A DNA stretch of 64,000 bases from Leptolyngbya sp. 'hensonii' (GTDB lineage: Bacteria > Cyanobacteriota > Cyanobacteriia > GCF-001939115), in NCBI RefSeq assembly GCF_001939115.1, contig NZ_MQTZ01000053.1, positions 1 to 64,000 of the forward strand, read 5' to 3'. The position numbers and the translations under genes were made by a program. Below are positions 1 through 64,000 of the stretch, one piece after another (position 1 is the first letter of the stretch; each line of letters opens with the position of its first letter). The notes beneath the pieces are model-generated. The model searched no databases, was not told the origin of the DNA, and saw only the letters and a list, made by a program, of their open reading frames with translations.

Positions 1-135
1 TTCCAGCAGATGCCCTCTCACTGCTGCCTCAATCCCTGCCAATGTTTTCACTTGCTCCGGGTCGGTTTCCTCGTATAGCAAGGCGGCAAGGGCACGGGCG
101 TGGGCTTGAATTTGGGCTTTTTTCTCAGGGTCCAT
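1..135 (-). CDS. ISKra4-family-like transposase, N-terminal 45 residues
   Basis: The minus-strand frame starts with ATG at 135-133 and is open to the window edge. It reads MDPEKKAQIQAHARALAALL and goes on with YEETDPEQVKTLAGIEAAVRGHLLE. The pattern of a short basic start, an ILY/LLYEET-P-E-like block and a 'IE-VR--LLEH' helix is what I know from the N-terminus of cyanobacterial ISKra4-family transposases. No catalytic residues lie in the visible part, so the family call is by resemblance. The gene points away from the IS end at 232. Confidence 0.55.
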   Translation of the reverse strand, partial: MDPEKKAQIQAHARALAALLYEETDPEQVKTLAGIEAAVRGHLLE

Positions 136-232
136 AAGCGTGGTTGACCAAAGCAGGAATGCTCAAAGTTTAGCGCGCTCTTTCAAACACAGCTCTAAGC
201 ACTTATACTCATCGCAAAAGTGGGATGCACTC
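1..232 (-). mobile_element. Left-running ISKra4-type insertion sequence, partial (5' end only)
   Basis: The window opens inside an insertion sequence that continues to the left. It holds the first codons of a transposase on the minus strand (135 down to 1) and about 95 bases of leader. The outer end is placed at about 232 because the 18 bases at 215-232 (caaaagtgggatgcactc) recur at 4870-4887, where they form one terminus of a MITE. Read outward-in the terminus starts GAGTGCATCCCACTTTTG. The element abuts a glycosyltransferase gene that lacks its N-terminus, so it appears to have inserted into that gene. The family assignment rests on the N-terminal protein sequence only; the other end is outside the window. 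Confidence 0.6.
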
Positions 233-1460
233 ACCTGTCATTGGTAGTTTCTTAGCATTCCCAGTTATTTATTGGCTATGTTTAGAGCTTTTTTCATCTC
301 CCTTAGTCGGCGGGCTAGCAATGGCTTTGGTTGCAGTTTCTCCAATTAATCTTAGATATGCCCAAGAAGTACGCCAATACAGCCTATGGACAACTCTTAT
401 TTTGTTGTCTTGTGCTACAATATTCCGTGCCATACGTCAACCCACGAAATTAAATTGGGGAGTGTATTCTTTAGTAATTACAATTGGGCTTTACTGCCAT
501 TTATTAACAGGGTTGGTTATTATTACTCATGGAATTTACATCTTAACTTTAGAACGATTGCGTTTAACTAAAGTAGTTATTGCCTATCTGGTTTCATCAT
601 CGATCGCTATTGCAGTCACTTTTCCTTGGTTATGGATAGTTTGGCAAAATCGAGATATTATAGCCCAGACAACTAAGTATTCTACTCATTCATTGCCATT
701 TACACTTTTAGTGCAGTTCTGGAGTGTTTCACTCGATCGAGTTTTTCTAGCATGGCATTTTAATTACAATCCTATATTTATTTACCTAACGATTCCAGTT
801 GGATTGCTAGTAATCTATGGATTCTACTTTGTCTGTCGCCATGCTTCCAGGAGAACTTGGTATTTCATTTTAGTGTTGATAGGGACTATCATCTTACCTT
901 TTTTGTTACCCGATTTAATCTGGGGAGGTCGGCGTTCCACATATGAACGCTATTTCTTAGCTTGCTATGTCAGTATTGATGTGATAATTGCTTATCTGCT
1001 AGCATCAAAACTGACGCAACAATTTCAGCATAAATTTCAGCAATACTTCTGGCGTTTTATTACAGTCTGTATACTTTCGGGCGGGCTCTTATCTTGTATA
1101 TTAGGTGTCTTCTCGCCTACCTGGTGGGGATGGTCAGAATTCGATGTAGAAATTGCACAAATCACAAATTCAGTGAGTCAACCACTCATTATTTCTGATG
1201 TCCCTTTTAGTGGAATTGTGCCTTTCTGCCATGAAGTGAAATCAAGTACCAAGTTCATCCTCCTATCAGATCCAAAGTCACTGCAAATTCCTGAAAACTT
1301 CAACCATGTTTTCTTATACAACCCTAGCGATAGCCTTCTATCTGTAGTGGAACGAGGTGAACGAGGTAGCCTCAAGTCAGCTTTGATTTATCAATTTAGA
1401 GACTCTATGACAAAGTTAGCGATTTCTCTGTATCAACTTAGCCCTCTTCAATCCTTCTAG
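225..1460 (+). pseudogene. GT39-like membrane glycosyltransferase, 5' end lost to an IS
   Basis: The 411-codon frame is very hydrophobic, with about nine to ten membrane segments. It has the block SPINLRYAQEVRQYSLWT, which matches the 'SP--I-YAQEAR-YSL' signature of dolichyl-phosphate-mannose-type (GT39/PMT-like) transferases that use polyprenyl-linked sugars at the membrane. Family members carry another 70-100 residues before this point, including the acidic catalytic loop. Here the first visible ATG (225) lies inside the IS terminus at 215-232, so the native start is missing and the product would lack the catalytic loop. The segment is clearly more AT-rich than the rest of the window and shows no GCGATCGC, which fits acquired DNA. 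The C-terminus (LSPLQSF, stop 1458-1460) may be native, although an IS701-type element follows directly. Confidence 0.6.
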
Positions 1461-2824
1461 CGAGGAATAAGTAGAATAGAGATTATGTTCCTGTTGCCAT
1501 TTTGAAGGGTATGGTTACGCCTCGTAAAGCTCGTCCAACGCTCCGATTCGTCGATGAGTATTGTGAACTGTATGCTGACTTATTCCCAGAGGTGCGGAGC
1601 TTTGAAGCATTCAAATATCTGCATATCGGGATGATCTCAGATCTCAAACGCAAGTCTTTGCCAGCCATTGCCAAAGCCGTTGGATTAGGTCATGAACAAG
1701 GTTTGCACAATCTGTTGACAGAGTCTCCCTGGTCAGTGAGTCGGTTGCGGCAGCGTCGCTTGAAACTGCTGCTGGAATTGACTCAGAAACAACCGATGAT
1801 CCTGTTAATTGATGAAACCGGAGATTGTAAAAAGGGGGATAGGACGGATTATGTGAAACGACAATACATTGGCAATGTCGGCAAACGAGAGAATGGCATT
1901 GTGGTCGTCACCGCTTACGGGTTATTCAAGGGCATGATTTTACCATTGTGCTTTGATGTGTACAAGCCGAGAGAGCGACTCAAGCCTGGAGAAGGCTACC
2001 AGACGAAACCGCAAATTGCTGCCACGATGATGCGTGAGTTGATTGCTATGGGATTTCAGTTTGACCTGGTGTTAGCCGATAGTTTGTATGGGGAGAGTGA
2101 GTGTAACTTTATCTCAACGCTGGTTTCGCTCAAGTTGCCTTACATTGTTGCGATTCGCTCGAATCATGGGGTCTGGTTGCCGCAAGACCAGGAGGTAACG
2201 GCAGAGCCCTGGCAGAAATTCACCCGTACCTTTAGTAACGGCGAAACCGAAGTGCGCTATCGGCGGGAGATCATTTATGGTACTCGGCGCAGTGTCCGTT
2301 ACTGGGAGTTGACCACTGACCCGAAAACGTTACCGGACAATTCAACCGTGTTTGTGATGAGCAATGCGCCTGCCATCAAGCTCGATGAAATTGGCGATGC
2401 CTATGGTGAGCGCACCTGGGTAGAATATGGACTTAAGCAAAGCAAAGATGCCTTGGGTTGGGCGGATTTCCGGGTGACGAATTACAAGCAGATTGAACGC
2501 TGGTGGGAAATCGTCATGAGTGCGTTCACGATGGTCAGTTTGTTTGCCGATGCCTTCAATCGAGAGTGTCCTTTATCTCAGCAAGTCTTCAAGCAGCATC
2601 CCTGGTGGGACAACCAACGGGGTTGGAAAAATCTACTCAATAATTTGCGTTTGGTGATTGAACCGTGGATTGCCTTTAACCACCTCAAACCGTGTTTCAT
2701 TCCCACTCTGGAGCAAGGATTCACCCGATTGATTGAGCGAATGCAGCAGTTTTACTGCCCTGTAATTCACGATCTGCTCCTGCGTCGCATCCTATTTAAC
2801 TCTGCTTAAATGATGGAAGAGGGA
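1461..2824 (+). mobile_element. IS701-type insertion sequence (approximate limits)
   Basis: A complete IS701-like transposase gene sits between a glycosyltransferase fragment that ends at 1460 and a nucleotidyltransferase gene that begins abruptly near 2825 without its native N-terminus. The limits are inferred from these two flanks. I could not recognise convincing terminal inverted repeats by eye, so the ends may be off by tens of bases. Confidence 0.5.
1511..2809 (+). CDS. IS701-family DDE transposase
   Basis: This 432-residue protein has the cut-and-paste transposase core of the IS701 group (DDE_5 superfamily). The first acidic residue lies in LIDETGDCKKG, the second in LADSLYGE, and the third in the block around WVEYGLKQSKDALGWADF. 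The N-terminal RFVDEYCELYADLFPEVRSF block is typical of cyanobacterial members. ATG 1511 (MVTPRKARP) is preferred over the in-frame TTG at 1502 because family members usually start this way. The frame is intact and may encode an active enzyme. It is transcribed in the same direction as the truncated genes on either side, so read-through of the next gene is possible. Confidence 0.85.
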   Translation: MVTPRKARPTLRFVDEYCELYADLFPEVRSFEAFKYLHIGMISDLKRKSLPAIAKAVGLGHEQGLHNLLTESPWSVSRLRQRRLKLLLELTQKQPMILLIDETGDCKKGDRTDYVKRQYIGNVGKRENGIVVVTAYGLFKGMILPLCFDVYKPRERLKPGEGYQTKPQIAATMMRELIAMGFQFDLVLADSLYGESECNFISTLVSLKLPYIVAIRSNHGVWLPQDQEVTAEPWQKFTRTFSNGETEVRYRREIIYGTRRSVRYWELTTDPKTLPDNSTVFVMSNAPAIKLDEIGDAYGERTWVEYGLKQSKDALGWADFRVTNYKQIERWWEIVMSAFTMVSLFADAFNRECPLSQQVFKQHPWWDNQRGWKNLLNNLRLVIEPWIAFNHLKPCFIPTLEQGFTRLIERMQQFYCPVIHDLLLRRILFNSA

Positions 2825-2834
2825 TATTCGTAAG

Positions 2835-3062
2835 TTGTCCTTATTCGGCTCTGTTCTGCGAGGTGATTTCAAGCCCGATAGTGATATTGATGTCCTGGTC
2901 GAATTTGAGCCAGGGAAAACACCCGGTTTTGCCATTGTGACCATGCAGCAAGAACTATCGGAACTCTTGGGCGGGCGAGCCGTGGATCTACGCACGCCAC
3001 AAGAACTCAGCCGCTATATTCGTGTCCTCGCTGAAGCACTGGTGCTGGTTGTCCATGATTGA
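2835..3062 (+). pseudogene. MNT-type nucleotidyltransferase, 5'-truncated
   Basis: This is a 75-codon remnant of a minimal nucleotidyltransferase (MNT) of the kind that pairs with HEPN toxins. The GS-X10-DxD motif is complete ([17 protein letters not shown]). Upstream the same frame reads [10 protein letters not shown] and then hits a TGA five codons further up, inside what appears to be IS701 sequence. The usual 10-15 N-terminal residues and start codon are therefore gone; the only available start is a TTG at 2835 without a ribosome site. No HEPN partner follows directly. Length and C-terminus (VLVVHD) are otherwise normal. Confidence 0.6.
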
Positions 3063-3147
3063 CGGTGCGACTCGGCTGTGCCCAACCTTTAACACGTCTA
3101 CCCATTTAGCCGACTAAATTTAATAGAAGGAAAGCACTTCATTAACT

Positions 3148-3564
3148 ATGCCATCCCTGGATATCTACCACGATACTGTCAGACAAGCCCTAACCAAAGA
3201 TGGCTGGGTAATTACCCACGATCCACTTCATTTGCGTTGGGGACGCAAAGATATGTATGTTGATCTGGGCGCAAAACGCCTGCTTATGGCGACACGTGCT
3301 GAAGAAAAAATTGCAGTTGAGGTCAAAAGCTTCGTCAGTGCCTCTGAGATGGAAGCCTTCCGGGATGCCATTGGACAATATGCCATCTATCGTGCGGTCA
3401 TGCGACGAACCTACCCGGACTATATCCTTTACCTGGCTGTAACCGATGTCGTGTTTAACTCCCTATTCGAGGAACCCATTGGTCAACTGATGATCGAAGA
3501 TGAAAATCTGAAACTCATTGTATTTGACGCTAAGCAAGAGGTGATTCTGCAATGGAAAAACTAG
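3148..3564 (+). CDS. xisH: XisH-family protein (fdxN element excision controlling factor-like)
   Basis: The 138-residue protein belongs to the XisH family, first described as one of three factors needed for excision of the fdxN element in heterocystous cyanobacteria. The family is now widespread in cyanobacterial mobile islands and has a PD-(D/E)XK nuclease-like fold. Visible core residues are the acidic D in MYVDLGAKR and the E-x-K of KIAVEVKSF, which fit such a site. The gene overlaps xisI by 13 bases (3552-3564), so the two are co-translated. Its original role needs a large serine recombinase (XisF); none is present here. Function in this strain is therefore unknown and may be of toxin-antitoxin or conflict type. 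Confidence 0.85.
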   Translation: MPSLDIYHDTVRQALTKDGWVITHDPLHLRWGRKDMYVDLGAKRLLMATRAEEKIAVEVKSFVSASEMEAFRDAIGQYAIYRAVMRRTYPDYILYLAVTDVVFNSLFEEPIGQLMIEDENLKLIVFDAKQEVILQWKN

Positions 3565-3887
3565 ACCAGTACCGCCAAATCATCAAAGACATTTTGATGC
3601 CCTATACGCAAATCCCCTACTCCCATGGGGAACTCATCTGCAAACCTGTCTTCGATGAAACCCACGATAGTTATATTCTGATCACCCTCGGATGGGACAA
3701 CAAAACCCGCGTCCACGGTTGTCTCATTCATCTTGATATTATTGATGGCAAAATCTGGGTACAACGCGATGAGACTGAAGATGGTATCACCTACGAACTG
3801 GTCGATGCGGGTGTCCCTAAAGATCAGATCGTGTTAGGGTTTCATCCAGTCGAGGTTCGTCCACACACAGGCTATGCTGTAACCTGA
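3552..3887 (+). CDS. xisI: XisI-family protein
   Basis: The 111-residue protein is the usual partner of XisH. The conserved family blocks are MEKLDQYRQIIKDIL at the start, DSYILITLGWDNKTRVHGC in the middle, and GIT-EL-DAGVPKDQIVLGFHP near the end. Its ATG lies 13 bases before the xisH stop, so translation is coupled. Most cyanobacterial genomes carry several xisHI pairs, often without xisF and far from any excisable element; that is the case here. What it binds or controls is not known from the sequence. Confidence 0.85.
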   Translation: MEKLDQYRQIIKDILMPYTQIPYSHGELICKPVFDETHDSYILITLGWDNKTRVHGCLIHLDIIDGKIWVQRDETEDGITYELVDAGVPKDQIVLGFHPVEVRPHTGYAVT

Positions 3888-3949
3888 TCATTACTTTAAC
3901 AGACGCTCCAGTTTTTGATTTATGAACCCAGTCAATCTTAAACAGTGCC

Positions 3950-4243
3950 ATGAAAACGAAAGAGGAAATTCTTCAGGTATTAGCCCAGCAAAAGCCCTGG
4001 CTGCTGGAAACCTATCAAATTGACAGGTTAGGCATTTTTGGTTCCTATGCCAGAGGACAACAGACTGAAACCAGTGATTTAGATATTTTGGTGGATTACG
4101 TTCAACCCCCTACCCTGTGGAAATTAGTGGAGTTAAGAGATTATTTGAGCCAGCTCGTTGCGCTCAAAGTCGATCTTGTGACAACGAATGGACTGAAACC
4201 TCGTTTGCGCGATCGGGTTTTATCTGAGGTGATCTATCTCTAA
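3950..4243 (+). CDS. MNT-domain nucleotidyltransferase antitoxin
   Basis: The 97-residue minimal nucleotidyltransferase contains an intact GS-X10-DxD site (FGSYARGQQTETSDLDILVDY). In the known MntA-HepT systems this enzyme transfers AMP to a tyrosine of the HEPN toxin and silences it. The downstream HEPN gene starts one base inside this gene's stop codon (TAATG at 4241-4245), the standard arrangement for such a pair. The N-terminal helix (KEEILQVLAQQKPWLLETYQI) is complete, unlike in the truncated relative at 2835. Confidence 0.8.
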   Translation: MKTKEEILQVLAQQKPWLLETYQIDRLGIFGSYARGQQTETSDLDILVDYVQPPTLWKLVELRDYLSQLVALKVDLVTTNGLKPRLRDRVLSEVIYL

Positions 4244-4593
4244 TGGAACGCAACTATTCCGATTTTCTACAAGATATTCTGGACGTGATCGCTGAGATTG
4301 AGTCTTTTACAGCAGGTGTGGATTTTCAGTCATTTCAAGCGAATCGAGAAAAAAGTCTGGCCGTTGTTAAATTACTCGAAATTATTGGAGAAGCCGTTAA
4401 GAAAATACCGATCTCTAAGCGCCAAAACTACCCAGAGATTCCCTGGAAATCTGTTGCTGGCATGAAAGATATTTTGGTGCATGAGTATTGGCAAGTTGAC
4501 ACAGCAGTGGTTTGGACAACGGTACGAGACTCGCTGCCATCGCTCAAAAGAGTGATCATAAATATGTTGGAGGACGAAGCAAGCGATCGATAA
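4243..4593 (+). CDS. HEPN-domain (DUF86/HepT-like) ribonuclease toxin
   Basis: This 116-residue all-helical protein matches the DUF86/HepT family. The usual RNase motif R-X4-6-H-x-Y is present as MKDILVHEYW: the His and Tyr are kept but the Arg position is Lys. The Tyr is the residue modified by the partner nucleotidyltransferase in characterised MntA-HepT pairs. Other family signatures are KSLAVVKLLEIIGEAVKKI and PEIPWKSVAGMKD. Translation is coupled to the upstream MNT gene. The Arg-to-Lys change may weaken the RNase activity; whether it does cannot be judged from sequence. Confidence 0.8.
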   Translation: MERNYSDFLQDILDVIAEIESFTAGVDFQSFQANREKSLAVVKLLEIIGEAVKKIPISKRQNYPEIPWKSVAGMKDILVHEYWQVDTAVVWTTVRDSLPSLKRVIINMLEDEASDR

Positions 4594-4600
4594 ATCAGGC

Positions 4601-4651
4601 GATCTCGATCTCGTTCTGGCTGAAGCCTGGGCGCTGTATGTCCATGATTGA
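4601..4651 (+). pseudogene. Possible C-terminal remnant of another MNT gene
   Basis: Seventeen in-frame codons read DLDLVLAEAWALYVHD and stop. The end resembles the C-terminus of the MNT fragment at 3062 ([11 protein letters not shown], stop) and ends with the same tccatgattga. It has no start codon or upstream domain. It may be the tail of a deleted antitoxin gene left behind when the HEPN/MNT cassette was rearranged. The match is short and could be chance. Confidence 0.25.
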
Positions 4652-4692
4652 AAAAATATTTCACTTGAAACCTTAATGAAGGAGATTATGCG

Positions 4693-5218
4693 ATGGGGCA
4701 ACTCATCCCGGTTGAATTAGAAGACGATACCATTATCCACATTGAAGGAGAGCATCCCAGTTTTGCAAGGTTGCCCTCATCCCCCAGCCCCTTCTCCCTC
4801 TTTGGGAGAAGGGGAGCCAGGTTCAAAGTCCCTCTCCCGTTCTGGGAGAGGGATTTAGGGAGAGGGCTACAAAAGTGGGATGCACTCCATTGAAGCGACT
4901 GAAACCAGTTCATCCGTCAGTAGTGGTCAGCCACAGTTCTCTGATCCCAACAACCCAAAACGTGGTCTTTTCCCACCCGAACCCACTCAACAAATCACCC
5001 AAAACTTCCAGGCAATTGAGGGTACTGTTAGAGCTTACACCGCTTATACTTTGAGAGCTTTTAAGAATCTGGCGATCGCTGAAGTCAGCGAAGTTGAACT
5101 CAAATTTGGGGTCAGCGTTGATGTCCGCACTGGCGTGCCATATATTGCCGACGGCAAAGCAGATTGTAACTTGAACATTACAGTGAAGTGCTTGTTTCCA
5201 AAGAAGTCTGGAGAATAG
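4693..5218 (+). pseudogene. CU044_2847-family (Trypco1-like) protein gene split by a MITE
   Basis: Two pieces of one gene are visible. Codons 1-18 (MGQLIPVELEDDTIIHIE) occupy 4693-4746; the rest, starting ATETSSSVSSGQPQF, runs from 4895 to 5218. Between them lie a 142-bp MITE (4747-4888) and a second copy of its 6-bp target ATTGAA. Removing these 148 bases restores one 126-residue frame with no other defect. The joined protein has the family features: an MGQLIPVEL-D start and a C-terminal block with QNFQAIEGTVRAYTAYTLRA followed by ELKFGVSV-GVPYIA-G-A--NL-ITV. The family (trypsin-co-occurring domain 1) is associated with conflict-system effector networks; no trypsin or AAA partner remains here. 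An upstream AAGGAG lies 8 bases before ATG 4693 (4679-4684). Confidence 0.75.
4747..4888. mobile_element. 142-bp MITE with imperfect inverted ends and 6-bp target duplication
   Basis: The left end begins GGAGAGCATCCCAGTTTTGC. The right end, read inward, begins GGAGTGCATCCCACTTTTGT. These match at about 17 of 20 positions. The element is flanked by direct repeats ATTGAA (4741-4746 and 4889-4894). The interior consists of two hairpins rich in CCCTTCTCCC/GGGAGAAGGGG and CCCTCTCCC/GGGAGAGGG and has no coding capacity. The right terminus shares 18 bases with the end of the ISKra4-like element at 215-232, so that element family probably supplied the transposase. The frame of the host gene is restored exactly if the element is removed. 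Confidence 0.8.
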
Positions 5219-5232
5219 AGCACTCAATTTAG

Positions 5233-5394
5233 CGAGCCATCACAATAGCAGTGTCTCCATCGGGATTAGAAGCAGCCCAACAAATCCTTGCAACGGAATT
5301 TTGCAGGCGGATTTGCGAATCTTGGTTGAGCCTCAAAGTTTATCGCCGCTTGCAAAATCCGCTGAACTCAATCGTTAGCTGGCTTCGTTTCTAG
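5233..5394 (+). pseudogene. Small frame after the Trypco1 gene, possible gene remnant
   Basis: An open stretch of 53 codons after the split gene reads RAITIAVSPSGLEAAQQILA, then TEFCRRICESW and onward to a TAG at 5392. The only start is GTG 5251, with no ribosome site. The opening 'SPSGLE-A' is reminiscent of the short N-terminal segment that precedes NACHT or NB-ARC proteins in cyanobacteria, and the location next to a Trypco1 gene would suit that. The rest does not match, so it is either a decayed fragment or non-coding. Confidence 0.2.
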
Positions 5395-5435
5395 GTTAGG
5401 GCTGGTACAGGAAGATAAGTTGTTAGTGTTCAAAA

Positions 5436-5759
5436 TCACGAAGCAACAACGCGCGTTTGAGCTTGTGCGTGAGATTTAGGTTTCACTACAATTTCCACAT
5501 CTCGCCCTAAAGCATTAAGAAAGCGAAACAATCGTGCGGTCGAAAAGCCTGCTAGTTTTCCATTGATTAATGCGGAGATTTTTGGTTGGTCAATTCCTAA
5601 CGCCTCTGCTGCCTCAATCTGAGTCATTTGTTGAGCCGTAATAATATTACTGATCCGCCGAGCAAGTTCTGCTTTAACCAGCAATTCATCAGCATTTTCC
5701 AAACTCAAATCTGCAAATACGTTGCCACTGCTGGCTTGTACTCCAATTTCTTCAGTCAT
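5436..5759 (-). CDS. XRE-type antitoxin (HigA-like)
   Basis: The 107-residue protein has a helix-turn-helix in residues 38-75 (MTQIEAAEALGIDQPKISALINGKL), as in XRE/HTH_37 antitoxins. The N-terminal 35 residues (with ADELLVKAELARRISNII) and the STARLFRFLNALGRDVEIVV tail are typical of antitoxins encoded after a Gp49/HigB-like toxin. The ATG at 5759 lies 3 bases after the toxin stop; its ribosome site GGGAGAG overlaps the end of the toxin gene. It would bind the palindrome at 6166-6180 and repress the pair. Confidence 0.8.
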   Translation of the reverse strand: MTEEIGVQASSGNVFADLSLENADELLVKAELARRISNIITAQQMTQIEAAEALGIDQPKISALINGKLAGFSTARLFRFLNALGRDVEIVVKPKSHAQAQTRVVAS

Positions 5760-5762
5760 ATT

Positions 5763-6140
5763 TTACTCTCCCTGGTGTTTGCTGTAATTTTGCGAGTAGT
5801 GCTCTTTGGCTCGTTTCAGTCTTGCTTCGATTAGATCAATGTCCTGCTTAGGAGTAGCAATACCTTGCTTTGATTTCTTCTGAAAAGCATGTAAGACGTA
5901 GACCACTCCAGCCAGTTTTACCGTGTAGACGGCTCGATAAGTATCTCCGTCAAAATCTTCGACAACTTCCAGTACTCCGGCTCCCTTAAATCCTTTGAGG
6001 GGCTTGGCTGAGGGATGCTTTTCGCCACATTGAGCTAAGTACAAGGCGTACCCAACGGTTTGCCGCACGTCCTCTGGGAAATCCTTCAAATCATCCAAAG
6101 AAGTTCCGACCCATTCAACTGGCTTTGGTGATGCATTCAT
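5763..6140 (-). CDS. RelE/ParE-superfamily toxin (HigB-like, phage Gp49/DUF891)
   Basis: The 125-residue protein matches the Gp49/DUF891 branch of HigB-like ribosome-dependent mRNA interferases. Characteristic parts are SLDDLKDFPEDVRQTVGYAL, AKPLKGFKGAGVLEVVEDFDGDTYRAVYT and VYVLHAFQKKSKQGIATP. The toxin gene precedes the antitoxin gene, the order seen in higBA. The basic C-terminal helix (KQDIDLIEARLKRAKEHY) is intact, so the toxin is probably functional. Confidence 0.8.
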   Translation of the reverse strand: MNASPKPVEWVGTSLDDLKDFPEDVRQTVGYALYLAQCGEKHPSAKPLKGFKGAGVLEVVEDFDGDTYRAVYTVKLAGVVYVLHAFQKKSKQGIATPKQDIDLIEARLKRAKEHYSQNYSKHQGE

Positions 6141-6165
6141 ACCTCAAATATGCTGGTTTTGGCAT

Positions 6166-6180
6166 ACTATTGTCAATAGT
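6166..6180 (-). promoter_or_regulatory. Operator palindrome and -35 of the toxin-antitoxin promoter
   Basis: The sequence ACTATTGTCAATAGT is a perfect 7+1+7 palindrome 26 bases upstream of the toxin start. On the minus strand it contains TTGACA (6176-6171), a consensus -35 box. The best -10 (TATTTG) is at a long spacing of about 20 bases, so the promoter assignment is weaker than the operator. A palindrome across the promoter is what autoregulation by the antitoxin requires. Confidence 0.55.
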
Positions 6181-6189
6181 CAGGTTTCA

Positions 6190-6659
6190 TTTGTTATTGC
6201 CAGCCAGCTAATCGGGTAGCCAGGGGATTTTCTCCCCCAGCCCCCACAACACCCCACATGCGGCTCCGCATGGGGCGTTTCCCCAGAAAGGTTTAGATAC
6301 CAACTCGATCGCTGCAGGAGCAATTTTGCTGTTCTCCAGGGCTGGCTACACAATTAAGCGCCGACTCCATAGCTCCCCCATCCGGGTTCATCGCTCGGTC
6401 GAGCTTTGTAACTCCTCCCTGCGTTCCGAAGTTCGGTCCTTCACCCTATCCCACCCATTACGATGAGCGTTTGGCTACTACGACCTCTGCTGACTTCTGC
6501 TCCATCACCCAGAGCGTTTAAGTTCACGCCCATGCTGGGCGTACACACTGCGTGGCAGCGGGCGGTCGAAAGCCGTTGGTGCTGAGTGCAAGGGTATCTG
6601 CCGCCGCTGCACTTCACCGTTATGCCGCTTAGTCCTCGGTTGAGACAGTAATCCGAGAT
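6190..6659 (-). mobile_element. Non-coding mobile-element debris, possibly the 3' part of a group II intron
   Basis: No gene is credible here. Read on the minus strand, the segment follows directly on an IS630 transposase fragment and ends in a hairpin-rich stretch. That stretch contains a strong stem (CCCCACATGCGG at 6252-6263 with CCGCATGGGG at 6266-6275) and then GGGGGCTGGGGG...CCCCTGGCTACCCGATT. The last part resembles domain VI and the 3' end of bacterial group II introns, which often end '-CTACCCGA-'. I could not fold a convincing domain V, and no reverse transcriptase frame exists, so this is a tentative reading. Confidence 0.3.
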
Positions 6660-6791
6660 CCATTTCCTTTGTTCTAACCGTTTTTGTTCTCCCACTCGAC
6701 TGTAGCTGTAGCTGACCGAACTCCACAAACACCAACCCGACTCATCTAGATACTTCAAGTCGATGTATCCCTCCTGGGCAGCGAGTATTAG
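6660..6791 (-). pseudogene. IS630-family transposase fragment
   Basis: About 44 codons in one minus-strand frame match the region around the second catalytic Asp of IS630/Tc1-mariner-like transposases: EGYIDLKYLDESGWCLW followed by SSVSYSYSRVGEQKRLEQRK. Cyanobacterial IS630 enzymes have the closely similar 'LDESGF--WSPV-YSY--RGQQKR-EQ'. The match stops sharply at about 6660, where the non-coding debris begins, and fades upstream of 6791. No start codon, first Asp or final Glu is present. Confidence 0.6.
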
Positions 6792-6838
6792 GGTATCAAG
6801 GGGTCTGGGAACAGACAAAGGTGACAACCCGGTTAGTC

Positions 6839-6937
6839 ATGAGTTATTTCAATTGGATTTGGCAGCATAGCCGATTCAAAACAACGGCAGCTCAACGAGC
6901 AGACTTGGCAACTAAGCCTTGGACTTGGCAAGATTGA
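6839..6937 (+). CDS. Possible 32-residue small protein
   Basis: ATG 6839 opens a frame of 32 codons beginning MSYFNWIWQHSRFKTTAAQR and ending KPWTWQD. It is rich in Trp and has no recognised homologue. There is no clear Shine-Dalgarno sequence, and it sits in mobile debris. It may be a real short protein or a gene tail. Confidence 0.2.
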   Translation: MSYFNWIWQHSRFKTTAAQRADLATKPWTWQD

Positions 6938-7067
6938 GTAACCTACCCAACAATAATTTGACGCACAACCGACTTATGTAGCATAGTCGCTATGTCCCGG
7001 CTTAAATCAGGAGCCAGAAGATCTCCCCTGGGGCTTGGTTAAAGAATTCTCAGATATAGAATGAAAC

Positions 7068-7093
7068 CAGGGATTTATCACCCCTGATTTTTT
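7068..7093 (+). terminator. Weak hairpin with T-run
   Basis: CAGGG (7068-7072) pairs with CCCTG (7082-7086) across a 9-base loop and is followed by ATTTTTT. The stem has only 5 pairs. It could end transcription from the island before the TPR gene at 7170. Confidence 0.35.
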
Positions 7094-7169
7094 AGCATTG
7101 CTAGAAAATCAATTAAGACATATAAAGATAGACCGATCGCACTTTCTAGCCATGGACAAGAGGGACCCG

Positions 7170-9488
7170 ATGAAACGCCGGAATCAAACCTTGCAGAGTC
7201 GTGCTGTTCTGGCTGCCCTGTTGTTGTCTGTTCCGGGCGGAGTGGTGAACGCTCAGGTGACAGGTCCAGATCAGATGCTGGCCCAGGTGAGTCAAGAGAC
7301 AAAGGTACCGACCCAGCGGGTCGATTGGACCCTAAATCAGATGCTGGTCCTGTTCAATCTTCTGCTGGGCGTGTTGGTCATCCTGCTAGCCGGGAGTGTG
7401 GGCACGGTCTGGTTTTTGCGGCGAGCAATTATTCGTGAACTGGCTGCCCGAGTCAAAGAACAGGTGAAGGAGATCGGTGAGTTGCAGGAGCAAGTAGCCC
7501 GGATTCGGGAGGATGCGGATGGGGTGCTCCGGGATGTGGAAGAGATTGTGGAGGGGGCTGAACAGGACGCGGAAGCCCTGCAACAGGAGATCAAGCAGGA
7601 ACGGGAGCATATCGCCCGTCTAGTATCTGAGTTGGGGCAGGTGAAGGGGCAAATCATCTCAGAAATGGAAACTCAGCTCAAAACGTCTAAGCCTGTCCTG
7701 GAAAAGCTGGAACTGGAGTTCATCGACCAATTGGCAGAGCTGAAAGCCAGCACCCAGGAACAGCAGAAGAAAATGGTCCATAAGCTGCTGGAGTCGGAAC
7801 AGGATTTTGCCACCCAATTGACAGGATTACAAGCTACCGCCCAAAGCCAACAAACGTCCCTACTGGAAAGCCTGGATCGGTTGAAGGCCGGTTTTGTAGT
7901 GCGATTGGATGAACTCCAACCCGCCGCCCTGGAACGACGAGATCAGGTGATTGAGAAGCTGGAGCGGGCCGAGCAGGACTTCAGGACTCTGCTATCTGAG
8001 TTGCAGACTCAGGTGCAGCGGCAGCAAGAACTGACTCTGGAAAACCTGGAGCAATTAAAGACAGACTTTACGCCTCAACTGGCTGAACTCCGATCGGCCG
8101 TGCAGCACAAGCAGGAGCGGGTTCTGCAAAAATTGGACCACTCCGAAGCAGAGTTTGCCGATCGCCTGCTGGCGTTACAAACCGAAATGCAGGACCAGCG
8201 GCAACAGGTTGCGGCCAGGTTAGAGCAGGGAGCAGTCGAATTCACCGAGCAACTAGCCGAGCTAAAGTCGGTTGTGCAGCGCCATAAGGACTCGATCCTG
8301 AATAGCCTGGACCGCATGAAGGAGAACTTCGCCCCCGATCTATCTGCCCTGGAACAGGAGAGCCACGATCGGGTGGCCCAGAAGCGGGATGCCGTTCTGG
8401 AAAAATTGACCCAGGGGGAACAGGAGTTTGCCGCCCAACTGGAGAAACTCCGAACCAGCACAGCAGGCCAGCAGCAGACTCTGCTGCAGAAGCTGGAGCA
8501 GTTAGATGCTGAGTTTGCTACCCACCTGGCTGAGTTACAAGGGGCTGCTCAGGCCCAGAAGGAGCAGATTTTGCAGCAACTGGCAACCGCGTCCCCAGTG
8601 TCAGAAGAATTTGTAGCTGAACTGCAACAGCAAGTGCAAATGCTGCTGGGACAAATTGACTTCCTGAAATCTGCCCATCCCCGGCTGTTTGTGACAGTAG
8701 ACAGTTACCTCACCCAGGGCAATAGCCTGCTCCTGGAAAACCGCTACCAGGAGGCGATCTCCCAGTATGATCAGGCGATCGATCTGCAACCGGAGAATCC
8801 GGCAATCTGGTATCAGCGGGGGCTGGCCCTCCAGAAACTGCAACAACATGCCAATGCCCTGCACTCCTTCGAAAGAGCCCTGAAATTCCAGCCCCAGGAA
8901 CCCAAGACCTGGCTGAGCCTGGGCCTGACCCTGGGTAAACTGCGCCGCTACGAGGAAGCCATCAAGGCTTACGATAAGGCACTGGAGTTGAAGCGAGACT
9001 ACGCAGAAGCCTGGGTGAATCGGGGGGTAGCTCTGGGTCTGTTGCAACGACATGAGGATGCCTTTGATTCTTTTGATAAGGCCGTTCAGTTCCACCCAGA
9101 AGATGCCACCGCCTGGTTCAATCGGGGGCTGGCCCTGGAAGAACTGGCCCGGTTTAAGGATGCCATCGAGTCCTTCGATGAAGTCCTGGACCTGAAGCCC
9201 GACTCCTTTAAAGCCTGGGAGAAACGGGGCAAAGCCCTGGTGCAGTTGGGGCGGGATCGGGAAGCGATCGCCAGCTTTGATAAAGCCCTGGAACTCCAAC
9301 CAGACCATGCAGGAGCTTTCTACGGTAAGGCCATCTGCTATGCCCTCCGCAACCAGGTTGACCCAGCCCTGGAAAGTCTGGAGCGGGCGATCAGCCTGGA
9401 TCAGGATTACCAGGAAACCGCTAGAACCGATCCGGCTTTTGAAGAACTGAGGGACGATCGGGCGTTTCGCCGTCTGATGGGTAAATAG
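7170..9488 (+). CDS. Secreted/membrane-anchored coiled-coil protein with C-terminal TPR domain
   Basis: The 772-residue protein has four parts. Residues 1-28 form a signal-like segment (MKRRNQ...GGVVNA). Residues 58-82 form a hydrophobic helix (LVLFNLLLGVLVILLAGSVG). Residues 88-510 form a long Glu/Gln/Leu-rich coiled coil built from imperfect repeats of about 45 residues (pattern LEKLE--EQDFATQLTELQ). Residues 520-765 carry about six TPR units with W-N-G-A-Y/F-A-P spacing (AWVNRGVALGLLQRHEDAFDSFDKA). ATG 7170 has AAGAGGG 5 bases upstream and starts at the signal segment, so it is preferred over starts at 7098 or 7152. The coiled coil plus TPR suggests a scaffold in or at the membrane. DUF2809 follows after one base. 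Confidence 0.75.
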   Translation: MKRRNQTLQSRAVLAALLLSVPGGVVNAQVTGPDQMLAQVSQETKVPTQRVDWTLNQMLVLFNLLLGVLVILLAGSVGTVWFLRRAIIRELAARVKEQVKEIGELQEQVARIREDADGVLRDVEEIVEGAEQDAEALQQEIKQEREHIARLVSELGQVKGQIISEMETQLKTSKPVLEKLELEFIDQLAELKASTQEQQKKMVHKLLESEQDFATQLTGLQATAQSQQTSLLESLDRLKAGFVVRLDELQPAALERRDQVIEKLERAEQDFRTLLSELQTQVQRQQELTLENLEQLKTDFTPQLAELRSAVQHKQERVLQKLDHSEAEFADRLLALQTEMQDQRQQVAARLEQGAVEFTEQLAELKSVVQRHKDSILNSLDRMKENFAPDLSALEQESHDRVAQKRDAVLEKLTQGEQEFAAQLEKLRTSTAGQQQTLLQKLEQLDAEFATHLAELQGAAQAQKEQILQQLATASPVSEEFVAELQQQVQMLLGQIDFLKSAHPRLFVTVDSYLTQGNSLLLENRYQEAISQYDQAIDLQPENPAIWYQRGLALQKLQQHANALHSFERALKFQPQEPKTWLSLGLTLGKLRRYEEAIKAYDKALELKRDYAEAWVNRGVALGLLQRHEDAFDSFDKAVQFHPEDATAWFNRGLALEELARFKDAIESFDEVLDLKPDSFKAWEKRGKALVQLGRDREAIASFDKALELQPDHAGAFYGKAICYALRNQVDPALESLERAISLDQDYQETARTDPAFEELRDDRAFRRLMGK

Positions 9489-9489
9489 C

Positions 9490-9879
9490 ATGGCTCCACC
9501 CTATCGCCTGTCCCTATGGGTCAGCCTGATCGTCATCATCCCGATCGGCTATGGTCTGCGGTTTTATGGTCCGGGTCCAGAGTGGCTGGATGACCTGTTG
9601 GGTGGGATTGCCTATGAGATGTTCTGGATCCTCCTGCTGCTGCTCCTGCTGCCGAAACGCTCCCCGGCCAGCATTGCGATCGGGGTTTGTCTGGTCACCT
9701 GTGCCATGGAAGTGCTCCAGCTCTGGCAAAACCCAGTCTTTAAATCCTTGCAGGCTACCTGGCTGGGTCGGGCGGTGCTGGGCAATACCTTCACCTGGAG
9801 CGATTTTCCCAATTATGTTCTGGGGAGTGGCTTAGGCTGGCTTTACGTGCGTTTCCTGCATCACCATCTGACAACATGA
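9490..9879 (+). CDS. DUF2809 family membrane protein
   Basis: The 129-residue integral membrane protein has four predicted helices. It shows the DUF2809 pattern: an RFYGPGPEWLDDLLGGIAYE loop, an ILLLLLLLPKRSP segment, and the conserved end with LGNTFTWSDFPNYVLGSGLG. Function of the family is unknown. The ATG lies one base after the stop of the TPR gene, so the two are very probably co-transcribed. Confidence 0.75.
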   Translation: MAPPYRLSLWVSLIVIIPIGYGLRFYGPGPEWLDDLLGGIAYEMFWILLLLLLLPKRSPASIAIGVCLVTCAMEVLQLWQNPVFKSLQATWLGRAVLGNTFTWSDFPNYVLGSGLGWLYVRFLHHHLTT

Positions 9880-9976
9880 CATTTTAATTTTGTAAAATCG
9901 GCCATGTCCCACCCGGAGTCATGCCAGAGTGGAAGTAAACGCGATCAACCCATCCCAGGAAAAGGAAAGGCACCCT

Positions 9977-10309
9977 ATGACTGCAGAAGATAAAGCGCGG
10001 GAACTGGCCGCAGAAGCACGGAAACACGCAGAACATCTGCGCGATATGGCCCTGGAACGGGCCGCAGAAGTGTTACATGCGGGTACGGATGGGTCTCTCC
10101 AAGAGAAGGCCCGGGAACTGGCGACCGAGGTGCGCAAACAGGCAGGCCATCTGCAAGAAAATGTGCTGGAGCGGGCCACAGAGGCCCTGAGCACAGCAGA
10201 CGAAACCCTCCAGGAAAAAGCCCGAGAACTGCTGGCCGAGGCCCGCAAACAAGCTGCCCATTTACAGGAAAATGTCTTCAAACGCGCCTCTGACGAACTC
10301 AAGGAATAG
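9977..10309 (+). CDS. LEA-like amphipathic helical repeat protein
   Basis: The 110-residue protein contains three tandem units of about 35 residues: (Q)EKARELA-EARKHA-HL followed by ENVLERATE. It has no Cys, no aromatic residues and many Ala, Glu, Lys and Arg residues. This is the composition of late-embryogenesis-abundant or apolipoprotein-like helices that protect membranes or proteins under drying. ATG 9977 has AAGGAAAGG 6 bases upstream, a better start than the in-frame position at 9929. It converges on rlmD with only a few bases between the two stop codons, leaving no room for a terminator. Confidence 0.65.
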   Translation: MTAEDKARELAAEARKHAEHLRDMALERAAEVLHAGTDGSLQEKARELATEVRKQAGHLQENVLERATEALSTADETLQEKARELLAEARKQAAHLQENVFKRASDELKE

Positions 10310-10311
10310 GG

Positions 10312-11682
10312 TCAGCCAGGGACTGGGGGGGATGACCTCAAAAAGGCTGCACATTCCACATGGGCAGTTTGCGGAAAGAAATCAGCCGGTTGAACCTTGG
10401 TCAATTGATAGAGGCCATCCTCACAGAGGATCTTTAAGTCACGGGCCAGGGTAGCCGGGTTACAACTGACATAGGCCAGACGAGACACAGGCCGGGACCG
10501 CAGCGCTTCCAGAACCGTCCGATCGCACCCTTTACGGGGTGGGTCCAGCAACACCACATCAGGGGTGCTGCCCAGGGCAGGCAACAGATCTTCGACCGGG
10601 CCCAAATGAAATTCCGCGTTAGTAATCTGATTCAGGGCCGCATTCGATCGGGCCAGGGCCACCGAGTTCAGTTGCTCCTCCAGGCCAATCACCTGCTGCA
10701 CCTGGCGGGCCAGGGGTAAGGATAGGGTGCCAATCCCACAGTAGGCATCCACCAGGGTTTCCTGTCCCTGCAATTGCAATTCTGCCTGGATCACCTGCAG
10801 AAGCGCCTCTGCTGTTTCTGTATTCACCTGGAAGAAAGTGGTTGGCTGAATGTGAAAGGTCAGTCCCGCAAATTCCTCCGCCAGATAGGACCGACCGGCC
10901 AGACAGCGGGTCTCCTCTCCAAAGATGGCATTAGTCCGATCGCCATTCCAGTTGAGGCAAACTCCCACCAGGCCAGGATAGCGTTCCAACCAGGCCTGGG
11001 CCTGCTCCTCTGCTCCCACCAGGGACCAATCCTTCACCACTAGGGTCAGCAACAGCTCACCCGTGCGCCGTCCAACCCGCAGGGAGAGATGGCGGACGCG
11101 CCCCCGATGGTGTTGCTCACTATAAATCGCCCAGCCCCGCTGCTGAATATCTTGCTTCACCTCAGCCAGCAGTGGATTCAATCGCTGATCCTGAATCGGA
11201 CATTGGTTCAGATTGATCAGATGGTGACTCCCTTTCTGATAGTAGCCCGCCTGGACCTGCCCCTGGACCGATCGACTGAGGGGAAAGGTGGCCTTGTTCC
11301 GATACCCCAGGGCATCACCAGCCCTCAACGTCGGCTCTACAGGGGGTTCAACCAGCCCCCCAATCCGTTGCAGCGCCTGCACCACCAGATTCCGCTTCGC
11401 ATCCAGTTGATAGTCATATCGAATGTGCTGCCACTGACACCCCCCACATTTATCCGCCACAATACAGGCCGGACGAATCCGATGTGGAGATGCCTGCAAC
11501 AGTTGCTGCACTTTGCCATGGGCATACTGGGGCTTGACCCGTACCAGACGCACCTCAACCCGATCCCCCGGCACTGTATCCGGGACAAACACCACCTGCT
11601 GTTCTACCCGACCGACCCCATCCCCACTGTCTGTCAAATCTGTAACGTCTATTTCCACTCGCTGGCCCTGTTGCCAATTCAT
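10312..11682 (-). CDS. rlmD: 23S rRNA (uracil-5)-methyltransferase, RlmD/RumA family
   Basis: The 456-residue SAM-dependent enzyme methylates a uridine of 23S rRNA (U1939 in E. coli numbering). An N-terminal TRAM domain (GQRVEIDVTDLTDSGDGVGR) is followed by four Cys that bind a [4Fe-4S] cluster (C73, C79, C82 in CIVADKCGGCQW and C161 in NQCPIQ). The SAM site is VDAYCGIGTLSLPLA and the catalytic block is SCNPATLARDL near residue 414. All of these are intact. TrmFO or TrmA alternatives are excluded by the TRAM plus Fe-S layout; assignment to RlmD rather than RlmCD is less certain. Confidence 0.8.
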   Translation of the reverse strand: MNWQQGQRVEIDVTDLTDSGDGVGRVEQQVVFVPDTVPGDRVEVRLVRVKPQYAHGKVQQLLQASPHRIRPACIVADKCGGCQWQHIRYDYQLDAKRNLVVQALQRIGGLVEPPVEPTLRAGDALGYRNKATFPLSRSVQGQVQAGYYQKGSHHLINLNQCPIQDQRLNPLLAEVKQDIQQRGWAIYSEQHHRGRVRHLSLRVGRRTGELLLTLVVKDWSLVGAEEQAQAWLERYPGLVGVCLNWNGDRTNAIFGEETRCLAGRSYLAEEFAGLTFHIQPTTFFQVNTETAEALLQVIQAELQLQGQETLVDAYCGIGTLSLPLARQVQQVIGLEEQLNSVALARSNAALNQITNAEFHLGPVEDLLPALGSTPDVVLLDPPRKGCDRTVLEALRSRPVSRLAYVSCNPATLARDLKILCEDGLYQLTKVQPADFFPQTAHVECAAFLRSSPPVPG

Positions 11683-11927
11683 ACCTTAAGGTTCCTTAAT
11701 ATTTCTTCTCATAAAGGTTGTCGGTCATCTGGAATAGGGAATCAGACCCTGATCATCACGCAGGACTTACTACCATTGCCCCTTAGCTACGATTAACCAC
11801 CAACGGCCCATGCGGATCGACGATTGTTCATTCTCTATTGCCTATAACCTATCGCCTATCGCCTCTTTTCTTATGTTGCACTGACTCGCTAAACTACATA
11901 GTGATATCCTGAGAAACCCCAATAATT

Positions 11928-12413
11928 ATGAGTGTAGTTAGTCAAGTTATTCTGAACGCCGACGACGAACTTCGCTACCCCAGCAGCGGTGAACTGGAAA
12001 GCATCAGAAAGTTTCTCCTGACCGGCGAACAGCGGACCCGCATTGCAGCCACCCTGGCAGAGAACGAAAAGAAAATCGTTCAGGAAGCCAGCAAGCAACT
12101 CTGGCAAAAACGTCCCGACTTTATTTCTCCTGGTGGCAACGCCTATGGGGATAAGCAACGGGCTCTCTGCCTGCGGGATTACGGCTGGTATCTGCGTTTG
12201 ATCACCTATGGTGTGCTGGCTGGGGACAAATCACCGATCGAGAGCATTGGCTTAATTGGTGTGAGAGAAATGTACAACTCCCTGGGTGTCCCCGTACCTG
12301 GTATGGTTGAGTCTGTTCGTTGTCTGAAGCGAGCAGCTCTGGCCCTGCTGACCGATGAAGATGCAGCAGAAGCAGAACCCTACTTCGATTACATTATCCA
12401 GGCCATGTCCTGA
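11928..12413 (+). CDS. apcD: Allophycocyanin-B alpha subunit
   Basis: This 161-residue phycobiliprotein is a terminal emitter of the phycobilisome core that passes energy to photosystem I or II chlorophyll. The sequence matches ApcD closely, not Apc[21 protein letters not shown] at the start, [19 protein letters not shown], then the chromophore-attachment Cys in [13 protein letters not shown] (about residue 83), and [19 protein letters not shown]. It stands alone, as apcD does in most cyanobacteria, away from apcABC. The upstream 245 bases contain short repeats of CCTATCGCCTAT but no promoter I can name. Confidence 0.92.
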
Positions 12414-12635
12414 TCGGGTTGATTACCATCATCCGTTCAACGTCGCTTAATAATCCATTTTCAAATATCTTGAGTTTCCCCACATTTAGTGGAGCTTATG
12501 GCATCGTTAGGGTCAGGGCTTCAGTAGAAGTGGGGAAATTTATTTTCCCAGGTTCGAATCAAAAAGGCAGAGGCGTTGTCTGCAACCCCTGTACAGGTAG
12601 GATGGGTCGCGAGCAAAATCTAAATGGGTGTAGGT

Positions 12636-13238
12636 ATGCGTTTGGGCAAAGTCGTCAAATCTAATTCCCACTGTGATTATGTGGTACAGGTCTATGATCG
12701 CCAGGAGGTAGACCATCCCCCAGGGGCTGATGATTATGGTTTTGGCAGCTTCGTGAAGCTAAACACGGAAGAGCGTCACTGGGCAGTGGGGATCATCTAC
12801 AACTCTCAGCTTTTCAATCCAATGTTTTTGAACACAGGCCCTCGCCTGTCCAGTGAGCCTGATCCCCTGTTCAGTCCTGATCTGATTAGCGAAACTCGCA
12901 CCCTCCTGGGCACGGTGTTGGTGGGCACCCTGGAGCAACAAAACGGCAAGCCCTACGGTCAACAGGGCATTCCCCGCATTGTCGTTCCCGTGAACACCCG
13001 GGTGGATACCATGACCACAGAGGAAATTTATCGCTTCCATCTGAGTCCAGGCGATCGCCCCCAATTCTGTTATTACAGCCATCTCTTACGCTGTGGGGGT
13101 ACCTTTGCCAATGATTTAACCCGTCAGGTGCTCCAGGAATTGATTGACAGCACCCTGTTTAGTGGTCCCGATCAGCGGGCCCTGGAGATGCTATGCAAGG
13201 AGCTGTCCTGGAAACAGACGATGGCAGCCATGCGGTAA
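12636..13238 (+). CDS. Conserved cyanobacterial protein with HAS-barrel-like N-terminus
   Basis: This 200-residue protein is found across cyanobacteria. It opens MRLGKVVKSNSHCDYVVQVY and contains DYGFGSFVKL, RHWAVGIIYNSQLFNPMFLN and the tail with ALEMLCKELSWKQTMAAMR. The first 100 residues resemble the HAS-barrel domain found at the front of HerA-type ATPases. ATG 12636 fits homologues; an in-frame ATG lies four codons earlier. The gene ends 21 bases before rarA, so they probably form an operon. This suggests a link to DNA-related work, but no function is known. Confidence 0.7.
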   Translation: MRLGKVVKSNSHCDYVVQVYDRQEVDHPPGADDYGFGSFVKLNTEERHWAVGIIYNSQLFNPMFLNTGPRLSSEPDPLFSPDLISETRTLLGTVLVGTLEQQNGKPYGQQGIPRIVVPVNTRVDTMTTEEIYRFHLSPGDRPQFCYYSHLLRCGGTFANDLTRQVLQELIDSTLFSGPDQRALEMLCKELSWKQTMAAMR

Positions 13239-13258
13239 TTCACCTCAGGGAAAAGGCC

Positions 13259-15463
13259 ATGCATCAAAATTCGCCAGAATGGTCAGCAGCCCCCCTGGCT
13301 GACCGCATGCGACCCCGATCGCTGGATGAATTCGTGGGCCAGGATGCCATCATTGGGCCGGGACGACTCCTGAGACGGGCGATCCAGGCGGATCAACTCT
13401 CCTCCGTCATCTTCTCCGGTCCGCCGGGTACCGGCAAAACCACCCTGGCCCGGATTATCGCCAATACCACCCGCGCCCACTTTATCGCCATCAATGCTGT
13501 GCTGGCTGGCGTCAAGGATATTCGAGAGGCGATCGACACCGCCCAGCAACAACGGCAACAGCAACAGCGCCGCACCCTGCTGTTTATTGATGAAGTTCAC
13601 CGCTTCAATAAAGCTCAACAGGATGCCCTACTGCCCTGGGTGGAAAATGGCACAGTGGTGCTAATTGGGGCCACGACCGAAAATCCATACTTTGAGGTGA
13701 ATAAGGCCCTAGTCAGTCGATCGCGAGTGTTCCAGCTCCGGTCCCTGGACAATCAGGATTTGCGCCGGATTGTGGCCCAGGCACTCAGGGATCCAGACCG
13801 GGGCTATGGCCGACTTGCCATCCAGATGGAACCGGAGGCCCTGAGCCATCTGGTCAATGTGGCCAATGGGGACGCCAGGGCCTTGCTAAACGCTCTGGAA
13901 CTGGCGGTTGAGACCACGCCCCCCGCAGCAGATGGCACCATCCCGATCACCCTGGCGGTGGCCGAAGACTCGATTCAGCAACGGGCTGTTCTCTACGACA
14001 AAGAGGGAGATGCCCACTTTGATACCATCAGTGCGTTCATCAAAAGCCTGCGGGGATCGGATCCAGATGCCGCTCTGTACTGGCTGGCCCGCATGGTCTA
14101 CGCTGGGGAAGATCCCCGCTTCATCTTCCGCCGCATGCTGATCCTGGCCGGGGAAGATGTGGGTCTGGCCGATCCCCAGGCAATCGTAGTGGTGAATGCC
14201 TGTGCCACTGCCTTCGATCGGGTTGGCTTGCCCGAAGGTCGCTATCCCCTGGCGCAGGCTGCCCTCTACCTGGCCACGGCTCCCAAATCTAACAGTGTTA
14301 TGGGCTTCTTCGATGCCCTGGCCACTATTGAGCGGGAGCGGGAAACCGAGGTCCCGCATCACCTCAAGGATGCCAGTCGGGATCAGCACAGCTTGGGTCA
14401 TGGGGCAGGCTATCTCTACCCCCATGCCTATCGGGATCACTGGGTGGCCCAACAATATCTGCCTGCCAGTCTGCAGGGTCAGGTATTTTACCAGCCCTCC
14501 GATCAGGGGTATGAAAGCCAGATTCAGGTCCAGGTAGCTCGACAACGGGAAGCCCAACTGGCCGCCCTGGTTGAGGGCATCGGGTCAACCCTCCCGGAAG
14601 GGTTAACCTTCGGTCCCAGCGATCGCAGCCGTGATCGCTGGCTGCAACGGACCCTCAGCCAAACGGGAGCGCAGTTGGCCCAAGTCCGCGATCGGCTATT
14701 TGCCCTGGCCCACCTGCAACGCCACCATCTTGTTCTAGACCTGAATGCTGGTAGCGGTTTACTGACCTGGGAGGCCGTCCGCCAGGTGCCCGAAGGGGGG
14801 GTTTATGCCTGTGTCCGATCGACCACCGATGCCGTTGCCCTCACCCAACAGGCCCAATCCCTCCCAGAGCTACAACGGCCCATGATTCTGGAGACAACCC
14901 TGGCTCAACTGCCAGAGACCCTGGACCGGCAGGCCCCAGGGGTGCGCTGCGATCGCTGCGTGGGTCGGAACGTCCTCCTCCACGAAGCAGATAAAGCTCA
15001 GGCTATCCTAGTGTTGGCTAAGCTGCTCCATCCTGGAGCGACGATCGTCCTAGCCGAATCCATCCCCCGGCAGGCCCAACGTCTGTATGCCCTAGTCGAT
15101 CGGGCCTCGCTCAAGCAGCAGCTCTACGATCGTTGGGTAGCAGCGGAAGAAACCATCTATGCAGATGCCACCGATCCCATGGTGAACTGGACTCCAGCAG
15201 ACCTGCAAATTGCTTTTGCCACTGCCGGTCTCAAGGCTGAAATTGCCTGTGAGCCTATCCTCACAGATACCCGGATGAGCGACAGCCTCTTCGATCGCTG
15301 GTTCAAGCAAACTGGCGATCGGCCCAGCTACGCCACTCGCCTATCCCAGTCCCTGAAACCATCCGAAATCAAGCAGATCCGAGATCTCATGCACCAGCAA
15401 CTGTGTGATCGGATCATCCCCTGGGCCAGCACGATCGCCCTGATCAAAGCCACCGCCCTGTAA
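13259..15463 (+). CDS. rarA: RarA/MgsA-type AAA+ ATPase fused to a methyltransferase-like domain
   Basis: The 734-residue protein begins as a replication-fork AAA+ ATPase of the RarA (MgsA, WRNIP1) family. Walker A is GPPGTGKT (54-61), Walker B is [10 protein letters not shown] (about 107-116), and the sensor block is [13 protein letters not shown]. The family's C-terminal tetramerisation part follows to about residue 430 ([19 protein letters not shown]). The last 250-300 residues are extra: [16 protein letters not shown] near residue 492 resembles a SAM-binding motif I, and the remainder has Rossmann-like spacing. E. coli RarA ends at about 447 residues. ATG 13259 is preferred over the upstream in-frame ATG 13193, which lies inside the preceding gene. 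Confidence 0.8.
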
Positions 15464-15518
15464 AAACACGATCAATCGTGTCTCGATCCGAGCCTTGATT
15501 CAGAACCTCCCCCAGCCC

Positions 15519-16049
15519 TTAATTACTCAATGACAGGAAGAAGACCTCTACCGTAAACGGCAGCTTCACCTTCCCATCTAGAGCAAAGGGAACCCGCATA
15601 AAGGTTTGGTACTCTGTTTGAGGCTGGCTCAAAACATTCTGTCCGTAAGTACTGATCGCCCCACAGGTTCCCGGTTTCGTAGCCAGGGGTACAAACGAGA
15701 TCGGAGTGGTAGCCAGTTGATACTGCTCATTCCCAGTCAACACATCCCGGGGCAACTGGACACTGACCAGGGCACAGCGATCGCCCAGCGAGGCCGATTT
15801 CACATTCAACTGAATCCCGTCGTCTTTACGGGATAAGTTCAGCGTTACTGAGGCAGAACTTTGTTGATCCGGAATAGTCAGTGAGGACGTTGCACCGGGA
15901 TAGAGAATGGTTTCTCGCCGGGGAAGAATTAAATTCGCTGACGGATTGACCAGGGTGGAGGATTGAGACTGGGCAATCGAAATGGGGCCGAGCAACCCTG
16001 CCATAGCCAGAGTTAATATACTGAAAAAGGCTCCAGGAGCACTCTTCAT
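15519..16049 (-). CDS. Secreted protein of unknown function
   Basis: The 176-residue protein has a signal peptide (MKSAPGAFFSILTLAMAGLL) with likely cleavage near IAQSQS. The mature part is beta-rich and has two Cys (DRCALVS and GTCGAIS) that could form a disulfide. It contains LPRRETILYPGATSSLTIPDQ, a pattern that looks like a small periplasmic beta-sandwich. I do not recognise the family. ATG 16049 is preferred over ATG 16058 because the AGGG site has a normal distance only from the second. Confidence 0.55.
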   Translation of the reverse strand: MKSAPGAFFSILTLAMAGLLGPISIAQSQSSTLVNPSANLILPRRETILYPGATSSLTIPDQQSSASVTLNLSRKDDGIQLNVKSASLGDRCALVSVQLPRDVLTGNEQYQLATTPISFVPLATKPGTCGAISTYGQNVLSQPQTEYQTFMRVPFALDGKVKLPFTVEVFFLSLSN

Positions 16050-16154
16050 TCTATGCATTCCCTACCATTAAAACTGAATGTCCCCATTCATCTTACACAC
16101 ATTATTTTTCATCAAGATAGGTCGATCGGGTGATTCAGAGATCGCGCTTTCATT

Positions 16155-16186
16155 AAAAAATAAGAGCAGGTTCTCAAACCTGCTCT
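16155..16186 (-). terminator. Strong intrinsic terminator of sigA
   Basis: AGAGCAGGTT (16163-16172) and AACCTGCTCT (16177-16186) form a perfect 10-bp stem with a 4-base loop. On the minus strand it is followed by TTATTTTTT (to 16155). It lies about 35 bases past the sigA stop and is oriented to end sigA transcription. Confidence 0.85.
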
Positions 16187-16221
16187 GTGGCAAAAACAAA
16201 CTTTTAGGCTTTATCCAGAAC

Positions 16222-17388
16222 TTAACGGATATATTCCTTCAGAACGCTATTGCGATTTGGATGCCGTAATTTGCGCAGAGCCTTCGCTTCAATCTGACGG
16301 ATACGCTCACGGGTCACATTGAAGATCTGGCCAATTTCCTCCAGCGTCTTCATCCGCCCATCATCCAGGCCATAGCGCAGGCGGAGAACATCCCGCTCCC
16401 GGGGGCTCAGGGTACCCAGCACCCCTTCCAAATCTTCCCGCAGCAAGCTCTTGGATACCTGATCTTCCGGCGTCTCCCCATCCGACTCAATGAAGTCTCC
16501 CAAGCGAGAATCTTCTTCTTTACCAATGGGCGTTTCCAGGGAAATGGGTAACTGGGCAGACTTAGCAATAAATCTCAATTTCTCGATGGTAATCTCCATT
16601 CGAGTTGCAATCTCTTCTTCAGTTGGCTTACGCCCCATCTCCTGGGAAAGCAACTTGGTGGTCTTTTTGATCCGAGAGATTGTTTCGTACAAGTGAACGG
16701 GAAGGCGAATCGTGCGGGACTGATCCGCGATCGCACGGGTAATCGCTTGGCGAATCCACCAGGTAGCGTAGGTAGAAAACTTGTAACCTTTCTCATGATC
16801 AAACTTCTCAGCAGCCCGGATCAAGCCCAGGCTCCCTTCCTGAATCAAATCCTGGAAGGATAAACCCCGGTTCATGTACTTCTTCGCAATGGAAACCACC
16901 AATCGCAAGTTAGACTGAACCATTTTGTCTTTAGCACGACGACCGACATGCAGGCGATGTCGGAAAGCAGGCAGCGGCATATTGACTTCACTGGCCCATT
17001 CTCCATCCAGAGGCTCCCGCTCCAGCTTGTCACAGAGGCTCTCCCGAATCCGCTCCAGTTCTAGCAAATCGGCAATCTTCCGCGCCAACTCAATTTCTTC
17101 ATCAGCCCGCAAGAGGCGGATGCGGCCAATTTCCTGCAAATAGAGGCGAATCGAGTCTTCCGTATAATGCTTCTTCTTAGCCTGTGCCCGCTTGCGCCCA
17201 GGCCGAGCCTTACCGCCTTTACTATCATCCTCCTCAGATGGAGCGTCAAAGGCTTCATCCTGATCGTCATCCTCCATAAAGGACTCGTCTAAATCAAGAT
17301 CAGGTTGCTCAGCGTCAGCACCATGCTCACGAAGCGATACGGAGGATAGCAACTCGATGGTTTCGAGTACATTATTGGCCTGGGTCAT
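16222..17388 (-). CDS. sigA: Primary RNA polymerase sigma factor SigA (RpoD, group 1)
   Basis: The 388-residue housekeeping sigma factor directs RNA polymerase to most promoters. An acidic N-terminus (to about residue 60) and a basic linker ([21 protein letters not shown]) precede region 1.2 ([11 protein letters not shown]). Region 2 is complete ([26 protein letters not shown], then [15 protein letters not shown]), and region 4.2 carries [20 protein letters not shown]. The long acidic N-terminus and [23 protein letters not shown] block separate it from the group 2 factor at 38738. The NNV...VLKEYIR ends are as in other cyanobacteria. Confidence 0.92.
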
Positions 17389-17437
17389 GCCGCGTTCCTC
17401 ATGCTCCTTAGATTAAATTAACAGGTCAACAAGGGTG

Positions 17438-17662
17438 ATGGGTAGAAATCGAGAAATTGATAGATCAACCCGATATCTGAAAACCAAACTGGCAATCAAA
17501 AAAAGCAGTCAGGCTAACATTGCCGAACTCATCCAAGAGCTCACTGAACTGAATAACGCTTATACGCAGGAGCTCACCAGATGGGATATCCATCCGGAGA
17601 GCGAGATTCTGCAGAGAAAACGTGATGTTTCAGTGCGGCACATCATAGACTTAACTGCTTAA
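17438..17662 (+). CDS. Small hypothetical protein next to a tandem repeat
   Basis: This is a 74-residue frame, divergent from sigA (50 bases apart), rich in Lys, Arg and Glu and probably helical (ANIAELIQELTELNNAYTQEL). The AAGGGTG before the start is very close. The last two codons and stop lie in the start of the 13-bp tandem repeat at 17657, so the native C-terminus may have been changed by repeat expansion. I do not recognise a family. Confidence 0.4.
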   Translation: MGRNREIDRSTRYLKTKLAIKKSSQANIAELIQELTELNNAYTQELTRWDIHPESEILQRKRDVSVRHIIDLTA

Positions 17663-17760
17663 CTCAACTGCTTAACTCAACTGCTTAACTTAGCTGCTTA
17701 ACTTAGCTGCTTAACTTAGCTGCCTAACTTAACTGCCTAACTTAACTGCCTAACTTAACT
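17657..17760. repeat. 13-bp tandem repeat, eight copies
   Basis: Eight adjacent units follow each other without gaps: two of gcttaactcaact, three of gcttaacttagct and three of gcctaacttaact. Neighbouring units are identical and the variants are grouped in blocks, the pattern left by successive unit duplications. The unit is not a multiple of 3, and all copies contain the TTAA/TAAC core, giving stops in every frame. A partial copy (ttaact) precedes it. Confidence 0.95.
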
Positions 17761-18170
17761 GGTTAAAATCAATCGCTCAGACTCACTATGGATGGCCTGG
17801 CATTTGATCGACAGCATAGTGACACAGCAGAAAACCACTATGAGTAGCATATTCTGCCCACTAAAGCCACTAATCTGCATCTTCAAGGGGAAATCAATTT
17901 TCAAGTCTCTCCGATTGTAGCTTTTCTCACAAAAGTTGCACGTTTTTTCTCAAGCTCACTTCTACGGATTTTTTTGAGGTCTTACTCTTACTATTCTAAG
18001 CAAGTAATCCGCAAGTACAATGAGGATCTTAGTCCTAGACAAAGGAATAGCAAGATCCGTCCTGAAGGTTTAGCCTGCACTGAAAAGTAGTGCGATCGCC
18101 CAATCATCCAGAGGCCATAACAAAATTGCTCCAGTTCCCAGGTTGACTGTCTATCTCCTCTAATTCAGAA
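17761..18170. other. Intergenic stretch without a recognisable gene
   Basis: No frame of credible length or composition is present on either strand. One GCGATCGC octamer (18092-18099) occurs. T-rich tracts near 17946 and 17969 are not preceded by strong stems. The segment probably holds the distal sigA upstream region. Confidence 0.6.
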
Positions 18171-18500
18171 TCAGGGGGGAGGGGTATTGGTCGATGGGAA
18201 ATTTAATTCGGGCAGGGGGGAGAGCGCGATGTCTCTGAGAGTATCTTGCATCTCAGGATCCCGCAAACTGGCCCAAAGACTGCATTTATTTTCTGTAAAC
18301 GACAAAACAATCAGCGCTTTCTGAGAGAGCTTACAACCCAGATGGTAAACCTGAGGACGCTGAGCAATGTCATACTCCCGTAACCGCCGAAATAACTCAT
18401 TGCGGTAGAGCATGCCGTCCTGGATATTATTATCCAGCCAGAACTTGAAGATAAAGATATCTTCTTCATCGACTAACAAAGGCAACACAGAGTTCACCAT
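18171..18500 (-). CDS. Small conserved-looking protein of unknown function
   Basis: The 109-residue protein has an acidic start (MVNSVLPLLVDEEDIFIFKF) and reads like a folded alpha/beta protein (QVYHLGCKLSQKALIVLSFTENKCSLWASL). It is soluble, with two Cys and no membrane helix. ATG 18500 is used because the only upstream start is a TTG. It lies 34 bases after the polysaccharide deacetylase gene on the same strand and may belong to that transcript. Family not recognised. Confidence 0.5.
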   Translation of the reverse strand: MVNSVLPLLVDEEDIFIFKFWLDNNIQDGMLYRNELFRRLREYDIAQRPQVYHLGCKLSQKALIVLSFTENKCSLWASLRDPEMQDTLRDIALSPLPELNFPSTNTPPP

Positions 18501-18533
18501 TGACAAAAAGGTTCAGCACCCTGAAAGCGTTCA

Positions 18534-19259
18534 CTAGTGGCGAAAACGGGATTTCTTGAGCCGCCAAAACTCTTCGACCAGCACAAACTCATACCCCTGT
18601 TTTAACAGCAAGGAAATGATTTGATCCGCTATCCCGGCAACATCCTGCCCTCCCCAGTACCCGTCATGCAGAACAATGAGGGAGCCCCGTTGCACCTGTT
18701 GCATAACCCGATGAACCACAACCGTAACCCCGGGTCGAACCCAATCTTCCGGCACCACACTCCACATCACAGGCCGATAGTCCCACTGATGCAACAGGCT
18801 CAAAGTTGCGGGGGTGAACAGTCCATTGGGGGGCCGCACATCCCGCATCTGAGTTTTAGCGTCAATTGGATCAAGGCCGCAGGCCCGCGCGATCGCGGTC
18901 TGAGTTTTTTCCAAACTCTCCTTCAGAGTCTCAGCAGAAAGTCTGTGAAATCCCCGATGGTCATACCCATGTAACCCAATCCAATGGCCCTGATCATAGA
19001 GTGCCCTGCAGACTTCGGGAAAGTACTCTACACAGGCCCCCAAACAAAAAAAACTGGCTTTGACATCGTAATGTCTCAGCACTGATAGCAATTCAGGCGT
19101 GTATTGAGGATGAGGGCCATCATCAAAAGTCAAGGCAACCTGTTTCGGACCCCCTCCAGGCTGGTCATGCCGCAATTCCTGCTCCAACGACCACAGGCAA
19201 TCTGGAAACAGCGGTTGGAGCATCCGGTACAAAAGAGGCAGGACAAGAGCGAATTGCAC
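18534..19259 (-). CDS. Polysaccharide deacetylase (NodB-type, CE4)
   Basis: The 241-residue enzyme would remove acetyl groups from N-acetylated polysaccharide such as peptidoglycan or exopolysaccharide. The NodB motifs are intact: TFDDGPH (D46-D47, base and metal ligand), HGYDH (H97 and H101, metal ligands), RPPNG (motif 3) and IVLHDG (motif 5). A hydrophobic N-terminal stretch (FALVLPLLYRMLQPLF) may anchor it in the membrane. The start is GTG, sharing its first base with the stop codon of the degenerate receiver upstream, so the two are translationally coupled. Confidence 0.85.
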   Translation of the reverse strand: MQFALVLPLLYRMLQPLFPDCLWSLEQELRHDQPGGGPKQVALTFDDGPHPQYTPELLSVLRHYDVKASFFCLGACVEYFPEVCRALYDQGHWIGLHGYDHRGFHRLSAETLKESLEKTQTAIARACGLDPIDAKTQMRDVRPPNGLFTPATLSLLHQWDYRPVMWSVVPEDWVRPGVTVVVHRVMQQVQRGSLIVLHDGYWGGQDVAGIADQIISLLLKQGYEFVLVEEFWRLKKSRFRH

Positions 19260-19654
19260 TAACTTGCCGTCAGAAAGGCTTGCCGAACGCTGGCAGACTG
19301 GACCAGGGAAGTCAAGATTTCATCGCTAATCGGATTAACCAGAAAACCATCAAACCCAGGATTATCTTCCTGGTGCAGCCAACTGGGAGCATGACAATCG
19401 GTCAGCGCTACGATCGTCACACCACTGGTAGGGGGAGTACTCCGTAGATCTCGCACCAGGGCATGGGACCAACTCTGATGCGTCCCAGCCAAAATAATGA
19501 GACAGGGATTAGCCTGGCTGATGTGGGCAACAGCCTGATCTTCCGAATCCGCGATCGCCACATAGTACCTCGATTGGCCCAGTAACGAGCTCAGTTCATC
19601 GAGTTGGCTGGATTGTTGACCGATAACCAGAACAGACTTACGTGAAGACTTCAT
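19259..19654 (-). CDS. Degenerate CheY-like receiver domain protein
   Basis: The 131-residue stand-alone receiver fold starts at SVLVIGQQSSQLDELSSLLG, followed by CLIILAGTHQ, VTIVALTD and GFLVNPISDEIL. In a functional receiver the third strand ends in the phospho-accepting Asp; here it is Ala-Gly (IILAGT). The acidic pair after strand 1 is absent (VIGQQ), and the conserved Lys of the 'KP' motif is Asn (VNP). The fold is kept but phosphorylation is unlikely. The stop overlaps the start of the deacetylase, which suggests a regulatory partner role by binding. ATG 19654 is the start nearest the domain. Confidence 0.6.
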   Translation of the reverse strand: MKSSRKSVLVIGQQSSQLDELSSLLGQSRYYVAIADSEDQAVAHISQANPCLIILAGTHQSWSHALVRDLRSTPPTSGVTIVALTDCHAPSWLHQEDNPGFDGFLVNPISDEILTSLVQSASVRQAFLTAS

Positions 19655-19687
19655 GCCAGAGGAGAGACAACAGCGCACTACTGTCAA

Positions 19688-20386
19688 TATAGTTGCCGCA
19701 TCAGACTATCTCTGAGGACTAAAAATGACCGAAATCCCATACCAAAGCCCTTTCAGGCAGGTAGTTTCCTTTGATCAATTTCCATATTTTTTAGGCTTTG
19801 CCTCACTTCAGATGAGCGTTTGAAATGTTTCTTATTACTACTTTGGATTTCAGATAAGGATGTAAAGAATGTTCCCAAAATCAGGAATTTTTTATAAAGT
19901 TTTAACAGCATCATCCCACCAGCCGTAACCTTTAGCCGCAAGTTTGATGAGAGCCTTTTATAGTTGAACTCAATTGCTTCAGTCCTTGAAAAGGCTGAAT
20001 AGAGAAGGACTATAAGGGCTCCGTTTAATTCTCTTGCAGTTTTTATAAGAGCAGAATCCATTAATTTTCTGGATCATTCAAATCGACGCCTTCAAATTAA
20101 CAACCCATAAAAATACCTTTAACAAGGAAGTAATTTCTTAATTAAACATTAAGAGCATCTCTAAAAGTTCAACAGCCATTTTCAGAAGGATATGCCACCG
20201 GATCAATCCCTGGTTAAAAGCAAGTGGAATAATTGTATGCCCTGACATTCTGATGTTTTTCTGTCAAAATTCATACTCACTAATTCCCTCAATACTGAGA
20301 GCTGGTTGAACATATGCCAACGACAAAAGGGGCACAGAAAACCTGCACCCCTTGACCTGATATTTGAACCTAGGAGCCTACTTCAG
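19688..20386. other. 700-base intergenic region
   Basis: The region is AT-rich. A 102-codon minus-strand frame (19753-20061) exists but has no ribosome site, an odd composition and no recognised similarity, so I do not call it. A terminator-like hairpin at 20325-20353 belongs to the gene on the right. Nothing else stands out. Confidence 0.5.
20325..20353 (-). terminator. Hairpin terminator of the poly-Asp protein gene
   Basis: On the minus strand AAGGGG pairs with CCCCTT (20353-20348 with 20332-20327), with an inner CAG/CTG pairing, and a TTTT run follows to 20325. It lies about 35 bases after the stop of the gene at 20387. Confidence 0.6.
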
Positions 20387-21940
20387 TTAGTCCCCATCAT
20401 TGCTGCCGCCACGGGGACGAGACTTCCCTGGATCGCAACCTTCAGAACCATTGCCCCGACCCTGGTTACAGTTACGCCGACGCCGATCGTCCCGATCACC
20501 CCGATCGTCATCATCGTCGTCATCGTCGTCATCGTCGTCATCATCATTGTCATAATCACCACGGGTGATATTCCCCTGGGTCAATCCCACTTCACGATAG
20601 GTGACAATCTGGCGACTGACTTCATAGATGGAGGTGGTTGTAGTACTGATATTGGTGATTTGTACCACCTGACCAGGAAGGCCCACCAGAGCAGGAGCCA
20701 GTCCAGGTCTGAAGCAGCGGAACGATCGGTCCACCAACAAGTAGTCTCCCTGCAGGAAGGAGCAACTATAGACGGGGCGATTCATGTTAGGCATCTCTGG
20801 CAACTGGTATAGCCCCTGATCCACATCACGCATGTCTTTCAGGAACGTCACCCGGCTCTTGGACAGTTTCGAGCCCTTCACCTTCGTGAAATAATTGAAG
20901 GCTGTTTTTCCGCGATCGATCCTGCCATCACCATTACTATCCAGACCATACACCGTCCGAATGGTGCGGTGCCGCTTGGGTTTGTCTGGCAAGATCAGGT
21001 TGACGATCGCATTATCCTCCAGGAGTTCAAACTCGGTGTATCCGATCAGCTCCTTGTCCAGACTGAACAGACGCACAATCACCCGATCGCCCTCGTTCAA
21101 GCCCCGAATGAACTGAGCTCGCTGGTTGATCTGGTAGCGGAAGTCCCCCACAAAGTGTTCCTTCAGGTAGCTGTCCGGACGTTTGGCCATCAGGGAAACC
21201 CGCGCAATCACCCCAGGCAAGGTCACCTTCTTTTGTAAAATCGCCAGAGTGAAGTGACCTCGATGGGGATCAGGTTGAGCGGAAGTTGCCACATAGCCTG
21301 ACCTGCAGGCGGTACTGTAACCAGAGGTACTCCCAGATTGGGTCGTCGTGGTCGTCGTGGTCGTCACAGTCTGGGACACGATCTGGGTGCTATAAGCCTG
21401 GGCAATCGTGGAATAGGATTGAACCCGCTCAAATTGAACGATCTGGTCCCGCTGGCCTCCCCGGGCATCGTAGCGGAGCAAGGCCACCGATTTAAACTCA
21501 ATGGAAGAAATATCTACATCCTGGCCTAAAACTTCCCGAATCTTACTGATTGAAATCACTTCCGGGGGTAGGATCAACCGCCCAGTGCGATCGGGAATGA
21601 GGCGGGCTCCCGTCGTGTTATAAACCTGCACCCATTGTTCATTCTTCTTCGCAAAGACCTGATACACCACATTGGCATAGGAGGTCGAGGGTTTATTCAG
21701 CACATCCAACTGGAGGACCAAATCGCTCACTTGCTGATTCGCATCCAGCAGACGAGCCACTTGCAGGACTGTCTCCCAGCCCTGCTGAATCTGAGCCACA
21801 GAGAGGGGGGAATTGTGGGCGATCGTAGGTGGAATCACAGATCCACCATAGAGGAGAGTAGCAGTTGCAGCAATCAGGGACGCCCGCTGCCAGAAACGAG
21901 TTGTCCTGCGTCCAGAAATAGCTTTGGGATAGTCTTTCAT
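20387..21940 (-). CDS. Secreted protein with EF-hand-like loop and C-terminal poly-Asp tract
   Basis: The 517-residue protein has a signal-type N-terminus with a hydrophobic helix (ASLIAATATLLYGGSVIPPT). A Thr-rich linker (VTTTTTTTTQ) separates two globular parts. DSNGDGRID in the second part fits the calcium loop of EF-hand and dockerin domains. The C-terminus carries about 16 nearly uninterrupted Asp residues followed by an Arg/Gly/Asn-rich tail (DRRRRNCNQGRGNGSEGCDP). It should bind divalent cations outside the cytoplasmic membrane. The ATG at 21940 is chosen over a TTG two codons upstream. Family unknown; related long secreted proteins may exist in cyanobacteria. Confidence 0.6.
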   Translation of the reverse strand: MKDYPKAISGRRTTRFWQRASLIAATATLLYGGSVIPPTIAHNSPLSVAQIQQGWETVLQVARLLDANQQVSDLVLQLDVLNKPSTSYANVVYQVFAKKNEQWVQVYNTTGARLIPDRTGRLILPPEVISISKIREVLGQDVDISSIEFKSVALLRYDARGGQRDQIVQFERVQSYSTIAQAYSTQIVSQTVTTTTTTTTQSGSTSGYSTACRSGYVATSAQPDPHRGHFTLAILQKKVTLPGVIARVSLMAKRPDSYLKEHFVGDFRYQINQRAQFIRGLNEGDRVIVRLFSLDKELIGYTEFELLEDNAIVNLILPDKPKRHRTIRTVYGLDSNGDGRIDRGKTAFNYFTKVKGSKLSKSRVTFLKDMRDVDQGLYQLPEMPNMNRPVYSCSFLQGDYLLVDRSFRCFRPGLAPALVGLPGQVVQITNISTTTTSIYEVSRQIVTYREVGLTQGNITRGDYDNDDDDDDDDDDDDDDRGDRDDRRRRNCNQGRGNGSEGCDPGKSRPRGGSNDGD

Positions 21941-22095
21941 TGTCAAATGTTAATTGTTGTAGGGAGAGGAACCGTCAAGCCACTGGGAACACAGAGAACG
22001 GTGATCCCGTAAGTTTCTCAGGTTGACTCCCTACCAGAAATCAAGGTTCCCTCCGATCTACGAACATCTATCTTAGGGATGAAATAATTTCTGGC

Positions 22096-22818
22096 TTAAG
22101 GAGCTAGACGAGCCTTCTTTAAACGATTGGTTTCATACCAGGCAGCGATGTCCGGAACCCATTGCTGAAAGTGGGGCCAAATCAGCTCACATAATTTCTG
22201 GGCTTCCAATTGTGCATCTGCTTTCCAGCGCAGGTCGAGTAAATGCAGGAGCGATCGGACATTAGCAGACAGCACCCAGTGCTGCCGGACATCAAACGGA
22301 ATCACCCCCCGCGCATGCTCCTCTGAAAGTCCCTGCCGAATGCGCTCTGCATAGCGTTGACAGGCCGAGAGACACCAGGCAACATCCTCTTGCCGCTGCT
22401 CCGGCGTATAGGTGTAATGGGTGCCCTGGCGATCGGAGTAGGAGCCCAAAGGCCGCAGATAGAAAACTTCCTCTACATCGCGTTTGCCTTCAACGACATC
22501 AATAATTCGCTGTCCGGTGTAACGAAAACTCTGGACATCGAAACTGACGCCGACCCGGTGAGTTCGAATCTGCTGCATGGTGGAGTGGGGAAACCAGCCA
22601 CAGTTGAGGACAATCTGGGGATGCTCCAGAGGACCGTAGTGGCCCCGATTCCCTGCCAGCAGGTTTTTGACAATAATCTCCCCTGCTTTAGTGTCATCAG
22701 GCCAGTGATCGCGATCGTCCCAAACAAAGCCTTCAGCATAGTCCTGGTGCATAGCCGCATAGATCACCTGCTGCGGCTTGGGAGTTTGGGAAATGACTTC
22801 GACAGTAAAGCGGTCCAT
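22096..22818 (-). CDS. thyX: FAD-dependent thymidylate synthase ThyX
   Basis: The 240-residue flavoenzyme makes dTMP from dUMP using methylene-tetrahydrofolate and NADPH. The ThyX motif is present as RTHRVGVSFDVQSFRY (cyanobacterial variant of RHR-X7-S). Other family blocks are GHYGPLEHPQIVLNC and LSANVRSLLHLLDLRWKADAQLEAQ. ATG 22818 (MDRFTVEVIS) matches homologues; an in-frame ATG at 22839 would add seven residues. No thyA is visible in the window. Confidence 0.9.
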   Translation of the reverse strand: MDRFTVEVISQTPKPQQVIYAAMHQDYAEGFVWDDRDHWPDDTKAGEIIVKNLLAGNRGHYGPLEHPQIVLNCGWFPHSTMQQIRTHRVGVSFDVQSFRYTGQRIIDVVEGKRDVEEVFYLRPLGSYSDRQGTHYTYTPEQRQEDVAWCLSACQRYAERIRQGLSEEHARGVIPFDVRQHWVLSANVRSLLHLLDLRWKADAQLEAQKLCELIWPHFQQWVPDIAAWYETNRLKKARLAP

Positions 22819-22930
22819 AGGGTAGGGGTGAGAGTCCATCTGGATTATTTAACATCTCATGTTGTTGCGCCCCATCCGGATTTCTTCATGGATGTTTTAG
22901 AGATTGATGGGGGTTACCAACAACGAGTCT

Positions 22931-23635
22931 TCACAGATAGGACTTTGGCGATCGGGCCTGTCGCCGTTGATAGGTCAGAACTCTCTGGTGCCACTGCTGC
23001 CAGTATTTTCGGATCGTATCGGGTTCAAACCAGAAGATCTCAGCAGCCTGGTCCGGAAGCGCAATGACCAGCAACCCATGGTTCACCTGCAACCCATAGT
23101 TCTGATAGGAGTGATTTACCGCGCCACAGTAGGCAACAACCTGGAGGGGATAGTCATAGAGTCCCTCCCAGGACTCCTTGGGCCGATCGGCAGTTTTCCA
23201 CTCACAGATACAGGGAGTCCCCTGATAGCTGGCCACACAATCCACCTGACCGGCGTAGCCCACATCATAGTGCAGCACCGGACTCTCCAGCAGGCGGACC
23301 GCATCAATCTCCTGCAAAACTGGCTGGATACTTTCCCAGTAAGGTTTGACGCCATCTGGACAGTCGATCGCTTCTCCAGCCAGATAACGCTCAATCTGGC
23401 GATGGGTCCCTGTTCCCCGCCGACTTGCCGTCGCCGCAATCCGGCTAGCCTCTACCGCACCCACCCGCTGTTTCCAATTCATCAGCCTTTCCCAATCCTC
23501 CGCTGGTTTCGTGGCATTGAGAATCGTACTGATACTGGGTAAGGCCAGCCCTTGCTGATCCAGATAATATTGTTTGCGATTTTGCCAGACTGATTTCAAG
23601 GAAAGACGCGGCAGGAAGTGATTCGTTGGGGACAT
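22931..23635 (-). CDS. PD-(D/E)XK superfamily nuclease
   Basis: The 234-residue protein carries the core of the PD-(D/E)XK fold in the Cas4/RecB/MGME1-like group: RGTGTHRQIERYL (helix with the conserved His), GYAGQVDCVASYQG (metal Asp) and PCICEWKTADR (E-x-K). A Gln follows in DYPLQVVAYCGAVN, as in this group's Q-x-x-x-Y motif. All catalytic positions are present, so it is likely an active DNA exonuclease or single-strand nuclease. It stands alone upstream of thyX on the same strand, 92 bases from the longer thyX start. Confidence 0.75.
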   Translation of the reverse strand: MSPTNHFLPRLSLKSVWQNRKQYYLDQQGLALPSISTILNATKPAEDWERLMNWKQRVGAVEASRIAATASRRGTGTHRQIERYLAGEAIDCPDGVKPYWESIQPVLQEIDAVRLLESPVLHYDVGYAGQVDCVASYQGTPCICEWKTADRPKESWEGLYDYPLQVVAYCGAVNHSYQNYGLQVNHGLLVIALPDQAAEIFWFEPDTIRKYWQQWHQRVLTYQRRQARSPKSYL

Positions 23636-24055
23636 TTCAAATAGTTCAGCAATTTACATTATCCATGCAGGGATTACATAAAATTCATGCGTTTTTGTCA
23701 AAAACTTTCTATCCAAAGACAGATGTCTGGGGGCAAAGCTTTCTATCTATATTGTTGAATTGTTGGGCAATCTCATGCTGCCCCAGTCCCCTGCCCGCCT
23801 GGTCGATAGCCCCAGTCATTGACTTCTGGCTGCTCTCGAATTCTCAAAGTCTGCGCTTAAATCAGTAACCATCTCCAGGAGGAGGTTTGAAGAGATTCTG
23901 GAAACCAGGATCAAGGCTTTGCAACCATCCTCTAAAAAACCAGATCTCATCGTTCGTCGTGCCAGCCCACTTGCATGCTTGTTTAGAAGGAATCGTTTAC
24001 GATAAGCTGTCACCGGATCATCAGTATATTTATACTAGATACTCTTATCCTACGC
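23636..24055. other. Intergenic region without supported gene
   Basis: Short frames of 65-96 codons occur on both strands but none has a ribosome site or recognisable motif. The upstream region of the nuclease gene lies here. Confidence 0.5.
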
Positions 24056-24211
24056 ATGGAAAGTTCTCAAAAACATTTAGATATCGCTATTGTTGCTTTA
24101 AAGAAAATCAAGAATTTATCTCGCTCCGAATCAGGCATCTGGTTAATCGCCGATCTGGCATTGCGAGAGATAAATAGTATTAAACCCAATTCTGGCTCAG
24201 AACAAAATTAA
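24056..24211 (+). CDS. Possible 51-residue helical protein
   Basis: ATG 24056 opens a 51-codon frame beginning MESSQKHLDIAIVALKKIKN and containing GIWLIADLALREIN. It looks like an amphipathic helix pair of a small soluble protein, and codon use is unremarkable. No strong ribosome site is visible. The stop lies at the left edge of a fold-back element. Family not recognised. Confidence 0.35.
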   Translation: MESSQKHLDIAIVALKKIKNLSRSESGIWLIADLALREINSIKPNSGSEQN

Positions 24212-24320
24212 CCTTAGGATCACGGATTAAATAAAGTGAATCATTGGGGTGCAGGGGCGTTGCCCCTGCTTGGGGGCTTCGCCCCCAAACCCCTACTTTA
24301 TTTAATTTTCGATCCTTAGG
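24212..24320. repeat. 109-bp fold-back (MITE-like) element
   Basis: The outer arms are CCTTAGGATC-(4)-ATTAAATAAAGT (24213-24238) and ACTTTATTTAAT-(4)-GATCCTTAGG (24295-24320), complementary over about 21 of 26 positions. Inside are two perfect hairpins: GCAGGGGC/GCCCCTGC (24250-24257 and 24260-24267) and TGGGGGC/GCCCCCA. The whole can fold into one cruciform. It has no coding capacity. Such GC-cored, AT-ended palindromic units look like dispersed cyanobacterial repeats, but no second copy lies in this window. Confidence 0.75.
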
Positions 24321-24495
24321 ATCATTGCTATACCAGTAAAATCGACCTGAGTATTTGAAGAAAAAACAAAAATCTGTTAATTTTACTAAGCATAAATTAC
24401 GGTTGACAAACCAGTTGGTAGTCCCATTTACAGCAAGCTGGGATCGTCGAGTGCTAGCCTTAAGTCGAACTACTCGTTAAAGGTCTTCCTTTACC

Positions 24496-24864
24496 ATGCC
24501 CCAGCTCCTTGATCCCGTCCCCTCGGACAACTCAGATCGGATTGTTTGCAGCTATGTGAATGCCACCAGCAAGATTCAGGTGGTTCGGATCAGTAATATT
24601 CCCAACTGGTATTTTGAACGGGTTGTTTTTCCGGGGCAACAACTCCTCTTCGAAACCTTACCCGAAGCCCAACTGGAAATCCATACGGGAATGATGGCCA
24701 GTGCCATTCTGTCCGATCGAATTCCTTGCGATCGGCTAATGGTAGAAGACGCAGGCTACCCCTCCATCGATCCAGCTAACCAGCAAAGTATCGAAGAAGA
24801 GAACGAAGGGCCAAACCTATCTGTCACGGCACCCCCTCCCGCCCTGACCTCTACGATCGAGTAG
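24496..24864 (+). CDS. DUF1830 domain protein
   Basis: The 122-residue cyanobacteria-specific protein carries the complete DUF1830 domain in residues 15-85: RIVCSYVNATSKIQVVRISN, then PNWYFERVVFPGQQLLFE, AQLEIHTGMMASAILSD and IPCDRLMV. The C-terminal 35 residues are acidic and Pro-rich and probably disordered. Function is unknown. It is followed by a strong hairpin at 24988, so it is probably transcribed alone. Confidence 0.85.
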   Translation: MPQLLDPVPSDNSDRIVCSYVNATSKIQVVRISNIPNWYFERVVFPGQQLLFETLPEAQLEIHTGMMASAILSDRIPCDRLMVEDAGYPSIDPANQQSIEEENEGPNLSVTAPPPALTSTIE

Positions 24865-24987
24865 CAAGTGGTTTTGGATTCAAGTCTCTCAATCATTTAA
24901 AAACAGCGCTTTTTGTGGATTGCTTTAGCAATAGACACTTGAACAAATCATTCTTAACAGGCCCATTTTAAAACTGCCTGGATTTAG

Positions 24988-25020
24988 ACTAAGCATGGGA
25001 AGGATTTTCCCATGCTTAGT
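24988..25020. terminator. Perfect 14-bp hairpin
   Basis: ACTAAGCATGGGAA (24988-25001) and TTCCCATGCTTAGT (25007-25020) pair perfectly around a 5-base loop. No T-run follows on either strand, so it may be a non-canonical terminator or an RNA-stability element. It contains an ATG (25012) in frame with the next gene, which I reject as the start. Confidence 0.6.
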
Positions 25021-25041
25021 TGTGTCTGGAGGTCAACCAGA

Positions 25042-25479
25042 TTGGATCTGCCTTCTTTTCTCTGGCTCTGGAAAATTGCAGCCTGGTCTATGGGCTTCTC
25101 TATCCTGGCCTATCTGATTCTGGCAGGCAGCGGCACGGTGCTGCTTTTCGCACGCATGACTGACAGGCAGCGGCCTGACTGGCTGCGCCCATTCCACTAT
25201 TGGACGGGTGGGGTGATGGTTGGTCTCGTCCTCCTACTCCTGGCCATCGGCATTGTGGGCACGATCGGCCATTACGGCACGCTGGGTCATTCTTTTCACC
25301 TGCTAGCCGGGACGATCGTTGTTGGGTTGGTGCTGGCCTCTGTCTGGAGTGCTGCCCAGATCAGCATTGGCGCGTCCTGGGCTCGATCGTTGCATCGGGG
25401 GATCAATCTCTGCTTGTTTGTGGGATTCGCCTGGGTTTCGTGGACGGGGTGGGTTGTTGTTCAGAAGTATTTACCTTGA
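25042..25479 (+). CDS. DUF4079 family membrane protein
   Basis: The 145-residue protein has four membrane helices in the pattern of DUF4079, a family related to cytochrome b561-like bundles. Conserved positions are PFHYWTGGVMVGLVLLLLAI, GHSFHLLAG and the terminal SWTGWVVVQKYLP. His residues in helices 2 and 3 could bind heme; this is inference. TTG 25042 is chosen because GGAGG lies 9 bases upstream and homologues begin close to DLPSFLWLW. A longer frame from ATG 25012 would start inside a hairpin arm. The next gene begins 11 bases later. Confidence 0.7.
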   Translation: MDLPSFLWLWKIAAWSMGFSILAYLILAGSGTVLLFARMTDRQRPDWLRPFHYWTGGVMVGLVLLLLAIGIVGTIGHYGTLGHSFHLLAGTIVVGLVLASVWSAAQISIGASWARSLHRGINLCLFVGFAWVSWTGWVVVQKYLP

Positions 25480-25490
25480 TGATGTAACGT

Positions 25491-26057
25491 ATGACTGCAG
25501 AACTGTCAGATCCCAGACAATCTGAACCGGCAACCTTTCCAATTTCACCCCTGATCCGGTTGACCCTCCTGAGCTTGTATGGAGCCCTGACCCTGCCGCT
25601 CCCGTTTTTGGCCAGGGTAACCGTTGCTCCTGTGCCCCCTGAGCTGCTCTGGTTGGGTATGGGTGGGGGCGCGATCGCTCTTTATGGAGCCCTGGCGGAA
25701 CGGGTGGTTCTGGATGAGTCTGGCATTCGAGTGGTTTATCCTCTGTGGGTGCCGTCGTTCTTCCGCCGGGGCTGGGAATTGCCCTGGACAGAGATTACAG
25801 CCCTGAAGCCCCGATCCACAGGACAAGGGGGGTTGGTTTACTACTTCCTGGATCGGGCTGGTCAGGCTTATTTGCTGCCCATGCGGGTGGTGGGTTTTGC
25901 CCGCATGGGCGCGATCGTTCAGGCTCGAACAGGGATTGAAATGACCGATGTTTATCCGCTCTCCCAACCCTGGATGTATCTGATCTTGCTGGGGATGACG
26001 GTGTTGTTGCTACTGATGGATGGCTGGGTGATCTGGAATGGGGTAGCCCAGGGATAA
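25491..26057 (+). CDS. Conserved cyanobacterial membrane protein with PH-like loop
   Basis: The 188-residue protein has two N-terminal helices (residues 20-68) and one C-terminal helix (about 160-182). The soluble middle (ERVVLDESGIRVVYPLW, RRGWELPWTEITALKPRS, YLLPMRVVGF) has the pattern of bacterial PH-like domains at membranes. Function is unknown. It follows DUF4079 after 11 bases and is probably in the same transcript. Confidence 0.6.
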   Translation: MTAELSDPRQSEPATFPISPLIRLTLLSLYGALTLPLPFLARVTVAPVPPELLWLGMGGGAIALYGALAERVVLDESGIRVVYPLWVPSFFRRGWELPWTEITALKPRSTGQGGLVYYFLDRAGQAYLLPMRVVGFARMGAIVQARTGIEMTDVYPLSQPWMYLILLGMTVLLLLMDGWVIWNGVAQG

Positions 26058-26109
26058 CCCGCAGAGGCGCGGCAGGCGGAGAGGGGGAATAGGGTCGTTG
26101 AATGACTGG

Positions 26110-26853
26110 ATGGATCCGCCGGAGAGGCTGGTGTTAAGGGAGGGGGAGGTCCATGTCTGGAGGGCTGGATTGCAGTTGCCAGAGGATTGTTTGGCAGAAC
26201 TGGCACGGACCCTGTCTCCGGAGGAGTGGGATCGATCGCAGGGATTAGGCCGTCCGGAGTTGCGCTGCCGGTTTATTGCCAGTCGGGGGATGCTGCGATC
26301 GCTGCTGGGGCAATATTTAGGGGAACTGCCTGAGCGCATTCGGTTCTCTTATGGCGATCGGGGTAAGCCTTCCCTGGCGGACTCTCCTGTCAATCTGCAG
26401 TTCAATCTTTCCCATAGCCAGGATTTGGTTCTGTATGCCTTTGCCTATCAGATACGGGTGGGTGTGGATGGGGAGCACAGGCGTCTGATCCGAGCATTGG
26501 CCAGACTAGCACGGCGCTTTTTTTCCGATCGGGAATATGGGGCGATTGCGGCCCTGCCACCAGACCAACAAACAGACCGATTCTTACAGGTTTGGGCCTG
26601 CCGGGAGGCTTACCTGAAGGCGATCGGGGAAGGGCTGGTGGGTCTGGGAAACATGGAAATTCGGGGCCTGGAGCAAGGGACTCCAGTCGTCTGGCTCTGG
26701 CGGGAGGCCGAGTGGCAACCTGCAAACCAATGGAGGCTTCATCTATTACAACCTGATCCAGGGTATGTGGCAGCTCTGGCGATCGAAAATGGCGATCAGT
26801 ACCAGCTTGCCTGCTGGTCATTCCCGAACTGGCCGGGGCAGGCTATGGAGTAA
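26110..26853 (+). CDS. 4'-phosphopantetheinyl transferase (Sfp/HetI type)
   Basis: The 247-residue enzyme transfers phosphopantetheine from CoA to carrier proteins. The Sfp-type layout is complete: NLQFNLSHS (motif 1), VGVDGEHRR (metal-binding D and E; usual form GVDIE), and WACREAYLKAIGEGL (usual form W--KEA--KA-G-G). The length equals that of Sfp. In cyanobacteria one such enzyme usually serves fatty acid, polyketide and glycolipid synthesis. ATG 26110 is preferred to TTG 26098. It overlaps the convergent GGDEF-EAL gene by 36 bases. Confidence 0.85.
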   Translation: MDPPERLVLREGEVHVWRAGLQLPEDCLAELARTLSPEEWDRSQGLGRPELRCRFIASRGMLRSLLGQYLGELPERIRFSYGDRGKPSLADSPVNLQFNLSHSQDLVLYAFAYQIRVGVDGEHRRLIRALARLARRFFSDREYGAIAALPPDQQTDRFLQVWACREAYLKAIGEGLVGLGNMEIRGLEQGTPVVWLWREAEWQPANQWRLHLLQPDPGYVAALAIENGDQYQLACWSFPNWPGQAME

Positions 26854-28677
26854 GCGGGTCATCGTCTCTACATCCAGCGGCTTAAACAGGAGATAGCCCT
26901 GCCCAAACTCACAATGCAGGGCTTCCAGTTGGCGTTGCTGCAAGGGAACTTCAATTCCTTCGGCTACCACATCCATACTAAGGCTATGGGCCAGAGCCAT
27001 AATCGTTCGGATAATTTCCGTACTATCTGCCTCTGAACCAATGCGATTCACAAAGGAACGATCAATTTTCAGCGTGTCGATCGGCAGTTCGTGCAATCGG
27101 CTGAAGGAAGAGTACCCTGTACCAAAATCATCAATACAAAGCCGAATACCCAGGTCTTTGAGCTGATTCAAGACGGTAATTTCATGGGTAGCCTTGTCTA
27201 GTAAACAACTCTCAGTCAACTCCAGTTTCAGACGGCTTTTTGCCAGACCCGTTTGCTGTAACGTATCAGAAATATACGGAATCAAGCTGATTTGCTTGAG
27301 CTGTACAGGGGAAATGTTGACATTCACGATCCAATGGGCGGCCTGGGGAAATTGCTTTTGCCAGACTTGCATCTGCCGACAGGCTTCACCAATCACCCAA
27401 CGGCCCAGGGGATGAATTAATCCTGTTTCTTCCGCAATCGGAATGAATTGACCGGGCAAAATCAACTCGCCAGAAGGATGAGACCAGCGTAACAGGGCTT
27501 CAAATCCAGCAATCTCACCCCGCATGAGGGAGACGATCGGCTGATAATGCAGACAGAATCCCGATAACTGAGAGGTCCTGGTTTGCAGCGTTGCGATCGC
27601 TTGGCGCAGATCATTCTCCATCTGCATGCGAGCCATCGTCTGGGTGCGAATTGCCGCATTAAAGACCATGTATCCCCCTCGCCCCTGCTTTTTAGCTTGA
27701 TAGAGGGCTGTATCGGCATCCCGCAGTACATCTGCGGGATCCTGGTATTCGGGCACGCCCAGGGCAATGCCAATACTGACTCCGACACAGACACTGTGGT
27801 ATCCCAACTGAAACGGCAGGGTGAGCCCTTCCTGAATCTGACCAGCCAGACTAGTGACCTGCTCAATACCAGAAATGGTTTCCATCAGAATCACAAACTC
27901 ATCTCCCCCAAACCGCGTCACGGTCCCCGGGTAACCGATATTCCGAAGACGCTGCGCCACTCCCCGTAGTAATTCGTCCCCCACCAAATGCCCCAGGCTA
28001 TCATTCACGACCTTAAAGTGATCCAGGTCAATGAACAGGATGGCAAACAGACTGTTTTGCTGCGCGGTATTTCGATCGATCAGGCCCTGCAACTGCTGCA
28101 TTAACCAGGCCCGGTTTTGCAATCCCGTCAGCGCATCATGCAGGGCATCATATTGGAGCTGAGTCTGAACTGCCTGCAAGCTGGCTAATGTGGTCGATAG
28201 CTCAAAGGTCCGTTCAATCACCTGTTGCTCCAGATGTTCGGTCACCTGCTGTAGCTGCCGGTTCTGAGCTTCCATCTGGCGGGTGAGATTGCCCAGCCTT
28301 AAATGGGTTCTGACACGGGCCAGCACCTCTGCCTGGGTAAAGGGTTTCACAATATAATCGACAGCTCCGATCTCAAACCCTTCCAGCTTCTTGGATTCAT
28401 CCATCAGGGACGTCATAAAAATGACGGGAATATCACGGGTGATCGGGTTGGCTTTAAGCCGACGGCAGGTTTCAAACCCATCCATGATCGGCATGATCAC
28501 ATCCAGCAACACAATATCCGGCTGGTTATAATTCACCTGAGCCAGGGCACTCGGGCCATCCACCGCCACCAAAATTTCCCAACCGGGATGGGTCAGGGCA
28601 TTCGACAATACTTTTAAATTATTCAGATGATCGTCCACAATCAGAATTTTTCCCGCTTCCAGATTTGGCTGGCTCAT
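26818..28677 (-). CDS. Response regulator with GGDEF and EAL domains
   Basis: The 619-residue cyclic-di-GMP enzyme has a receiver at residues 10-125 (ILIVDDH, phospho-acceptor in VLLDVIMP, Lys in VKPF). A coiled linker (130-175) leads to GGDEF (about 180-345) with the intact RFGGDEFVIL site. EAL (about 370-605) shows FEALLRW, NVNISPVQL, ELTESCLL, CIDDFGTGYSS and VAEGIE. Both catalytic sites look complete, so it could make or break down c-di-GMP, switched by phosphorylation. It is the last gene of a three-gene signalling cluster, 142 bases after the receiver/His-less kinase gene. Confidence 0.9.
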   Translation of the reverse strand: MSQPNLEAGKILIVDDHLNNLKVLSNALTHPGWEILVAVDGPSALAQVNYNQPDIVLLDVIMPIMDGFETCRRLKANPITRDIPVIFMTSLMDESKKLEGFEIGAVDYIVKPFTQAEVLARVRTHLRLGNLTRQMEAQNRQLQQVTEHLEQQVIERTFELSTTLASLQAVQTQLQYDALHDALTGLQNRAWLMQQLQGLIDRNTAQQNSLFAILFIDLDHFKVVNDSLGHLVGDELLRGVAQRLRNIGYPGTVTRFGGDEFVILMETISGIEQVTSLAGQIQEGLTLPFQLGYHSVCVGVSIGIALGVPEYQDPADVLRDADTALYQAKKQGRGGYMVFNAAIRTQTMARMQMENDLRQAIATLQTRTSQLSGFCLHYQPIVSLMRGEIAGFEALLRWSHPSGELILPGQFIPIAEETGLIHPLGRWVIGEACRQMQVWQKQFPQAAHWIVNVNISPVQLKQISLIPYISDTLQQTGLAKSRLKLELTESCLLDKATHEITVLNQLKDLGIRLCIDDFGTGYSSFSRLHELPIDTLKIDRSFVNRIGSEADSTEIIRTIMALAHSLSMDVVAEGIEVPLQQRQLEALHCEFGQGYLLFKPLDVETMTRLLHSLPRPVRE

Positions 28678-28818
28678 GGATTTTTCCTATCATCTGAAGA
28701 GTCTTAACTGAGATTCAGAGACAAAACGGGCTACACCAGATCTATGTCCCCCTTTGGGGCTTGAACGTCTGACCTGCAGCAAACAGTTGCAATCTCCTTA
28801 TATTTTGGAACAGGCGCA

Positions 28819-30195
28819 TCAAACCGCAGGTTGTAACGGCAACTCGATCTGAAATTCTGTACCCTGATCGGGGTCTGAGAGACATCTGAGGACACCACCC
28901 TGCTTCTCCTCCACAATTCGACGACTGAGCGATAGGCCCAATCCTGTTCCTTTCCCGATCGGCTTCGTTGTAAACATCGGTTGAAACAGATTGGCTCTGG
29001 CCTCAGCAGACATCCCAGGACCGTTGTTAGCAATACTCACCAGGACATGGTTGCCCCGAATTTGGGTTTGAATCGTCAGGGTCGGTCCAGACTTTCGCTC
29101 CCCCTCCCTGCCCCCCGATCGGAGAGGAGAGTCGGCCCAGTATCCCTGATCCCAGGCATCCTCCAGAGCATCCAGGGCATTGACCAGCAGATTCAGAAAA
29201 ACCTGGTTGATGGCATCGCCATAGCAGACGATCGGGGGCAGGGAACCATACTCCTTCACCACCTGAATCGAGGGATAGGGAGGCTTCCCCTTCAGCCGGT
29301 GAGCCAGGAGTAGCAACACCCCGTCTAGCCCCTCATGCAAATCAACAGGTTGGGCCAGGTTACTCGCTGGTTGAGAAAACTGCCGGATCGATCGCACCAA
29401 TTTCGTCAGGCGTTCGCTGCTGCGGGTCATGGTAGCCACCACTCGGGGCAAATCCATAATCAGGTCACTGAGATTCATATCTGCTTGTTTCTGGCTGATC
29501 TGACGATCGGGATTGGGGTAACAGGTTTGATAGAGGCGCAACAGAGCAATTAACGGTCGTATGTAGTTAGAGGTATGGTCCAGATTCGTAGTGATAGCCC
29601 CCAGGGACATATCCATTTCATAAGCAAGACCCGCAACCAAGGCTCCCATCGCAAACAGCTTTTCCGCATCCAGCAGGCTCATCTGGCGCTGCTGCAGCTC
29701 TTGAAGGGTGGTGGCAAGTTGGGCGGTGCGATCGAGAACTCGTTGCTCCAGATCCTGCTGCAGTTGCTGCAATTCGGCATTTTGAGCCTGAATCTGGCGG
29801 TTCAGGTGAGCAATTTTGAGTTGGGTTTGAATTCGAGCCAGGATGTCGTTTCGGTCAAAGGGTTTGGTAATATAGTCCACCGCCCCCAGGCTATACCCCT
29901 CCGCCTTATCCCTCACATCAGCCAGAGCGGTTATGAACATCACCGGAATTTTCTGTAACGCAGGGTCTGCCTTCAGTCTTCTACAGGTTTCCAGGCCATC
30001 CATGCCTGGCATCATCACATCCAGCAGAATCAGATCTGGTTGACTATAAGCCACCTGTTGCAACGCACTTTCACCATCTGTCGCCACTCGAATTTCCCAT
30101 CCTGTCTGCTCCAGAACATCACAGAGAACTTTAAGGTTATTCGGGCTATCATCCACAATTAGGATCCGACTGCCTTGAATTCCTGCATCCGTCAT
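28819..30195 (-). CDS. Receiver plus histidine-kinase-like protein lacking the phospho-His
   Basis: The 458-residue protein has an intact receiver (residues 9-125: ILIVDDSPNN, LILLDVMMPGMDG, ITKPFD). A coiled segment (130-175) is followed by a kinase-like part. The dimerisation box reads ALVAGLAYEMDMSLGAI, whereas related kinases read VAHEINNP (see the one at 52326). The phospho-accepting His is Tyr (codon TAT) and the Asn two residues on is Asp. The ATP site is complete (NQVFLNLLVNALDAL, ANNGPGM, GKGTGLGLS). It may bind ATP and phosphorylate another protein or act as a scaffold. The start overlaps the upstream hybrid kinase by 4 bases. Confidence 0.85.
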   Translation of the reverse strand: MTDAGIQGSRILIVDDSPNNLKVLCDVLEQTGWEIRVATDGESALQQVAYSQPDLILLDVMMPGMDGLETCRRLKADPALQKIPVMFITALADVRDKAEGYSLGAVDYITKPFDRNDILARIQTQLKIAHLNRQIQAQNAELQQLQQDLEQRVLDRTAQLATTLQELQQRQMSLLDAEKLFAMGALVAGLAYEMDMSLGAITTNLDHTSNYIRPLIALLRLYQTCYPNPDRQISQKQADMNLSDLIMDLPRVVATMTRSSERLTKLVRSIRQFSQPASNLAQPVDLHEGLDGVLLLLAHRLKGKPPYPSIQVVKEYGSLPPIVCYGDAINQVFLNLLVNALDALEDAWDQGYWADSPLRSGGREGERKSGPTLTIQTQIRGNHVLVSIANNGPGMSAEARANLFQPMFTTKPIGKGTGLGLSLSRRIVEEKQGGVLRCLSDPDQGTEFQIELPLQPAV

Positions 30196-32567
30196 GGTTC
30201 TATGCCTCGATGGGATGCAATAAATGCCTGAACCTTTTTGACTTGAAACTCCATCGCCAACCGTTGCAGAATCCGGGCAAAGGGCAAGAAGATGGGATCA
30301 AGAGCAACGAGCTGGTCTAACTGTTGTGAAATCTCTCGGAGATTGCCCTGCATAGCCAAATCATAGAGTCGGTCGATCACATCCGGTGAGGGCAGAATCA
30401 AAGGTGGATCGATCGGGGCATCCTCCGGCCTGACAGCAACCAACCCATTTTCAGCCAACTGAGCCAAACAGATATCCGCCACTGTTTCCTCATAGATCCA
30501 GGCCACTTTGAGATGGGCTTCCAGCTTTTGCAGCACTTCTTCAAATCGCAGTGGCTTGGTCAAGAAGTCATTACCTCCTGCCTCCAGCGCCTGCTGGAGG
30601 TCTTCTCCAAAGGCACTGGCCGAGGTCATGATCACAATAATGTCCTGAAGTTGGGGCGATCGGCGGAGTCGTCGTAATAACTCAAACCCATCCATCACGG
30701 GCATCACCAGATCAGTAATGATCAGATCAGGCCGGAAATGGGCTGCCCTATCCAGGGCTTCTTCTCCCTGAGTAGCTTCGGCCAGATCAAACCCAAGATC
30801 TCCCAGCAGCTTCACCAGCACCGAGCGATTCTCCCATTTGTCATCGACAATCAGAATTTTGCGGCGATCGCCCTCATAACCCACAATGTTCTGGGGAGGT
30901 TGCATCAGGCTATCGTCCAGCCATTCCGATGCAGTTGGCAGTTGTAATTCCATCCAGAAGGTACTGCCCTGGCCCAGGTCACTTTCCAGATGAATCGTGC
31001 TTCCCATGAGCTGCACCATCTTTTGACTGATGGCCAATCCCAGCCCCGTTCCTTCCACTTTCCAGGGATGGTTTCCCACCTGTTCGAAGGGTAAAAAGAT
31101 GGTTTCAATCTGGTCAGCACTCATCCCCACCCCCGTATCGGAAATTTGAAACCGCAGATTGTAAATGGGATGGTGACTGACCCTTGACGCTTCCACCTTA
31201 AACGTAACCCCTCCCGTTTCCGTAAACTTGATCGCGTTCCCCAACAGATTCAGCAGCACCTGTCGCAACCGTCGCTCATCCCCATGAACCGCTGTGGGTA
31301 GGGCCAGAGGTTGATAGGTAAAGGTAATTCCCTTCTGTTCCGCCCGAATGGCACACATCTCAACCACTCCCTGCAGAAACCCAGGCAAATAGAAATCCTG
31401 GGTCTGGAGCTCCATCCGCTGGGCCTCAATTTTAGACAGATCGAGAATATCAGCAATCAAATTCAGGAGGTGATAGGAACATTGCTGGATGACATGAATT
31501 CCGTCCCGTTGCCGATCGGTCAGTGCCTGGTCCTGCTGCAGAATCTGGACATACCCCAGAATCCCATTCAGGGGTGTCCGGAGTTCATGGCTCATGTTGG
31601 CCAGAAACTCACTCTTCGCTTTGTTGGCCATGTCGGCATCCTGCTTGGCTCGTTGCAGCACCATTTCAACTTGGGTTCTCTGATGTAAGAGTTGGCTCAC
31701 TTCCTGGATCAAGTGATTCATGGTGCCAGCCAGATGACCCACCTCATCCCGGGTGGTCACTGGGACTTCAAGATTAAAGTTGCGCTCCTGCTGCACCCGT
31801 TCCGCTACCTGGGTAGCTACCTGCAGTGGTTGGGCGATCGTGCGACTAATCAGAATCCCCAGCATCAAGGCGATCGCCAGAGACAAGCCCATACTGAGCC
31901 AGGTCAACTGAGCCTGCAAGGCCATGGCCCGATTCTGGGCTGAAACTGCCTGAGCTTCTTGCTGCCGCATAAAGGCAACAAAACCATCCAGGTCATCGAC
32001 CAACTGATTCAAGGCATCGGCAGATCGGGCCGCATCCCCATGGGTACTAGCAGGCAGCGGTGATCGCTGTGCTGGCTTCCCAGGAGCCGTCTCCTTTGCC
32101 ATCTGCTGCACTTGCAAAGTATGGGTCTTCAGGGTCTGCCCATATTTTTGCAGCAGGGGATTTAAGGTCGGGACAGACGTTGCCCCCAAAGCATTGGACT
32201 GCAGTTGCAGATAAATCTCGCGAGTTGTGGCAAGATGTCGGAGCAGAGTCTCCCACTCCTGGGGACTGACCGATCCCACCGCCATCGCTTCTTCCAGTTC
32301 ATGGAGGTGAACATGGGTCCGCAGGAGCGACTTTTGCAGATCGCTCAAGTCTTCCTGAATTGCCGCCACTGCTATCAACTGTTGCTTTGCCTGCTGGGTA
32401 TAGTGATCGCCCACCGCCCCTCCCCAGGCAATCCCACTACAGGCAATCGTGAGAACCAAACCATAGCCTGACAGAATTTTGCAACGAATGTTTAAACAGT
32501 TCAATAAACGTGCCGATCGGGGCAAGGAGCGTTGCTGAAGCTCCTGTTCCCTGGAGGAGTCCGACAT
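30192..32567 (-). CDS. Hybrid sensor histidine kinase with HAMP and C-terminal receiver
   Basis: The 791-residue membrane sensor begins with one helix at about 32-50 and has an extracytoplasmic helical region to about 220. A second helix (about 222-243) is followed by HAMP (240-295), a HisKA box with intact phospho-His (NMSHELRTPLNGILGY), HATPase_c (NAIKFTETG, DTGVGM, GTGLGLAIS) and a receiver (ILIVDDKWEN, LIITDLVMP, LTKPL). About 110 residues at the end are helical and unassigned, possibly HPt-like but without a clear phospho-His. It is the first gene of the cluster and overlaps the next by ATGA. Confidence 0.88.
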   Translation of the reverse strand: MSDSSREQELQQRSLPRSARLLNCLNIRCKILSGYGLVLTIACSGIAWGGAVGDHYTQQAKQQLIAVAAIQEDLSDLQKSLLRTHVHLHELEEAMAVGSVSPQEWETLLRHLATTREIYLQLQSNALGATSVPTLNPLLQKYGQTLKTHTLQVQQMAKETAPGKPAQRSPLPASTHGDAARSADALNQLVDDLDGFVAFMRQQEAQAVSAQNRAMALQAQLTWLSMGLSLAIALMLGILISRTIAQPLQVATQVAERVQQERNFNLEVPVTTRDEVGHLAGTMNHLIQEVSQLLHQRTQVEMVLQRAKQDADMANKAKSEFLANMSHELRTPLNGILGYVQILQQDQALTDRQRDGIHVIQQCSYHLLNLIADILDLSKIEAQRMELQTQDFYLPGFLQGVVEMCAIRAEQKGITFTYQPLALPTAVHGDERRLRQVLLNLLGNAIKFTETGGVTFKVEASRVSHHPIYNLRFQISDTGVGMSADQIETIFLPFEQVGNHPWKVEGTGLGLAISQKMVQLMGSTIHLESDLGQGSTFWMELQLPTASEWLDDSLMQPPQNIVGYEGDRRKILIVDDKWENRSVLVKLLGDLGFDLAEATQGEEALDRAAHFRPDLIITDLVMPVMDGFELLRRLRRSPQLQDIIVIMTSASAFGEDLQQALEAGGNDFLTKPLRFEEVLQKLEAHLKVAWIYEETVADICLAQLAENGLVAVRPEDAPIDPPLILPSPDVIDRLYDLAMQGNLREISQQLDQLVALDPIFLPFARILQRLAMEFQVKKVQAFIASHRGIEP

Positions 32568-32895
32568 AATACACCACCCTGATAAGCACGTAGAAAGCTA
32601 AGTCTAAGAAAGGCACCCATTCCCAACTATCCTATCCATAGTTAATATGCCCCTGAAACCAGCCAGATCAACGCTTAGCCTGCTTAATTAAAGAAAAACT
32701 TGGGATCAGCAATTGGGAGAATACTGAAAATCAGTTATTGAGGTTTCCGTATTTCTCAGGTCATCTACTCCGTAAAATCACAGCCTCTCAGGGGTACAGA
32801 AAAAAAGTCGAGGACTTCCTGCCTAAAAATGAGCATGCGGACCTCGGAAGAGAATGATATCGTAAAGATATATAAATACTTTTTAAGATGTAGCA
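32568..32895. other. Divergent promoter region
   Basis: The region between the hybrid kinase (minus) and the radical SAM gene (plus) is AT-rich just before 32896, with overlapping TATATAAAT-like -10 candidates around 32868-32880. No small gene is evident. Confidence 0.5.
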
Positions 32896-34473
32896 ATGGA
32901 TCATCGCCTCCTCTACGTTCGTCTCCCTTGCAATCCGATTTTCCCGATCGGAGTGGTGTATCTGGCTGACCATGTCCACAAGATCTTTCCTGCCATTGAG
33001 CAACGGATTTTTGACCTGGGAACTGTGCCTCCCCTGGACTATGCTCTGGGGTTGGATACCTGTGTAGATGAGTTTCAGCCTACTGTCCTAGTATTCTCAT
33101 GGCGAGATATTCAGATTTATGCACCAGTCGGTGGGCGTGGGGGCAATCCCTTGCAGTATGCCTTTGAGTTCTATTATGCCCCCAATCCCCTGATCAGACT
33201 GCGGGCAGCGCTGGGGGGACTACGGGTCACCACAGCCTATTACACAGAACTCTGGCGCAACCTGGGCCTGATCAAACGGGCGACCCGACGGGCTGAACGG
33301 TACTGTCCCACCGTGCAGACTGTGGTTGGAGGGGGTGCAGTCAGCGTTTTTTACGAACAGTTGGGCCAAAAGTTACGCCCCGGAACGATCGTCTCCGTTG
33401 GAGAAGGGGAATCTCTCCTGGAAAAACTTCTGCGGGGCCAGGATTTTCGGGATGAACGTTGCTATGTCGTTGGAGAGACAAAACCCCGTCAACGCCTGAT
33501 TCACGAAGCTCCGACTCCGATCGAAAAAACAGCCTGTAACTACGACTATATTGAGCACATCTGGCCTGAGTTTAGCTATTATCTCCAGGATCAGGATTTT
33601 TACGTCGGTGTGCAGACGAAGCGTGGATGTCCCCATAACTGTTGCTACTGTGTTTACACCGTCATTGAAGGTAAACAGGTGCGGATTAACCCGGCAGAGG
33701 AAGTGGTCGCAGAAATGCGCCAGCTTTACGATCGGGGGGTGCGCAATTTCTGGTTTACAGATGCTCAGTTTATTCCAGCCCGCAAGTTCATTGATGATAC
33801 GGTCGAACTCCTGCAGAAAATTCTCGATGCAGGGATGCAGGATATTCACTGGGCTGCCTATATTCGGGCCGATAACCTGACGCCACAACTCTGTGAGCTG
33901 ATGGTCAAGACGGGCATGAATTACTTTGAGATTGGGATTACCAGTGGCTCTCAAGAACTGGTGCGGAAAATGCGGATGGGCTACAACCTGCGCACGGTAC
34001 TCCAGAACTGTCGCGATCTAAAGGCGGCTGGTTTTAACGACCTGGTCTCAGTCAACTACTCGTTCAATGTGATTGATGAACGTCCGGAAACCATTCGCCA
34101 GACGATCTCCTATCATCGGGAGCTAGAGACAATCTTTGGAGCCGATAAGGTGGAACCAGCAATTTTCTTTATCGGCCTGCAACCCCATACCCACCTGGAA
34201 ACCTATGCTTTTGAGCAAGGCATTCTTCGTCCCGGCTATGACCCGATGAGTCTCATGCCTTGGACGGCCAAAAAGCTACTCTGGAACCCGGAACCGCTGG
34301 GCTCCTTTTTTGGGGAGGTCTGTCTCCAGGCCTGGCGGCAGAATCCGAATGATTTTGGGCGGGAAGTGATGGCGATTTTGGAACAACGCCTGGGCCGAGC
34401 CGATCTAGAATCCGCCCTGATCGCGCCCATTCTGTCCGAACCACCCCAGCCTGCGACCCTGGTTGCCTCTTAG
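32896..34473 (+). CDS. B12-binding-like radical SAM protein ('photosystem II high light acclimation' type)
   Basis: The 525-residue protein belongs to a group conserved in cyanobacteria. Residues 1-190 form a cobalamin-binding-like domain (LYVRLPCNPIFPIGVVYLAD, VVGGGAVSVFYEQL). The radical SAM domain carries the cluster motif CxxxCxxC as RGCPHNCCYCVYT, then FEIGITSGSQELVRKMRMGY. Public annotations call this family 'photosystem II high light acclimation radical SAM protein'; substrate and reaction are unknown. An HLIP gene lies 2 kb away on the other strand. The start ATG 32896 fits the family. Confidence 0.85.
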   Translation: MDHRLLYVRLPCNPIFPIGVVYLADHVHKIFPAIEQRIFDLGTVPPLDYALGLDTCVDEFQPTVLVFSWRDIQIYAPVGGRGGNPLQYAFEFYYAPNPLIRLRAALGGLRVTTAYYTELWRNLGLIKRATRRAERYCPTVQTVVGGGAVSVFYEQLGQKLRPGTIVSVGEGESLLEKLLRGQDFRDERCYVVGETKPRQRLIHEAPTPIEKTACNYDYIEHIWPEFSYYLQDQDFYVGVQTKRGCPHNCCYCVYTVIEGKQVRINPAEEVVAEMRQLYDRGVRNFWFTDAQFIPARKFIDDTVELLQKILDAGMQDIHWAAYIRADNLTPQLCELMVKTGMNYFEIGITSGSQELVRKMRMGYNLRTVLQNCRDLKAAGFNDLVSVNYSFNVIDERPETIRQTISYHRELETIFGADKVEPAIFFIGLQPHTHLETYAFEQGILRPGYDPMSLMPWTAKKLLWNPEPLGSFFGEVCLQAWRQNPNDFGREVMAILEQRLGRADLESALIAPILSEPPQPATLVAS

Positions 34474-34554
34474 AGCTTGCTGCCTCTATTACCTCACTGC
34501 CCCTATCCATTCTGAAGTTTAAAATTCCTCAAGTCCTTTTAGTCGTCCACCCCC

Positions 34555-35958
34555 ATGTTAGAAGGCTCGATTCTTCACAAGCTCAAGGCATCCCACCATT
34601 CCGGCCAGGTTGGCAAACGCTCTCTCAACTTCGGGGTTTACTATAAAAACACACTGGTTGCCCTCTGCCATGCCCTAGAAGATCGCATCCTCAGCACCGA
34701 GGAGCCGCCCCTGGTGATTGCTGCTTTTCAGATGGGCAAATGGTACCTGCAGGAGGCCGATCGCTACGCCAGAATGGCTGAAAAATCTCGCCAGATTGTG
34801 ATTATGGCCGCCCCAGATACGGGTCTTACGGAGCACCCCACCAGCCAGCAAGAGAACGTGGCCTTAGTCAGCCTAGACCCCACCGATCCAGTCGCCCAGG
34901 AATGGCATCTGATGATTCTGGCCCCCACCTACACCGCTATGGTACTGTGCCAGGAGTTATCGGCTGCCGACTATGCAGTGGTTGGACAACCAACCCAAGA
35001 TCTAGAACGCAAGTTTTATGGCTTCTGGACTTTTGAACCCGGGCTCGTGGTGGAAACGATTAATCTGACGATCGAGCATATTGGACAATACAATCCCCAA
35101 CTCCAGGCAAGTTTACAGGCTCAGGTCCAAGAGATTGTCACGACAAGCCCCAGCAATTCTCCCCAGGATTTGTGCCATACCGTGTCCCACGTGGTGGACT
35201 ATCTGCAGGAAGCTGACTCGTTTGAAAGCCACTCTTACATTCAGTGGGCCTCCAGTTCGAATCGGTTGCACCATAACCTACTCTCGAACGAGCTCCAGGC
35301 TTTCCTCAGGGTAGCCCAACTGATTGATCAGGCCGATGTGAGCAATCCCCTGGCTGCAGCGGAAGTGGCAACCCTGGCTGAAAGTCTGGGCCAGCTTCTA
35401 GATTTGCCCGCCTGGCAGGTGCACCGCCTGCGCCTGGCTGGCCTGTTGCACCGTCTGGCCCATTTGCAAAGCCAGGACAGTTATCTCACCCCCAGCACCG
35501 CTCCCCCCCAAGAAGCCCCCAGTTGCCCCCTCACCTGCAACCTGGTATCTGGCACTCAGGTGTTACGCACCATGCCCAGATTACGTGCGATCGCAACCAT
35601 CATCACCCATCAGACAGAATGGTGGAACGGTCAGGGTCAACCTGCAGGGCTGGCTGGCGATGATATTCCGCTGGAGTCGAGGATTTTGGGATTGCTGGCT
35701 GCGTTTCAGCAACGGCTGAATCATCTGCGCATCACCCAGCCCGATTCAGACCCCCTTCAACTCCTGGATGTGGCCTTAACGTCCTGTCAGGCAGAGCAGG
35801 GCGATCGTTGGGACCCGAAACTGGTGGATATTCTCACCTTACTGGTGGATGGCCTGCGGCAGGGGCTTAACCTGCCGATCCATATTCCGAAAATTGCTGC
35901 TGGCATCTGGTTGCTGGATTCTGAATCAGAGCCCCAGATCTCACATTCAATAACGTAG
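34555..35958 (+). CDS. DICT-domain sensor with degenerate HD-GYP domain
   Basis: The 467-residue protein starts with a DICT sensory domain (residues 1-165: MLEGSILHKLKASH, PPLVIAAFQMGKWYLQEADRY, ERKFYGFWTFEP), frequent in cyanobacterial GGDEF and two-component proteins. Residues 240-450 resemble HD-GYP phosphodiesterases, but the catalytic HD is HR (LLHRLAHL) and HHE-x-DGxGYP has become HQTEWWNGQGQP. It is probably a c-di-GMP-related binding or regulatory protein without phosphodiesterase activity. It ends 28 bases before the pentapeptide gene. Confidence 0.75.
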   Translation: MLEGSILHKLKASHHSGQVGKRSLNFGVYYKNTLVALCHALEDRILSTEEPPLVIAAFQMGKWYLQEADRYARMAEKSRQIVIMAAPDTGLTEHPTSQQENVALVSLDPTDPVAQEWHLMILAPTYTAMVLCQELSAADYAVVGQPTQDLERKFYGFWTFEPGLVVETINLTIEHIGQYNPQLQASLQAQVQEIVTTSPSNSPQDLCHTVSHVVDYLQEADSFESHSYIQWASSSNRLHHNLLSNELQAFLRVAQLIDQADVSNPLAAAEVATLAESLGQLLDLPAWQVHRLRLAGLLHRLAHLQSQDSYLTPSTAPPQEAPSCPLTCNLVSGTQVLRTMPRLRAIATIITHQTEWWNGQGQPAGLAGDDIPLESRILGLLAAFQQRLNHLRITQPDSDPLQLLDVALTSCQAEQGDRWDPKLVDILTLLVDGLRQGLNLPIHIPKIAAGIWLLDSESEPQISHSIT

Positions 35959-35986
35959 TGAACCAGATTGTAACTGAGATCATTCT

Positions 35987-36613
35987 ATGGATATTCAAGC
36001 CCTCCGAACTGGTAAATTGAAGCATCTCGCTGGTGCCAATCTAGAAGATGAAGATCTGACTGGTTTGAACTTGAGCGGGGTCAACTTTGTTGGAGCCCAT
36101 CTGGTTGGGGCTGATCTAACTGCAGCTCAACTGATGGGAGCCCGATTGGACGGAGCCAACCTGATGGGATGTCAGCTCACCCGGACAGATTTCCGAGCTA
36201 GCTTACCGGGTGCAAACCTGATGCAGGCCGACCTGACAGAAGCAGATCTGCGGGGCTGCAACTTGCGGGGTGCAAACCTGATGCAGGCCAAACTCGCCCA
36301 GGCCAGCCTGATCGGTGCTCTGCTCAGTGGTGCTAATCTGACTGGAGCCAATCTGCAGGGGGCTGATCTGCGCGGTGCGGATTTACGCGGTTGTAACTTA
36401 AGCCAGGCCAACCTGGTCGGCACAAATCTTGGTGAGGCCAATCTGCAAGGGGCAGTTCTGAGTCAGGCAAATTTGGAAGAAGCTGACTTGCGGGGTGCAA
36501 ACTTGGCTGGGGCCAACCTAACTGGAGCCAACCTTTTATGCTCTGAATTAGAAGACACGAAGATGGAAGGGGTGAATTTAACCGGAACCTGCCTTAGCGG
36601 AGCCTACCTGTGA
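35987..36613 (+). CDS. Pentapeptide repeat protein
   Basis: The 208-residue protein consists almost wholly of A(D/N)LxG-type pentapeptides from residue 17 to 205, about 37 units. It should fold as a right-handed quadrilateral beta-helix. It has no signal peptide or membrane helix, so a cytosolic location is likely. Such proteins are numerous in cyanobacteria and mostly of unknown function; resemblance to DNA mimics (MfpA/Qnr) is structural only. It is followed by a perfect 42-bp palindrome. Confidence 0.9.
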   Translation: MDIQALRTGKLKHLAGANLEDEDLTGLNLSGVNFVGAHLVGADLTAAQLMGARLDGANLMGCQLTRTDFRASLPGANLMQADLTEADLRGCNLRGANLMQAKLAQASLIGALLSGANLTGANLQGADLRGADLRGCNLSQANLVGTNLGEANLQGAVLSQANLEEADLRGANLAGANLTGANLLCSELEDTKMEGVNLTGTCLSGAYL

Positions 36614-36641
36614 TGTAGCCGATAGGGGAGTTACCTGTGGC

Positions 36642-36683
36642 GTGGCCGGTAGAGGGGTTGGATCCAACCCCTCTACCGGCCAC
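36642..36683. repeat. Perfect 42-bp palindrome between convergent genes
   Basis: The arms GTGGCCGGTAGAGGGGTTGG+A and its exact complement meet without a loop. It lies between the stops of the pentapeptide gene (36613) and the HLIP gene (36703, minus strand), so it can act as a bidirectional terminator, although T-runs are missing. A diverged copy of one arm (GTAGCCGATAGGGGAGTT, 36615-36632) sits just upstream. Confidence 0.9.
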
Positions 36684-36702
36684 AGGAATATTTCACACTA
36701 GA

Positions 36703-36855
36703 TTACAGCAGGCCCCAAAAATGCAGGATGCCCTGACCGGAGACCAGTTCAATAATCAGCGCAGCAGCAAAACCCAGCATAGCCAGACGACCATTCCAGT
36801 TTTCAGCACCTGCCGTGAAACCCCAGCTCCAACCGTTACGATTTTGGTTTTCCAT
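36703..36855 (-). CDS. High-light-inducible protein (one-helix Chl a/b-binding family)
   Basis: The 50-residue protein (start [20 protein letters not shown], then [20 protein letters not shown]) has the generic chlorophyll-binding motif of HLIPs/SCPs: E-x-x-N-G-R-x-A-M-x-G-F. It has one thylakoid helix and the C-terminal GILHFWGLL. Such proteins bind chlorophyll and carotenoid, assist PSII assembly and dissipate excess energy. The ATG has a strong AAGGAG 8 bases upstream (36869-36864). The gene is easily missed because of its size. Confidence 0.93.
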
Positions 36856-36909
36856 GGTAAGGACTCCTTAAAAGACATTTGCCAGACTTATCATTAAGTC
36901 TTATTTACT

Positions 36910-36917
36910 AATGTAAA
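36910..36917 (-). promoter_or_regulatory. Possible HLR1 half-site upstream of the HLIP gene
   Basis: On the minus strand TTTACATT fits the (G/T)TTACA(T/A)(T/A) half of the HLR1 element bound by RpaB at high-light genes. It lies about 55 bases before the HLIP start. The second half-site at the proper spacing is poor, so support is limited. Confidence 0.3.
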
Positions 36918-36958
36918 CAAAGTTTACAAAGTTTGCAACATTCTTGGGCCAATTTCTG

Positions 36959-38065
36959 TCAGGATTTGCCAATATCTCCAGCCAACTGCACAGCCGCCCA
37001 TTGGCGCAAAGCTTCAATAATCTGGACATTGGCTTTGGGGAAAGGATACTGGTCGATCGTCTCCAGGGTGACCCAACGGACTTCCTCGCATTCCAGGGGC
37101 TGCGGCTCACCCCCGAGATACTGACAGTGATACACCTGCAGTGTCACCCGAAAGTGGGTATAGGCATGATTGACCGTAATCAGGTGCTCTCCCACAGCAA
37201 TCTCCAGCCCCAGTTCCTCCCGGATTTCTCGCTGGATACAGTCCACGATCGTCTCTTCCGGCTCCACCTTACCGCCAGGGAACTCCCACAGCCCTCCCAG
37301 CAAACCCTCCTGCCGTCGGCGATCGATCAACACCTGACCCTGATCATTCCAGATCACAGCCACACCAATCTGTTTGTGAGGCAATGGTGCACGGGTTTCA
37401 GTCATGGGGAATTCTGCCTGTAAATTGAGTTGATGGGCCTGGCAATGGCTGTTCCAGGGGCATTGGAGGCAGGTGGGTGCGCGCGGGGTACAGACCGTTG
37501 CTCCCAAATCCATCAGGGCTTGATTATAGTCCCGAGGTCGATGCGGATCAAGCAGGGCCTCGGACAACTGCCACAACTGGCGGGACGCTTTCGCCGGGGG
37601 AACCTCTAAAGCCACGAGGCGGGCCAGCACTCGCTTCACATTACCATCCAGAATCGCCAGAGGTTGATTGAAGGCCAGACTCAAAATCCCCCCTGCTGTC
37701 GTCCGGCCCACTCCCGGCAAAGCCAGCACAGAATCCAGGTCGGCAGGAAATTGTCCGCCATGGTTCTGCACGATCGCCTGAGCCGCCCGATGCAAATTAC
37801 GAGCCCGAGCATAGTAGCCCAGCCCCTGCCAGATCTTGAGCACCTGTTGCTGATCCGCAGTCGCCAGATGGCCCAGGGTCGGAAAGTGAGTCAACCAACG
37901 TTCATAGTAGGGGATCACAGTCTGGACCTGGGTTTGCTGCAACATCACCTCCGAGATCCAGATCGCATAAACATCCTGACTCCGCCGCCAGGGCAAATCC
38001 CGCCCCTGCTGCTCATACCACTGGAGCAGTAATTGCCGCAATGCCACGACTACCGCAGTTTTCAT
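36959..38065 (-). CDS. mutY: A/G-specific adenine DNA glycosylase MutY
   Basis: The 368-residue base-excision enzyme removes adenine opposite 8-oxoguanine. It has the HhH-GPD core with catalytic Glu (SEVMLQQTQV), the hairpin LPGVGRTTAGG, and catalytic Asp in LDGNVKRVLAR. The [4Fe-4S] site is C-X6-C-X2-C-X5-C (CTPRAPTCLQCPWNSHC). A C-terminal NUDIX-like domain (residues 235-355) recognises 8-oxoG and retains GGKVEPEETIVDCIQREIREELG, which resembles an active NUDIX box. Complete and normal in length. Confidence 0.93.
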   Translation of the reverse strand: MKTAVVVALRQLLLQWYEQQGRDLPWRRSQDVYAIWISEVMLQQTQVQTVIPYYERWLTHFPTLGHLATADQQQVLKIWQGLGYYARARNLHRAAQAIVQNHGGQFPADLDSVLALPGVGRTTAGGILSLAFNQPLAILDGNVKRVLARLVALEVPPAKASRQLWQLSEALLDPHRPRDYNQALMDLGATVCTPRAPTCLQCPWNSHCQAHQLNLQAEFPMTETRAPLPHKQIGVAVIWNDQGQVLIDRRRQEGLLGGLWEFPGGKVEPEETIVDCIQREIREELGLEIAVGEHLITVNHAYTHFRVTLQVYHCQYLGGEPQPLECEEVRWVTLETIDQYPFPKANVQIIEALRQWAAVQLAGDIGKS

Positions 38066-38256
38066 TCGGGGTAACCACTGCTCATGTCTCGATTGTACGG
38101 CTCCCCTTCACCCTCCTCCAGAGGACCCCGCATCAAAACTGCGGGTCACCGGATTCCATCAAGATACCAACTGCCAGACACCAGACACCAAACAGGGGTG
38201 AACATAGTTCACCCCTGCAGAAAAAATCTAACCTTCAGGCCCAATAGGCCGGGTCT

Positions 38257-38598
38257 TTAATGGTCGGCGCTTCCAAAATCAGCCACTTGAAAAGACTTCT
38301 CAAAGTTCAGTCGCTGTTCTGCATTCCGCAGGAAGTATCCGCTCATCATGGCAGAAGCAAGTAATCGACCCAGATGCTCACGATTGGTTGTGATCGTCAC
38401 ATCAAAATTGTCCGGAGGCAGGGCTCCCAACAACCCCATAATATTCCGCTCCATCACCTGAAAGACTTCCGTAGAAGCCGGCTTAGAGAGATGGGCAACA
38501 GTCTCTGGACTCAGGGACTGGACATACTGCCATAAGATACCTCCATGGTCAGGCGTGTTTGCAGATGAAGTTGGAATTTGGTTCTCGAAGTTGCTCAC
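38257..38598 (-). CDS. DUF760 family protein
   Basis: The 113-residue protein is of a family found in cyanobacteria and plastids. Conserved elements are LWQYVQSLSPETVAHLSKPAS, EVFQVMERNIMGLLGALP, and NREHLGRLLASAMMSGYFLRNAEQR. Function is unknown. The GTG start at 38598 is chosen because GGAGG lies 6 bases upstream; the frame continues 10 codons further without a comparable site. Confidence 0.85.
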   Translation of the reverse strand: MSNFENQIPTSSANTPDHGGILWQYVQSLSPETVAHLSKPASTEVFQVMERNIMGLLGALPPDNFDVTITTNREHLGRLLASAMMSGYFLRNAEQRLNFEKSFQVADFGSADH

Positions 38599-38737
38599 CT
38601 TGTACCTCCTCAGTTGAGCCGTCCCCATGGGATAGGGATGATATTTGAATCGCTATGTATTTCTACACACCAATGTATCAAGTCAGCTCCGGCAAATCAG
38701 TAGGTAGAACCGAACCAGAACTGGAGTAGTTTCTAAC

Positions 38738-39694
38738 CTAACTCGCCAGGTATTCCCGCATGTCAGCCTTGCGCTTACGCAGCTTGGTCAACGCTTCTCG
38801 CTCAATCTGACGAACTCGTTCCCGGCTAATATTCAGTCGATCGCCGATCTTAGCCAGGGTCAGGGCCTTGCCATCCTCCAGCCCGAAGCGCAGAGCCAGC
38901 ACTTCCCGCTGTTGTGGCGTCAGGTCAGCCATCAGCCGCTCCAGATCAGTGCGCAGGGACGCATGGGAGACAAATTCTTCTGGGGAAATGCCCGTATCTT
39001 CCAGCAAATCTCCCAGCTCAGTATCCTGGTTATCTCCAACCCTCAGATCAAGGGAAAGGGGCAGACGCGCCCGCTCCAGGTACTCCCGCACCTGCTTGGG
39101 GGTTAGCTCCAGCTCAGCCGCCAGTTCCGATGCTGTTGCCGCTCGACCCAGGCGCTGAGCCAGGTGTCGCTGAGCCTTCTTGATTTTGTTGAGCTTTTCT
39201 GTGATGTGAATCGGCAGCCGGATGGTGCGGCCCTTTTCCGCGATGGCGCGGGTAATGGCCTGACGAATCCACCAGTAGGCATAGGTCGAGAACCGATAAC
39301 CCTTGGTGGGATCAAATTTCTCCACCCCGCGTTGCATCCCAATGGTACCTTCCTGAATCAGGTCCAGCAGGTCCACATTACGCTTGATGTACTTCTTCGC
39401 GACAGACACCACCAGACGCAGGTTGGCTTCTACCATCTTTTGCTTGGCTCGTTCGCCATCCGCGATCGCGCGCTCCAGCTCTGCTTCGGACAAACCAGAA
39501 GCTTGGGCCCACTCAGCCAGGGTCGGCGCTTGCCCCAACTGATCAAAGAGCTTCTCTCTCACGTCATCAAGCAGAGCCTGACGTTGAACTTGTTTGCCGT
39601 AAACAACTTCCTGCTCATGGGTGAGCAAAGGCACACGGCCAATTTCCTTAAGATAGGTACGGACCGGATCGGTCGAGTTCTGGGCTACTTTCAT
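38738..39694 (-). CDS. Group 2 RpoD-like sigma factor
   Basis: The 318-residue alternative sigma factor of the SigB/C/D/E type begins with region 1.2 ([21 protein letters not shown]) and lacks the long acidic N-terminus of SigA. Region 2 is [20 protein letters not shown] then [15 protein letters not shown]; region 4.2 is [18 protein letters not shown]. Group 2 factors are non-essential and serve light, redox or nutrient responses. The sequence looks closest to SigD-like proteins from memory, which I do not regard as firm. A 530-base upstream region without genes suggests complex regulation. Confidence 0.9.
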
Positions 39695-40227
39695 AGAATT
39701 CGAACCTGGAGCAACAAAGCGAAAAGAATTAAAAGCGAGGACAAGGACGCATCCTAGCCCGTTAACAGGGAGCCTGGGGATCGCTGACTCTGAAACCGTT
39801 ATCGAAACTGTCGAACCGTGAAACTAGATGGAATCTAACTCTAAAGCCCAAACAGACAAGCCAGCCAAACTAAGGTGTGAATGAGAAAAAGGGTTTTGTA
39901 TGAAGAAGCCAGAAGGTGACTCAAAGCAATGGGGCGAAACTAATGATTATAGTGAGGAAGAGAGGATCATCGACTATTCCATAATCATTAATTTTAATCT
40001 TATTTGTTAACAATCGTAACATTCCTGAGAGGTTTTGTATACCTTTCAGGGTCAGCCGCTAAGAGTTCTTAGAAACCTCCCAGGGTTGGCTCTATTGTTA
40101 GACTACCCATTAATCCAGCTCCCATTTGCATCATTGAAAACAAAATAAATTATCCTGCTTAAGGCAAGATGAGAAGCGGCAATCAGCCCGCTAAGCCTGG
40201 ATTAAGCTCACCCCGCTGGAGAGGGAT
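39695..40227. other. Long regulatory intergenic region between carB and the sigma factor gene
   Basis: No gene is visible. A hairpin CCTGAGAGG-(9)-CCTTTCAGG (40024-40050) and CTAAGAGTTCTTAG (40060-40073) lie downstream of carB on its strand. The part near the sigma gene is AT-rich with long runs of TTAATCTTATTTGTTAAC type (about 39990-40013). Both carB termination and the sigma promoter must lie here. Confidence 0.5.
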
Positions 40228-43200
40228 CTAAATATCCCCAGCCAGATGCTCCTGCAAAGACTTAACAGCCAGGGGTTGAGATTGCAGGCTGCGGATAGCT
40301 GCTGCCGTCGCTTTGGCCCCTGCGATCGTGGTAATAATGGGGATTTTGTAGGCCAGTGCTGTCCGCCGAATCAGTCGTGCATCGGTATGGGCCTCTTCTC
40401 CGGATGGGGTATTAATGATCAATTGCACTTTCTCATTTTTTACCCAATCCAGAACATGAGGACGCCCCTCATGCAATTTAAGCACCAGTTCTACATCCAA
40501 ATGATGGTCCCGCAGCACTTTGCGGGTGCCATCCGTCGCAATCACATGGAAGCCCAGGTCAATCAGATCCCGAATCACCGGCACCACAGCCTGCTTTTCC
40601 CGATCGCTCATGGAGACAAAGACAGTGCCAGATAAGGGAATTCGCTGACTGGCAGCTAGTTCCGCCTTAGCAAAGGCTTTTCCAAAGTCCGTATCGATCC
40701 CCATCACCTCTCCAGTAGAGCGCATTTCCGGTCCCAGGATCGGGTCCGTCCCCGGAAATTTCTCAAACGGCAGGACGGCTTCCTTCACCGAGATATATTT
40801 GGGAACTTTCTCCTCCGTCAGCCCGAGTGCTTCCAGGCTCTGCCCCGACATAATTCGGGCAGCCAGTTTAGCCAGGGGCACTCCGATCGCCTTGGAGACA
40901 AAAGGAACCGTCCGGGAAGCGCGAGGATTCGCCTCCAGAATATAGACCTGCTCTCCCTGGACGGCAAACTGAATATTCATCAGACCCACCACTTTCAGGG
41001 ACTCAGCCAGCCGAATCGTCCAGGTGCGAATTGTATCCAGCACAGCCCCTGAGAGGGTAACCGTGGGCAGAGAGCAGGCCGAATCCCCAGAATGGATCCC
41101 CGCCTGTTCAATGTGCTCCATAATGCCCCCAATCACGACACGACCCGTTTGATCCGCGATCGCATCCACGTCCACCTCAACGGCATTTTCCAGGAACTTG
41201 TCAATCAGAATTGGGTGATCCGGCTCCACCTGAACCGCAAAGGTCATATACCGTTCCAGGTCCATGTCGGAGTAAACAATCTCCATCGCCCGCCCGCCCA
41301 GCACATAACTGGGCCGAACCACCACAGGATAGGTCACCTTCTGGGCGATGGCCAGAGCTTCTTCGTAGCTCCGGGCCAGCCCATTGGGAGGTTGGGCAAT
41401 CTCCAGTTGGCGGAGCACTCGCTCAAATCGCTCCCGGTCTTCAGCCGTATCAATTGAATCAGGGGATGTACCCCAGATCTGGGTGTTGTGGGCCGAGCTT
41501 TGGCCACTGAGGAGAAAGTTCTGCAGAGGCAGAGCCAGCTTCAGAGGCGTCTGCCCGCCAAACTGGATGATAATCCCCTCCGGATTTTCTGCTTCAATGA
41601 TGTTCAACACATCTTCTTTGGTCAGGGGTTCAAAGTACAGCCGATCGCTGGTGTCATAATCCGTCGAAACCGTTTCCGGATTTGAATTGACCATAATCGT
41701 CTCAAACCCATCCTGTCGCAAAGCAAACGAAGCATGGCAACAGCAATAATCAAACTCAATCCCCTGGCCAATCCGATTAGGACCACCGCCCAAAATCATC
41801 ACCTTGCGCCGGTCTGACGGCAATACTTCCGATTCCTCCTCGTAGGTCGAGTAGTAGTAGGGGGTCAGGGCCTCAAACTCAGCCGCACAGGTATCTACCG
41901 TTTTGTAAACGGGCAATACCCCCAGACTCTTCCGATAAGCCCGCACCTCATCCTCAGTCATTTTCGTAGCGAAGGCGATCTGCCGATCGCTGAACCCCTG
42001 CCGCTTCACCGCAAGCATAAGTTCCTGATTCAGGCTCTGGAGGGGCGATCGCTTCAACAGCCGTTCCGTTTCCAGCAGTTCCTGAAACTTGACCAGAAAC
42101 CAGGGATCGATCCCTGTTAGCTCATAAATATCCTCCACAGCCATGCCCAATTGCAGGGCATGGCGAACCGTGAAAATCCGCTCCGGGTTAGGAGTCCGCA
42201 AACCAGCCTGCACCTGCTCCAGACTGGGCAATTTTTCCTGTCGATCGCAGCCCCAGCCCGCCCGCCCCGTTTCCAGAGACCGGAGCGCCTTCTGGAAAGA
42301 TTCCTGGAAGGTGCGCCCGATCGCCATGGCTTCCCCCACCGACTTCATCTGGGTCGTCAGGGTCGGCACCGAACCAGGGAATTTCTCAAAGGCAAAGCGG
42401 GGAATCTTGGTGACCACGTAATCGATCGTGGGTTCAAAGGATGCCGGTGTCTTTTTGGTAATGTCGTTGGGAATCTCATTCAGGGTATAGCCGACGGCTA
42501 ACTTGGCCGCAAACTTGGCGATCGGGAATCCGGTGGCCTTAGAAGCTAACGCCGAGCTGCGGGACACTCGCGGATTCATTTCGATCACGATCATGTCCCC
42601 ATTCAGGGGATTCACCGCGAACTGAATATTAGAGCCGCCCGTTTCAACCCCAATTTCCCGAATGATTTTGATCGACGCATCCCGTAGCCGTTGGTATTCT
42701 TTATCGGTCAGGGTCTGGGCTGGAGCCACCGTGATCGAGTCCCCCGTGTGGATCCCCATGGGATCAATATTTTCGATCGAGCAGATAATCACCACGTTAT
42801 CCGCCAGATCTCGCATCACCTCCAGCTCGTACTCTTTCCAGCCTAGAAGCGACTGCTCGACCAGAATCTGAGACACTGGACTGGCATCCAGACCCGACTG
42901 GGAGATTTCTTCAAACTCCTCCTGGTTGTAGGCAATGCCCCCACCCGTGCCCCCCAGGGTGTATGCGGGACGGATAATCAGGGGATAGGTGCCAATCCGG
43001 TGGGCAATTTCCTTCGCTTCAGCCATGGTATTGGCCAAACCGGATGGGCAGACCGCCACACCAATTCGCTCCATGGCTTCCTTAAACAGCTTCCGGTCCT
43101 CAGCCATTTCGATCGCAGGCAGCTTGGCCCCAATTAGCTCCACCCCATACTTCTCCAGGATGCCCTGTTTTGCCAGAGCCACCGACAGGTTCAGAGCGGT

Positions 43201-43479
43201 CTGCCCTCCCATCGTAGGGAGCAGCGCATCGGGACGCTCCTTCTCAATAATTTTCTCCAGCAATGCTGGCGTCAGCGGCTCGATATAGGTCCGGTCTGCG
43301 GTTTCGGGATCCGTCATGATTGTGGCCGGATTCGAGTTAACCAGAACAACTTCATAGCCTTCATCCCGCAACGCTTTGCAGGCTTGGGTACCGGAGTAGT
43401 CAAACTCACAGGCCTGACCGATCACGATCGGTCCGGAACCAATCAGCAGAATTTTATGCAGGTCGGTGCGGCGGGGCAT
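40228..43479 (-). CDS. carB: Carbamoyl-phosphate synthase large subunit
   Basis: The 1083-residue subunit makes carbamoyl phosphate for pyrimidine and arginine synthesis from ammonia delivered by CarA. Two homologous halves are visible, each with a biotin-carboxylase-like ATP-grasp: [20 protein letters not shown] opens the first and [20 protein letters not shown] the second. The C-terminal MGS-like allosteric domain is [16 protein letters not shown] through INTPSG. Start [19 protein letters not shown] is standard. Complete; carA is not in the window, as usual for cyanobacteria where carA and carB are apart. Confidence 0.95.
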
Positions 43480-43896
43480 AGGCTGGGAAAAGTCACAACG
43501 TTTAAATCCAGACCATTGTAAAGGCTTTCTTCACTTTGCGTCGTTCGTTGCATTCTTTTTCTAAGGATTTGATGACGATCGCACAGTATGACTGCCAGGT
43601 CTCGAATAATCCTCCCGAGAACATATTGAGACTTTATCTCAATAAGCTTGACGTTTATTCCCAATCGTTTTACTGTCATATTCATACAGGAATCTTTGTC
43701 TGAGACTTATTTTTATCAGGCCAAAGGTTTTTATCCCCATTAAATGGGATCTTATTGGGGTCATTTCTTATGACCTAGTGAGAATTTTTCTGTTTTTAAA
43801 CTGCCTGCCCCCCAAGGGTTTGGGCAAAGCTGTGCCCCCATTCAAAACGGCGGGACCCGATCGAGCTGAGTATTGTTTATAAGGGAGCTAGAAATT
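43480..43896. other. Divergent intergenic region carB/futA
   Basis: No supported gene. A minus-strand frame (43443-43685) overlaps carB in another frame and has no features. The futA side carries AAGGGAG as ribosome site; no Fur box could be identified with confidence by eye. Confidence 0.5.
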
Positions 43897-44949
43897 ATGA
43901 CCATTTCCAGACGGGTATTTTTAGGGGGGAGTACGGCGATTGCCACCGTGGCCGCCAGCCAGCTTGCCAGAATGGGGAGTAGCGTGGCCCAGAGCGATCG
44001 GGTTCTGAATTTATATTCAGCCCGTCATTACGATACCGACAGTGCCCTCTATGAAGGCTTTACCCAAAAAACGGGCATTAAGGTCAACCTGATTGAGGCC
44101 GATGCAGCCAAACTGATTGAGCGGATTAAGAGCGAGAGTGCCGCCAGTCCGGCGGATGTGTTGATTACCGTTGATGCCGGGAATCTCTGGCGCGCCAGAG
44201 AAGCCGGAATTCTGCAACCTGTGCGCTCTCGCCTCTTACAGACCTCGATCCCCGTCAACCTGCGGGACCCCGGAGGATACTGGTTCGGCCTTTCACGACG
44301 AGCCAGGGTGATTGTCTACAACAAAGAAAAGGTGAAGCCCTCGGATCTGACCACTTATGAAGCCCTAGCCGATGGGAAATGGAAAGGCCGCATCCTGATC
44401 CGCTCCTCCAGTAATGTGTATAACCAGTCTCTGACAGGCTCCATTCTCCATGCCCATGGGGAGCAGAAAACAGAAGACTGGGCCAAGGGATTGGTCGCCA
44501 ACTTTGCCCGCAATCCAGAAGGCAATGATACCGCCCAGATCAAAGCCGCAGCAGCAGGCGTGGGAGATATTGCGATCGCCAACACCTATTACATGGTTCG
44601 CCTGGCGAAATCCAGCAAACCAGAAGAAAAGGCCATCGCAGCGAAGCTGGGAGTATTCTTCCCCAATCAGCGCGATCGGGGTGCCCATGTCAACATTTGT
44701 GGTGGAGGCGTTGTCAAAACTGCCAGAAACCCAGAAGCCGCGCTCAAATTCCTGGAGTACCTGGTCAGTCGCGAGGCCCAGCAAATTTTCGCCAGCGGCA
44801 ACAATGAGTATCCAGTCGTGAAAGGTGTCGCTCTGGACCCGGTACTGGCCAGTTTTGGCAGCTTCAAGTCCGATCTGATGGATGCGGCGGTGTTTGGCAA
44901 AAATAACGCGGCTGCCCTCAAGATCATGGATCGAGCCGGGTGGCGCTAG
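43897..44949 (+). CDS. futA: Ferric iron ABC transporter substrate-binding protein (FutA-like)
   Basis: The 350-residue protein has a twin-arginine signal (SRRVFLGGSTAIATVAASQL), as known for FutA2. The mature part matches FutA/FbpA proteins: LNLYSARHYDTDSALYEGF, GYWFGLSRRARVIVYNKEKV, DIAIANTYYMVRL and VNICGGGVVKTARNPEAA. Tyr residues in YYMVRL and the first block are probable Fe(III) ligands. ATG 43897 has AAGGGAG 9 bases upstream; an in-frame TTG at 43873 is rejected because it precedes the Tat motif needlessly. No permease or ATPase follows. Confidence 0.9.
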   Translation: MTISRRVFLGGSTAIATVAASQLARMGSSVAQSDRVLNLYSARHYDTDSALYEGFTQKTGIKVNLIEADAAKLIERIKSESAASPADVLITVDAGNLWRAREAGILQPVRSRLLQTSIPVNLRDPGGYWFGLSRRARVIVYNKEKVKPSDLTTYEALADGKWKGRILIRSSSNVYNQSLTGSILHAHGEQKTEDWAKGLVANFARNPEGNDTAQIKAAAAGVGDIAIANTYYMVRLAKSSKPEEKAIAAKLGVFFPNQRDRGAHVNICGGGVVKTARNPEAALKFLEYLVSREAQQIFASGNNEYPVVKGVALDPVLASFGSFKSDLMDAAVFGKNNAAALKIMDRAGWR

Positions 44950-45124
44950 TGCCCCGTCAGGAAAATTTTGCGGGTCTTCGAGCCATCAAAATTTAACCCT
45001 AATCACTGATCTGGATTTGAACTACCCGTCAATTTATAATTGACCGACTGCCAGGGCCAACACAACCCATACTCATTACGACTATGATTAAAGCATCCCA
45101 AAGTTGTAATGGAGTATCTTCACG

Positions 45125-45385
45125 ATGAGAGTTGCAGACATTCCCATGCATTTGATCCGCCGTCCGCTGATGCGTCAGAACGATCCGGCGAAGGTACAAG
45201 CTCTGATGGAGTCCATTCAGCAAGAGGGTTTACGGGAGCCGATTGACATCCTGGAAGTCGAGGGTCAGTACTATGGGTTTTCTGGCTGTCACCGGTTTGA
45301 AGCCTGCACCCGACTCGGCCATGAAACCATCCGCTGTCGGGTGAGACGAGCCCCAAAATCGGTGTTGAAAATGCATTTGGCGTAG
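45125..45385 (+). CDS. srxA: Sulfiredoxin
   Basis: The 86-residue enzyme repairs over-oxidised (sulfinic) 2-Cys peroxiredoxins with ATP. The catalytic motif FSGCHRFEA carries the active Cys. Other conserved blocks are IRRPLMRQNDPAKVQALMES, GLREPIDILEVEGQYYGF and CRVRRAPKSVLKMHLA. The last codons and stop form one arm of a 54-bp perfect palindrome. A 175-base gap separates it from futA. Confidence 0.92.
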   Translation: MRVADIPMHLIRRPLMRQNDPAKVQALMESIQQEGLREPIDILEVEGQYYGFSGCHRFEACTRLGHETIRCRVRRAPKSVLKMHLA

Positions 45386-45425
45386 TAGAGTCGTTGCATG
45401 CAACGACTCTACTACGCCAAATGCA
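45372..45425. repeat. Perfect 54-bp palindrome covering the srxA stop codon
   Basis: The left arm 45372-45398 (TGCATTTGGCGTAGTAGAGT...) is the exact reverse complement of the right arm 45399-45425, with no loop. The left arm includes the last srxA codons (CAT TTG GCG, stop TAG). As RNA it would form a 25-27 bp hairpin at the end of the message; no T-run follows. Confidence 0.95.
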
Positions 45426-45443
45426 GCAACCCCACCAAGCCCG

Positions 45444-46094
45444 ATGACCCATCACCTCTCCCCCACCGATCGTCTGTCCTCCCTGATGCACCAAGCCGGA
45501 ATTCCCAGCTTTGCTGCACTTGCTAGAACAGCCGGGGTCTCGGAATGGCAGGTGACCCAGCTCCGTCAGGGACGGATTCAACAAATGCGGGTCGATCGGC
45601 TCACCCGGCTGAGTCAGGCCCTGCAGATTTCTTTACCAGAACTACTGGACACCTTCAGTTCAACAGAAGCCCACCAACCAGATCCACAGCCAGATCCCCT
45701 GGAACAGTCTCTGGCCATGCTGCGGGAAGAATACCAGCGCCTGCAGAAACAACTGGAGGCGCAACAGCACACCCTCCTGGCCGAATTTCAGCAGGCCAGC
45801 CTGCAAACCCTAGAATCCTGGCTGATGCAGTGGCCCACTGCTGCCTATGCTGCCCAACAGAATCCCCAGGCCCCTGCCATCCGATTGCTACCCCTGGTCC
45901 GTCCGATCGAGCAGTTGCTGCAGCAGTGGGGGGTAGTCGCGATCGGGCCTGTAGGCAGTGAAGTCCCCTATGACCCCCAGTACCACCAGCTCATGGAAGG
46001 GACAGTCCAACCTGGAGCCAGGGTTCGGGTTCGTTACACGGGTTATTGCCAGGGAAAACGGTTGTTGTTTCGGGCCAAAGTCAGCCCCTTGTAG
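45444..46094 (+). CDS. HTH protein with C-terminal GrpE-like domain
   Basis: The 216-residue protein has an XRE-like helix-turn-helix in residues 15-70 (IPSFAALARTAGVSEWQVTQLRQGR) and a coiled coil at 85-120 (LAMLREEYQRLQKQLEAQQ). The last part resembles GrpE: IRLLPLVRPIEQLLQQWGV, VPYDPQYHQLMEGTV and a short beta-wing VRVRYTGYCQGKRLLFRAKV. GrpE is the nucleotide exchange factor for DnaK. A DNA-binding front on such a module suggests a sensor linking chaperone state to transcription; this is inference. Confidence 0.7.
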   Translation: MTHHLSPTDRLSSLMHQAGIPSFAALARTAGVSEWQVTQLRQGRIQQMRVDRLTRLSQALQISLPELLDTFSSTEAHQPDPQPDPLEQSLAMLREEYQRLQKQLEAQQHTLLAEFQQASLQTLESWLMQWPTAAYAAQQNPQAPAIRLLPLVRPIEQLLQQWGVVAIGPVGSEVPYDPQYHQLMEGTVQPGARVRVRYTGYCQGKRLLFRAKVSPL

Positions 46095-46121
46095 AGGCGG
46101 CAACAAGAAGGACAGATTCTA

Positions 46122-47195
46122 TCAACCCCCATTAAGCAGTTGTTCAATCTCCTGCATGGCCGCGATCGCACCGTTGACGAAGGTGGGAACGGTATGAGGC
46201 CGTTCTCGCTGCAGCAGCTTCTCCACAGCCAGCACCACTCCCCGCGTATCCTGAACCGACATCACCGGCCAGTCCAGCGCAGATGACTGACTCTGGTAGC
46301 CCAGCCAGCGCTGGATGCGGGCACTTTGACGATCGTAGAGCCGCCAGAAAGGGCGCGCCACCAGAGGCACTCCCAGGGCCTGACATTCATAGAAGGTGTT
46401 ATAACCGGCACTGCCAATCACCACATCTGCCACAATCATGGTTTCGATCGCTGGCCAGTGGGTCACCCAGAGTTCTAGCGGACAGTTATCGGGACAGGTC
46501 ACCGACAGCAGCCGCACCACAAGATCCGGGCGATAGTCAGCCAGGGTTCTGGCAACTTCACCAAACCAGGGCAGTTCCTCCACCCGACCCGAAGCCAGCA
46601 CGAGCACCACCTTCTTAGAAAGCGCTGCTGGCAATCGCAGGTGCGATCGGGCTGTGGCTTCGTCAGGTAACTCATGGGCATCCCGAATCAACCAGGGAAG
46701 GGTGTGATGAACCTGAGGCAGATCAGCCAGGGGCAAATTCTGATTGGGATCCGTCTGCTGAGCACCAAGGTTACACTCACCAGGCACCAGAATTCGATCG
46801 AACTGGGTCAGCACAAAAGCTCGCAGGTATTTCGACTCCACATATTTCGGACTGATATCCCGATGAATCAGAACCCGAGGAATCCCATGCTTCTGTCGCG
46901 GCATGCTGGCTAACTCACCCCCCAGCCCTCGGGGAAAGGTATCCACGACCAGGCAGCAATAATCCAGATCATGAATCAGCTGCTCCACCTGCCGACAGGT
47001 AGCCCGTAGCCCAGCCTTAGGAGGGATGATATGCAGGTGAGCTCCCTCTTCAGCAGGCAACCCTGCCGCATAGACACTGTTAGTCAGCACCTTCACCGAA
47101 TACTGCCGTGCTACCACACGGGCCAGAGACAGGGCACGGGTTAGATGTCCCCAGCCGCCTCCCAATGCGTAGATTAGCCAGCAGCCCTGCTTCAA
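46122..47195 (-). CDS. GT-B fold glycosyltransferase-like protein (MurG/UGT type)
   Basis: The 357-residue protein begins with the Gly-rich loop LIYALGGGWGHLTRALSLAR, typical of MurG-like donors. The C-terminal half has the nucleotide-sugar block ADVVIGSAGYNTFYECQALGVPLVARP. LVLASGRVEELPWF may line the acceptor site. It is the last gene of a four-gene minus-strand operon and overlaps the FHA gene by 4 bases. The sugar and acceptor are unknown. MurG itself is excluded by low similarity of the N-terminal acceptor part. Confidence 0.7.
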   Translation of the reverse strand: MKQGCWLIYALGGGWGHLTRALSLARVVARQYSVKVLTNSVYAAGLPAEEGAHLHIIPPKAGLRATCRQVEQLIHDLDYCCLVVDTFPRGLGGELASMPRQKHGIPRVLIHRDISPKYVESKYLRAFVLTQFDRILVPGECNLGAQQTDPNQNLPLADLPQVHHTLPWLIRDAHELPDEATARSHLRLPAALSKKVVLVLASGRVEELPWFGEVARTLADYRPDLVVRLLSVTCPDNCPLELWVTHWPAIETMIVADVVIGSAGYNTFYECQALGVPLVARPFWRLYDRQSARIQRWLGYQSQSSALDWPVMSVQDTRGVVLAVEKLLQRERPHTVPTFVNGAIAAMQEIEQLLNGG

Positions 47196-47830
47196 CTTGC
47201 ACCCATATCCTGCTCAAAATCCATATCGGCTTCATTGCCCAGCATAGCAGCGTCAGCCTCTGTGAAATCAACGTTGCCGGTGGTGGGGTCGTAGTCATAC
47301 CGAGCGCGGTTGTCGTAGTATTCCCCTCCCCAGTAGCCATGGTAATAACCATAATGAGGATAGTAGACATGGTCATAGTAGTAAGGGTCATCATTCTGAT
47401 AACCCCGACTACAGTTGGGGCAATCCACAGTCGTAGTCCGTCCACAGCGTTTCCTGATCAGGAAACCGACCATGCGATCGCACTCCCATCCAGCCTGAGC
47501 CCCCTGAGGAGCAGGTTGCAACTGAATCTGATAGGCTCCAATTTGCAGGTAGTCTTCCAATTCCAGCGTCCCTTCGATGGCCGGAGCACTGTTAATACTC
47601 AGTTCAGCAGCAGGCGTCTGGGCCGAAATGGTAAGTTGATCATGCTGGGACTCAATCAGGGCATGAAACCCAAGCACCTGGCTCCCTGCCAAAGTCAGCT
47701 TTGAAACTGGAGTTCCGGCGATGTCTGCGGGCATCCGATCAGGATCACTGCCGAGGGCAATCGGCGTCTGCAGCACCGATCGCCGTTCTTCACCTGTCTC
47801 CAGATTGGTCCAACACAACTGAATCAGCAC
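47192..47830 (-). CDS. FHA-like domain protein with Cys motif and Tyr/Gly/Asp tail
   Basis: The 212-residue protein begins with an FHA-like fold (residues 20-105: PIALGSDPDRMP, SKLTLAGSQVLGFHALIESQ, INSAPAIEGTLELEDYLQIG). This is the scaffold that binds phospho-Thr, but the usual Arg-Ser pair is only partly kept. Residues 127-143 hold Cys in RKRCGRTTTVDCPNCSRGY, a possible zinc site. The tail (145-175) is unusually rich in Tyr, His, Gly and Asp. It lies in an operon with a lipoprotein and a membrane protein; gaps are 3-5 bases. Confidence 0.6.
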   Translation of the reverse strand: MLIQLCWTNLETGEERRSVLQTPIALGSDPDRMPADIAGTPVSKLTLAGSQVLGFHALIESQHDQLTISAQTPAAELSINSAPAIEGTLELEDYLQIGAYQIQLQPAPQGAQAGWECDRMVGFLIRKRCGRTTTVDCPNCSRGYQNDDPYYYDHVYYPHYGYYHGYWGGEYYDNRARYDYDPTTGNVDFTEADAAMLGNEADMDFEQDMGAS

Positions 47831-47833
47831 AGG

Positions 47834-48514
47834 TTACTGGCCTCCTGAACGGTTGACGGCATAGGCCAGCGCTGCTTTCTGCTCCTGCTTCAAAACATCA
47901 AAACCAAAACAGGCCATGGCAATGGGTGCAAACTGAGACTTGGTAGACAAGACAGTTTTATCCGCCCGATCGCGGAGGGAAATTTTACCGTCCTTCACTT
48001 TGACCTTGTACAGGGATTGCTGAGCCGGTGTTTCCAGTTCAAACCCATAGTCACGGGCTTTAATCCGGTAAATCGGCTGATCTGCTCCATCTTCCAGCTT
48101 GTAATCCCCATCCTGCTGACGCCGCAACACATACAAAACTTTGGACTGGTCTGCACTTTTGACCTTCCAGGTCGCTTTTTCTGGAACGATGTACCCCAAT
48201 TCCCGATCGGCCCCGTCTTTGATCTTGACTTTGCCAGCCCCATCCGTTTTAAACCGGGCCACCTCTTTGTCAGACGCATCAACCAGCTTTGCCCCATCGG
48301 GCCTGAGTTTTAGTTCAAAAGCTGCTTTGTCCTCCACCTTGAACTTCACCTGAGCCGGACTGGATTGGGGAGTTGGAGCCTGGGCAGTCTGGACCACCGG
48401 GGAATTGATGGGATTGGTCAGAGGTGCGGTGGTCTGAATACCAACACAACCCAGGAGGCTGGAGAGCAGGAGGGATAAACCCCCGATCGTCAGGATATAG
48501 GGGAGAGAGGACAT
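47834..48514 (-). CDS. Lipoprotein with beta-repeat periplasmic domain
   Basis: The 226-residue protein has a lipobox SSLLGC with the modified Cys at residue 23. After a Pro/Thr/Gln-rich linker (25-55) come short repeats KVKIKDGADREL / YKLEDGADQPIYRIK / KVKDGKISLRDRADKTV, which look like a meandering beta-sheet. It has Asp/Lys-rich turns but no catalytic motif. The position between an FHA protein and a membrane protein suggests an envelope complex. Family not recognised. Confidence 0.6.
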   Translation of the reverse strand: MSSLPYILTIGGLSLLLSSLLGCVGIQTTAPLTNPINSPVVQTAQAPTPQSSPAQVKFKVEDKAAFELKLRPDGAKLVDASDKEVARFKTDGAGKVKIKDGADRELGYIVPEKATWKVKSADQSKVLYVLRRQQDGDYKLEDGADQPIYRIKARDYGFELETPAQQSLYKVKVKDGKISLRDRADKTVLSTKSQFAPIAMACFGFDVLKQEQKAALAYAVNRSGGQ

Positions 48515-48519
48515 GGCAG

Positions 48520-49389
48520 TCAGGCTTGTTTGGGTTTGGAGAGGACACGGGCCAGGTTGAGCACCTGATAGAGACTGAGGAACATCATCGTTACGGTTTT
48601 GTAGAGATTGTCCCTGGCAGGGGTCATATCTGGCGGTGCGGTTACCTGGAGCAACATCCCTTTATCCGTCAGCCTGACCCGCTTCAGTCGCACACCGGCT
48701 GGCAACTTGATCGCATTCTGCCAGGAGTCTTGCAGGACTTTCACTGCTCCGTATTTGCGCTGGGAATAGGTCAGGGTCACCGCAAGTTCCGTCCCCTTCG
48801 ATTTCGTCTTGCTCTTGTACTTGTTCTTACCACTTCTACCCCGTTTCCAACCATAGGCCGTCTGACCCAGTTCAGTGGCTGTCATGCAAAAGCGCGTACC
48901 ATCAGCAAAGCGTCCCCGTAATTTCAGCCAGGGGTCTTCAAATAAATCGACCTTCCACCCAGAGCGGTATCGATGGGCGACCGTCGTTGTTTTCTTACTT
49001 TTATCGGTCGGAGAACTGAGGATGAGTACCGTTTCGATCTCGCTACCCGTTTGCAAATCCCGGCCCAACATCTGGAGTAGCCGCTTGAGCAACTCGTAGC
49101 GGGCATTATCCACATTCAAACGACTATATTTCGCTGCCTGCACCCCACTGTAAATAGCCGCACTAACCGACAGGGGCAGGAGAATGAACCCAACACCAGT
49201 AGCCAGCAGAAAGCAGGACATGATAGCCACAACAACAGAGATGCCCAACAACCAGTTGAATTTTTTCTGCTGGACTTCTGCCACTTGATCGAGGGCTGCA
49301 ATCTGCTGCAAATCCTGTAATATCGCGGCAATGGGGATGGCGGCTGTGTAAGTCAGGCTTTTAGAAAAGGTCGTGACATCAATAGCCAT
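48520..49389 (-). CDS. Two-helix membrane protein, first gene of envelope operon
   Basis: The 289-residue protein has two adjacent membrane helices at about 45-90 (FNWLLGISVVVAIMSCFLLA, VGFILLPLSVSAAIYSG). The C-terminal domain is a cytosolic or periplasmic beta-rich part (RYRSGWKVDLFEDPWLKLRG, GTELAVTLTYSQRKYGAVKV). A Lys-rich stretch (RSGKNKYKSKTKSKG) interrupts it. ATG 49389 has AGGG 7 bases upstream and begins at the conserved-looking MAIDVTTFSKSLTY. Five bases separate it from the lipoprotein gene. Function unknown. Confidence 0.6.
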   Translation of the reverse strand: MAIDVTTFSKSLTYTAAIPIAAILQDLQQIAALDQVAEVQQKKFNWLLGISVVVAIMSCFLLATGVGFILLPLSVSAAIYSGVQAAKYSRLNVDNARYELLKRLLQMLGRDLQTGSEIETVLILSSPTDKSKKTTTVAHRYRSGWKVDLFEDPWLKLRGRFADGTRFCMTATELGQTAYGWKRGRSGKNKYKSKTKSKGTELAVTLTYSQRKYGAVKVLQDSWQNAIKLPAGVRLKRVRLTDKGMLLQVTAPPDMTPARDNLYKTVTMMFLSLYQVLNLARVLSKPKQA

Positions 49390-49468
49390 AGGCAAGCCCT
49401 GGACTCCGGACACATCCTTTATAGCCTTGAACCGCGCCCGTTTTTCTGGATAAATCTTAATTTTTTTA

Positions 49469-50770
49469 ATGAATTTTCATAATTCTGCGGCATCTTCAGA
49501 CCTGCTGGCCTACCTTTCCTTTGATACCGTACCGGCTCCCAAGGGCGCAGCCATCCATATCGGGGCTTTTGTGCAGTCCCTGGCTCAGGGCTTTGGATCG
49601 GTCCAACTGGTCACAGTCTCAGCAACCCCAGAGCGAACCACGGCAGAACCCTGGCCTCAGGTCAGTCAGACAGCCCTACCCGCGATCGGCAAAACCCTTA
49701 TTGATCGGGTACTCCATTTTCGGCAGGAATTGGGCATCTGGCTCCAGGGCCGACGGTTTCAAGTGATTCATATCCGCTCCATCTATGAAGGGTTTCCGAT
49801 CGTCCAGCACAAATCCCGTTGGTGCGATTTTCTGGTATTTGAGGTAAATGGACTGCCCTCGATCGAGTTGAAGTACCGCTATCCGGATGTGGTGGACGAT
49901 CGAGAGCTGATGCAGAAACTGCTGGCTCAGGAACAGATCTGTCTGGAGGCTGCAGATCTGATTATTACCCCGAGTCGGGTGACTCGGGCCTATCTGGAGG
50001 GGCGGGGGGTGGCTCCGGGGAAAATTCGGGTCATCCCGAATGGGGTGGATCTGGAGATTTTCCAGTATCAGGCTCCTCTGATCAGCAGGAGTCTGGAGAT
50101 GGACCTGATCTGCGCCTCTCAGATCCATGACTCTCAGATCCATGACTCTCAGATCCATGACTCTCAGATCCGCGATAAATCGCGGATTTACGGGGTTCTG
50201 TACTTTGGGACGCTGGCGGGCTGGCAGGGGGTGGGGCTGGCGGTGGAGGCCCTGGGGCTGTTCTGTCGGGACTTTCCGGGGGATCTGACGATCGTGGGGC
50301 CATCTCGCCCCTCCCAGGTGGCGGGCTTGCGACAACTGGCACAAAAATTAGATCTGACCGATCGGGTTCAGATTCTCGGTCCCATGACTCAGGCGGAACT
50401 GGTGGGCCAGATGCACCAGGCTGCTGCAATCGTGGCTCCTCTGACCGCGAACGATCGCAACCAGGGGCAGGGCTGCTGTCCGCTCAAAATTCTGGAGGCG
50501 ATGGCGTCTGGCACACCGGTCATTGCCACGGATCTGCCAGTGGTGCGGGAGTTGGGCCGGGATGGGGAGCATTTTCTGCTGGTCAAACCGGGTTCTGCCA
50601 AGGGGATCAAGGATGCGATGGTGCAGCTCCAAACTGAACCAGACCTGGGCAGCAGACTCTCCCAGGCCGCCCGTCAGCGGATCGAACACCACTACACCTG
50701 GCAGCAGGCTGGGGCAGCCCTGATCAAAGCTTATGAAGGGCTGGGGATTAGGCGAGCGATCACGGACTGA
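49469..50770 (+). CDS. GT4-family glycosyltransferase with in-frame tandem repeat
   Basis: The 433-residue protein is a GT-B enzyme of family GT4. The N-terminal domain begins AYLSFDTVPAPKGAAIHIGA; the linker has VIPNGVDLEIF. The donor-binding C-terminal domain has VAPLTANDRNQGQGCCPLKI, then LEAMASGTPVIATDLPVVRE with the E-X7-E-like motif. Between the domains lies SQIHD repeated three times (50117-50161) plus a degenerate copy, at a surface loop near the start of the C-terminal Rossmann fold. The 3' end overlaps the convergent glycosyltransferase gene by 40 bases. Confidence 0.85.
   Translation: MNFHNSAASSDLLAYLSFDTVPAPKGAAIHIGAFVQSLAQGFGSVQLVTVSATPERTTAEPWPQVSQTALPAIGKTLIDRVLHFRQELGIWLQGRRFQVIHIRSIYEGFPIVQHKSRWCDFLVFEVNGLPSIELKYRYPDVVDDRELMQKLLAQEQICLEAADLIITPSRVTRAYLEGRGVAPGKIRVIPNGVDLEIFQYQAPLISRSLEMDLICASQIHDSQIHDSQIHDSQIRDKSRIYGVLYFGTLAGWQGVGLAVEALGLFCRDFPGDLTIVGPSRPSQVAGLRQLAQKLDLTDRVQILGPMTQAELVGQMHQAAAIVAPLTANDRNQGQGCCPLKILEAMASGTPVIATDLPVVRELGRDGEHFLLVKPGSAKGIKDAMVQLQTEPDLGSRLSQAARQRIEHHYTWQQAGAALIKAYEGLGIRRAITD
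50117..50161 (+). repeat. 15-bp tandem repeat, three perfect copies, in frame
   Basis: The unit TCTCAGATCCATGAC occurs three times without change and once more as TCTCAGATCCGCGAT (50162-50176). The fourth copy ends in a palindrome ATCCGCGATAAATCGCGGAT (50168-50187). The 15-base length keeps the reading frame of the glycosyltransferase. Confidence 0.95.
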
Positions 50771-51900
50771 AGCCGCTGTCGTTCCTGCTCTGGGGAAAAT
50801 TCAGCCTGGATGCGGGCCTGGGCCGCCTGGCGGATGCGATCGCGGGTCGCTGCATCGAGGGCTAGAAACTCCAGGACGGCTTCTCCCAGATGGTGCAGTT
50901 GTGAGCGGGCCAGGAGAAACCCATTCTGGCCATGGTCGATGATTTCTGGAATGCCCCCGGCATCGCTGGCGATCACAGCACACCCACAGGCCATCGCCTC
51001 CAACAGGGCATTGGGCATGCCCTCCCAGAGAGAGGGTTGGAGATACAGATCACAGAGGCGCAGATGCTGGGCAACGGCTGCTGGTTCGGTCAAATGGCCC
51101 GTGACAATGATACGTTGGGCAGCCTCTGGATATTGGGCTGCGAAAGCCTGCAGGGCTCCGTCCTGACTGGGCCTGACTTCACCAATCAGCAATAGGCAGG
51201 CTGGACGATGTTGCTGCACCATCGCTAGCGCCCGCAGCAGAAACGCCTGCCCCTTCTTCTGCCGCAGTTCACCAGAAAAGCCGAGCACCACTTCATCCGG
51301 GGCAATCCCAAGGGCGGCCCGGTGGGAAGCAGTAGGGGAGTCAATTGCTTGAAACACATCCATATCCACGGCGTTCTGAATCACCAGCACATCCTGCCGC
51401 TGGGTCAGACAGCGGATTTTATGGGCCAGATCCTGGCTGACTGATGTCACCAGAGAGGCCCGCTCCAGGGTCCACTGTAGGCGGGCAAAATCCCCGGGCG
51501 GAAAGAGTCCCCGATCGAGATCATTCCCCCGCACACTGACCGTACTGGGTAGCCCCTTCAAAGTCCCAAACCAAACGGCTAGAAACCCGGCGGGAAAGAG
51601 GTAATGGCCCCAGACAGCATCGTACTGACGGGTCTGATGCAGCCAATCCAGTACATTCACGGTATGGGGCATAGACATATCCCAGTTACGGTAGAGTCCC
51701 ACCCGGTAGATCTGGGGCAGCCAGGGCTGGGCCTCTGGATCTGGGGGGCGAACTTCCCCCGGTTGCAGGTAACGACTCCAGACCAGGACATCCACCTCCA
51801 GGCCCAACTGACAGAGCGCCTGGGTGATCCGATCGGCACTTACGGCTAATCCACCGATATCCGGGGGGAAGCGTTCCGCCAAGAAGAGGAGACGAGTCAT
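50731..51900 (-). CDS. GT4-family glycosyltransferase
   Basis: The 389-residue GT-B enzyme begins FLAERFPPDIGGLAVSADRI (acceptor-side Gly loop). The donor site includes LGFSGELRQKKGQAFLLRAL, LQPSLWEGMPNALLEAMACG and AVIASDAGGIPEIIDHGQNG (E-X7-E). All key positions are intact. It probably acts at the cytoplasmic face in exopolysaccharide or lipid glycosylation. It converges with the other GT4 gene, their 3' ends overlapping by 40 bases. Confidence 0.85.
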   Translation of the reverse strand: MTRLLFLAERFPPDIGGLAVSADRITQALCQLGLEVDVLVWSRYLQPGEVRPPDPEAQPWLPQIYRVGLYRNWDMSMPHTVNVLDWLHQTRQYDAVWGHYLFPAGFLAVWFGTLKGLPSTVSVRGNDLDRGLFPPGDFARLQWTLERASLVTSVSQDLAHKIRCLTQRQDVLVIQNAVDMDVFQAIDSPTASHRAALGIAPDEVVLGFSGELRQKKGQAFLLRALAMVQQHRPACLLLIGEVRPSQDGALQAFAAQYPEAAQRIIVTGHLTEPAAVAQHLRLCDLYLQPSLWEGMPNALLEAMACGCAVIASDAGGIPEIIDHGQNGFLLARSQLHHLGEAVLEFLALDAATRDRIRQAAQARIQAEFSPEQERQRLQSVIARLIPSPS

Positions 51901-52325
51901 GGTTATCGTTTTGACTCCACAATTTCTTTATAATCAGTGTTTATACTGGTATTGATTGTTTGAACTGGCGCTGCAGGCAGTTGGAATCAGGGTGATCCCT
52001 TTCCCTGAACAGCACCGTTCCAGGGGATGCATCTCCCATCAGACCTCGATCTTGAAACCCAAGCTCAAACCTGCAGGCGACATTGCTTGCAACCCTCCTA
52101 TGTCAGGTGTGCGATTAATCACTGGTCACCCTACTCAAAATTACATTCCAGGGGGAGATGAGGAATTAAGCTGTGATTCATATCCATCAATTTTGCAGTG
52201 AATCGCGCGGATAAGGCTGCGGGTTGTCAATCCCAGAGCTAGTTTTACTATTCATGTCCCCTGACCACTCTGCTGGGCACCCATCTATAAAACAGGGGGC
52301 GATTAAAAGCAAAAATTATAAGGTT
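51901..52325. other. Upstream region of the CHASE4-type kinase
   Basis: About 350 bases without a convincing gene. A TTTATACT (51935-51945 region) could be a -10 box for either strand. Weak in-frame starts of the kinase (TTG 52224, ATG 52254) fall here. Confidence 0.4.
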
Positions 52326-54548
52326 ATGAAGATGCAACACTCCCTCGCTCAGATTGAATCTGGAGAGATCGATCAAAACCGATCGAAACAGCTTCAGAAA
52401 CCTCAGGGGTCCATGCCCTTTAATCCCCTCAACTCCTTCAAACAGTTAACCCTATATCAAAAAACACTCCTGATTTTGAGTGTCACCTTGAGCGGCTTAG
52501 TGGGTGGGTTATACCTGGGCTCCCTCACCATCCTTTCAGAGAGCCTGAAGCAGGCCGAGCAACAAAGTGCCACCCAAACCATTCAGGGGGTTCTGAGTGT
52601 TTTGGGCCAGGATAAGAAAGCCTTTGCCGCCCGCTACAGCGACTGGTCTGCCTGGGATGACACCTATGCCTTTATCCAAAATCGGGACGAAAGTTACATC
52701 AAATCCAATTTAGTGCCCGGACAGTTTACGAATCTCAAAGTCAATCTGATTCTATTTATTGATACTAAAAATCGCATTGTTTTCGGCTCTGGGTTCGATC
52801 TAAAAAAAAAGCAACTATTACCCGTTCCACAAGGGTTGCAGCAACGACTTGTAGCCACGGACCCCCTGATCCAAGCATCCCAAACCAGGCAAGCGACGTT
52901 AACCGGAATTGTGGTGCTGCCGGAAGGCCCGATGTTGCTGACGGCCCAACCCATTCTCACGTCAGAAGGCAAAGGTCCGGTACGAGGAACCGCCATTTTT
53001 GGTCGCTATCTCGACTCTAAATCGATTACTGATTTATCCCAGGCAACCCAACTCTCCCTCTCGGCCTACCCTGCTAACCATCCCAACTTACCCCTCGACT
53101 TTCAAACCGTCCAACCTCGCCTCTCTCCCGAATCTCCGATCGCGATCGCACCCCTGAGTGAAAAGTCGTTGGGGGGATATGTGCTGTTGCCCGATATCTA
53201 TCAACAGTCTGGCCTGCTGCTGAGGATTGAGATTCCCAGAACCATCTATCAACAGAGCCGTCGGAGCCAGCAGGAGTTAATCCTGACGATCGCGATCGTG
53301 GGGGTGGTCTTTGGAGGCGTGACGCTGCTGTTGCTGGAACGGCTAGTGCTGTCTCGGTTGGGTCGGCTCAGCCAGGGTGTGCGGAAGATCCGCGCCAGCC
53401 AGGATTTGTCCCTGCGCCTCTCCCTGCCCGGAAACGATGAGTTATCAGTTCTGGCCAGAGACATGAATGGCCTGTTAGAAAACCTGGATCTGTCTCAGAA
53501 CGCATTGCAGAGAAACCTGACCCATCTGGCTGAAGTCAATCAGGATCTGCAAATGACCATGCAGTGCTTACAAAGGGAGATCAAAGAGCGGCAACAGGCC
53601 GAGAGCGCCTTACAACAGTCGGAACAACAGCTCGTTGCCAGGACAGCCCAACTGGAAGCCACTCTACAGGATCTGCAACAGGCCCAAATGCAACTGATTC
53701 AGAGTGAGAAAATGTCAGGACTAGGACAACTGGTGGCCGGGGTGGCCCATGAAATCAATAATCCTGTAAATTTTATTCGGGGCAACATCAGCTACGCCAA
53801 TCGCTATCTGAAAGACCTGCTGGACCTGTTACACCTGTATCGATCCCAGCCTAGCCTCTCAACACCGGAAATTCAAGCCAGAGAAGAAGAAATTGATTTA
53901 GAGTTTCTGCTGGAAGACCTCTCCCGGTTATTCAGTTCCATGCAGGTGGGGGTGAATCGCATCAATGATATTGTTCGATCGCTCCGCACTTTTTCGCGTC
54001 TGGATGAAGCCGCCGTTAAAACGGTTGACCTACATGAGGGCATGGATTCGACCCTGATGATTCTACAACATCGGTTGAAGGCCAATGCTGATTCAGCCGC
54101 GATCAAGGTAGTCAAGGACTATGGCGATTTGCCTCCGATCGAATGCTATGCCGGTCAATTAAACCAGGTCTTCATGAACATCCTGGCCAATGCCATTGAC
54201 GCCCTGGAAGAGCAGGAGCAACGGTTGCAGCAACAACCTATCCCCCTGCCCTTGACGGAGGACAACACCTGGAACAAGCAAATTCGCATTGGCACAGAAT
54301 TAGCTGATTCAAGGACAGTCCGGATTCGGATTGCCGACAATGGCCCCGGTATGGACGAGACCGTTCGCCAGCGAATGTTCGATCCCTTCTTTACCACCAA
54401 GGCGATCGGCAAAGGCACCGGCATGGGGATGTCGATCAGCTACCAGGTGATTGTGGAGAAGCATCGCGGCAGACTACACTGCGCCTCTGTCCTGGGCCAG
54501 GGCACCGAGTTTATCATCGAGATTCCGATCGCTGTCACCTCCACCTGA
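52326..54548 (+). CDS. CHASE4-type sensor histidine kinase
   Basis: The 740-residue membrane sensor has a first helix at about 42-66 (LLILSVTLSGLVGGLYLGSL) and a CHASE4-like extracytoplasmic domain with RYSDWSAWDDTYAFIQNRDE (typical D-W--WDD-Y). A second helix lies near 318-338, followed by HAMP, a coiled coil, HisKA with intact His (LVAGVAHEINNPVNFIRGN) and HATPase_c (NILANAIDALEEQ, ADNGPGMDE, GKGTGMGMSIS). It lacks a receiver, so a separate response regulator must exist. The start is uncertain: ATG 52326 is used, ATG 52254 and TTG 52224 are alternatives. Confidence 0.85.
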   Translation: MKMQHSLAQIESGEIDQNRSKQLQKPQGSMPFNPLNSFKQLTLYQKTLLILSVTLSGLVGGLYLGSLTILSESLKQAEQQSATQTIQGVLSVLGQDKKAFAARYSDWSAWDDTYAFIQNRDESYIKSNLVPGQFTNLKVNLILFIDTKNRIVFGSGFDLKKKQLLPVPQGLQQRLVATDPLIQASQTRQATLTGIVVLPEGPMLLTAQPILTSEGKGPVRGTAIFGRYLDSKSITDLSQATQLSLSAYPANHPNLPLDFQTVQPRLSPESPIAIAPLSEKSLGGYVLLPDIYQQSGLLLRIEIPRTIYQQSRRSQQELILTIAIVGVVFGGVTLLLLERLVLSRLGRLSQGVRKIRASQDLSLRLSLPGNDELSVLARDMNGLLENLDLSQNALQRNLTHLAEVNQDLQMTMQCLQREIKERQQAESALQQSEQQLVARTAQLEATLQDLQQAQMQLIQSEKMSGLGQLVAGVAHEINNPVNFIRGNISYANRYLKDLLDLLHLYRSQPSLSTPEIQAREEEIDLEFLLEDLSRLFSSMQVGVNRINDIVRSLRTFSRLDEAAVKTVDLHEGMDSTLMILQHRLKANADSAAIKVVKDYGDLPPIECYAGQLNQVFMNILANAIDALEEQEQRLQQQPIPLPLTEDNTWNKQIRIGTELADSRTVRIRIADNGPGMDETVRQRMFDPFFTTKAIGKGTGMGMSISYQVIVEKHRGRLHCASVLGQGTEFIIEIPIAVTST

Positions 54549-54593
54549 CTACACCCATCCCCTCCTGGGAGGGGATCGGGGATGAGTACCTGC

Positions 54594-55394
54594 TTATTCC
54601 CGATCGGATTTCAAAGAGAAGGGATCGAGCCAACCCAGAAGCGTGCGTTTCAGGTGGTTCAAATCCCGGTACACCTCCTGGCGCACCCACTGCCCGATCG
54701 CATCCAGAGGGGTGAAACTGGCTCCGGGCTGCCACTTCAGATCCTGACCCAGGGGTGTGAGATGGTTACCCCGCAATTTCTGTAGGGTCACCATGCCAGG
54801 GAAGCGATCGCTCAGCAGTCCTAACAGCCCCGCAGACTGGTCGATCGTGTCATCCGTGAACTGAACGAGCAGGTTCCGCTGCACCCGATAGCCCTGGGAA
54901 ATCAGCACATTGGTCTCCAGGGGCGAGGGGGTAAACTCCACAGACATAGGCCCGGACCACTGGGACCAAGTGGTAGAAAATTGCTCCAGCAGGGGAATGG
55001 CCTCTCTGGCGGCAGCGTTATTGTAGGACAGAAGCATATTGCCAGCCCGCTCCACAGCAAACAGACTTCCGATCAGCAGGTGTAACTTACAGCCCATACT
55101 GTGACCCAGGCCATAGATCGGCAGGTAGCGTTGCGCCAACAGATCCCGGTCTTGCAACCGCACCAAAGCCCGCTCGAACTGGAGCAGCACCTCCTGGGCG
55201 ATCGCCCGATGGTCGAAGGTATTGACAAATGGCGTGGCCACAATCACATAGCCCTGCTGGGCCAGATGCTCCAGCAGTAGCCGATAGGTCACCTGGGGTG
55301 CTCTGGCTACAAAAGCACCCCCTAGAAAGTGAACGATCGCCGTCTGGCGTCTGGGAACTAAGACCCAATTACCGGCAATTTCCTGCCAATCCAT
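54594..55394 (-). CDS. DUF1350 family alpha/beta-hydrolase-like protein
   Basis: The 266-residue protein belongs to a family shared by cyanobacteria and plastids. It has HFLGGAFVARAPQVTYRLLL near the start (oxyanion-type loop) and YGLGHSMGCKLHLLIGSL, where GHSMG matches the nucleophile elbow G-x-S-x-G. Function is unknown. ATG 55394 (MDWQEIAGNWVLVPRR) fits homologues; the longer frame upstream overlaps the MscS gene. It lies 16 bases after the MscS gene on the same strand. Confidence 0.8.
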   Translation of the reverse strand: MDWQEIAGNWVLVPRRQTAIVHFLGGAFVARAPQVTYRLLLEHLAQQGYVIVATPFVNTFDHRAIAQEVLLQFERALVRLQDRDLLAQRYLPIYGLGHSMGCKLHLLIGSLFAVERAGNMLLSYNNAAAREAIPLLEQFSTTWSQWSGPMSVEFTPSPLETNVLISQGYRVQRNLLVQFTDDTIDQSAGLLGLLSDRFPGMVTLQKLRGNHLTPLGQDLKWQPGASFTPLDAIGQWVRQEVYRDLNHLKRTLLGWLDPFSLKSDRE

Positions 55395-55410
55395 AAATAA
55401 TGACAAATTC

Positions 55411-56889
55411 CTAAATCCCAAAAATCGTTTGAATCCGCCGTCGAATCCAGGAAAAGGGCGTTTCACCCATCTGTTGCAACATCCCTTCATCCAGTAAACC
55501 GAGATCCTGTAACACTTGCTGCCGTTCTGCCAGTTTGTGGGCGATTTGCTCGGCCAGATCCCGATGCTGACCCAGCAGCTTCTGCAAATCCCCCCGATCG
55601 ACCACAAATAAAATGGTATCTTCCATTGCCCGGACTGTGGCCGAGCGGGGAGTTCCTGTTAACAGGGCAATTTCTCCAAAAAACTCCCCTGTATGCAAGG
55701 TCGCAATATATTTGCTGATGCGCTGAGAAAGCACTTCCACAGAACCGGACAGAATGATATAGAAAGATTCACCCGGATCATTCTCCTGGCAAATCACCTG
55801 GCCTTTGGAGTAGAACTCCCGATAGCCGTGTTCCACCAGAATCCGCAATTCGGCATCGCTGCACTGCTCAAAGTAGGTGATCCGCCGCAACAACACCCGC
55901 AAAGTCCAGCCATGGGTGGACTGGGTGGTTAGTTTCAATGTGTCGAGGGAAATCCCCTCGCTCGCTAGCCCAGTTGTCGCTGATTCTGGCTCCTGGTGGG
56001 TATGCAGCATGGTCCCCAACTCCCGCAAATTGCGAATCCGCATATCCATCTGGGGCACCGGAATTTCGATGTGGCGTTTGCGAAATTCCTGCTCAATCAG
56101 AAAGTTGAGTGAACTCTTGACGTTGAAGGTTTCCGGCGGATCGCCAATCCACACGAGTAACTCAAACTTGAGGGCACTATCGCCAAAACCCGCCAACCAG
56201 ACCTTGGGGGAAGGATGGGAGAGAACCTGGGATTCTTTGCGGGCTGCTGCCAGCAGAGCTTCTGTCACCGCCACTGGATCAGACTCATAGGCCACACCGA
56301 CTGGAATATGGAGGCGATACTTCCGATCCTGGTAGCTCCAGTTCACCACCTGGTTCTCGATGAAGTAATTGTTGGGAACGATGACATACACATTGTCCAA
56401 GGTCCGAATCGTGGTCGATCGGATGGAAATTTTCTCTACTGTCCCTAGCAATTTCTCAACTTCGATAAAGTCGCCCACCTTAATCGGTCGCTCGAACAGG
56501 AGAGTAATGCCGCTAATGAAGTTACTGGCCAGACTCTGGAGCCCAAACCCAATCCCAATCCCCAGGACACCGGCCAGAACCGCCAGGGAACTCAGATTGA
56601 AGCCCAGGGACTGCAGCACAATCACTAATCCCAGGGCGATCAGGCCATAGCTGACCCCCGTAGAGATAGCTTCTCGGGTCCCTCGATCAAGACCCAGTCG
56701 CGTCAGCAGGGTGAGGTTGATCCAATGGCTGAGCACACGGGCCAGGGTAAAAACCCCGATCGCCAGGGGAATCAAGATCAGGATGGAAGTCAGTGAGACT
56801 GGCTTCCCCCCCAACTCGAATAAGGGCATGGCCAGTACTTGAGCCAGCGTCATGCCCACCTGTTGCAAAAATTCAATCAGCCACATCAT
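55411..56889 (-). CDS. MscS-type mechanosensitive channel with cyclic-nucleotide-binding domain
   Basis: The 492-residue protein has three to four membrane helices (residues 8-130), including the pore helix LAVLAGVLGIGIGFGLQSLASNF, then the MscS beta-domain (RPIKVGDFIEVEKLLGTVEKI, YVIVPNNYFIENQVVNWSY). Residues 345-460 form a CRP-like cNMP-binding domain (KGQVICQENDPGESFYIILSGSV as key part, then GEFFGEIALLTGTPRSATVRA). The ligand-binding Glu and Arg (GEIALLTG-PRSAT) are kept. It is likely gated by tension and modulated by cAMP or cGMP, as in the bCNG subfamily. Confidence 0.88.
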   Translation of the reverse strand: MMWLIEFLQQVGMTLAQVLAMPLFELGGKPVSLTSILILIPLAIGVFTLARVLSHWINLTLLTRLGLDRGTREAISTGVSYGLIALGLVIVLQSLGFNLSSLAVLAGVLGIGIGFGLQSLASNFISGITLLFERPIKVGDFIEVEKLLGTVEKISIRSTTIRTLDNVYVIVPNNYFIENQVVNWSYQDRKYRLHIPVGVAYESDPVAVTEALLAAARKESQVLSHPSPKVWLAGFGDSALKFELLVWIGDPPETFNVKSSLNFLIEQEFRKRHIEIPVPQMDMRIRNLRELGTMLHTHQEPESATTGLASEGISLDTLKLTTQSTHGWTLRVLLRRITYFEQCSDAELRILVEHGYREFYSKGQVICQENDPGESFYIILSGSVEVLSQRISKYIATLHTGEFFGEIALLTGTPRSATVRAMEDTILFVVDRGDLQKLLGQHRDLAEQIAHKLAERQQVLQDLGLLDEGMLQQMGETPFSWIRRRIQTIFGI

Positions 56890-57138
56890 GGCCTATTCCA
56901 ATACCCGTTTAAATTATGACTACGGCACATCTTGCTTGCCCAAGCATGGCAGGCAACACTGCTAAATTTCGGTCAATTGCTGCCATCTCTGCATTGCCAG
57001 AGTTCCTCTATATCCCGATGTCCTTCCTTCAGAAGACTGAATTTGCTTGAATTTTAGTTCCTCCGCATAACTGATAACGGATTGCATGGGGTCTGCTACA
57101 ATACTTCCGTTGCCTGACTAGTAGAGCAAGCAAAAAAT

Positions 57139-57642
57139 TTGAGCCAGTCTATAGACCTACCCAGAGTAGACGATTTTCTCCAAGAATTGGCCGCGATTCA
57201 GCAGACCAGCTCCAAGCGAATTGCCCTTCTCGGTTCGCGCCATGTTCCGATTACGCACCAGCACCTCATTGAGATGATGAGTTATGCTCTGGTGCTGTCA
57301 GGCAATCGTCTGATCACTTCTGGCGCAACAGGGACAAATTCTGCGGCAATCCGGGGGGCCATGCGAGCCGATCCTAATTTGTTGACGGTCATTCTGCCCC
57401 AAAGCCTGGAACGCCAGCCCCGGGAATCTCGTGACCAGCTAGAGCAGGTGATGCACCTGGTTGAGAGCCCAGAGAATGACACCCTTTCTCTGGCAGAGGC
57501 CAGTATCCTCTGCAACCAGGAAATTGTCTCCCGCTGCCAGCAACTGATCTGCTTTGCCTTTCACGATAGCAACACTCTACTCAAAACCTGTCAGTCAGCT
57601 GAAGATCAGCGTAAACTGGTCACCCTCTTCTACTTTGATTAG
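57139..57642 (+). CDS. Conserved cyanobacterial Rossmann-like protein (DprA/LOG-like)
   Basis: The 167-residue protein has a nucleotide-binding-like fold: RIALLGSRHVPITHQHLIEM, then ALVLSGNRLITSGATGTNSA with the 'SG-A-G-(N/D)' loop seen in DprA and lysine-decarboxylase-like (LOG) proteins. It is strongly conserved in cyanobacteria, with NLLTVILPQSLERQPRESRD and LVTLFYFD at the end. The TTG start at 57139 is used because homologues begin at this point (MSQSIDLPR) and no ATG lies nearby. Exact role unknown. Confidence 0.65.
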   Translation: MSQSIDLPRVDDFLQELAAIQQTSSKRIALLGSRHVPITHQHLIEMMSYALVLSGNRLITSGATGTNSAAIRGAMRADPNLLTVILPQSLERQPRESRDQLEQVMHLVESPENDTLSLAEASILCNQEIVSRCQQLICFAFHDSNTLLKTCQSAEDQRKLVTLFYFD

Positions 57643-57663
57643 TTCCTGATTTCTTTTTTACCT

Positions 57664-58155
57664 ATGGCTTCGACGTTTTCATTCGATGTGGTGAGTGACT
57701 TTGATCACCAGGAGCTGGTGAATGCGATCGACCAGACCATCCGTGAGATTAAGAGTCGCTATGATCTGAAAGACACCCAGACCACTGTAGAGCTGGGTGA
57801 GGACGTTATTACGATCAATACCAACGGCGATTTAACCTTGGAAGCAGTGACAACCCTGCTACAAACCAAAGCAGCCAAGCGCAATCTCTCTCTGAAAATC
57901 TTTGATTACGGCAAAGTAGAATCTGCCAGCGGCAATCGGGTCCGCCAGGAAATTAAGTTGAAGAAAGGGATCAGCCAAGAAGTCGCCAAACAGATTTCCA
58001 AACTGATTCGAGATGAATTCAGTAAAATCCAGGCTTCCATTCAGGGAGATGCGGTTCGGGTAATCGCTAAATCGAAGGATGACCTGCAAGCAGTCATTCA
58101 GCGTCTGAAGCAGGAAGATTTTCCCATGGCCCTGCAATTTACCAATTATCGTTAG
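57664..58155 (+). CDS. yajQ: YajQ family nucleotide-binding protein
   Basis: The 163-residue protein is of the UPF0234/YajQ family, some members of which bind cyclic di-GMP. Conserved parts: [32 protein letters not shown]-like [32 protein letters not shown], and [15 protein letters not shown]. It has the typical two-domain ferredoxin-like length. It starts 21 bases after the preceding gene, likely the same transcript. Confidence 0.93.
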
Positions 58156-58170
58156 GGCTGGGGGCTGATT

Positions 58171-58560
58171 CTAGCCTGATGCTGACAGGTAGTGCCAAAC
58201 TGGTGCAGGGTCAGTCGCCTTGACAGCCCTCAGGTTTGGATCCGTCAATTTTGCTGTCAGGAGTTCAGCCAGGTGCTCAGCCTTGTGCTGGTTCTCTTGC
58301 TGGTAATCACAAACATGGATATCGATCGCCACTTTCTGCAAGTCAGGCCAGAAGTGCAGGGCCACATGGGATTCTGCCAGTAACAAGGCAACTGAAATTC
58401 CCTGGGGTTGAAAGGTATGGGCCACCTCTCCTACGGCAGTGAGTTGAGCCGCGCTGACCGCTTCTTTCAGGAGCGCCAGAAAATCCACCTCCTGCCAGCT
58501 CACAAACCGGGGAGAAACTGTCAAAATGGCTGAAAGGTGATGGGATCTGATCACGGGCAA
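58171..58560 (-). CDS. S-adenosylmethionine decarboxylase-like protein (SpeD family)
   Basis: The 129-residue protein has the prokaryotic SpeD core. LLAESHVALHFWPDL contains the E-S-H site where self-cleavage would make the pyruvoyl cofactor (Ser), and AIDIHVCDY follows as in SpeD (VDVFTCG-like). The His and Cys that assist catalysis appear present. The middle is more diverged than in classical SpeD, so substrate specificity (AdoMet, arginine or ornithine) is open. No speE neighbour. It converges with yajQ. Confidence 0.7.
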   Translation of the reverse strand: MPVIRSHHLSAILTVSPRFVSWQEVDFLALLKEAVSAAQLTAVGEVAHTFQPQGISVALLLAESHVALHFWPDLQKVAIDIHVCDYQQENQHKAEHLAELLTAKLTDPNLRAVKATDPAPVWHYLSASG

Positions 58561-58641
58561 TTGTTTTCCCTCAGCAAGAAGACTTAAATAAGTTCAACAT
58601 TGTACCGTCACCCAGAGAATGAATTTTCTCCAGCACACATC

Positions 58642-59316
58642 ATGGTTAAAACACACTCAGATATCGATCTGGCCCTCTTTATTGAACAGGCCCTCTTAAA
58701 TCCTTTTCTGACACCAGAGCAACTGGAACAGGGTTGCGAGGAGGCCGATCGGTTTCATTTTGCCACGGTCTGCGTTTATCCCAGTCAGGTCGAGCAATCG
58801 GCCAAGCTCCTCCATGGCAGATCGGTCAAAGTCTGCACCGTGATTGGATTTCCCAGTGGAGCCACCACCCCAGCCGTCAAGCTCTACGAGGCCCAAGAAG
58901 CGGTCGAACATGGGGCAACCGAACTGGATGTGGTGATTAATCTGGGCTGGCTACGGGCCGGGATGACCAAGGAACTGCATCGGGAACTGGCTGAGATTTG
59001 TGAGGCAACTGATTGTCTGGTCAAGGCCATTCTGGAAATGACGCTCCTGACCGAGGCTGAAAAACGGCTGGCTGTCGAGGTCTGTCTGGATGCGGGTGTC
59101 CGTTTTCTCAAAACCGGCACCGGTTGGGCCGGTGGGGCGCGGGTAGAGGATGTTCGTCTGCTCAGCCAATTGGTTCAGGAACAGGTGGGCATCAAGGCTG
59201 CTGGGGGGATTCGCACCGCCGAACACGCCCTGGAGCTGATTCTGGCCGGAGCAACTCGCCTGGGGACTTCTCGCGGCCCCGATATCCTGCATCAGCGCAA
59301 TACCTCCGAACCATGA
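58642..59316 (+). CDS. deoC: Deoxyribose-phosphate aldolase
   Basis: The 224-residue class I aldolase splits 2-deoxyribose-5-phosphate into glyceraldehyde-3-phosphate and acetaldehyde. Catalytic parts: [11 protein letters not shown] (Asp), [26 protein letters not shown] (Schiff-base Lys) and [14 protein letters not shown] (second Lys). ATG 58642 ([15 protein letters not shown]) fits homologues; the frame is open 14 codons further to a TTG. It overlaps recO by 4 bases (ATGA). Confidence 0.92.
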
Positions 59317-60275
59317 GCCAGACCTACAGTGCCACTGGAATTAATCTGAAAACCATGCCGTTGGGGGAAGCCGATCGGCTCCTCACCGTACTGACGCGCG
59401 AACATGGTCTGATTCAGGCGGTAGCACCCGGATCTCGGAAAACGAAATCTAGCCTGTCAGGACGGAGTGGGTTGTTTGTGGTCAACCGCCTTTTTCTCGT
59501 CAAGGGTCGATCGCTAGATAAAATCACCCAGGCCGAAACGCTGGAATCTTACCCCGGTCTGGCCCAGGATTTGTGCAAACTCACCGCCAGCCAGTATCTG
59601 GCAGAACTGGTTCTCTATCAGGCACTCAGCCACCAGCCTCAGGAAGAGTTATTTTGCCTGTTGACCGAACACCTGAGTCGGCTGGAAGCTGCGGCCAGTC
59701 GGCTGGGTAATCAGGTTGCTGGCCTCCCAACCCTGGCCCTACTGGTCCATGGAACCTTCCATTTGTTGGCACTGGCGGGCATTGCTCCTCACGTTCAGGT
59801 ATGCTGTGTAACGAGAGGTCCGGTTGTTCCAAATTTTACGAATCCAAACTGGCGTATCGGGTTTAGTATGGCTGCGGGCGGTATCATCAGTCTGTCTGCT
59901 CCAACAACCGTCGCCTCCAGATCAGGTCTACTCCATCCGGCTGATCCGCCGTCTATCCCAAATCTGGTATCTGGGGATAGCCGTGCAGAGTCTCCAGGAA
60001 AGCGGGAAAGCAAGCCAGCAGTTCGAGCCGATTTTCGGCTGCGGGCGGCAGAACTTGCTATTCTGCAAAGGCTAGCCGAGCCTAGTCCACTTGATTTAGA
60101 TGAGTTGGGGTTAACAGCAAGCCAGCTATTTCTCTCCGGGCAGACCTGGCTAGCCGTGGAACGGGTACTACGCCAGCATGCCCAATATCAGTTCGATCGG
60201 CCCATTCGATCGGCCAGCCTGGTGGAAACCTGTTTTTCGGGTTTAGCGACCTTTCCTCACAGTCCCAAATCATGA
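59313..60275 (+). CDS. recO: DNA repair protein RecO
   Basis: The 320-residue recombination mediator loads RecA with RecR. The N-terminal OB-fold is clear: [35 protein letters not shown], then [21 protein letters not shown]. The helical part starts with [28 protein letters not shown] corresponds to the degenerate zinc-finger region, with two Cys only, as in other cyanobacteria. The ATG at 59313 overlaps the deoC stop. It overlaps the next gene by 4 bases. Confidence 0.88.
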
Positions 60276-61924
60276 TGCGATTGTCTGACTCTGATTCATC
60301 GATCCAGTTCATGGCATCCTCTGGCCTACCCGGTTCTCCCCTGGGTGCCAGGAACAGGCTGAGTTCTGACGATAATGGTATTTCCCCTGCCTTTGCGACG
60401 AATGGTCGATCGGCATCCGATCACCCTCCCCACCTTGCCTATCCCCTGCCAGAGTCACCCCCAGAGTTAGAAGCTACCCCTGGCAGCCAGCCTTCCGAGC
60501 CAGCACCCATAGAAGGCTCCCCGGCTGAGGATCTTAGTCTGGAGCCTGTGGCCCCTACAACGCGGTCTCCTGCCGACACCCCTGCTACAACGGCAGAGGC
60601 TGCTATCACACCATCTCCTGCCAAAGCCGGGAAGAAGAGGACAAGAGATCACGGCTTCCTGCCCGTACTGAAAAACCTGAATTTTCTGGCCCTGTGGAGT
60701 GGGCAGGTTTTCTCCCAGTTAGCGGATAAGGTCTATCTGGTGTTGATGATCGCGCTGATTGACACCCATTTTCAGGCGGCAGATCAAACCATCAGCGGTT
60801 GGGTCTCTTCGATCATGATTGCGTTTACGATCCCGGCTGTTCTGTTTGGCTCGATTGCAGGGGTCTATGTCGATCGGTGGCCGAAAAAGCTGGTTCTGGT
60901 CACCACGAACCTGATTCGGGGAGCCTTGGTTCTGTCCCTGCCGTTTCTCCTGTGGATTTCCAAAGGCTGGTCGCCCCTATCGGGATTACCCCTCGGGTTC
61001 TGCCTGCTCCTGGTAATCACCTTCCTGGTGTCCACCCTGACCCAATTCTTCGCCCCCGCAGAGCAAACCGCCATTCCCCTGCTGGTCGCCAAACGCCATC
61101 TCCTACCCGCCAATTCCCTCTACACCACCACCATGATGGCGTCAGTGATTGTCGGTTTTGCCGTGGGGGAGCCCTTGCTGGCGATCGCAGATCACCTGAT
61201 GAGCCAGATTTTCCATGGCCCAGAGATTGGTAAGGAAATCCTGGTGGGGAGTGGGTATGTCATTGCCGGTCTGTTGTTGTTGCTGATCCGGCCCCATGAA
61301 AAGATTGACCCAGTCGAGTTTGAATCCATCCATGTCGGGCAGGATATCCGGGATGGGCTGCAATATCTGCGGGAACATACTCGGGTCCGCAATGCCCTGA
61401 TTCAACTGGTGATTCTGTTCTCAATTTTTGCCGCTCTGGCGGTGCTGGCCGTCCGTCTGGCTGAACTAATTCCCGGCATGAAGCCCTCCCAGTTTGGTTT
61501 TCTTCTGGCAGCGGGGGGCGTTGGCACAGGCTGTGGGGCAGCGATCGTCGGCTATTTCGGTAAGCGCTTAGGCACCCATACTCAACTGAGTTTGTATGGC
61601 TCCTTGGGGGTTGCCGCCGCTCTCGTTGGCCTCTCGTTGTTTTCCTTGAAACTCTGGATCGTGCTGCCTTTGCTGGCTGTTCTGGGGGGATTCTCTGCTC
61701 TGGTCGGGGTCCCTATGCAAACCACGATTCAAGCAGAAACCCCCGAGGAGATGCGCGGCAAGGTTTTTGGCCTCCAGAACAATGCCATCAATATTGCCCT
61801 CACCCTTCCTCTGGCCCTGGCAGGCGTGGCGGAAACCTTTCTGGGCCTTCAGACTGTATTTATGGGTCTGGCTGTGATTTCGATCGCAGGCGGCCTATTA
61901 ACCTGGTATATTTCCGGTAAGTAA
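60272..61924 (+). CDS. MFS transporter with long disordered N-terminus
   Basis: The 550-residue protein has about 125 N-terminal residues rich in Pro, Ser, Ala and Glu, probably disordered. About 12 membrane helices of an MFS exporter of the EntS/MFS_3 type follow. Landmarks are NFLALWSGQVFSQLADKVYL (helix 1), GVYVDRWPKKLVLVTTNLIR (loop 2-3 motif A, D-R---K) and AETPEEMRGKVFGLQNNAIN (loop 10-11). It overlaps recO by ATGA. The substrate is unknown. A shorter product starting near GKKRTRDHG is not excluded, but no better start with a ribosome site was seen. Confidence 0.8.
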   Translation: MMRLSDSDSSIQFMASSGLPGSPLGARNRLSSDDNGISPAFATNGRSASDHPPHLAYPLPESPPELEATPGSQPSEPAPIEGSPAEDLSLEPVAPTTRSPADTPATTAEAAITPSPAKAGKKRTRDHGFLPVLKNLNFLALWSGQVFSQLADKVYLVLMIALIDTHFQAADQTISGWVSSIMIAFTIPAVLFGSIAGVYVDRWPKKLVLVTTNLIRGALVLSLPFLLWISKGWSPLSGLPLGFCLLLVITFLVSTLTQFFAPAEQTAIPLLVAKRHLLPANSLYTTTMMASVIVGFAVGEPLLAIADHLMSQIFHGPEIGKEILVGSGYVIAGLLLLLIRPHEKIDPVEFESIHVGQDIRDGLQYLREHTRVRNALIQLVILFSIFAALAVLAVRLAELIPGMKPSQFGFLLAAGGVGTGCGAAIVGYFGKRLGTHTQLSLYGSLGVAAALVGLSLFSLKLWIVLPLLAVLGGFSALVGVPMQTTIQAETPEEMRGKVFGLQNNAINIALTLPLALAGVAETFLGLQTVFMGLAVISIAGGLLTWYISGK

Positions 61925-61931
61925 CAAAATT

Positions 61932-61984
61932 TGAACTTAAGTTTTTGAATTTTTAGATTTAAGTTCAGAACTTAAAGTTTTTGA
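61932..61984. repeat. AT-rich inverted and direct repeats after the MFS gene
   Basis: TGAACTTAA (61932-61940) pairs with TTAAGTTCA (61959-61967). GAACTTAAGTTTTTGAA (61933-61949) is nearly repeated as GAACTTAAAGTTTTTGA (61968-61984). Together they may form a weak terminator or a binding region before the next gene. Confidence 0.6.
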
Positions 61985-62003
61985 CTTATCGGTGAGATTC
62001 GGC

Positions 62004-63146
62004 ATGCATATCGCTTGGCTTGGCAAAAAATCGCCCTTCTGCGGTAACGTCACCTATGGACGGGAAGTCACAAACGCCCTGTTAGACCGGGGGTATCAGG
62101 TCAGTTTTCTCCACTTCGCCCAGGAAGAGCAAGCAGAAGATATCTGGCCCGATTATCAGGAAGTGTCTATCCCCTGCCTGTACAAGTCCACCATCTACAC
62201 CATCCCCACCCTCAAGTCCAGCAAGATTCTCGCCCAGGCGCTCAAAGCCCTGAAACCAGATCTGGTCCATGCTTCTCTCACGCTCTCGCCGCTGGATTTC
62301 GTCTTACCCGAAATCTGTGAAGAGCTGGACTTACCCCTGGTGGCGACCTTTCATCCCCCCTTTGATCTCAAGCGGCGTAATCTTACTTCCAGCACCCAGC
62401 ATCTGACCTATCAGTTCTATGCGCCCTTCCTGGCTAACTACGACTGCACGATCGTATTCTCTCGCATCCAACGGGATTTACTGATCCGGTTGGGGGTGCC
62501 TGCAGACCGGTTGGTGGTGATCCCCAACGGTGTGGATGTCCAGAAATATTCTCCCGGTCCCTCCAACCTGAAAGCAGAACTGGGGGTAGAACGGGTTTTT
62601 GTGTATCAGGGCCGGATTGCTCCAGAAAAGAATGTGGAAGCCCTTCTGCGAGCCTGGAAACGATTAAATATGGGGCCTGATAGCAAGCTGCTGATTGTGG
62701 GTAACGGCCCCCTGGCCACCACCCTGATGCCCTTCTATGGCCCAGAACACGGAATCCTGTGGCTGGGCTTCATTGGGGATGAACAACGGCGGATTGAAAT
62801 TCTTCGGGGAGCCGATGTGTTCATTCTCCCTTCTCTAGTGGAAGGATTATCCCTGTCTCTGCTGGAAGGGATGGCCTGTGGGGCTGCCTGTCTGGCCACG
62901 GATGCGGGTGCCGATGGAGAAGTCCTGGAAAAGGGAGCAGGCATCGTCCTGAGCACCGATCGAGTATCCAGCCAACTGCAAACGCTACTGCCCCTATTTC
63001 AACATCAACCTGAGCTGGCTCCGATTATGGGCCGCAAAGCTCGCCAGCGGGTGCTGGAGCATTACACCCTGGATCGCAATATCAGCCGCCTGGAAGATCT
63101 GTATAGCTTGATGCTGCGCCAGCCCAAGATGCAGTTGAGCTATTAA
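62004..63146 (+). CDS. GT4-family glycosyltransferase, candidate DGDG synthase (DgdA-like)
   Basis: The 380-residue GT-B enzyme starts MHIAWLGKKSPFCGNVTYGR. Donor site parts are VYQGRIAPEKNVEALLRAWK, FILPSLVEGLSLSLLEGMAC and ATDAGADGEVLEKGAG (E-X7-E). The unusual N-terminus 'IAWLGKKSPFCGNVTYGREV' is, from memory, that of the cyanobacterial digalactosyldiacylglycerol synthase slr1508/DgdA. I regard this as likely but not proven. ATG 62004 has GGTGAG about 7 bases upstream; GTG 61992 is an alternative. Confidence 0.8.
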   Translation: MHIAWLGKKSPFCGNVTYGREVTNALLDRGYQVSFLHFAQEEQAEDIWPDYQEVSIPCLYKSTIYTIPTLKSSKILAQALKALKPDLVHASLTLSPLDFVLPEICEELDLPLVATFHPPFDLKRRNLTSSTQHLTYQFYAPFLANYDCTIVFSRIQRDLLIRLGVPADRLVVIPNGVDVQKYSPGPSNLKAELGVERVFVYQGRIAPEKNVEALLRAWKRLNMGPDSKLLIVGNGPLATTLMPFYGPEHGILWLGFIGDEQRRIEILRGADVFILPSLVEGLSLSLLEGMACGAACLATDAGADGEVLEKGAGIVLSTDRVSSQLQTLLPLFQHQPELAPIMGRKARQRVLEHYTLDRNISRLEDLYSLMLRQPKMQLSY

Positions 63147-63190
63147 TGATAAAGTGATCGGATGCTCCTTTCCAGTTCAAAATAGAGAGG

Positions 63191-63218
63191 ATACCCACCC
63201 CGATGCATGGGTGGGTAT
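63191..63218. terminator. 10-bp hairpin between GT4 and lpdA
   Basis: ATACCCACCC (63191-63200) and GGGTGGGTAT (63209-63218) pair perfectly around 8 bases. No T-run follows, so termination is uncertain. It lies 45 bases after the GT4 stop. Confidence 0.55.
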
Positions 63219-63308
63219 TGGTATGGGCAAGCATTATTGTTCGTCCACAATTAAAAATTGTCCATCCCTTCAGCTTGATTTATTTGCCGCATCCCGTAGG
63301 AGAGTTCC

Positions 63309-64000
63309 GTGAGTCAGCAATTTGATTATGACCTGGTGATCATAGGTGCAGGCGTCGGTGGCCATGGTGCTGCCTTACATGCCGTCAGTTGTGGCCTGAA
63401 AACAGCCATTGTAGAAGCGGCAGACATGGGGGGTACCTGCGTCAACAGGGGCTGTATTCCGTCCAAGGCCCTGTTGGCCGCCTCTGGTCGGGTGCGAGAG
63501 CTACGGAATGCCCACCATCTGAAAGCCCTGGGTATTCAGGTCGGGGATGTAGCCTTCGATCGGCAGGGCATTGCCGACCATGCTGGCAACCTGGTCACCA
63601 AGATTCGAACCGATCTGACCAACAGCCTGAATCGCCTGGGCGTCGATACGATTCGAGGCTGGGGAAAAGTCACCGCCCCTCAGAAGGTTTCGATCACCAC
63701 CCCGGCGGGAGAAAAAGTTGTCACAGCGCGGGATATTCTCCTGGCCCCAGGGTCCATTCCCTTCGTCCCTCCGGGGATTGAAATTGACCACAAAACCGTC
63801 TTTACTAGCGATGATGGGGTCCGACTGGAGTCTCTTCCCCCCTGGATTGCCATTATTGGGAGTGGCTACATTGGGTTGGAATTTTCGGATGTCTACTCGG
63901 CACTGGGCAGTGAGATTACCCTGATTGAAGCCCTGGATCAGCTCATGCCTGGTTTTGATCCCGACATTGCGAAGCTGGCCCAGCGGATTTTAATTCAGCC
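63309..64000 (+). CDS. lpdA: Dihydrolipoyl dehydrogenase, N-terminal 230 residues
   Basis: The frame starts at GTG 63309 with AGGAG 6 bases upstream and runs off the window. It reads [20 protein letters not shown] (FAD-binding GxGxxG), then [16 protein letters not shown] with the redox-active Cys pair CVNRGC, and later [20 protein letters not shown] (NAD-binding). These are the E3 component marks of pyruvate dehydrogenase and related complexes. The reading frame has no interruption in the visible part. Confidence 0.93.

Follow-up and report, generated by a model that had tools for sequence, protein, structure and literature searches.

The genomes of cyanobacteria reportedly harbor very small dispersed structured repeats, among them the small dispersed repeats (SDR) of Nostoc attributed to Elhai et al. 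2008, to which the repeat analyzed in this work can be likened by description. The GTAG-tagged REP superfamily (Di Nocera et al. 2013, PMC3733652) comprises short dispersed palindromes of 20-40 bp, present also in cyanobacteria, which are positioned behind the stop codons of convergent or unidirectional genes, where the GTAG end often supplies the TAG stop. These elements carry at one end a GTAG tetranucleotide that takes no part in the pairing, they are expected to be associated with a RAYT (Y1_Tnp) gene, and some families lie within palindromes that follow a consensus (GTAG-15 dimers in Anabaena variabilis, GTAG-23 in T. roseum). Quasipalindrome correction and other template-switch mutations (PMC8794818, PMC3820800, PMC7202029) copy one arm, make or extend perfect inverted repeats and leave multi-base mirrored changes; the origin and upkeep of perfect hairpins have been proposed to result from template switching (PMC8794818), as has the spread of identity between the arms of inverted repeats (PMC3820800). 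Intrinsic terminators and 3'-stabilizing structures are GC-containing perfect hairpins placed directly behind the stop codon; cyanobacteria lack Rho, and most transcript ends of Synechococcus elongatus are not explained by canonical terminators (PMC13289151).

The feature analyzed here is situated at the 3' end of the sulfiredoxin gene srxA in the window, i.e. the whole 64-kb stretch of DNA under study (Table 1). In agreement with the preliminary description of this DNA, it is a perfect 54-bp palindrome, with arms (45372-45399 and 45398-45425) that are 100% complementary and have no spacer; the number of palindromes like this one expected by chance in 64 kb is ~4e-12. The same description regarded the palindrome as built from the end of srxA, which holds for the outer 13 bp on each side, but not for the inner 28 bp, which are a copy of a dispersed palindromic repeat and not srxA sequence. 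The srxA ORF, identified by a phmmer match to a solved sulfiredoxin structure (6ky4, E=1.3e-27; the Pfam ParB_N score was under the cut-off), reads ...VLKMHLA*, and the G of its TAG stop codon (45383-45385) is the first base of the repeat core. TGCATTTGGCGTA corresponds to the codons M(part)-H-L-A and the TA of the stop. The C-terminal codons and stop, said to form an entire arm, make up only its outermost part (45372-45385), while 45386-45398 is noncoding with respect to srxA. The possibility that a whole arm was copied from srxA was rejected, as the core is the repeat. Because the central 28 bp are a copy of that repeat, only the outer 13 bp per side require a local inverted duplication; for these, template switching, invoked originally for the complete second arm, is the best mechanism. 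Comparison with Rfam returned plant microRNA models alone (36 bits against a gathering score of 137, and 29 against 85), and this identity was discarded, as the scores are far under the gathering scores and such models answer any long hairpin. The plasmid records searched gave no match.

Table 1. Coordinates of the srxA palindrome, its parts, the adjacent genes and the other copies of the repeat in the window
Feature	Coordinates	Strand	Basis
Perfect 54-bp palindrome (whole feature)	45372..45425	.	Arm comparison and RNA fold
Left mirrored flank TGCATTTGGCGTA	45372..45384	+	MHLA-stop kept in relatives; exact 13-mer found elsewhere in the genome only as its own mirror
Core GTAGAGTCGTTGCATGCAACGACTCTAC, copy of the dispersed palindromic repeat	45385..45412	.	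Genome, class and window pattern searches
Right mirrored flank TACGCCAAATGCA, srxA end inverted	45413..45425	.	13-bp perfect extension; absent in 78 relatives
srxA (sulfiredoxin, 86 aa)	45125..45385	+	ORF; phmmer to sulfiredoxin structures; 78 relatives
HTH (HTH_26) protein gene	45444..46094	+	ORF, domain match, synteny with srxA in relatives
Second copy in the window, perfect 42-bp palindrome	36642..36683	.	Palindrome and pattern search
Degenerate core copy, 2 mismatches to the pattern, no mirrored flanks	12567..12594	.	Pattern search

The repeat pattern GTAGAGnnGTTnnnnnnAACnnCTCTAC yielded 22 forward matches in this genome (with at most 2 mismatches) vs. 1 for the reversed-pattern control, and 3 matches within the window (with at most 3 mismatches) vs. 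0.02 expected. A stricter pattern was found in 25 of the 291 genomes of the (cyanobacterial) class, with up to 89 copies. The second copy in the window shares with the srxA copy the core ends GTAGAG...CTCTAC (core at 36649-36676) and is positioned between a pentapeptide-repeat-like gene and a small minus-strand gene, whose ends converge; its mirrored flanks span 7 bp, and they reach 10 bp when a tandem duplication of 5 bp (GTGGC) in the left arm is accommodated. The degenerate third copy adjoins a 21-nt imperfect inverted repeat (12475-12538).

Like the GTAG REPs, the 28-bp core is a dispersed palindrome of the appropriate size, located behind coding regions, to which it supplies TAG. However, GTAG pairs with CTAC in the strict copies instead of remaining unpaired, the mirrored flanks differ by copy instead of following a consensus, and there is no RAYT neighbor: none of the 18 Y1_Tnp loci found in five genomes has a copy of the repeat within ~1.5 kb. 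Because of the paired GTAG and the lack of a nearby Y1 transposase locus we call the repeat REP-like, rather than file it as a GTAG REP member. A RAYT was considered as the mobilizer and dropped, as no association with the repeat was found in these genomes. The open-license papers searched contained neither a mention of the core sequence nor a description of family-wide, copy-specific mirroring.

Such mirroring is a habit of the repeat. Both here and in four species of a different genus (g95), most strict copies possess copy-specific inverted flanks of 3-15 bp; in this genome, for instance, the symmetry of other copies continues past the core by 8, 7, 6, 5, 5, 4 and 4 bp, with a different sequence each time. 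The mean perfect extension is 5.5 bp here and 6.4 bp in the g95 genome G161, compared to 0.32 and 1.0 bp, respectively, for mis-paired controls, in which flanks from different copies were combined (0/20000 permutations reach the observed value in either genome). In G161 a perfect mirror of at least 4 bp was found in 24 of 30 copies (maximum 15 bp), and the other three g95 genomes (G242, G168, G216) agree with it. A gapped comparison in this genome gave a score of at least 5 in 8 of 31 copies vs. 2.4% for flanks paired across copies; the effect is stronger in g95 than in this genome. A longer conserved consensus that includes the flanks was considered and rejected, as each copy has flanks of its own and the 13-mer does not recur elsewhere in the genome. 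On the other hand, six f32 genomes (G096, G135, G177, G224, G244, G288) carry the core within a longer conserved context (AGACATCTCC...AAGAAT-core-AAGGGTT...ACGCAT), which may be a MITE-like unit, with unmirrored flanks. Thus, the mirror does not belong to the repeat itself but is acquired by it in certain lineages, and the mirroring process is not universal. The recurrence of mirrored flanks across copies suggests that long hairpins at the ends of genes are built by a process of DNA copying that recurs. Point mutation does not readily account for long perfect hairpins in such places. Within this family, related species provide dozens of natural examples of a palindromic core combined with a mirror of its own neighborhood, so that the template-switch origin proposed for hairpins becomes open to direct testing in bacteria. 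The single srxA locus would by itself be a curiosity; the interesting part is the family-wide copy-specific mirroring and the joint evolution of the arms.

The history of the srxA copy was analyzed by comparison with 78 srxA relatives with flanks (the closest ~81% identical), as the preliminary description had recommended. The stop position is identical in 78/78 and MHLA is the usual ending. A palindrome at the stop codon was found in 0/78, and the few hairpins present in these loci are located farther downstream and are unrelated. With the same stop and no palindrome in the relatives, this lineage appears to have newly gained the mirrored 13 bp behind the core, the coding side apparently being the older one; TGCATTTGGCGTA would then be the template of the mirror and TACGCCAAATGCA the newly made copy. 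The gene behind the palindrome starts 18 bp downstream of it, and an HTH gene follows srxA also in 42 of the 78 relative loci. When the 28 bp of the core are deleted in silico, srxA runs in frame into the HTH gene without meeting a stop. This result bears on the idea that the core was inserted into the center of a pre-existing hairpin, e.g. a terminator, with the flanks as its arms, for which one could quote the REP families within palindromes mentioned above and the position of the copies at gene ends. Since core removal would fuse the two genes, although all 78 relatives stop at this position, such an insertion is unlikely at srxA; considering also that no relative has a hairpin at the srxA stop and that element-free sibling sites lack hairpin arms in the readable cases, we find this explanation hard to credit. 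The comparison also addresses the objection, raised at the outset, that the palindrome is an assembly or library artefact. Chimeric fold-back reads can yield perfect palindromes and are a possible source of this one; the mirror, however, ends after 27 bp and is followed by the normal downstream gene, syntenic in relatives, and the same mirrored design occurs in many independent genomes, which makes an artefact exceedingly improbable.

The changes of the flanks with time are revealed by ten G161 sites, which we compared with three other species of genus g95. At one site, with the element in 4/4 species, the flanks are ATCGTTT/AAACGA, ATCCTTT/AAAGGA, GGATCG/CGATCC and a 3-bp GAT/ATC; the gene-side flank is still recognizable and the far side follows it. 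At another site, GGAATCCGTTTT/AAAACGGATTCC corresponds to GGAATCGTTTTT/AAAAACGATTCC, and the core is changed on both arms too. The two arms change jointly at orthologous sites, in species too distant for dating single events. Some sibling species are devoid of the element and reveal no hairpin arms where the site is readable, the alignment of such fast-changing stretches being uncertain.

We think it likely that the palindrome is a REP-like 3'-end hairpin, the stem of which has been lengthened and corrected by fold-back (template-switch) DNA synthesis, with srxA serving as the template in this case. In this scenario srxA would first have received, at its 3' end, a palindromic repeat of 28 bp that is or once was mobile. 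Once DNA synthesis had passed through the end of srxA and the core, the nascent strand would fold back on the palindromic core, copy 13 nt of the srxA end and return to its template, so that a perfect mirror of the srxA end would be left behind the core. Fold-back synthesis would repeatedly extend and re-correct other copies as well, so that each would acquire its own mirrored flanks, and the mRNA would end up with a long perfect hairpin at its 3' end. The membership of the core in the repeat family, the copy-specific mirrored flanks, the 3'-end location and the joint changes of the arms are observed, whereas we infer this mechanism, the direction of copying and the role of the RNA; fold-back synthesis is the simplest account, as it explains why the flanks pair perfectly by Watson-Crick rules, differ in sequence between copies, vary in length and change on both arms together. 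A perfect reverse complement of the adjacent sequence, placed behind an inverted repeat, is what template switching produces, and it is found here over 13 bp at srxA and generally in the family, whereas the published template-switch mutations were described at single loci or RNA genes, and we came across no account of them as a regular trait of one dispersed repeat family.

Alternatively, the mirror could be made at insertion, if the folded hairpin joined to a broken strand primed the copying of the flank, in which case an inverted target duplication would be a hallmark of transposition. The presence of mirrored flanks on most strict copies in two unrelated lineages, including copies with young-looking perfect cores, is in line with this scenario, as are the variable flank lengths expected of an aborted copying tract. 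However, orthologous occupied sites differ in their mirror between species while their arms still match, so turnover goes on after insertion, and the 0/18 Y1_Tnp loci with a nearby copy also speak against it; we regard an origin at insertion alone as unlikely. A non-systematic look at the flanks of copies revealed no direct target-site duplication. In a broader version, to which we give slightly more credence while still doubting it, the repeat would be a mobile element that, when it inserts or replicates, regularly reproduces the target flank in inverted form on its opposite side, turning each copy into the tip of a custom hairpin at a gene end; to our knowledge, an "inverted target duplication" is not known from any described bacterial element.

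As RNA, the 54-mer is predicted to fold with -44.6 kcal/mol (z=-13.5), in keeping with the very stable 3' hairpin anticipated in the preliminary description. Like an intrinsic terminator, it is a stable GC-containing hairpin directly behind the stop codon, but, unlike one, it is built on a repeat and has no U-tract in the srxA sense, where GCAACCCC follows; the terminator scan reported terminator-like sites only on the minus strand. As a canonical U-tract is missing in the srxA sense, a terminator role for the srxA hairpin stays putative, while a putative role in marking or stabilizing the 3' end is plausible. That the long hairpin is retained, or at least tolerated, is probably explained by its marking or protection of transcript ends, perhaps for both strands, and the repeat is a candidate source of 3'-end structures for the Rho-less cyanobacteria.

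Part of the mirrored-flank pattern could be mimicked if longer stems were favored by selection, and in its pure form this explanation would have the stem grow by stepwise substitutions, selected for a longer stable RNA stem, with no templated event. The stability of the stem and the location of the copies at gene 3' ends are compatible with it, and two-arm changes are what pairing selection yields. Nonetheless, the srxA flanks form thirteen perfect Watson-Crick pairs with zero G-U, the sequence of the left side is fixed by protein coding, and among the mismatches in co-directional copies, read in the transcribed sense, G-U pairs are not in excess over A-C (5 G-U, 8 A-C, 4 other; a small sample). 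RNA-level selection through G-U pairs was thus discarded as a candidate, within the limits of that sample; with no G-U bias, DNA-level copying fits better than RNA-level selection, and purely stepwise growth of the stem seems to us quite improbable.

The genomic location of copies was classified for this genome and g95, with genes called approximately by a codon-usage script. Of the 69 classified copies, 55 have convergent (29) or co-directional (26) neighbors and only 3 have divergent neighbors; the remainder are inside called ORFs or near a region without a gene call. The median distance behind the stop codon is ~15 nt, and several copies provide the stop codon themselves, through the TAG of their GTAG end. 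At L006 (G000:C17:115207-115234) and L205, a single 28-bp copy appears to provide the TAG stop to both convergent neighbors, one per end.

This genome also contains a related asymmetric subfamily (L012, L015, L101, L102, L107, L110, L111), with a sequence of about GAAGAGGCGTTGCAGGCAACRCCTGTACGGGG, a GTACGGGG tail and no mirrored flanks, which may represent the more conventional REP form with an unpaired end. In genome G083, three copies (L137, L143, L148) have flanks in common (ACCTGAACCACTTC... / GAAAGAATTACACCT...), so the core seems to travel there in a longer repeat. Finally, a Y1_Tnp-like gene at L116 (G000:C20:139080-142334) resides amid several copies of another palindromic repeat with the pattern TCTCTGGTTCCCAG-N7-CTGGGAACCAGGGA, which looks like a separate transposase-associated repeat family of this genome.
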